A stretch of DNA of 5,745 bases from NCBI GenBank assembly GCA_008501785.1, contig QQUD01000118.1, positions 1 to 5,745 of the forward strand, in the 5' to 3' direction. The position numbers and the translations under genes were made by a program. Of the stretch, positions 1-5,745 are shown piece by piece. Numbering within the stretch: position 1 is the stretch's first letter; each line of letters starts with the position of its first letter. The stretch is from Chloroflexota bacterium. GTDB taxonomy: Bacteria > Chloroflexota > Anaerolineae > Promineifilales > Promineifilaceae. The notes below the pieces were generated by a model that did no database searches, was not told the DNA's origin, and saw nothing but the letters and a program-made list of their open reading frames with translations.

Positions 1-1
1 G

Positions 2-895
2 CACGATTCAATTTTTGCTGAACAAGGCGAATGGGGTGGGCTTGGTTCCGACACGACTGATTATTTTGGTGATCTGGCAGAAAGTATTGGACTTGACAGC
101 GATACACTGACAGCTTGTATGACCAGCGGCAAATATGATGATGTGGTGCAGGCCAATTTAGAAGAAGGTATGTCATTAGGCATTACAGGCACGCCAAGCT
201 TTTTTGTCGACGGGTTCCCGCTGGTTGGTGCTCGACCCATTGAACATTTTGAACTGGCTGTCACCTATGCCGAAGAAGGCACATTAGCAGATGCCTACGT
301 GCAATCTGCGCCACAGCCAGAACCAACGGCGGCACCAACCGGACCGGTTGAAGTACCCGAAGGGGATGCGTTTGTGATTGGCGACCCAGATGCGCCGGTA
401 ACAATTGTGGAGTACACAGACTTCCAATGTCCTTACTGTGGTCGTCACTTTGCCCAAACCTTCCCGCAAATCAAAGAGAATTTTATTGATACGGGTGTGG
501 TGCGCTATGTGTTTAAAGATTTCCCACTCACTGCAATTCATCCACAAGCAACGGCCGCCTCGGAAGCAGCCCGGTGTGCTGGTGATCAGGGCGAATATTT
601 AGCAATGCATGATGTGATTTTTGAGACGCAGGGTGAGTGGAGCGGCCGTTCCGACGCCAACGATCTCTTCACTGGATATGCTGGCAACTTGGGTTTGGAC
701 ACCGACAGCTTTAGTGAATGTCTTGAAAGTGGCAAATATACAGCCGCCGTCGAAGCAGACGCGGCAGAAGGAAGCCAGCTAGGCGTAAATGGCACACCGG
801 CCTTCTTCATTAATGGCTACTTCATTTCCGGTGCACAGCCTTATGAACTGTTTGAAGAGGCGATTGCACAGTTGGCGACGGGGGAGCTAGAGTAA
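2..895 (+). CDS. Tandem DsbA-like thioredoxin-fold protein, 5' end truncated by window edge
   Basis: The reading frame is open from base 2, so the gene starts before the window; 297 residues are visible. Residues 1 to about 90 are the C-terminal part of one DsbA-like domain, with the cis-proline loop GTPSFFVDG. A Pro/Ala/Glu-rich linker follows (about residues 100-120). The rest is a complete second DsbA-like domain: strand VTIVEYTDF, active site CPYC (Cys 143 and 146; TGT codons 428-430 and 437-439) and cis-Pro loop GTPAFFING. Two further cysteines (EAARCAG and FSECLES) could form a structural disulfide. The visible part of domain one aligns well with the matching part of domain two, which shows an internal duplication. 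Members of this family (DsbA/BdbD, Thioredoxin_4) are exported thiol-disulfide oxidoreductases. Whether domain one has its own CxxC, and the signal peptide, cannot be seen. The internal ATG at 119 is not the start because homology continues upstream of it. Confidence 0.92.
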   Translation, partial: HDSIFAEQGEWGGLGSDTTDYFGDLAESIGLDSDTLTACMTSGKYDDVVQANLEEGMSLGITGTPSFFVDGFPLVGARPIEHFELAVTYAEEGTLADAYVQSAPQPEPTAAPTGPVEVPEGDAFVIGDPDAPVTIVEYTDFQCPYCGRHFAQTFPQIKENFIDTGVVRYVFKDFPLTAIHPQATAASEAARCAGDQGEYLAMHDVIFETQGEWSGRSDANDLFTGYAGNLGLDTDSFSECLESGKYTAAVEADAAEGSQLGVNGTPAFFINGYFISGAQPYELFEEAIAQLATGELE

Positions 896-896
896 T

Positions 897-914
897 GAGA
901 CAGAGACAGAGATA
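897..914. repeat. Three-unit GAGACA tandem repeat
   Basis: Two exact GAGACA units (897-902, 903-908) and a one-mismatch third unit GAGATA (909-914) begin one base after the DsbA stop codon. They lead into the palindromic element. The repeat is short and may be chance or part of a larger dispersed element. Confidence 0.5.
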
Positions 915-923
915 GGAATTTTT

Positions 924-993
924 ACCGCAGGAAACGCTGAGAACGCTGAGGAAGAGGTGAAAAAATCTCTGTGCTCTCAGCGACCTCTGCGGT
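924..993. repeat. Imperfect palindromic intergenic element (hairpin-forming, MITE/REP-like)
   Basis: ACCGCAG (924-930) pairs with CTGCGGT (987-993), and CGCTGAGA (935-942) pairs with TCTCAGCG (975-982). Pairing continues inward with mismatches and wobbles (944-951 with 966-973). The left arm holds a tandem ACGCTGAG (934-941 and 943-950). The whole can fold as one 70-nt hairpin. Such CGCTGAG/CTCAGCG palindromes between genes resemble dispersed non-coding palindromic repeats found in many copies in some bacterial genomes; that is recollection, not tested here. It could end DsbA transcription or act in the leader of the kinase gene. No T-run follows it. Confidence 0.65.
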
Positions 994-1006
994 TGGTTCT
1001 CTTTTT

Positions 1007-1011
1007 GGAGG
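1007..1011 (+). promoter_or_regulatory. Shine-Dalgarno GGAGG that sets the kinase start at GTG 1019
   Basis: GGAGG lies seven bases before GTG 1019, which is ideal spacing. An alternative in-frame GTG at 971 has a GAGGTGA ten bases upstream. That start lies inside the palindromic element and would add 16 residues encoded mostly by repeat DNA, so 1019 is preferred. Confidence 0.65.
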
Positions 1012-1018
1012 GGGACTT

Positions 1019-1972
1019 GTGGTTGACTTGGGGTGTTTTGCGGCTGAGTTGGTTGGGGATTCGGCTGCACTAAAGGAGTGTTGGGGAGCTGTTTTCAAGC
1101 CTTTTTTATGTGACCGGGTAGACAATTCTATTCCTGTTGAACTGCATGTGGTTGAAGATTTTAGACAATCGCAGGCGGTTTTATTTTTGGATGCGTATGG
1201 GGAGTATTTGGGAAAACGGCCGTTTTTCACCCACCCCCTTTCTCAATTTGCAGTTTACGCCGCCGGTGACAATGCGTTTTTGCTTGTATTTCAGAATGCG
1301 GCGATCGTACATGTGTCGGTTACTGGAACAGGTTTAGTTCGAGGTGTAGTTCATGAACAGGGGGTGGCAAACGGCCGTTTTGAAGACATTTTGTACACGG
1401 CACTGGCCCCCATTTTGCGACGGCGTCGTATTTATCTGGTTCATTCATTTGCGGCGGAGAAAAACGGCCGTTGTGTATTAATTGTCGGACCGCCTGGGAG
1501 TGGCAAAACAACGGCTGGCTTGAGTCTGCTGCAAGCAGGTTGGCAGTTGCTGAGCAATGATGTGACGCTGCTCACGCAATCGGATAAAGACGTAGTGGCT
1601 TGGCCGACACCAGGTTATTTTGGCATTCGTCCACACACAATTGAGATGCTGCCTGACTTGGAGATTAAGTCGGGGGTTGCCGAAATGCATCAGGTTTTGG
1701 AGGCGTTAAACGGCCGTTTCGGCACACCAACACTAATCACCCACCTCATTTTCCCTCAGGTAAACGCACATGCTGAAACAAAACTCACGCCTCTCGCCGC
1801 TGCTGCTGGATGGTCACGCTTGATGAGTGAGAGCATGGATTGCTGGGATAAAGAGACGTTGGCGGCTCATTTGGCTGTTTTGAAGGCAGTTTGTGGGAAA
1901 ACGGCCGTTTTCTCTTTACAATCTGGCATCAACATTGATCAACTTGATCGACTGCTCGCAATGGAGGCGTAG
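1019..1972 (+). CDS. HPr kinase-like (HprK-related) P-loop serine kinase
   Basis: This is a 317-residue protein from GTG 1019. Residues 1 to about 140 form the variable N-terminal domain seen in HprK-related kinases. The nucleotide-binding core follows: the approach IYLVHSFAAEKNGR, then Walker A GPPGSGKTT at about residues 157-165, and an acidic LLSNDVTLL segment at about 178-186, the equivalent of the HprK Walker B/catalytic region. It lacks the DRTGG-type N-terminal domain of true HPr kinase/phosphorylase, and no HPr gene is nearby, so the substrate is unknown. HprK-related proteins are often found beside peptide-modification or export genes. Here the partner is the membrane protein whose ATG directly follows this stop codon, which suggests a two-gene operon. 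The gene holds five of the nine ACGGCCGT palindromes in the window. An upstream GTG at 971 would give 333 residues. The kinase-fold assignment is strong; true phosphotransfer activity is inferred. Confidence 0.82.
   Translation: MVDLGCFAAELVGDSAALKECWGAVFKPFLCDRVDNSIPVELHVVEDFRQSQAVLFLDAYGEYLGKRPFFTHPLSQFAVYAAGDNAFLLVFQNAAIVHVSVTGTGLVRGVVHEQGVANGRFEDILYTALAPILRRRRIYLVHSFAAEKNGRCVLIVGPPGSGKTTAGLSLLQAGWQLLSNDVTLLTQSDKDVVAWPTPGYFGIRPHTIEMLPDLEIKSGVAEMHQVLEALNGRFGTPTLITHLIFPQVNAHAETKLTPLAAAAGWSRLMSESMDCWDKETLAAHLAVLKAVCGKTAVFSLQSGINIDQLDRLLAMEA
1963..1967 (+). promoter_or_regulatory. Shine-Dalgarno of the M50-like gene, inside the kinase C-terminal codons
   Basis: GGAGG lies five bases before ATG 1973 and overlaps the last kinase codons (ATG GAG GCG TAG). 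The stop and start codons abut with no gap, a layout typical of translational coupling. Confidence 0.75.
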
Positions 1973-2509
1973 ATGCGTAAAAAATACACATTGTTACAAA
2001 TTGGAAACATCCCCATCACAACAACTCAATTGGCTTTAGTTAGCTCGCTTGTCCTCTGGATTGTTTTTGCGCTCATTGGCGCGTTGGGGTTTCAGCTTTC
2101 TCTGGGCAGCAGCATCTTAGGCGGGTTATTAGCGATGGTGCTGCACTGGGTTTCCGAATTATTGCATCAACTGGGTCATGCCTGGGTAGCAAGTCGAGTC
2201 GGGTATCCAATGCGTGAAATTCGGCTGCTGCATTTACTTGCTGGATCAGTCTATCCACGAGATGAACCGGATTTACCGGCAAAAATTCATATTCGGCGAG
2301 CGTTAGGTGGACCACCCGTCAGCTTTGGATTGGCAGGTGTGGGGGCACTTGTCCTATTTTTACAACAAGCCGATAGTGGATTATCTTATTTGCTAGCCCA
2401 GTTTGTTTTTTGGGAGAATTTGTTGGTATTTGGTTTGGGATCGCTGCTGCCGCTTGGGTTTACGGATGGGAGTACTTTGTTGGAATGGTGGCCAAAACGA
2501 AATCTGTAA
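1973..2509 (+). CDS. M50 (site-2 protease)-like integral membrane protein with HQxxH instead of HExxH
   Basis: This is a 178-residue protein. Hydrophobic stretches lie at about residues 18-40, 47-62, 117-131 and 138-160. The segment LLHQLGHAWVASRVGYP (64-80) matches the M50/S2P zinc-site region, usually HELGHA, but the catalytic glutamate is Gln (CAA, 2168-2170). The GGPPVSF segment (about 112-118) and the late LLPLGFTDGSTLL (158-170), with Asp 165 in the place of the third zinc ligand, complete the M50 layout. The zinc ligands are therefore kept while the general base is lost. It may be an inactive protease homologue or a divergent membrane metalloprotein. Translation is probably coupled to the kinase upstream. 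A single base change would convert Gln to Glu, so a sequencing error or recent mutation is possible, although the surrounding sequence is intact. Confidence 0.75.
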   Translation: MRKKYTLLQIGNIPITTTQLALVSSLVLWIVFALIGALGFQLSLGSSILGGLLAMVLHWVSELLHQLGHAWVASRVGYPMREIRLLHLLAGSVYPRDEPDLPAKIHIRRALGGPPVSFGLAGVGALVLFLQQADSGLSYLLAQFVFWENLLVFGLGSLLPLGFTDGSTLLEWWPKRNL

Positions 2510-2510
2510 A

Positions 2511-2569
2511 TATGGATGGGGAGAACACAGATTAGATTTATGTCGCTATCCGTGTTCTTCCTATCCATA
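2511..2569. terminator. Long inverted repeat between convergent genes, probable bidirectional terminator
   Basis: The arm at 2511-2528 (TATGGATGGGGAGAACAC) and the arm at 2552-2569 (GTGTTCTTCCTATCCATA) are complementary over 18 positions. Two positions pair only as G-T, and the loop is 23 nt. The hairpin begins two bases after the M50-like stop codon, and its right arm covers the stop codon of the convergent methyltransferase. Neither side has a clear T-run, so it may stabilise the 3' ends or work with Rho rather than act as a classic intrinsic terminator. Confidence 0.6.
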
Positions 2570-3169
2570 CTTTCGATACCAAAACCAGGCTGAATTCCAT
2601 AGGGGTTTATCTTCAACTTGTGTTGTCCCTATTTCAATATGCTCAAGCTGAAAATGTGGTTCAAACAAAGACTTTAAATGTGATTCGTCAACTGTAGGAG
2701 GGCCATCTTCAGGCTCTTCATCACCACTGGTGGTGCGGGCAAACAGCAAAAACTGTGCTTTTGGAACCAGTAGCCGCAGCAATTCATCCCGGTATGCCAG
2801 TTGATCAACTGCCAATAATGAATGAAAACAGCCCACATCTATTGCCAACGTATAAGATGCATTTAAAAAATGCAGATCGGCAACAGAACCTTGATAAAAG
2901 GTAGCTTTTTTAACTAGTTTTGCTTCTTGTGCTCGTTTGGTGGCTTCCGTAACGGCTTTCTGAATAAAATCAACACCATCTACCTGCCAACCGTGTCGAG
3001 CCAGGTAAATGGCAGAACGACCGTATCCACATCCCAAGTCCAACGCGCGACCCGGCGCTAACTTTTCTACCAGCGCCATCACCTCAGGCGGCGGCAGCTC
3101 ATCATCCCAAGGCAAACGACCCATCGCATAGCGTTCCTCAAATCTTTCGTACCGATTTTGCTCACTCAT
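2561..3169 (-). CDS. Class I SAM-dependent methyltransferase
   Basis: This is a 202-residue soluble protein with the usual order of motifs. The N-terminal GRLPWDDELPPPEV (about 17-30) is typical of the TehB/thiopurine-methyltransferase-like group. Motif I is LDLGCGYGRSA (43-53), the acidic strand-2 end is VDGVDF (63-68), strand 4 is LAIDVGCFHSL (108-118), and LLRLLVPKAQFLLF is the usual late strand and helix. All SAM-contact glycines are present, so it is probably active. The substrate is unknown; the family acts on small molecules or oxyanions as well as other targets. ATG 3169 is supported by GGAG on the minus strand at 3180-3177, seven bases upstream. It is divergent from the glycosidase gene with only 25 bp between start codons and convergent with the M50-like gene. 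It contains no ACGGCCGT palindrome. Confidence 0.88.
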   Translation of the reverse strand: MSEQNRYERFEERYAMGRLPWDDELPPPEVMALVEKLAPGRALDLGCGYGRSAIYLARHGWQVDGVDFIQKAVTEATKRAQEAKLVKKATFYQGSVADLHFLNASYTLAIDVGCFHSLLAVDQLAYRDELLRLLVPKAQFLLFARTTSGDEEPEDGPPTVDESHLKSLFEPHFQLEHIEIGTTQVEDKPLWNSAWFWYRKYG

Positions 3170-3176
3170 TGTTAAA

Positions 3177-3180
3177 CTCC
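3177..3180 (-). promoter_or_regulatory. Shine-Dalgarno of the minus-strand methyltransferase
   Basis: CTCC on the plus strand reads GGAG on the minus strand, seven bases before ATG 3169. This supports the chosen start. Confidence 0.6.
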
Positions 3181-3182
3181 AT

Positions 3183-3188
3183 TACAAT
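3183..3188 (+). promoter_or_regulatory. Candidate -10 box (TACAAT) for a leaderless glycosidase transcript
   Basis: TACAAT ends six bases before ATG 3195, which would put transcription initiation at or next to the start codon. TTGCTC at 3158-3163 is only a weak -35 candidate with 19-bp spacing. No Shine-Dalgarno precedes the ATG, which fits leaderless expression. This is inferred from sequence only. Confidence 0.35.
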
Positions 3189-3194
3189 ATTAAC

Positions 3195-4070
3195 ATGATG
3201 AAGCAATTTTTTAACACACAGTATGCGATAAGTGTTCAATACACGATCAAATTATTAATAGTCTTCCTCTTTTTGGTAAGCGGCACGATCGGTTGCCAAA
3301 CAAATGTTTACAGCGAAGATTCTACGGATAGTGCCACTTACCTCCCGCTTGTGCAACGACCTGGTGATATTTGGCAGCCGTCTCCAGGGGTAAGCTGGCA
3401 ATGGCAGCTTACAGGTGAAATTGACACCAGCTTTGATGTGGAGATGTATGATATTGATTTGTTTGACACGCCCCAATCAACAATTGATTTGTTGCATGAA
3501 AACGGCCGTATTGTCATCTGTTACTTCAGTGCAGGCAGCTACGAAAATTGGCGGTCAGATGCTGGTCAATTCCCAGCATCGGTGCTAGGCAACACGCTTG
3601 ATGGCTGGCCCGATGAACGGTGGCTCGACGTGCGAGCCATCAGCCAGTTAGAACCGATTATGATGGCGCGGCTCGACCTTGCTGTCAGCAAAGGCTGCGA
3701 CGGCGTTGAGCCAGATAATATGGATGGATACTCAAATGATTCGGGGTTCCCACTCACCGGACAAGACCAGCTCGATTACAACATCTGGCTGGCATCTGCC
3801 GCCCATGATCGAAATTTGTCTATCGGCTTAAAAAATGATTTAGATCAAATCCCAGATTTGGTCAGCTATTATGACTGGGCGCTGAATGAGCAATGTTATC
3901 AATATAATGAGTGCGAGTTGTTACGGCCGTTTACCAATGCCGGTAAAGCTGTGTTTGGGGTTGAATATCAGGGTAATTCAGCTCAATTTTGCCCCTATTT
4001 CAACAATCTCGACTTTGATTGGCTGCTAAAAGAGCTGGACCTGGGTCCAACTAGAACATCGTGTCGCTAA
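3195..4070 (+). CDS. Secreted GH114-type glycosidase (endo-alpha-1,4-polygalactosaminidase family)
   Basis: This is a 291-residue protein. An N-terminal export signal has a hydrophobic core at about 19-32, ending in SGTIGC (Cys 34). This is a plausible but imperfect lipobox because Thr is at -3, so it may be a lipoprotein or simply secreted. A short linker contains YLPLV (49-53). The catalytic TIM-barrel region then follows GH114 order: WQWQLTGEID, YDIDLFDT, IVICYFSAGSYENWR (106-120), WLDVR, the acidic loop GCDGVEPDNMDGY (167-179), LSIGLKND and YYDWALNEQCY (225-235). The 167-179 loop is the likely active-site region. GH114 enzymes cut alpha-1,4-linked galactosamine polymers of capsule, exopolysaccharide or biofilm; the exact substrate here is inferred. 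The start could also be the second ATG at 3198. There is no Shine-Dalgarno. The methyltransferase-like gene follows after 42 bp. Confidence 0.85.
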   Translation: MMKQFFNTQYAISVQYTIKLLIVFLFLVSGTIGCQTNVYSEDSTDSATYLPLVQRPGDIWQPSPGVSWQWQLTGEIDTSFDVEMYDIDLFDTPQSTIDLLHENGRIVICYFSAGSYENWRSDAGQFPASVLGNTLDGWPDERWLDVRAISQLEPIMMARLDLAVSKGCDGVEPDNMDGYSNDSGFPLTGQDQLDYNIWLASAAHDRNLSIGLKNDLDQIPDLVSYYDWALNEQCYQYNECELLRPFTNAGKAVFGVEYQGNSAQFCPYFNNLDFDWLLKELDLGPTRTSCR

Positions 4071-4097
4071 CAACTACGATCATTTACTCTATTTCAG

Positions 4098-4103
4098 TAT
4101 ACT
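4098..4103 (+). promoter_or_regulatory. Candidate -10 box (TATACT) close to ATG 4113
   Basis: TATACT lies nine bases before ATG 4113 in the 42-bp gap after the glycosidase gene, and no Shine-Dalgarno is evident. A nearly leaderless transcript is possible. No good -35 is visible, and read-through from the glycosidase promoter is equally plausible. Confidence 0.28.
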
Positions 4104-4112
4104 TGTGCAGAT

Positions 4113-4937
4113 ATGAATAGCAGCAGATATAACGGTTTACGCCATTTTATTTATGCGGAGTGGCCTCTGTTTGCGAGTTTGTACGGAGGTATGGTTTTCG
4201 CATTGCTGGTCGTTGGTATAAGTGCGACGCAGGGATGGTTCTCGTTTATCCCGATGGCAACGGCCGTTCTGCTCATCTTCATCTTCTTTTTGCTGGCCAC
4301 CTTGTGGAGCGCGTACCAACTGTATGATATCGGTGGTCTGCGACCTCATCATGTTCTATTTGATATGGGGCAAATTCAGGCAAATGATACATTTATATTT
4401 ATCGATCTGGGCTATCGGCGACGAGCGATTAATCTGAGCCGCCGTTTAACGACAGGACGTATCATTGTACTCGATATTTATAATCCACAATGGACAACAA
4501 ACCCAGCATTGGTACGCTTACGTAAACGAATGCCAATTCCACCACCCGACCCACGCATCTCGCTGCGTGATGCCAGCATGGACCTGATTCCACTCCCAGA
4601 CGAAAGCGTATCATCTGTCATGTTGTGCCAAATTGCTTCTGAACTGTGGCAACAAGGGGATCAACTCACCTTACTGAAGGAAGTTCACAGGGTTTTAACG
4701 CCAAACGGCCGTTTACTTTTAGCAGAAAGAACCCGTACACAAACCAATTGGCTGGTCATGGGACTCATGGCTCTCAACTTGAAACGGCGTGAAGATTGGG
4801 AACAGTTATTAAACACAGCAGGGTTTGTGGTAAGGCGCACGCAAGACCTTTCAGGCTTGATAAGTTGTTTTCGGGCCGACAAACCATCTCCCGCAGAAGC
4901 ACAGCAAATGGCATTGGACTTGGCATTTGATGCTTAA
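4113..4937 (+). CDS. Membrane-anchored methyltransferase-like protein with degenerate SAM motif I
   Basis: This is a 274-residue protein. Two hydrophobic helices lie at about 19-37 and 45-67, followed by a cytoplasmic domain with the class I methyltransferase layout. This comprises FIFIDLGYRRRAINLSRRL (motif I position, 94-112), IIVLDIYNP (117-125, acidic end of strand 2), DLIPLPDESVSSVMLCQIASE (157-177, strand 4 region typical of Methyltransf_11) and LLKEVHRVLTPNGRLLLAER (187-206). Motif I keeps the first D-x-G, but the later glycines are replaced by Tyr-Arg-Arg-Arg, so SAM binding may be weakened or different. The C-terminal EDWEQLLNTAGFVVRR is also family-like. It may modify a membrane-associated lipid or quinone-type substrate, or be a non-catalytic homologue; both are inference. 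Two ACGGCCGT palindromes lie inside. It is probably co-oriented with the glycosidase by chance or in a loose operon. Confidence 0.78.
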   Translation: MNSSRYNGLRHFIYAEWPLFASLYGGMVFALLVVGISATQGWFSFIPMATAVLLIFIFFLLATLWSAYQLYDIGGLRPHHVLFDMGQIQANDTFIFIDLGYRRRAINLSRRLTTGRIIVLDIYNPQWTTNPALVRLRKRMPIPPPDPRISLRDASMDLIPLPDESVSSVMLCQIASELWQQGDQLTLLKEVHRVLTPNGRLLLAERTRTQTNWLVMGLMALNLKRREDWEQLLNTAGFVVRRTQDLSGLISCFRADKPSPAEAQQMALDLAFDA

Positions 4938-5011
4938 TGAATGATGAGGGCCAGCATTTTTTCATCTCAAACGTCCAATTTCGTGTGAATGCGACGTGAA
5001 AATATTGATGG

Positions 5012-5040
5012 GTCCTAGGACTGTCAGAACTGCTGTCAGA
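5012..5040. promoter_or_regulatory. Palindrome plus direct repeat, possible protein-binding site
   Basis: The perfect 10-bp palindrome GTCCTAGGAC is followed by two CTGTCAGA copies with starts 12 bp apart, the first sharing its C with the palindrome. This spacing, close to one helical turn, suggests an operator or part of a dispersed repeat. No regulator gene is adjacent. Confidence 0.3.
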
Positions 5041-5214
5041 TTTTTAAGTTATACATTTTGAATCTAAAAACGCTGATTTTTCATCATTTTGACCAATATT
5101 TCCTCAATTTTGGGTCAAAAAAGCTAAATTTTCATCATTTCCCCACCTCAAAACACATCTTGGGACTATTGGCCCATCCTAATTTTCCTATATACGTAGA
5201 CCCAATCAAATTTG

Positions 5215-5220
5215 TATATT
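5215..5220 (+). promoter_or_regulatory. Candidate -10 box (TATATT) for the structured RNA
   Basis: TATATT differs from TATAAT at one position. Initiation about seven bases later would begin the transcript at the edge of the first 9-bp stem (5229-5237). No convincing -35 is present. Confidence 0.28.
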
Positions 5221-5226
5221 CCTGCC

Positions 5227-5661
5227 AAGACAGCGCCAAACACAACATCGCAAACAATAAACTAAAGGCGCTGTCGAAATTAAAAAAGGCTCTGCTGTGA
5301 AACAAGCAGTACCGAGCAAAGCCCAAATAACTTAGAAATTTAATTACTTAACAACAAACTCTCATCGAAAACAGGTAAACCTTAAGGAGGTGATAAGGAA
5401 CCGTGTCTGATTTGTAGGCTGCATTTCAGACCGTTAAAAAAAGGGAAAACAATTCAGCCAAATGCGTGAAGAAGAACATCATCGTCAAATCTTACTGAAG
5501 AAGCAAACAGTGATGAACGTTTAAGCCTAGTGCTTAATATATCAGATTTGAAGGTGAGAACGTAAAAAAATATATAGCGTGAAGAAAGCAAACCGGCACC
5601 TACCCCCTGAAAGAGCAACACGTTACTCCTCAGGATAAGGTGCCGGTCTTTTTTTGCTTTC
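5227..5661 (+). ncRNA. Candidate structured noncoding RNA of unknown class, about 430 nt
   Basis: The region lacks a credible protein gene but is dense in complementary segments, in this order. GACAGCGCC (5229-5237) pairs with GGCGCTGTC (5267-5275), 9 bp perfect. GGCT + CTGCT (5288-5296) pairs with AGCAG (5305-5309) + AGCC (5320-5323). GGT and CCTTA (5374-5376, 5380-5384) pair with TAAGG and ACC (5394-5398, 5400-5402), displaying AGGAGGTGA in the loop. GTCTGA (5405-5410) pairs with TCAGAC (5426-5431). The loop of that hairpin, GGCTG (5417-5421), matches CAGCC (5455-5459) as a possible pseudoknot. TCAAATCT (5485-5492) pairs with AGATTTGA (5544-5551), enclosing hairpins ACTG/CAGT (5494-5511) and TTAAGC/GCTTAA (5521-5537) as a three-way junction. 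A strong terminator ends it. I find no signature of tmRNA, RNase P RNA, SRP RNA, group I or II introns, T-box or common riboswitches. Boundaries are inferred. It could be a free RNA or the leader of a gene beyond the window. Confidence 0.5.
5584..5661 (+). terminator. Strong intrinsic terminator with extended, branched-looking stem
   Basis: ACCGGCACCT (5592-5601) pairs with AGGTGCCGGT (5638-5647), followed by CTTTTTTT. Outside this, GAAAGCAAA (5584-5592) matches TTTGCTTTC (5653-5661), so the structure could also work on the minus strand. Inside the stem, CCTGA (5606-5610) pairs with TCAGG (5630-5634), and GAG/CTC and AAC/GTT continue towards the tip. The structured apex is more elaborate than a plain terminator loop needs, so it may also be a functional 3' domain of the RNA. 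Confidence 0.85.
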
Positions 5662-5745
5662 TCGCAACCTTTAGATAAATCCTGCGTATTGTATTTTGAA
5701 TTGAATTTGAATGTGAAATGAAATTGATTATTAGTTAAAGGAACT
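5662..5745 (+). other. AT-rich stretch at right edge, possible leader of an off-window gene
   Basis: The stretch contains TTGAATTTGAAT-type short repeats and ends with AAAGGA (5737-5742), a possible Shine-Dalgarno for a start codon just past the window. Nothing else is recognisable. Confidence 0.2.

Follow-up and report, generated by a model that had tools for sequence, protein, structure and literature searches.

Highly iterated palindromes (HIPs) are typified by HIP1 (GCGATCGC), known from cyanobacteria since 1995 and still of unsettled function (Elhai 2015, PMC4390886). As outlined there, the class comprises GC-rich palindromes present genome-wide at about 1000-2000 copies per Mb, with other palindromes found where the first is low; sequences one base off HIP1 are avoided when the mismatch lies in the core and tolerated when it lies at the outer pair (PMC4390886). 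The same account gives a rule for CGATCG that requires a G ahead of the methylated first C, and a model that goes no further than roughly one site per kb. On two cyanobacterial plasmids (350 kb), HIP1 fills 190 of 326 positions and Ala-Ile-Ala is enriched 3.6-fold (132 vs 37). A second parallel is the DUS of the Neisseriaceae which, in the accessible text of Frye 2013 (PMC3630211), consist of many genomic repeats with an invariant core and lineage-specific flanks; the stem "palindrom" is absent from that text.

In this report, we found that ACGGCCGT is the HIP of a Chloroflexota lineage, with a CGGCCG core, a lineage-specific outer base pair and a copy every 0.5-1 kb. Saturation, depletion of core near-misses, proteome bias, dialects and strand skew are new properties of this palindrome; the initial annotation had remarked on neither saturation, proteome bias, dialects nor skew. 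Like HIP1 and the alternate cyanobacterial HIPs, it is a palindromic octamer rich in G and C, has roughly one copy per kb and is swapped for another palindrome in some relatives; as with HIP1, it saturates, its core one-offs are avoided and changes at its outer pair are tolerated. It differs from HIP1 in its core, its phylum, the several outer-pair dialects within one order, its candidate methyltransferase, which is unproven, and a strong long-range G/C strand skew (+0.13 to +0.33 in the Chloroflexota HIP genomes vs +0.047+-0.015 at 3-30 bp on the HIP1 plasmids). It shares with DUS the repeats, invariant core and lineage-specific flanks, whereas the DUS core is CTG, non-palindromic and served by a ComP-type receptor (PMC3630211, accessible text). 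The HIP is also GC-rich and overrepresented in the manner of Chi. Chi sites of RecBCD/AddAB, which have both properties, are tied to polar strand processing and work in one orientation. For the HIP we infer a link to polar strand processing; unlike Chi, a palindromic HIP would act both ways.

The window, which is the whole stretch of 5,745 nucleotides analyzed, holds nine exact copies of ACGGCCGT (Table 1), as listed in the initial annotation; 200 dinucleotide-preserving shuffles gave a mean of 0.07 and a maximum of 2, and synonymous codon shuffles of the window's ORFs gave 0.5+-0.6 vs 9 observed. HIP1 itself has 0 copies in the window and 1 across 20 loci. The frames had been read correctly (Thr-Ala-Val twice, x-Gly-Arg five times, Arg-Pro-x twice), and the two near-forms at 552-557 and 643-648 are unbroken CGGCCG with a single outer-base mismatch apiece. 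That all copies fall in coding sequence is true of the window and fails as a rule: stretches of 27 relatives have 85 intergenic copies in 90.8 kb, with a density of 0.94 per kb in intergenic DNA vs 1.73 in ORFs. The uneven spread over genes that had been remarked on is real, and it arises because only some protein positions permit ACGGCCGT; 9 of 10 such positions in the window's ORFs are filled.

Table 1. Copies of the palindrome, near-forms and the ORFs that carry copies, in window coordinates
Feature	Position	Strand	Remarks
ACGGCCGT HIP copy 1	1216..1223	.	kinase-like ORF
ACGGCCGT HIP copy 2	1371..1378	.	kinase-like ORF
ACGGCCGT HIP copy 3	1464..1471	.	kinase-like ORF
ACGGCCGT HIP copy 4	1710..1717	.	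kinase-like ORF
ACGGCCGT HIP copy 5	1901..1908	.	kinase-like ORF, Thr-Ala-Val
ACGGCCGT HIP copy 6	3502..3509	.	GH114-like ORF
ACGGCCGT HIP copy 7	3923..3930	.	GH114-like ORF
ACGGCCGT HIP copy 8	4260..4267	.	membrane methyltransferase-like ORF, Thr-Ala-Val
ACGGCCGT HIP copy 9	4705..4712	.	membrane methyltransferase-like ORF
ACGGCCGC, core CGGCCG, outer (8th) mismatch	551..558	.	DsbA-like ORF; mismatch class tolerated in relatives
GCGGCCGT, core CGGCCG, outer (1st) mismatch	642..649	.	DsbA-like ORF; mismatch class tolerated in relatives
ACGACCGT, sole unfilled permissive position found in window ORFs	3017..3024	Tyr-Gly-Arg on minus strand	one core mismatch; soluble methyltransferase gene
Kinase-like ORF, five copies	971..1972	+	P-loop; Pfam matches all sub-threshold
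GH114-like ORF, two copies	3195..4070	+	PF03537, E 7.1e-91
Membrane methyltransferase-like ORF, two copies	4113..4937	+	served as query for finding relatives

Whole-genome counts were made in relatives rather than in the window's own genome, and these relatives are available as drafts, many assembled from metagenomes or without completeness figures. Of 56 genomes from a single Chloroflexota order, 27 contain between 2,984 and 15,176 copies of ACGGCCGT each, and the reversed control octamer has 40-459 in the same 27; each of 299 sampled Chloroflexota genomes outside the order has at most 471 copies of ACGGCCGT. With genome sizes rounded, the density in the 27 genomes is about 990-2100 per Mb, which is the abundance of the HIP class (Elhai 2015). 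ACGGCCGT was the top 8-mer palindrome in 18 of the first 20 loci, and 906 kb of relatives' sequence contains 1419 copies vs 178 in synonymous codon shuffles (8-fold). These thousands of copies bear out the HIP1-like reading of the initial annotation; in the relatives the count lies far from chance expectation and codon-pair usage is insufficient to explain it. The excess over codon shuffles, the use of all three frames and the intergenic copies likewise uphold its view that the pressure acts on DNA and not on a protein motif. A restriction-modification site, which would be expected to be avoided or neutral, was rejected given the strong enrichment.

The HIP is saturated in the relatives wherever proteins permit, and the window agrees where testable. 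Positions at which synonymous codons could spell ACGGCCGT are filled in 2945 of 3343 cases (148 de-duplicated loci, 27 genomes), vs about 9.1% predicted from codon usage. Near-misses that break the core are depleted by as much as 13-fold (ACCGCCGT, 20 vs 268), and outer-base mismatches show no depletion (0.93-3.0); thus, the ACGGCCGT set clearly displays the one-off pattern of the HIP class. In some relatives, TCGGCCGA, GCGGCCGC or the CGGCCG core by itself takes the place of ACGGCCGT. Replacement of the kind described for the class was found for TCGGCCGA in G327 and G335 (158 of 218 positions filled), GCGGCCGC in G344 (78 of 101) and TGCCGGCA in G019; a substitute palindrome was not found for every ACGGCCGT-low genome of the order. 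In the T and G dialects, core avoidance is clear at position 3 only, with mixed results and small counts at other positions.

The relatives' proteins drift towards the HIP. Thr-Ala-Val is enriched 6.7-fold (868 vs 130) in the ACGGCCGT relatives, and ACG GCC GTN spells 830 of the 868; the ACG GCC codons encode 23 of 304 Thr-Ala-[ILMF] and 273 of 825 Thr-Ala-[AEDGKRST]. Peptides matching the TCGGCCGA and GCGGCCGC dialects are enriched as well (SA[DE] 4.0x, AAA 4.0x). Ala-Ala-Ala is also raised in G019 (30 vs 9), and the no-HIP set shows a mild rise (1.65x); therefore, Ala-Ala-Ala does not single out the G dialect.

Each HIP in the relatives is strongly conserved, and the G/C strand skew around it is mirror-symmetric with the HIP at its center. 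Whether the DNA is coding or intergenic, G is in excess over C on the 5' side of the site and C over G on the 3' side, with a decay over >100 bp (+0.316+-0.010 at 3-12 bp to +0.033+-0.003 at 121-240 bp; +0.315+-0.035 at 3-12 bp for intergenic HIPs). At 4-fold sites 7-12 bp off the HIP, the frequencies are G 0.546 and C 0.180 on the 5' side and G 0.196 and C 0.577 on the 3' side. Control palindromes are near zero (-0.013 to +0.027), and core-only (CGGCCG) genomes are almost without skew (-0.05 to +0.07). Over all sites, T also slightly outnumbers A (AT skew -0.14 at 9-11 bp), and the T and G dialects have an A excess 5' in some bins; "G/C only" is therefore approximate. Between 3 and 30 bp from the site, the mirrored arms show no covariation (complementarity 12611 observed vs 12746 expected), and the first flanking base alone covaries (658 vs 503); there are thus no hairpins. 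A hairpin or inverted-repeat element (REP/MITE-like) was rejected, as the arms beyond the core are unpaired.

With either genome taken as the reference for the site count, one after the other, the HIP is conserved at 68 of 93 sites at 72% identity and at 140 of 168 at 77%; control 8-mers are conserved at 12% and 22% at 72% and 79% identity. No substitution hot zone surrounds conserved HIPs: divergence is 0.214 at 1-2 bp, 0.159-0.186 to 40 bp and 0.175 far away, and C/G-class divergence is 0.023-0.027 at 3-12 bp vs 0.028-0.037 further out. This pattern suits plain selection on the flanks equally. An age trend of the skew is suggestive only. Pooled values are lowest at orthologous sites without the HIP (+0.078); their HIP side gives +0.142, and conserved HIPs give +0.195. 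Within the G325/G321 pair, the skew at non-conserved HIPs (+0.190+-0.042) is no lower than at conserved ones (+0.163+-0.024), and the G325/G323 pair shows no difference between the HIP side and its ortholog (n=7).

Among the causes first suggested, a repair or recombination signal in our view fits the strand skew best, and a nucleoid-protein target is a further possibility. We propose that the ~3,000-15,000 HIPs per genome may be bidirectional starts of strand-polar recombination or repair that writes G/C flips, saturates the site and bends the proteome (Thr-Ala-Val, Ser-Ala-Asp/Glu or Ala-Ala-Ala by dialect), with the outer pair a heritable dialect that perhaps isolates lineages; we put the probability of this reading at roughly 0.38. 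Its kernel, biased strand-polar conversion or repair from HIP start points with a ratchet to saturation, is to us the best explanation, if somewhat short of an even chance. Counting against it are the lack of a substitution hot zone around conserved HIPs, the weak age trend, the T-over-A and A excesses beside the G/C signal, the near-absence of skew in core-only genomes, the weak skew of HIP1 despite its saturation, and the imperfect match between HIP and methyltransferase. The transaction could be strand exchange or excision, of either a recombination or a mismatch-repair type, and would be bidirectional because the HIP is palindromic. If repair or exchange near a HIP favored the HIP-bearing strand, near-HIPs would become HIPs and HIPs would seldom be lost; such a conversion ratchet would near saturation and spill into amino-acid changes. 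C:C mismatches escape MutS, and G:G mismatches are corrected. Heteroduplex of one polarity extending outward from HIPs could thus put G in place of C and leave A and T almost as they were past 6 bp, because C:C would escape and G:G be corrected. The lineage's recognizer may set the outer base pair and hence the dialect, and the methyltransferase next to NurA is a candidate component of it.

Direct selection, in which the HIP binds an abundant chromosome-organizing or segregation protein with the G-rich and C-rich arms in the preferred site, is a possible though less likely reading; selection per site would be tiny and effective in large populations. It would accommodate the conservation, the saturation of permissive positions, the flat or slightly lower divergence at 3-12 bp, and base preferences that extend over positions -1 to -4 whatever the frame, also at 83 intergenic sites. 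However, the skew extends >120 bp, beyond a usual binding site, HIPs are spaced almost at random (CV 0.97, 1348 intervals), and a 6.7-fold rise in Thr-Ala-Val over thousands of sites seems a heavy load. We consider rather unlikely a methyl-directed mismatch-repair ratchet, as Elhai (2015) put forward for HIP1, in which a methyltransferase marks CGGCCG and biased repair makes HIPs. The avoidance of core mismatches and tolerance of outer ones, as in HIP1, speak for it, as does an A2-family methyltransferase (~660-aa, permuted DNA methyltransferase) in 25 of 27 ACGGCCGT and 3 of 3 flank-switched genomes, hence 28 of 30 8-mer HIP genomes. Yet this enzyme was not found in G013 and G343, both HIP genomes with skew and high fill, nor in any of 6 core-only genomes, and it is present in 15 of 20 others without a strong HIP; it is thus a plausible, unproven partner, neither necessary nor sufficient. 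Moreover, the CGATCG rule wants G before the methylated first C, whereas A, T or G can stand at the outer position here, and the published model halts at about one site per kb, whereas attainable positions here are filled at any spacing.

The dialects around an invariant core parallel the DUS dialects as far as the accessible text describes them (PMC3630211), and ComEC is present in 50 of 56 genomes of the order; an uptake-sequence drive, with the HIP as a self-recognition tag in natural transformation spread by molecular drive, is nevertheless improbable. ComEC presence does not follow the HIP, no receptor is known in these genomes, and uptake alone gives no evident reason for the paired strand skew. 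The draft state of the relatives might invite an artefact of codon pairs, composition or assembly, which we judge very improbable in light of the 8-fold excess over codon shuffles, the intergenic copies, the flank-specific dialects and the skew-free control palindromes.

With an independent core, dialects that arose naturally and a strand-polarity signal of its own, this second phylum offers a comparative test system for the question whether HIP1 reflects selection, repair directed by methylation, uptake or a conversion drive, for which the fill fraction is a sharp quantitative measure. The skew points to polar strand processing, which is open to direct search. DNA-level pressure can reshape the tripeptide content of the sampled proteins, which bears on models of protein evolution and codon usage. 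Further, the HIP may serve as a marker of foreign DNA or mis-binned contigs and, if the proposed reading is true, the outer-pair dialect may isolate lineages genetically.

Among proteins that such a transaction might employ, none is singled out: NurA, like ComEC, occurs in almost every genome of the order (50 of 56), Vsr in few (8 of 56), and HerA is patchy, following NurA in G012, G327 and G335 and not so in the G020 and G344 stretches. The NurA gene adjoins the A2 methyltransferase in eight genomes, from both clades.

All nine copies of ACGGCCGT located in the window by the initial annotation were confirmed, as were the two near-forms that it had placed in the DsbA-like gene (see the table). 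Shuffles of the 5,745-bp window that keep its dinucleotides yielded 0.07 copies, and 0.5 were expected when synonymous codons were shuffled within its ORFs (here and throughout, the longest non-overlapping frames), with proteins and codon usage kept. We scored saturation as "fill", the share occupied of all positions where the encoded peptide permits the octamer through synonymous codons; in the window, it is 9/10. The G/C skew around the nine sites is +0.30±0.10. The window had no match in Rfam at gathering thresholds and none in a near-mode plasmid search.

Coordinates of features in the window and in loci (L) from genomes of relatives (G)
Feature	Sequence	Coordinates	Observation
ACGGCCGT copies	window	1216, 1371, 1464, 1710, 1901, 3502, 3923, 4260, 4705	
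Near-forms in DsbA-like gene	window	552-557, 643-648	CGGCCG intact, outer base altered
Inverted repeat, noncoding end	window	5590-5655	accggcacct ... aggtgccggt, then a T run; no Rfam match; on visual inspection resembles an intrinsic terminator
HIP-free stretch	L088 (G004:C1, 16.8 kb)		three consecutive HIP-free 5-kb windows in a HIP-rich genome; possibly mobile or mis-binned DNA
Split A2 reading frame	L200 (G335:C1)	577104-579030	two overlapping frames; sequencing error or decay

Named homologues of the window's membrane methyltransferase, among the best 120 of 179 matches, are all from Chloroflexota, including Ardenticatenaceae, Promineifilaceae and Candidatus Leptofilum. Scanning the contigs of GTDB gave 20 loci, all from Chloroflexota-type metagenome assemblies, and ACGGCCGT outnumbers every other 8-mer palindrome in 18 of them. 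The initial annotation had regarded the octamer as a highly iterated palindrome (HIP), and whole-genome counts in these relatives bear this out: 18 of the 20 hold 2,984-12,866 copies (40-403 for a reversed-octamer control in those 18), the exceptions being G018 with 202 and G019 with 14. Within the order of G001, 27 of 56 genomes carry 2,984-15,176 copies, or ~1-2 per kb. Among 300 further genomes of the phylum, the maximum is 646, in G164 of the same order; the 299 sampled outside that order have at most 471. There are no copies in G072, G260, G308 and G310 and only 1-3 in some other multi-Mb Chloroflexota genomes, which suggests that the octamer is avoided in these organisms. We found no paper on the ACGGCCGT palindrome in the open-licence PMC literature.

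An rpoB tree, made by a quick method that leaves several forks open, took in 50 of the 56 order genomes. The 23 ACGGCCGT genomes for which rpoB was recovered all sit in one 32-row group, whose support of 92 is below the tool's mark of 95; the same group also takes in the intermediate G329 and eight low genomes, namely G334 and seven members of the set G336-G342/G164. Another group, of 12, comprises the other palindromes and three low genomes. Because these genomes are drafts with no completeness figures, a gene absent from one of them may be unassembled. The sequence sample is non-random, much of it surrounding, or sharing contigs with, methyltransferase or rpoB matches.

Low-copy genomes of the order often hold a related palindrome in place of ACGGCCGT. 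The "T" dialect, TCGGCCGA, is found in G327 (57 copies in 48 kb, where 1.3 are expected) and G335 (59 vs 2.6), and the "G" dialect, GCGGCCGC, in G344 (65 vs 1.6). Six genomes (G328, G347, G348, G349, G350 and G351) have CGGCCG with no one fixed outer pair; one of these "core-only" genomes, G347, leans to ACGGCCGT (fill 20/27, 2,982 genome copies). G329 was filed as intermediate on its 2,887 ACGGCCGT copies, its sequence being too little for the fill test, and the class of other sparsely sampled genomes (e.g. G334, G338, G349, G350) is based on a few kb. Several low genomes have a mild excess of CGGCCG, CCGGCCGG reaches fills of 7/17 in G016 and 9/46 in G333, and no clear octamer was found in G330, G331, G336, G354 and G355. 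The base next outwards from the octamer also differs by lineage: it is A in 0.85-0.88 of the arms in G007 and G008, and shows no preference in G321-G326; next to TCGGCCGA, 96% are A or T, and next to GCGGCCGC, 59% are C. In G019, the reversed octamer, TGCCGGCA, behaves as another HIP, with 3,665 genome copies and a fill of 25/44; G334 has 886 copies. CGGCCG is nearly absent from the stretches of these two genomes (2 vs 18.5 by codon shuffle). GCCGGC is nearly absent from stretches L106, L107 and L194 of G344 (1 vs 26.5 by codon shuffle), and ACGGCCGT genomes hold fewer CCGCGG-type octamers than expected.

The octamer saturates the 27 genomes. With 31 of 260 loci dropped as overlapping, ACGGCCGT occupies 2945 of 3343 permissive positions (88%; 148 loci), and 1546 of 1605 in the Thr-Ala-Val frame. 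Cognate fill is 158/218 for TCGGCCGA in G327 and G335 and 78/101 for GCGGCCGC in G344, whereas in the 27 ACGGCCGT genomes their fill is 2.7% and 5.7%. Codon usage predicts 9.1%, 4.1% and 6.4% for ACGGCCGT, TCGGCCGA and GCGGCCGC in their cognate genomes. The lowest fill of any HIP-rich genome, again without overlapping loci, is 12/23, in G008. Overlapping loci were kept in the codon-shuffle, near-miss, peptide, per-genome fill, skew and codon-usage-expectation counts, and small loci and L151-L180 were excluded from most counts other than the de-duplicated fill. Intervals between HIPs are near exponential (mean 536 bp, n=1348), and their CV of 0.97 rejects regular spacing. From the fill and these intervals, HIP density therefore looks to be governed more by opportunity than by target spacing. 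Pairs less than 20 bp apart are too few (9 vs 29 expected), and counts per 5-kb window are somewhat overdispersed (variance/mean 1.54), with 5 of 134 windows lacking a HIP. Absence of HIP could act as a marker of mobile or mis-binned DNA.

Near-misses are avoided. Relative to synonymous shuffles, the 27 genomes are depleted of octamers that have a single core mismatch (ACCGCCGT 20 vs 268, ACAGCCGT 20 vs 103, ACTGCCGT 25 vs 74); mismatches at positions 2 and 4 stand at 0.45-0.75 of the shuffled level, and outer mismatches, at 0.93-3.0, are not depleted. The position-3 mismatch is also depleted in the T (9 vs 36.7) and G (2 vs 29.5) dialects, where the remaining positions, with small counts, give a mixed picture (15 vs 9.1 for TTGGCCGA; 4 vs 10.7 for outer mismatches in G344). 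The proteome is biased as well. Compared with residue shuffles, the permitting peptides are enriched in the 27 genomes (Thr-Ala-Val 6.7x, [NDHY]GR 2.9x, RP[FLSYCW] 1.4x), in the T dialect (SA[DE] 4.0x, [FLIV]GR 1.9x; RP[IMTNKSR] 0.95x) and in the G dialect (AAA 4.0x, [CRSG]GR 2.1x, RP[LPHQR] 1.5x). Thr-Ala-Val is at 0.9x in the T set, 0.3x in the G set (2 vs 7) and 0.8x in the no-HIP set, in which [NDHY]GR and AAA have background enrichments of 1.55x and 1.65x; AAA also has a background enrichment in G019 (30 vs 9). Thus, HIP pressure changes the amino acids used, and these changes mostly run towards the dialect of the lineage concerned.

HIPs are also conserved far better than other 8-mers of similar GC content in syntenic alignments. 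At identities of 72%, 79% and 87%, retention is 28/38, 24/34 and 36/39 for HIPs and 12%, 22% and 44% for the other 8-mers; larger sets give 68/93 (72% identity) and 140/168 (77%). Only 12 of 69 non-conserved sites in four pairs are single mismatches. In these retention counts and the paired skews below, sites were taken from each genome in turn, so that conserved sites count twice.

The flanks of HIPs are polar. When both arms are folded, the strand has more G than C 5' of the HIP, and 3' of the HIP it has more C than G. Counting bases up to the midpoint with the next HIP and resampling loci, we obtained skews in the 27 genomes (98 loci) of +0.316±0.010 at 3-12 bp, +0.166 at 13-30, +0.074 at 31-60, +0.040 at 61-120 and +0.033±0.003 at 121-240. 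Intergenic HIPs by themselves give +0.315±0.035 at 3-12 bp, and the T and G dialects +0.264 and +0.337. At 3-30 bp, all 27 genomes and G327, G335 and G344 range from +0.13 to +0.33; core-only genomes are almost without skew (-0.05 to +0.07), and the TGCCGGCA sites of G019 show +0.11. The skews of the control palindromes TGGCCA and GCCGGC stay within -0.013 to +0.027. Past the first two bases, eight control palindromes range from -0.10 to +0.10, and CGGCCG in genomes of the no-HIP set ranges from -0.04 to +0.05. At conserved HIPs, the pooled skew is +0.195 (n=208; two pairs); it is +0.142 at non-conserved HIPs (n=69) and +0.078 at their HIP-less orthologous sites (four pairs each). Skew appears to accumulate where a HIP is present, but not in every pair.

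Several enzyme families were rejected as partners or phyletic markers of HIP. C5 methyltransferases (PF00145) have no match in 13 of the 27 HIP-rich genomes, ordinary N4/N6 methyltransferases (PF01555) fall into many unrelated families with only weak matches in some HIP-rich genomes, and Vsr-type mismatch endonucleases are present in 8/56 genomes and 6/27 HIP-rich ones. NurA and ComEC, each in 50/56, do not follow HIP. A candidate is A2, a permuted methyltransferase of ~660 aa in which DPMMGGGTT precedes TDPPYFDS (PF01555 E 1.3e-14; DUF1156 under its cut-off). At E<1e-90, it matches 25/27 ACGGCCGT, 3/3 flank-switched, 0/6 core-only and 15/20 remaining genomes, some matches being pieces at contig ends; in this search of the 56 order genomes, it was not found in G019 or G334. 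Outside the order, scoring at most four candidates per genome, we found A2 at E<1e-40 in 10/299 phylum genomes, with one close match, in G157 (no HIP). Faster methyltransferase evolution at dialect switches was dropped, as branch lengths, judged by eye, keep pace with those of rpoB. NurA directly adjoins A2 in G001, G007, G012, G016, G020, G327, G335 and G344, from both clades, and is 4 kb away in G008. A HerA-like gene comes next in G012, G327 and G335 (Pfam check for the last two); the stretches of G020 and G344 have none there. A different PF01555 methyltransferase is found no more than about 1.2 kb from NurA in G322, G324 and G326.

Several explanations of the polarity can be weighed against these data. 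C-to-T deamination was dropped, as 4-fold degenerate sites beyond 6 bp mainly exchange G and C: at 7-12 bp, G:C is 0.546:0.180 on the upstream side and 0.196:0.577 on the downstream side, with little change in A (0.130 vs 0.090) or T (0.143 vs 0.136). Closer to the site, at up to 6 bp, there are shifts in A and T as well, which the flank preference would predict. A hairpin or extended inverted repeat is rejected by arms that do not covary past the first base, and skew as a property of A2 is unsupported, since G343 and G013 lack A2 yet are skewed. Nor is there support for a mutational hot spot, the substitution rate near HIPs not being raised beyond 2 bp; conserved control palindromes offer no clean baseline here, because they sit in divergence dips, as expected when conserved sites are chosen. 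This rate speaks for biased fixation, by conversion or selection, rather than hypermutation.

Of these two, we favor conversion, with a probability of about 0.4: a conversion or repair ratchet in which strand-polar tracts would start at HIPs. MutS is blind to C:C mismatches, which a polarity mainly of G and C would fit. The main rival is selection for a protein that binds at HIPs. The broader proposal that HIPs are bidirectional strand-polar start points, with saturation, proteome bending and a heritable dialect, is slightly more tentative than the ratchet. Both are weakened a little by the two stretches without HerA after NurA and by the weak age trend of the skew.

The cyanobacterial counterpart, HIP1, is reportedly the subject of a 2018 Nucleic Acids Research paper on its selection and periodicity. 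In two cyanobacterial plasmids, HIP1 saturates likewise (190/326; Ala-Ile-Ala 132 vs 37). With such HIP1-like features, the Chloroflexota palindrome therefore shares the descriptive features of the HIP class. The published HIP1 model (PMC4390886) has a GmeC rule for the outer base and a density limit, and the Chloroflexota HIP departs from both. It differs from HIP1 in core, dialect variety and polarity; unlike that of the Chloroflexota HIP, the skew of HIP1 in the plasmids is weak (+0.047±0.015, n=224).
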